Below, one piece after another: positions 1 to 5,529 of a stretch of DNA of 5,529 nt. Position 1 is the stretch's first letter; every line of letters begins with the position of its first letter. Both the position numbers and the translations under genes were made by a program. The stretch comes from Xanthobacteraceae bacterium (lineage in GTDB: Bacteria > Pseudomonadota > Alphaproteobacteria > Rhizobiales > Xanthobacteraceae). The DNA is taken from the NCBI GenBank assembly GCA_030043175.1, contig JASHYD010000313.1:1-5529 (forward strand), read 5' to 3'. Below the pieces are notes generated by a model. That model was not told the DNA's origin. It did no database searches and saw only the letters and a program-made list of their open reading frames with translations.

Positions 1-112
1 CCATCCGCTTGGTGTCCGCACCGCGGAGAATGCCTCCGCCGTAACAGCCCAGTTCGCCCATGCCCAGATTATCGACATGGAAGAAGAGAATGTTTGGCTT
101 CTTGGGCGACAA
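1..112 (-). CDS. Arylsulfatase-like sulfatase, N-terminal 37 codons only (cut by window edge)
   Basis: The start of an alkaline-phosphatase-superfamily sulfatase, which would hydrolyse a sulfate ester to an alcohol or phenol plus sulfate. The first residues after the start read SPKKPNILFFHVDNLGMGEL, followed by GCYGGG and LRGADTKRM; this is the typical N-terminal strand and metal-site loop of the family (PNILxxxxDDxGxGxLGCYGG). Asp14 fits the first metal ligand, while the usual second Asp is Asn15. The diagnostic C/S-x-P-x-R formylglycine motif would lie beyond the window. The start is TTG at 110-112, chosen because AAAGGAGG sits 5 bases upstream and no ATG or GTG is in frame. There is no signal peptide, so the enzyme is probably cytoplasmic and would act on imported substrate. 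It is the fourth gene after an importer operon, as in Pseudomonas ats clusters. Family assignment is strong; the exact substrate is unknown. Confidence 0.85.
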   Translation of the reverse strand, partial: MSPKKPNILFFHVDNLGMGELGCYGGGILRGADTKRM

Positions 113-117
113 AATAA

Positions 118-125
118 CCTCCTTT
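118..125 (-). promoter_or_regulatory. Strong Shine-Dalgarno for the sulfatase TTG start
   Basis: The minus strand reads AAAGGAGG, a near-full match to the anti-Shine-Dalgarno, ending 5 bases before TTG at 112-110. It decides the start of the sulfatase, because no ATG or GTG is available in that frame nearby. A strong site paired with a weak start codon suggests translation independent of the upstream gene. Confidence 0.8.
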
Positions 126-160
126 GTGTTGTCAGTGTCATTGCCAGAATTGGGCGGGTG

Positions 161-183
161 ACAGCGCGCTTGTTGCGCGCTGT
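161..183 (-). terminator. Strong hairpin after the ATPase gene, without U-tract
   Basis: ACAGCGCGC and GCGCGCTGT form a perfect 9-bp GC-rich stem around a 5-base loop. It begins 5 bases after the ATPase stop codon and ends 48 bases before the sulfatase start. On the minus-strand transcript it is followed by a C-rich stretch rather than a run of U, so it is not a classic intrinsic terminator. It may attenuate read-through, or act as an mRNA-stabilising or processing hairpin that sets different levels for the importer and the sulfatase. The structure is seen directly; the role is inferred. Confidence 0.6.
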
Positions 184-188
184 TGGGT

Positions 189-1042
<854 letters not shown>

Positions 1043-1046
<4 letters not shown>

Positions 1047-2002
1047 TTCTTGCTCCCAACCGAATAGGCGAGCCACGGCATCGCCAAAGTGCCAACCGCG
1101 CGGATCGCACCGCTGCACAAAAGTCCAAGGATACCGATCGTGATCATCCCGAGAACGATTGCGGGATAGTTGACCAGTGAGTAGGCTTCCCACGTGAAGT
1201 AACCGACGCCGAACTGGCCCGAGATCATCTCCGCGGCGATGAGCGAGACCCAGGCCACGCCCATGCCGACCGCCAGCCCGGTGAAGATGTTTCCGAGCGA
1301 TCCCGGCAAGATCACGTGCCAGAACAGCTGCAGTTCGTTCGCCCCGAGACACCGGCCGGCGCGGATCAACACGCCATCCATGGAATTCACGCCATGGACC
1401 GTATTGAGCAGGATCGGGAAGAATGCGCCGATGAACGTGATGTAGACGATGCTCGACTCGTTATCCGGCCACAGCATGATCGACATCGGCACCCACGCGA
1501 TCGCCGGAATCGGACGCAACACTTCGATCGCCGGCATGAACAGATCGCGCATCAGCCGGTACTTCCCGATCGTAAGGCCGAGCGGCACGCCAACCAGGAT
1601 GGCGATGAAGAAGCCGGAAAAAATACGCCGCAGGCTCATGACGATGTTGGTCAGGAACTTGTTCGACCCCGCCACTTCCGCCGCCTGCTCGAACACCTCG
1701 TAAGGCGTCGGCACGTTCTTGAACCTGATGAAGAATTCCAGCCGATATTTTGTGCCGACATACCAGAACAGGAACAGCGCACTGAGCGAAACAAGACCGA
1801 GCACGAGGCTCAGCATGCGGTCTTTCGCAAACCAAGCCAGCATGTGCTTTGCGGTCGGCGCGGACGTAGGACTGGGGGGCGGCGACGAGGTCGGGGGAGA
1901 TGCCCGGGACGTGACCGGTGGCCGCGCCGGAGAGTCGTCGGGAGTTTCCGCGGGCGGATGATCCGCTCGGACCATATTCAATTTGACGATGTTGGCTCTC
2001 AT
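1043..2002 (-). CDS. ABC importer permease, SsuC/TauC/NrtB (BPD_transp_1) type
   Basis: A 319-residue inner-membrane subunit forming the translocation path. After a cytosolic N-terminal segment very rich in Pro, Ser and Thr (about 15-49), hydrophobic segments lie near 63-83, 127-147, 160-178, 183-203, 239-258 and 280-300, giving about six spans. The ATPase-docking EAA loop is at about 213-234 (IRAGRCLGANELQLFWHVIL), with Arg in place of the usual first Glu but the conserved Gly and the LPG ending kept. The start at 2002 was chosen because TAAGGTG lies 7 bases upstream and because translation further upstream would only read the binding-protein gene out of frame. The gap to the binding-protein stop is 17 bases, and its TGA overlaps the ATPase ATG. 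It is therefore the middle gene of one operon and equivalent in position to AtsB. Confidence 0.93.
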
Positions 2003-2019
2003 GGTCGTACACCTTAAAA

Positions 2020-3471
2020 TCAATGGTTGACGGTGAGGCTGTTCAGCGCCTCGGCGTATGTTGCGAGTTTGCCGCCGGTCTTGTCTGCGTAGGCTTGGGC
2101 GTCGCGCTTCAGCAGAAACGGCACCACTTCGGACTTTCCTGACGCCTGACCGGCGACCGCATAGAAGGCCGCATCCGCAAACACCTTGATGCCGAGTTCG
2201 TGATCGACGACATAGACGGCGTTGAGCTTCCTGCCTGCGGAGGTGAACTTCTTGACGCCGGCGAGAGTGCAGGCCGGTGAACTGAACGAGAGAATGTCGC
2301 CGTCCTTGACCCAAATCTGCCCGGCATCTTTCGGCTGCGTGACCGGCACGTTGCAGACAGGATCGTCGCCTTTGACCTCGTATCCAGACATTTCCTTAAG
2401 CTGGGCGTCGTAATCGAGGCTCCGATCTTTGTGAGCTTGGCGAACGTATTTATCGTTGACCCAGGCCTCGATCTTGAGCGGCTTGATCAAATTGAGCTTC
2501 TGCAGCACCGCATAGTCGCCCTTCATGGCCTCGATCCAAGCGGGCTTGATGGTCGGATCGAGCACGTGTACGCCGCCCGGGCCAAGAAAGATGTAAGCCA
2601 CCTCTTTATTGATCTTGGTCCACTCCTCAATCTTTTCGGACGCCAGCTTGGGGTTCTTGCGGTACCAATCGTTGGCTTCCATCAAGGCTTCGATATAGGC
2701 CGTCACGATTTCGGGATATTTTTCGCCGAAATCCTTGCGTACGACCACGCCGTGGAACGTCGGGGTTTTGGTTTCCGCCCCATCATATATTTTTCGTGCA
2801 AACCCGCGGAACGGGAGCAGCTCGGCAAACGGGACGAAGTCGCCGTGGGCATCGATCCGCTTCTCCTGCAAATTGGTGCTTCCGATCTCCGGCGATTGCG
2901 ACACCAGATTCCAGAAGCCGTTCGGCAGGCCGCGCATTTGCAGCGACTGCAACATCATGCCGTGGGCGGCGGAACCGAACGGCACGGACACGTTCTTGCC
3001 CTTGAGATCCGCGAGCTCGTAGTAGGGCGAGTCCTTGTGCACCACGATGCCATTGCCGCCGCCATAAGCGTTGTATGCGATGATGGCGACGAGTTGCGTC
3101 TCGTTTCCGGTCGCCTGTCCTGTCGCGCCGTTCACCAGCAGCGGATAATCTCCCATCATTCCGATCTGGATATTGTTGGCCATCATTCCATTGGTTATCG
3201 GCGGACCGGACGTGAAGTTCTGCCAGGACAGGGTATATTTCATGTCCTTGTATTTCCCGGTTTTCGGGAGGTGTTTCTCGAACAGGCCAAGTTCCTTGAG
3301 AACGATGCCGCCGGTAACGGTGTTGGTTGTGGTATTTTGCGTTCCGATCCCGATATCGAGCCTGGTTTGCGCGCTTGCAGTGCCGAGCGTGCTGGCAACG
3401 GCCGCAGCAATCAGAAACGGCAGCACCGGGGTTTTCGACACGAAATTGGTCTGGGGGTGGCCGACACTCAT
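2020..3471 (-). CDS. ABC substrate-binding protein (NMT1/SsuA-like) fused to a C-terminal NosL-like domain
   Basis: A 483-residue periplasmic protein that captures the substrate for the permease and ATPase encoded after it. A Sec signal peptide is clear: Lys13, hydrophobic core about 15-30, and a TASA|Q cleavage site after Ala34. Residues 35 to about 340 resemble nitrate/sulfonate/taurine binding proteins (LDIGIGTQ strand, IVLKELGLFEK, NGMMANNIQIGMMGDYP, DLKGKNVSVPFGSAAHGMML, YPEIVTAYIEALMEANDWY). Family members are usually about 320-350 residues. The extra C-terminus (about 371-476) resembles NosL: DPVCNVPV, AGQIWVKDGDILSFSSPAC, AVYVVDHELGIKVFADAAFYAVAGQ, EVVPFLLKRDAQAYADKTGGK. The NosL CGM motif is here Cys373-Asn-Val, and a second Cys is at 401. 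The ATG at 3471 is preceded by AGAAGG with 9 bases between and gives a sensible signal peptide. The open frame continues upstream to 3672, but that would run through the sigma-54 promoter. Position matches AtsR. Confidence 0.93.
   Translation of the reverse strand: MSVGHPQTNFVSKTPVLPFLIAAAVASTLGTASAQTRLDIGIGTQNTTTNTVTGGIVLKELGLFEKHLPKTGKYKDMKYTLSWQNFTSGPPITNGMMANNIQIGMMGDYPLLVNGATGQATGNETQLVAIIAYNAYGGGNGIVVHKDSPYYELADLKGKNVSVPFGSAAHGMMLQSLQMRGLPNGFWNLVSQSPEIGSTNLQEKRIDAHGDFVPFAELLPFRGFARKIYDGAETKTPTFHGVVVRKDFGEKYPEIVTAYIEALMEANDWYRKNPKLASEKIEEWTKINKEVAYIFLGPGGVHVLDPTIKPAWIEAMKGDYAVLQKLNLIKPLKIEAWVNDKYVRQAHKDRSLDYDAQLKEMSGYEVKGDDPVCNVPVTQPKDAGQIWVKDGDILSFSSPACTLAGVKKFTSAGRKLNAVYVVDHELGIKVFADAAFYAVAGQASGKSEVVPFLLKRDAQAYADKTGGKLATYAEALNSLTVNH
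2023..2361 (-). other. NosL-like domain within the substrate-binding protein
   Basis: This part of the binding-protein gene encodes residues 371-483. NosL proteins typically run: CPVCGM near the start, a VxxxDG strand then a short helix, an A(I/V)YVTDY strand, a DAxxAxFVxGSxVxGPMG segment, and a VPFxxxxDAxxFxxxxGGxxL tail. The same blocks occur here in the same order and spacing: DPVCNV (371-375), IWVKDG (386-391), AVYVVDH (418-424), FADAAFYAVAGQASG (431-445) and VPFLLKRDAQAYADKTGGKL (450-469). The Met of the CGM motif is Val and the GPMG element is absent, so copper binding as in NosL is uncertain. Comparison is from memory of the family, not from an alignment. Confidence 0.75.
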
Positions 3472-3544
3472 ACGAGCGATCCTTCTGGATTGGGCCGTGC
3501 GGGTGTTGCTCTGGAATGGCGGCGTGCAGCAAACAGCGGATGCC

Positions 3545-3562
3545 ATCACGCCACGATCACGC
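3545..3562. repeat. Short direct repeat ATCACGC-CACG-ATCACGC
   Basis: Two exact copies of ATCACGC (3545-3551 and 3556-3562), offset by 11 bases (one helical turn), lie between the predicted sigma-54 start site and the binding-protein ATG, in the inferred 5' leader. Same-face spacing could suit a repressor or a two-site binding protein, but the motif is short and may be chance. Confidence 0.3.
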
Positions 3563-3587
3563 GGACACACGGCGGTAAAAAAATGAG

Positions 3588-3603
3588 TGCAATCAACGTG
3601 CCA
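3588..3603 (-). promoter_or_regulatory. Sigma-54 (RpoN) -24/-12 promoter of the importer operon
   Basis: The minus strand reads TGGCACGTTGATTGCA. The sigma-54 consensus is TGGCACG-N4-TTGCW; all fixed bases match and the invariant GG and GC doublets are separated by exactly 10 bases. Transcription should begin near 3577, giving a leader of about 106 bases before the binding-protein ATG at 3471. The site is in the right orientation in the intergenic region. Sigma-54 promoters require a bacterial enhancer-binding activator plus ATP hydrolysis; no such activator is encoded in the window. In Pseudomonas some organosulfur genes (the sfn system) use sigma-54, which makes the placement plausible. Confidence 0.82.
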
Positions 3604-3671
3604 TGAGCATTTGCCTCGATGCACCGGTGGGCGTGAGGAGCTTGCCACGCGTCGCAAGGGTCCCGGCGTCA

Positions 3672-3689
3672 CATGCCCGGCACGGCATG
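3672..3689. promoter_or_regulatory. Inverted repeat CATGCC-N6-GGCATG, candidate upstream activator site
   Basis: Perfect 6-bp arms separated by 6 bases, 18 bases in all. Its centre is about 104 bases upstream of the predicted sigma-54 start (3577), the range typical for enhancer-binding-protein sites. A further GGCATG half-site lies at 3715-3720. The symmetry is seen; the binding protein and function are inferred from position only. Confidence 0.45.
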
Positions 3690-3832
3690 GCCTGACGTCG
3701 TCTTTGAGCGATAAGGCATGATGAGACCCTCAGGTCGTCGCGTCAGACGTTCTGCGCACTTGGAACAACGTGGCGACCTAAGTCCTTTGTAGTGATTTGC
3801 TGCGGACGCTAAATAAGGAAGAGGAATGTGGG

Positions 3833-3844
3833 GCAACTAGTTGC
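3833..3844. promoter_or_regulatory. 12-base perfect palindrome GCAACTAGTTGC
   Basis: A perfect palindrome with no spacer, in an AT-richer stretch between the regulator stop and the sigma-54 promoter, about 260 bases upstream of the predicted start site. It could be a dimeric regulator operator or a distal activator site. It does not match the TTGAT-N4-ATCAA form of the Fnr/FixK box, so linking it to the neighbouring Crp/Fnr protein is unsupported. Confidence 0.4.
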
Positions 3845-3933
3845 AAACAAACTGCCGACGCTCATTAAACAAGCAGTAAGGGCGGCGATTGGCTAAGCAT
3901 TGGGCGCCAACTGCGCGTTATGACGGCTCTCTG

Positions 3934-4638
3934 TTAATCGCCCGTATCCCGTCCGTCCTGAATCTCCCGGAGCCTGTCGGGAGCCGCGATGATGATATTG
4001 GCCCCCTGCACTTGGACGATGCCGCGCTCGGCGAACCGTTTAAGGCTCGTCGTAATCCATTGGCGGGTGACGCCGGTCATATGCGCCAAGTCGGCGTGGG
4101 TGAACGAGGCGGCAATCAAGACGCCGCCGTCCACTTCGATGCCGTAGAGACTGATGAGATGCAGCAGCAGATGCGCGAGCCGTTCGGTGGCCGACCGCGT
4201 GCCCAGCATCTGCGCCATCGCGGAATAGCATTTGCCCTTGAAAATCAGACCTTCGATGATGCCGATAGCAAGCCTGGGGACCGTGGTCACCATGGATTTC
4301 AGGACGTCGCCGGGCAGATGGAGGACGGTACTGTTGGTGGCAGCTGATCCTGACCAGACATGAACGCCGCGCCTGAACACCTCAGGCCCGCCAACGAAGT
4401 TACCCTGGTGCCAATAAGCAAGGGTGATCTCGCGGCCGGAGGGCGCGGTGTAAAAGACCTTTATGCGCCCGGTTTCGATGAGGTAGATGCCGTCCTGCGG
4501 CGTGCCCTGGCTGAAGAGCCTGGCTCCGCGATACAGCACCTTGCGCTTTCCAGCTTCGACGATCTGCTTGATCTCACTGTCGTTCAGGCCGTGAAGCAAT
4601 TGTGGAGGGCCCGCCTGCTGCCCTCCCGCGTTGGTCAT
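3934..4638 (-). CDS. Crp/Fnr-family transcriptional regulator
   Basis: A 234-residue cytoplasmic DNA-binding protein. Residues about 15-110 form the cyclic-nucleotide-binding-like beta barrel (LYRGARLFSQGTPQDGIYLI, GRIKVFYTAPSGREITLAYW, GNFVGGPEVF). A long dimerisation helix lies near 111-140. A Crp-type winged helix-turn-helix covers about 150-215 (SFTHADLAHMTGVTRQWITT, then SLKRFAERGIV), with TRQWITTSLKRF as recognition helix. The four-Cys iron-sulfur signature of Fnr is absent, as the only cysteine visible is at 137, so oxygen sensing through a cluster is unlikely; the effector is unknown. Two starts are possible. The ATG at 4638 gives normal family length but a weak ribosome site. The ATG at 4722 has GGTGGAG 6 bases upstream, but the added 28 codons have poorly GC-biased third positions, unlike the rest. 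The gene is upstream of and co-oriented with the importer operon, 462 bases away, so it may regulate it. Confidence 0.88.
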   Translation of the reverse strand: MTNAGGQQAGPPQLLHGLNDSEIKQIVEAGKRKVLYRGARLFSQGTPQDGIYLIETGRIKVFYTAPSGREITLAYWHQGNFVGGPEVFRRGVHVWSGSAATNSTVLHLPGDVLKSMVTTVPRLAIGIIEGLIFKGKCYSAMAQMLGTRSATERLAHLLLHLISLYGIEVDGGVLIAASFTHADLAHMTGVTRQWITTSLKRFAERGIVQVQGANIIIAAPDRLREIQDGRDTGD

Positions 4639-4728
4639 CGGAACGCCGCCGAATCGCTCTCGTCCTGTTGAACTCTGACCCACCAATGAGATCCAGGGAG
4701 GTGGTGGCTTCTGCGCACCCATCGGGGT

Positions 4729-4735
4729 CTCCACC
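4729..4735 (-). promoter_or_regulatory. Possible Shine-Dalgarno for a longer Crp/Fnr start at 4722
   Basis: The minus strand reads GGTGGAG, 6 bases before an in-frame ATG at 4722-4720. It is a better ribosome site than anything before the ATG at 4638 and would add 28 residues (MGAQKPPPPW and onward) before the usual N-terminus. Codon composition of the added part argues against it, so the true start is undecided. Confidence 0.35.
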
Positions 4736-4887
4736 CTAGGGAAACATGCGTGAGCATACGCTAACTTCGGACGAGGGGAAGCCAATGCCACATCAAATCG
4801 GCCGTTGTGCCGGACGTACGCACGAATTCGCGGAGGCGCAGCTGACTTGAAAGGCCGCGGCGTGAACGAGAGTTCGGTTGATTTAAG

Positions 4888-5292
4888 TTGGGTGAGAGGC
4901 CGACTTTGCCGCCGTGGGACCTGGGGACCGTCGCCGCGCGGATTCAGCAAAAAACGCCGCCCGGCCAAGGTGGGTGGCATATGACTGTTCTTCGCTCTTA
5001 TGGCGTCGAGAATGCCGACCCGACCAGCAGCTTTCTACGCGCCGCCGGCAATTATCATGGGAATGGTTGGGCGAATAATCCGCAAATCGAAGCCGAGATC
5101 GCGGCGTGGTAATGACGCAACGAACTCGGACGAGGAGAAGACGATTGTACGCCGGCTCAACAGGCTGGCCATCGACCATGTCCTCTTCGCACCGCTAGGA
5201 GTGACCCTGCAGCATCAAGCCTGGCGCAAGGAGTCAGCGGCATAGGGCAAGCGCCGCTGCCCCTTTTCTGGGGCGGGAGCAAGACGGCGTGA
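4888..5292 (+). pseudogene. Decayed C-terminal fragment of a family-5 (peptide/nickel-type) ABC substrate-binding protein
   Basis: Three consecutive reading-frame segments join into one C-terminus of a DppA/OppA-like periplasmic binding protein. Segment one runs from about 4915 (WDLGTVAARIQQKTPPGQGG, then WHM through ADPTSSFLRAAG to NNPQIEAEIAAW) to a TAA at 5110-5112. Shifting by one base restores the expected WFDAT continuation: DATNSDEEKTIVRRLNRLAI, then DHVLFAPLGVTLQHQAWRK, up to about 5232. Here a one-base loss gives a premature TAG at 5243-5245; correcting it recovers the natural end VSGIGQAPLPLFWGGSKTA with TGA at 5290-5292. Family members are about 500-540 residues, so only the last quarter remains. 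A stop at 4879-4881 and no homologous sequence upstream show that the 5' part is lost. No permease or ATPase of such a system is nearby. It is an inactive relic, not related to the minus-strand importer. Confidence 0.8.
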
Positions 5293-5484
5293 TCTTCGAT
5301 GACCTGCGCTTCAAATTCGCGAAGGAGATTGCCTAGCTGATTCAAGAGTTTCTCTCAGCGGGTGTGCCCCGCGGGAGTCCGTTGGTAGCCCGAATCCGGA
5401 GTGGCGGCCCTCCGTCTTGGCAATCCGCAGTTGACGTAACTTCGGACGTGCCAGTCACGGAGTCTGATTGGTCGCCCATGACCC

Positions 5485-5500
5485 GCCGCAGACCTGCGGC
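5485..5500. repeat. Inverted repeat GCCGCAG-AC-CTGCGGC
   Basis: Perfect 7-bp arms with a 2-base centre, in the gene-poor right end (5293-5529). It could fold as a small hairpin or be a protein-binding palindrome. No run of T follows on the plus strand, so it is not a standard terminator. In GC-rich DNA such repeats arise fairly often. Nothing else supportable was seen in 5293-5529; short open stretches there have no recognisable protein features. Confidence 0.35.
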
Positions 5501-5529
5501 TGGTCCGCGCTCAACAGCCCATGTTTTCC

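What the first reader, a model, noticed from the sequence alone, without database searches (positions are those of the whole stretch)
2020..3471. Substrate-binding protein fused to a NosL-like domain
The periplasmic binding protein is about 110-140 residues longer than SsuA/TauA/NrtA-type relatives, and the extra C-terminus follows the NosL block order (PVC-N-V, IWVKDG, AVYVVDH, DAAFYAVAG, VPFxxxxDAxxYADKTGGK). NosL proteins are copper-binding lipoproteins linked to nitrous oxide reductase maturation; here one is tethered to an organosulfur-type importer with no denitrification gene in the window. It could sense or bind a metal, bind a metal-complexed substrate, or be a repurposed scaffold.
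Basis: partly seen in the sequence, partly recalled or inferred. Interest (0 to 1): 0.75.

Follow-up and report, generated by a model that had tools for sequence, protein, structure and literature searches.

The report
Sulfur-compound binding protein with NosL tail
A bacterial protein that probably captures sulfur-containing organic molecules for import carries, fused to its end, a domain related to a copper chaperone; the fusion is real, old and widespread, but the known copper site is mostly not preserved, so the tail is probably a reused scaffold whose job is still unknown.

Summary
Minus-strand ORF 2020-3471 (483 aa) is an SsuA/TauA-type substrate-binding protein (SBP) with a C-terminal NosL-like domain (Pfam PF05573, residues 377-474, 27.7 bits, cut-off 24). 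A NosL profile scores 342 of 460 family members at E<1e-3 and 0 of 460 copies with shuffled tails. A predicted structure matches the NosL crystal structure 7og7.

All 460 members gathered keep the tail. The sulfatase link is only part of the picture. Of 80 genome loci, 30 have a sulfatase (29 also a formylglycine-generating enzyme) and 49 an AprA-like flavoprotein; one has both. Sulfatase neighbours look like a derived partner swap, about three times on the tree.

The NosL copper site is mostly lost: 1 of 207 members with Cys373 has the Met of the CXM motif. The window's clade has two cysteines (373, 401), always as a pair; other lineages have neither (207 with both, 253 with neither, none with one).

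Best reading: the SBP of an aryl-sulfate/sulfonate importer with a repurposed NosL scaffold. Copper or redox chemistry in the two-Cys clade is possible but untested.

The parts
2020..3471 (-). Substrate-binding protein with C-terminal NosL-like domain (483 aa)
   Evidence: Pfam NMT1_2 35 bits and NosL 27.7 bits, both over cut-off; AlphaFold2 model mean pLDDT 91.3, pTM 0.89
2449..3369 (-). SsuA/TauA-type two-lobe binding domain (residues about 35-341)
2026..2370 (-). NosL-like domain (residues about 368-482), beta-beta-alpha-beta pattern twice
   Evidence: Pfam NosL; Foldseek to 7og7 E 5.4e-5; profile-profile E 3.9e-15 and shuffle control
2353..2355 (-). Codon of Cys373, aligned with the Cys of the NosL CXM motif
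   Evidence: 121 of 121 in the closest set; alignment to NosL
2269..2271 (-). Codon of Cys401, second Cys of the pair
   Evidence: 121 of 121 in the closest set; always found together with Cys373 among 460 members
1043..2002 (-). ABC permease, TauC/SaoP-like
   Evidence: Pfam BPD_transp_1 81.6 bits; NCBIfam SaoP and TauC models match below cut-off
189..1046 (-). ABC ATPase
   Evidence: Pfam ABC_tran 107 bits; start codon overlaps the permease stop
1..112 (-). First 37 codons of a sulfatase without an apparent signal peptide (TTG start)
   Evidence: Reads SPKKPNILFFHVDNLGMGELGCYGGG after the TTG, like the sulfatase in the same position in L011 (PF00884)
3934..4638 (-). Crp/FNR-family regulator upstream of the operon
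   Evidence: Pfam cNMP_binding and HTH_Crp_2 over cut-off; a like gene precedes the SBP in most Bradyrhizobium loci; start inferred

Best explanation
The protein is the periplasmic binding component of an ABC importer for organosulfur oxyanions: aryl sulfate esters here, and probably aryl sulfonates in the sister operons. The SBP lobes capture the substrate and hand it to the permease and ATPase. A cytoplasmic, FGE-activated sulfatase then releases sulfate. The C-terminal NosL-like domain is an old, constant and rigidly packed part of this SBP family. It descends from the NosL scaffold but has lost most of the copper-chaperone site, and most likely works as a structural or docking module on the SBP (for closing the lobes, contact with the permease, or recycling). 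In the clade that holds the window the domain gained or kept two cysteines that act together, as a disulfide or as a bis-thiolate metal site. Shown by computation: domain identity, distribution, contexts, loss of the CXM Met, pairing of the cysteines. Inferred: substrate class, cellular locations, docking role, chemistry of the cysteines.
Against: No substrate or binding test exists. The paired cysteines trace to one or two events, so their pairing is weak proof of joint function. Conservation of the two Cys (207 of 207 in the clade) while the rest of the tail drifts (56% mean pairwise identity against 74% in the lobes) argues that in this clade the tail has a specific chemical role and not only a scaffold role. 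The 460 members were found by full-length similarity, which favours tailed proteins. The identity of the AprA-like protein with AsfA rests on gene composition and recall; no sequence of AsfA was compared.
Confidence: 0.58

Rival explanations
1. Copper module: in the window's clade the tail binds Cu(I) through Cys373 and Cys401 and supports copper supply or copper-dependent gating of the importer; in sulfatase operons it would serve the copper-dependent FGE made from the same operon.
For: Cys373 aligns with the NosL copper-site Cys. The pair is invariant in its clade. FGE is a bis-thiolate Cu(I) enzyme (PMC12123546, abstract read) and 29 of 29 neighbouring FGEs keep C-X4-C (that these are the copper ligands is recalled). 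17 of 207 pair members have a Met in the region of the second NosL Met.
Against: The Cys pair seems older than the sulfatase/FGE partner: it is also present in the AprA-type operons, where 48 of 49 named loci showed no FGE. The CXM Met is kept in 1 of 207 and a second Met in 17 of 207. Apart from FGE no copper gene was among the 20 recurrent neighbour groups typed. The tail should be periplasmic while FGE and sulfatase should be cytoplasmic. The other lineages sampled lack both Cys.
Confidence: 0.14
2. Redox or disulfide module: Cys373-Cys401 form a structural disulfide or a reversible redox switch in the oxidising periplasm that stabilises the tail or gates the SBP.
For: The only two conserved cysteines in the mature protein of this clade, always together, in an apparently exported protein.
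Against: The NosL-like fold does not need it: 253 of 460 members lack both.
Confidence: 0.22
3. The tail is an inert relic or a domain-call artefact without function.
For: Pfam is weak: 51 of 61 relatives scanned reach E 0.01 for NosL, and a separate NosL HMM leaves 118 of 460 above E 1e-3.
Against: Tail kept in 460 of 460 members from Pseudomonadota and cyanobacteria, with Trp387, Tyr354 and Ala458 in 460 of 460; shuffle control 0 of 460; structural match to NosL.
Confidence: 0.06

Closest known systems
SsuA / TauA substrate-binding proteins
   Different: SsuA_fam score 119 is under the cut-off of 163.5; His209 and His240, in 460 of 460 members, are not His in any of five tail-less relatives; those five carry no tail
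NosL copper chaperone
   Same: Domain homology and fold; Cys373 lines up with the CXM Cys
   Different: CXM Met kept in 1 of 207 and a second Met in 17 of 207 pair members; no lipobox Cys in the window protein; no nos genes recognised nearby; fused to an SBP
asf cluster of Pseudomonas putida S-313 (arylsulfonate desulfonation)
   Same: Composition given in PMC4267179 (passages): SBP, ABC transporter, reductase/ferredoxin; order flavoprotein-ferredoxin-SBP-permease-ATPase in 6 of 9 Cys-less loci, Pseudomonas-like by their proteins, and in Cupriavidus
   Different: The window has a sulfatase instead of the flavoprotein; regulators seen are Crp/FNR or GntR, not LysR (LysR-type only beside the two cyanobacterial copies); the AsfC sequence itself was not compared
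atsRBC arylsulfatase transporter (Pseudomonas, recalled)
   Same: SBP-permease-ATPase linked to an arylsulfatase gene
   Different: Whether AtsR has a NosL tail was not tested; the sulfatase in L011 is closer to 7aj0 (E 2.9e-60) than to arylsulfatase 1hdh (6.3e-20; Pseudomonas origin recalled)
YcnK of Bacillus subtilis (NosL domain recalled)
   Same: A NosL-type domain fused to a different functional module; the B. subtilis control genome has a NosL match
   Different: A copper-monitoring regulator (PMC12154828, passages); not a transporter part

Membership tests
NosL (PF05573) | Profile score over the curated cut-off | tested here: met
   27.7 bits against 24 for the window; 51 of 61 relatives at E 0.01
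NosL (PF05573) | NosL fold | tested here: met
   7og7: Foldseek E 5.4e-5, target TM 0.63, from a first model of mean pLDDT 61.9 whose tail is higher, about 66-91 per block of ten. In the rows shown for the better model SBP chains fill the list, so NosL neither appears nor is excluded
NosL copper chaperone | CXM motif with conserved Cys and Met | tested here: not met
   Window reads C-N-V; Met at 375 in 1 of 207 pair members; motif definition from PMC6530538 passages
NosL copper chaperone | Lipoprotein anchor Cys | tested here: not met
   Window protein has only Cys373 and Cys401; a cyanobacterial member, P0174, has a lipobox-like Cys
NosL copper chaperone | Linked to nos genes | tested here: not met
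   No nos gene recognised in the window or among the 20 neighbour groups typed; 8 of 25 host genomes carry a separate strong NosL elsewhere
NosL copper chaperone | Binds Cu(I) | not testable with these tools
   Needs biochemistry
SsuA/TauA substrate-binding protein | Two-lobe SBP fold of the family | tested here: met
SsuA/TauA substrate-binding protein | NCBIfam SsuA or TauA model over cut-off | tested here: not met
   119 against 163.5; 82.8 against 304.25
AsfC (asf cluster) | Sequence match to AsfC of P. putida S-313 | not tested
   No sequence at hand; linked only by gene composition
Sulfate-ester uptake operon | Sulfatase with FGE next to the transporter | tested here: inconclusive
   Sulfatase start is in the window; the window ends before any FGE could be seen, which is present in 29 of the 30 sulfatase loci

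The most novel reading that the evidence does not exclude
In the window's clade the NosL-derived tail is a new bis-cysteine Cu(I) site on an organosulfur SBP, so that sulfur scavenging and copper status are coupled, in sulfatase operons with the copper-dependent formylglycine-generating enzyme as the beneficiary.
Probability: 0.12. Interest if true: 0.8.

Novelty: new variant of a known kind. Interest (0 to 1): 0.48.

Why it matters
A whole SBP family, full-length in 15 of 299 sampled Pseudomonadota genomes (one of them the centre genome, chosen because it has the gene) and also in cyanobacteria, has a constant NosL-type domain that the paper searches made here did not turn up as described. 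It shows NosL used outside denitrification, marks a transporter that swapped between two desulfurisation modules, and offers a natural contrast (two-Cys against Cys-less tails) with which a copper or redox role can be tested directly.

Tried and rejected
Sulfatase-specific role of the tail: rejected, since 49 of 80 loci have the AprA-like gene, 48 of them without a sulfatase.

Copper for FGE as the origin of the Cys pair: rejected as origin, because the pair seems older than the sulfatase partner; it remains possible as a later use. Against a clean split, one Cys-less AprA-type locus (L102) has an FGE-like match on the other strand (42% identity).

Denitrification link: rejected for lack of recognised nos neighbours. 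8 of 25 host genomes have a separate strong NosL (E<1e-40) and 17 do not.

Conserved operator: a perfect 12-bp palindrome at 3833-3844 was not found within 700 bases upstream of the SBP match in 80 relatives, as far as the contigs reach.

First structure job (36 close sequences) gave pLDDT 61.9; the second (111 sequences) gave 91.3. No inter-residue distances could be read.

Naming the flavoprotein AsfA by annotation: plasmid records give no gene name; where annotated, 'fumarate reductase/succinate dehydrogenase flavoprotein subunit', once 'adenylyl-sulfate reductase subunit alpha' for a distant match. The name stays a recalled inference.

Literature: NosL with substrate-binding protein and arylsulfatase (0 papers), 'NosL domain' (0), NosL with copper and substrate-binding (8, listing only), NosL with sulfonate and ABC transporter (4, listing only, one of them also seen in passages). 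No listed title or abstract start describes the fusion; the full texts were not read. One protein record already bears the name 'tauA and NosL' (P0174), so the architecture has been annotated before.

Correction made on re-checking: an earlier count had suggested no Met at 375; the full tally shows one in 207.

Full report
What is there. The window's minus strand carries an operon-like run: SBP (2020-3471), permease (1043-2002), ATPase (189-1046) and the first 37 codons of a sulfatase (1-112), with a Crp/FNR-type regulator upstream (3934-4638). The SBP has 483 residues, an apparent Sec signal (my reading), and only two cysteines, 373 and 401.

Is the NosL call real? Pfam NosL matches residues 377-474 above its cut-off, 27.7 against 24 bits. 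An HMM made only from 25 stand-alone NosL domains finds the window at E 1.2e-5 and 342 of 460 family members at E<1e-3 (460 of 460 at E<10). Of 460 versions with shuffled tails none is found at E<1e-3 and 15 at E<10 (best 1.1); five tail-less SBPs gave no match (E-values for 1000 sequences). Profile-profile comparison of 43 tails with the 25 NosL gives probability 98.5 and E 3.9e-15. Weaker: Pfam at E 0.01 labels 51 of 61 relatives, NCBIfam shows no NosL match, and the solved NosL chains are met at E 0.19-1.7 only by sequence.

The family. A search found 3350 proteins at E<=1e-3 among 7994 scored; the 120 listed are 455-563 aa long and align over 91-100% of the query. The unlisted ones may include tail-less SBPs. 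In 299 sampled Pseudomonadota genomes, 19 had a match at E<=1e-20. 15 carry the full-length two-domain form (E 1.4e-126 or better), one of them being the centre genome G001, chosen because it has the gene. Four others, and a second copy in one of the 15, match at E 1e-21 to 1e-23 over the lobes only; these are SBPs of 317-338 aa without the tail. Nothing lay in between. Cyanobacterial members exist. Among 460 members gathered (window, 99 loci, 360 listed proteins from three searches) all have at least 70 of 101 tail columns filled. These are the nearest full-length hits of three queries, which favours tailed proteins, so frequencies in nature are not implied.

Context. 80 named genome loci were fetched, the best 80 of 368 confirmed. 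By tblastn with representative neighbours: 28 have sulfatase and FGE without the AprA-like gene, 48 the AprA-like gene without sulfatase, one has all three (L007), one sulfatase only (L015, short contig), two neither (L018, contig ends soon after the SBP; L021, contig begins shortly before it). The usual sulfatase type reads SBP-permease-ATPase-sulfatase-FGE-SulP. The other type reads GntR-AprA-like flavoprotein-AprB-like ferredoxin-HEAT-(FdxA)-SBP-permease-ATPase, then a ferredoxin reductase or a large oxidoreductase, and in part YeiH, ETF or TauE (families). All 30 sulfatases keep C-x-P-S/T-R and all 29 FGEs keep C-X4-C. FGE is a bis-thiolate Cu(I) enzyme (PMC12123546, abstract); that C-X4-C is this site is recalled.

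History. Trees were made from the SBP lobes only, tail columns left out. On 43 members plus 5 outgroup rows the Cys pair changes once and the context twice. On 100 members the Cys pair changes twice (one long, unstable branch, L101) and the context three times, against 18 at least and 26 on average in 50 shuffles of labels. These are quick trees with several weak branches. The window lies in a clade of 29 rows with support 100 (27 sulfatase only, L007 with both modules, L018 undetermined), nested among AprA-type members. So the sulfatase module looks like a derived partner, and the Cys pair older than it. The root is uncertain because outgroup branches are long.

The copper question. The NosL site as described in PMC6530538 (passages read) is a CXM motif plus another conserved Met. 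In this family Cys373 aligns with the CXM Cys, but position 375 is Met in 1 of 207 members with the pair, and a Met occurs in the region of the second NosL Met in 17 of 207. By eye, Cys401 has no counterpart in the stand-alone NosL printed; NosL of the CHVCGM kind have another Cys four residues earlier. 253 of 460 members lack both cysteines (one of them with a gap at 373); none has just one. Because this traces to one or two events, it is suggestive only.

Function. Shown: an importer gene set of the SsuA/TauA type joined to desulfurisation-type enzymes. The asf cluster described in PMC4267179 (passages) has the same kinds of genes as the AprA-type loci, and of the genera named there Variovorax, Polaromonas and Hydrogenophaga have AprA-type loci here, as does a Cupriavidus plasmid. 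That the AprA-like protein is AsfA is an inference; annotation in plasmid records gives no such gene name. Substrate: aryl sulfate esters in the window's operon type, inferred.

Verdict. A real and widespread fusion, already visible in automatic annotation (P0174 is named 'tauA and NosL') but not found described in the listings of the papers searched. Most likely a repurposed NosL scaffold on an organosulfur SBP, with an open question about the two-Cys clade.

Noticed in passing
window 3833-3844: Perfect palindrome GCAACTAGTTGC between the Crp/FNR gene and the SBP gene; not found upstream of the SBP in 80 relatives.
   Followed up: yes
window 1840-2002: The permease has a long Pro/Ser-rich N-terminal extension before its membrane part.
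   Followed up: no
L007: One Rhodocyclales locus holds both the sulfatase-FGE-SulP module and an AprA-like gene beside the same transporter, a possible intermediate of the partner swap.
   Followed up: partly
L115 and L116: Cyanobacterial plasmid copies have an Mrp/NBP35 ATPase and a LysR-substrate-domain protein of about 670 residues nearby; a DUF971 protein precedes the flavoprotein in Rhizobium and Methylobacterium (L117, L119).
   Followed up: no
L076 13284-16841: Large (1186 aa) oxidoreductase, partly glutamate-synthase-beta-like, occurs in 14 of 80 loci, 12 of them with the AprA-like gene, and none of these 14 shows the ferredoxin reductase.
   Followed up: no
window 4639-5529: About 0.9 kb upstream of the regulator in which I saw no convincing gene among the ORFs.
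   Followed up: no
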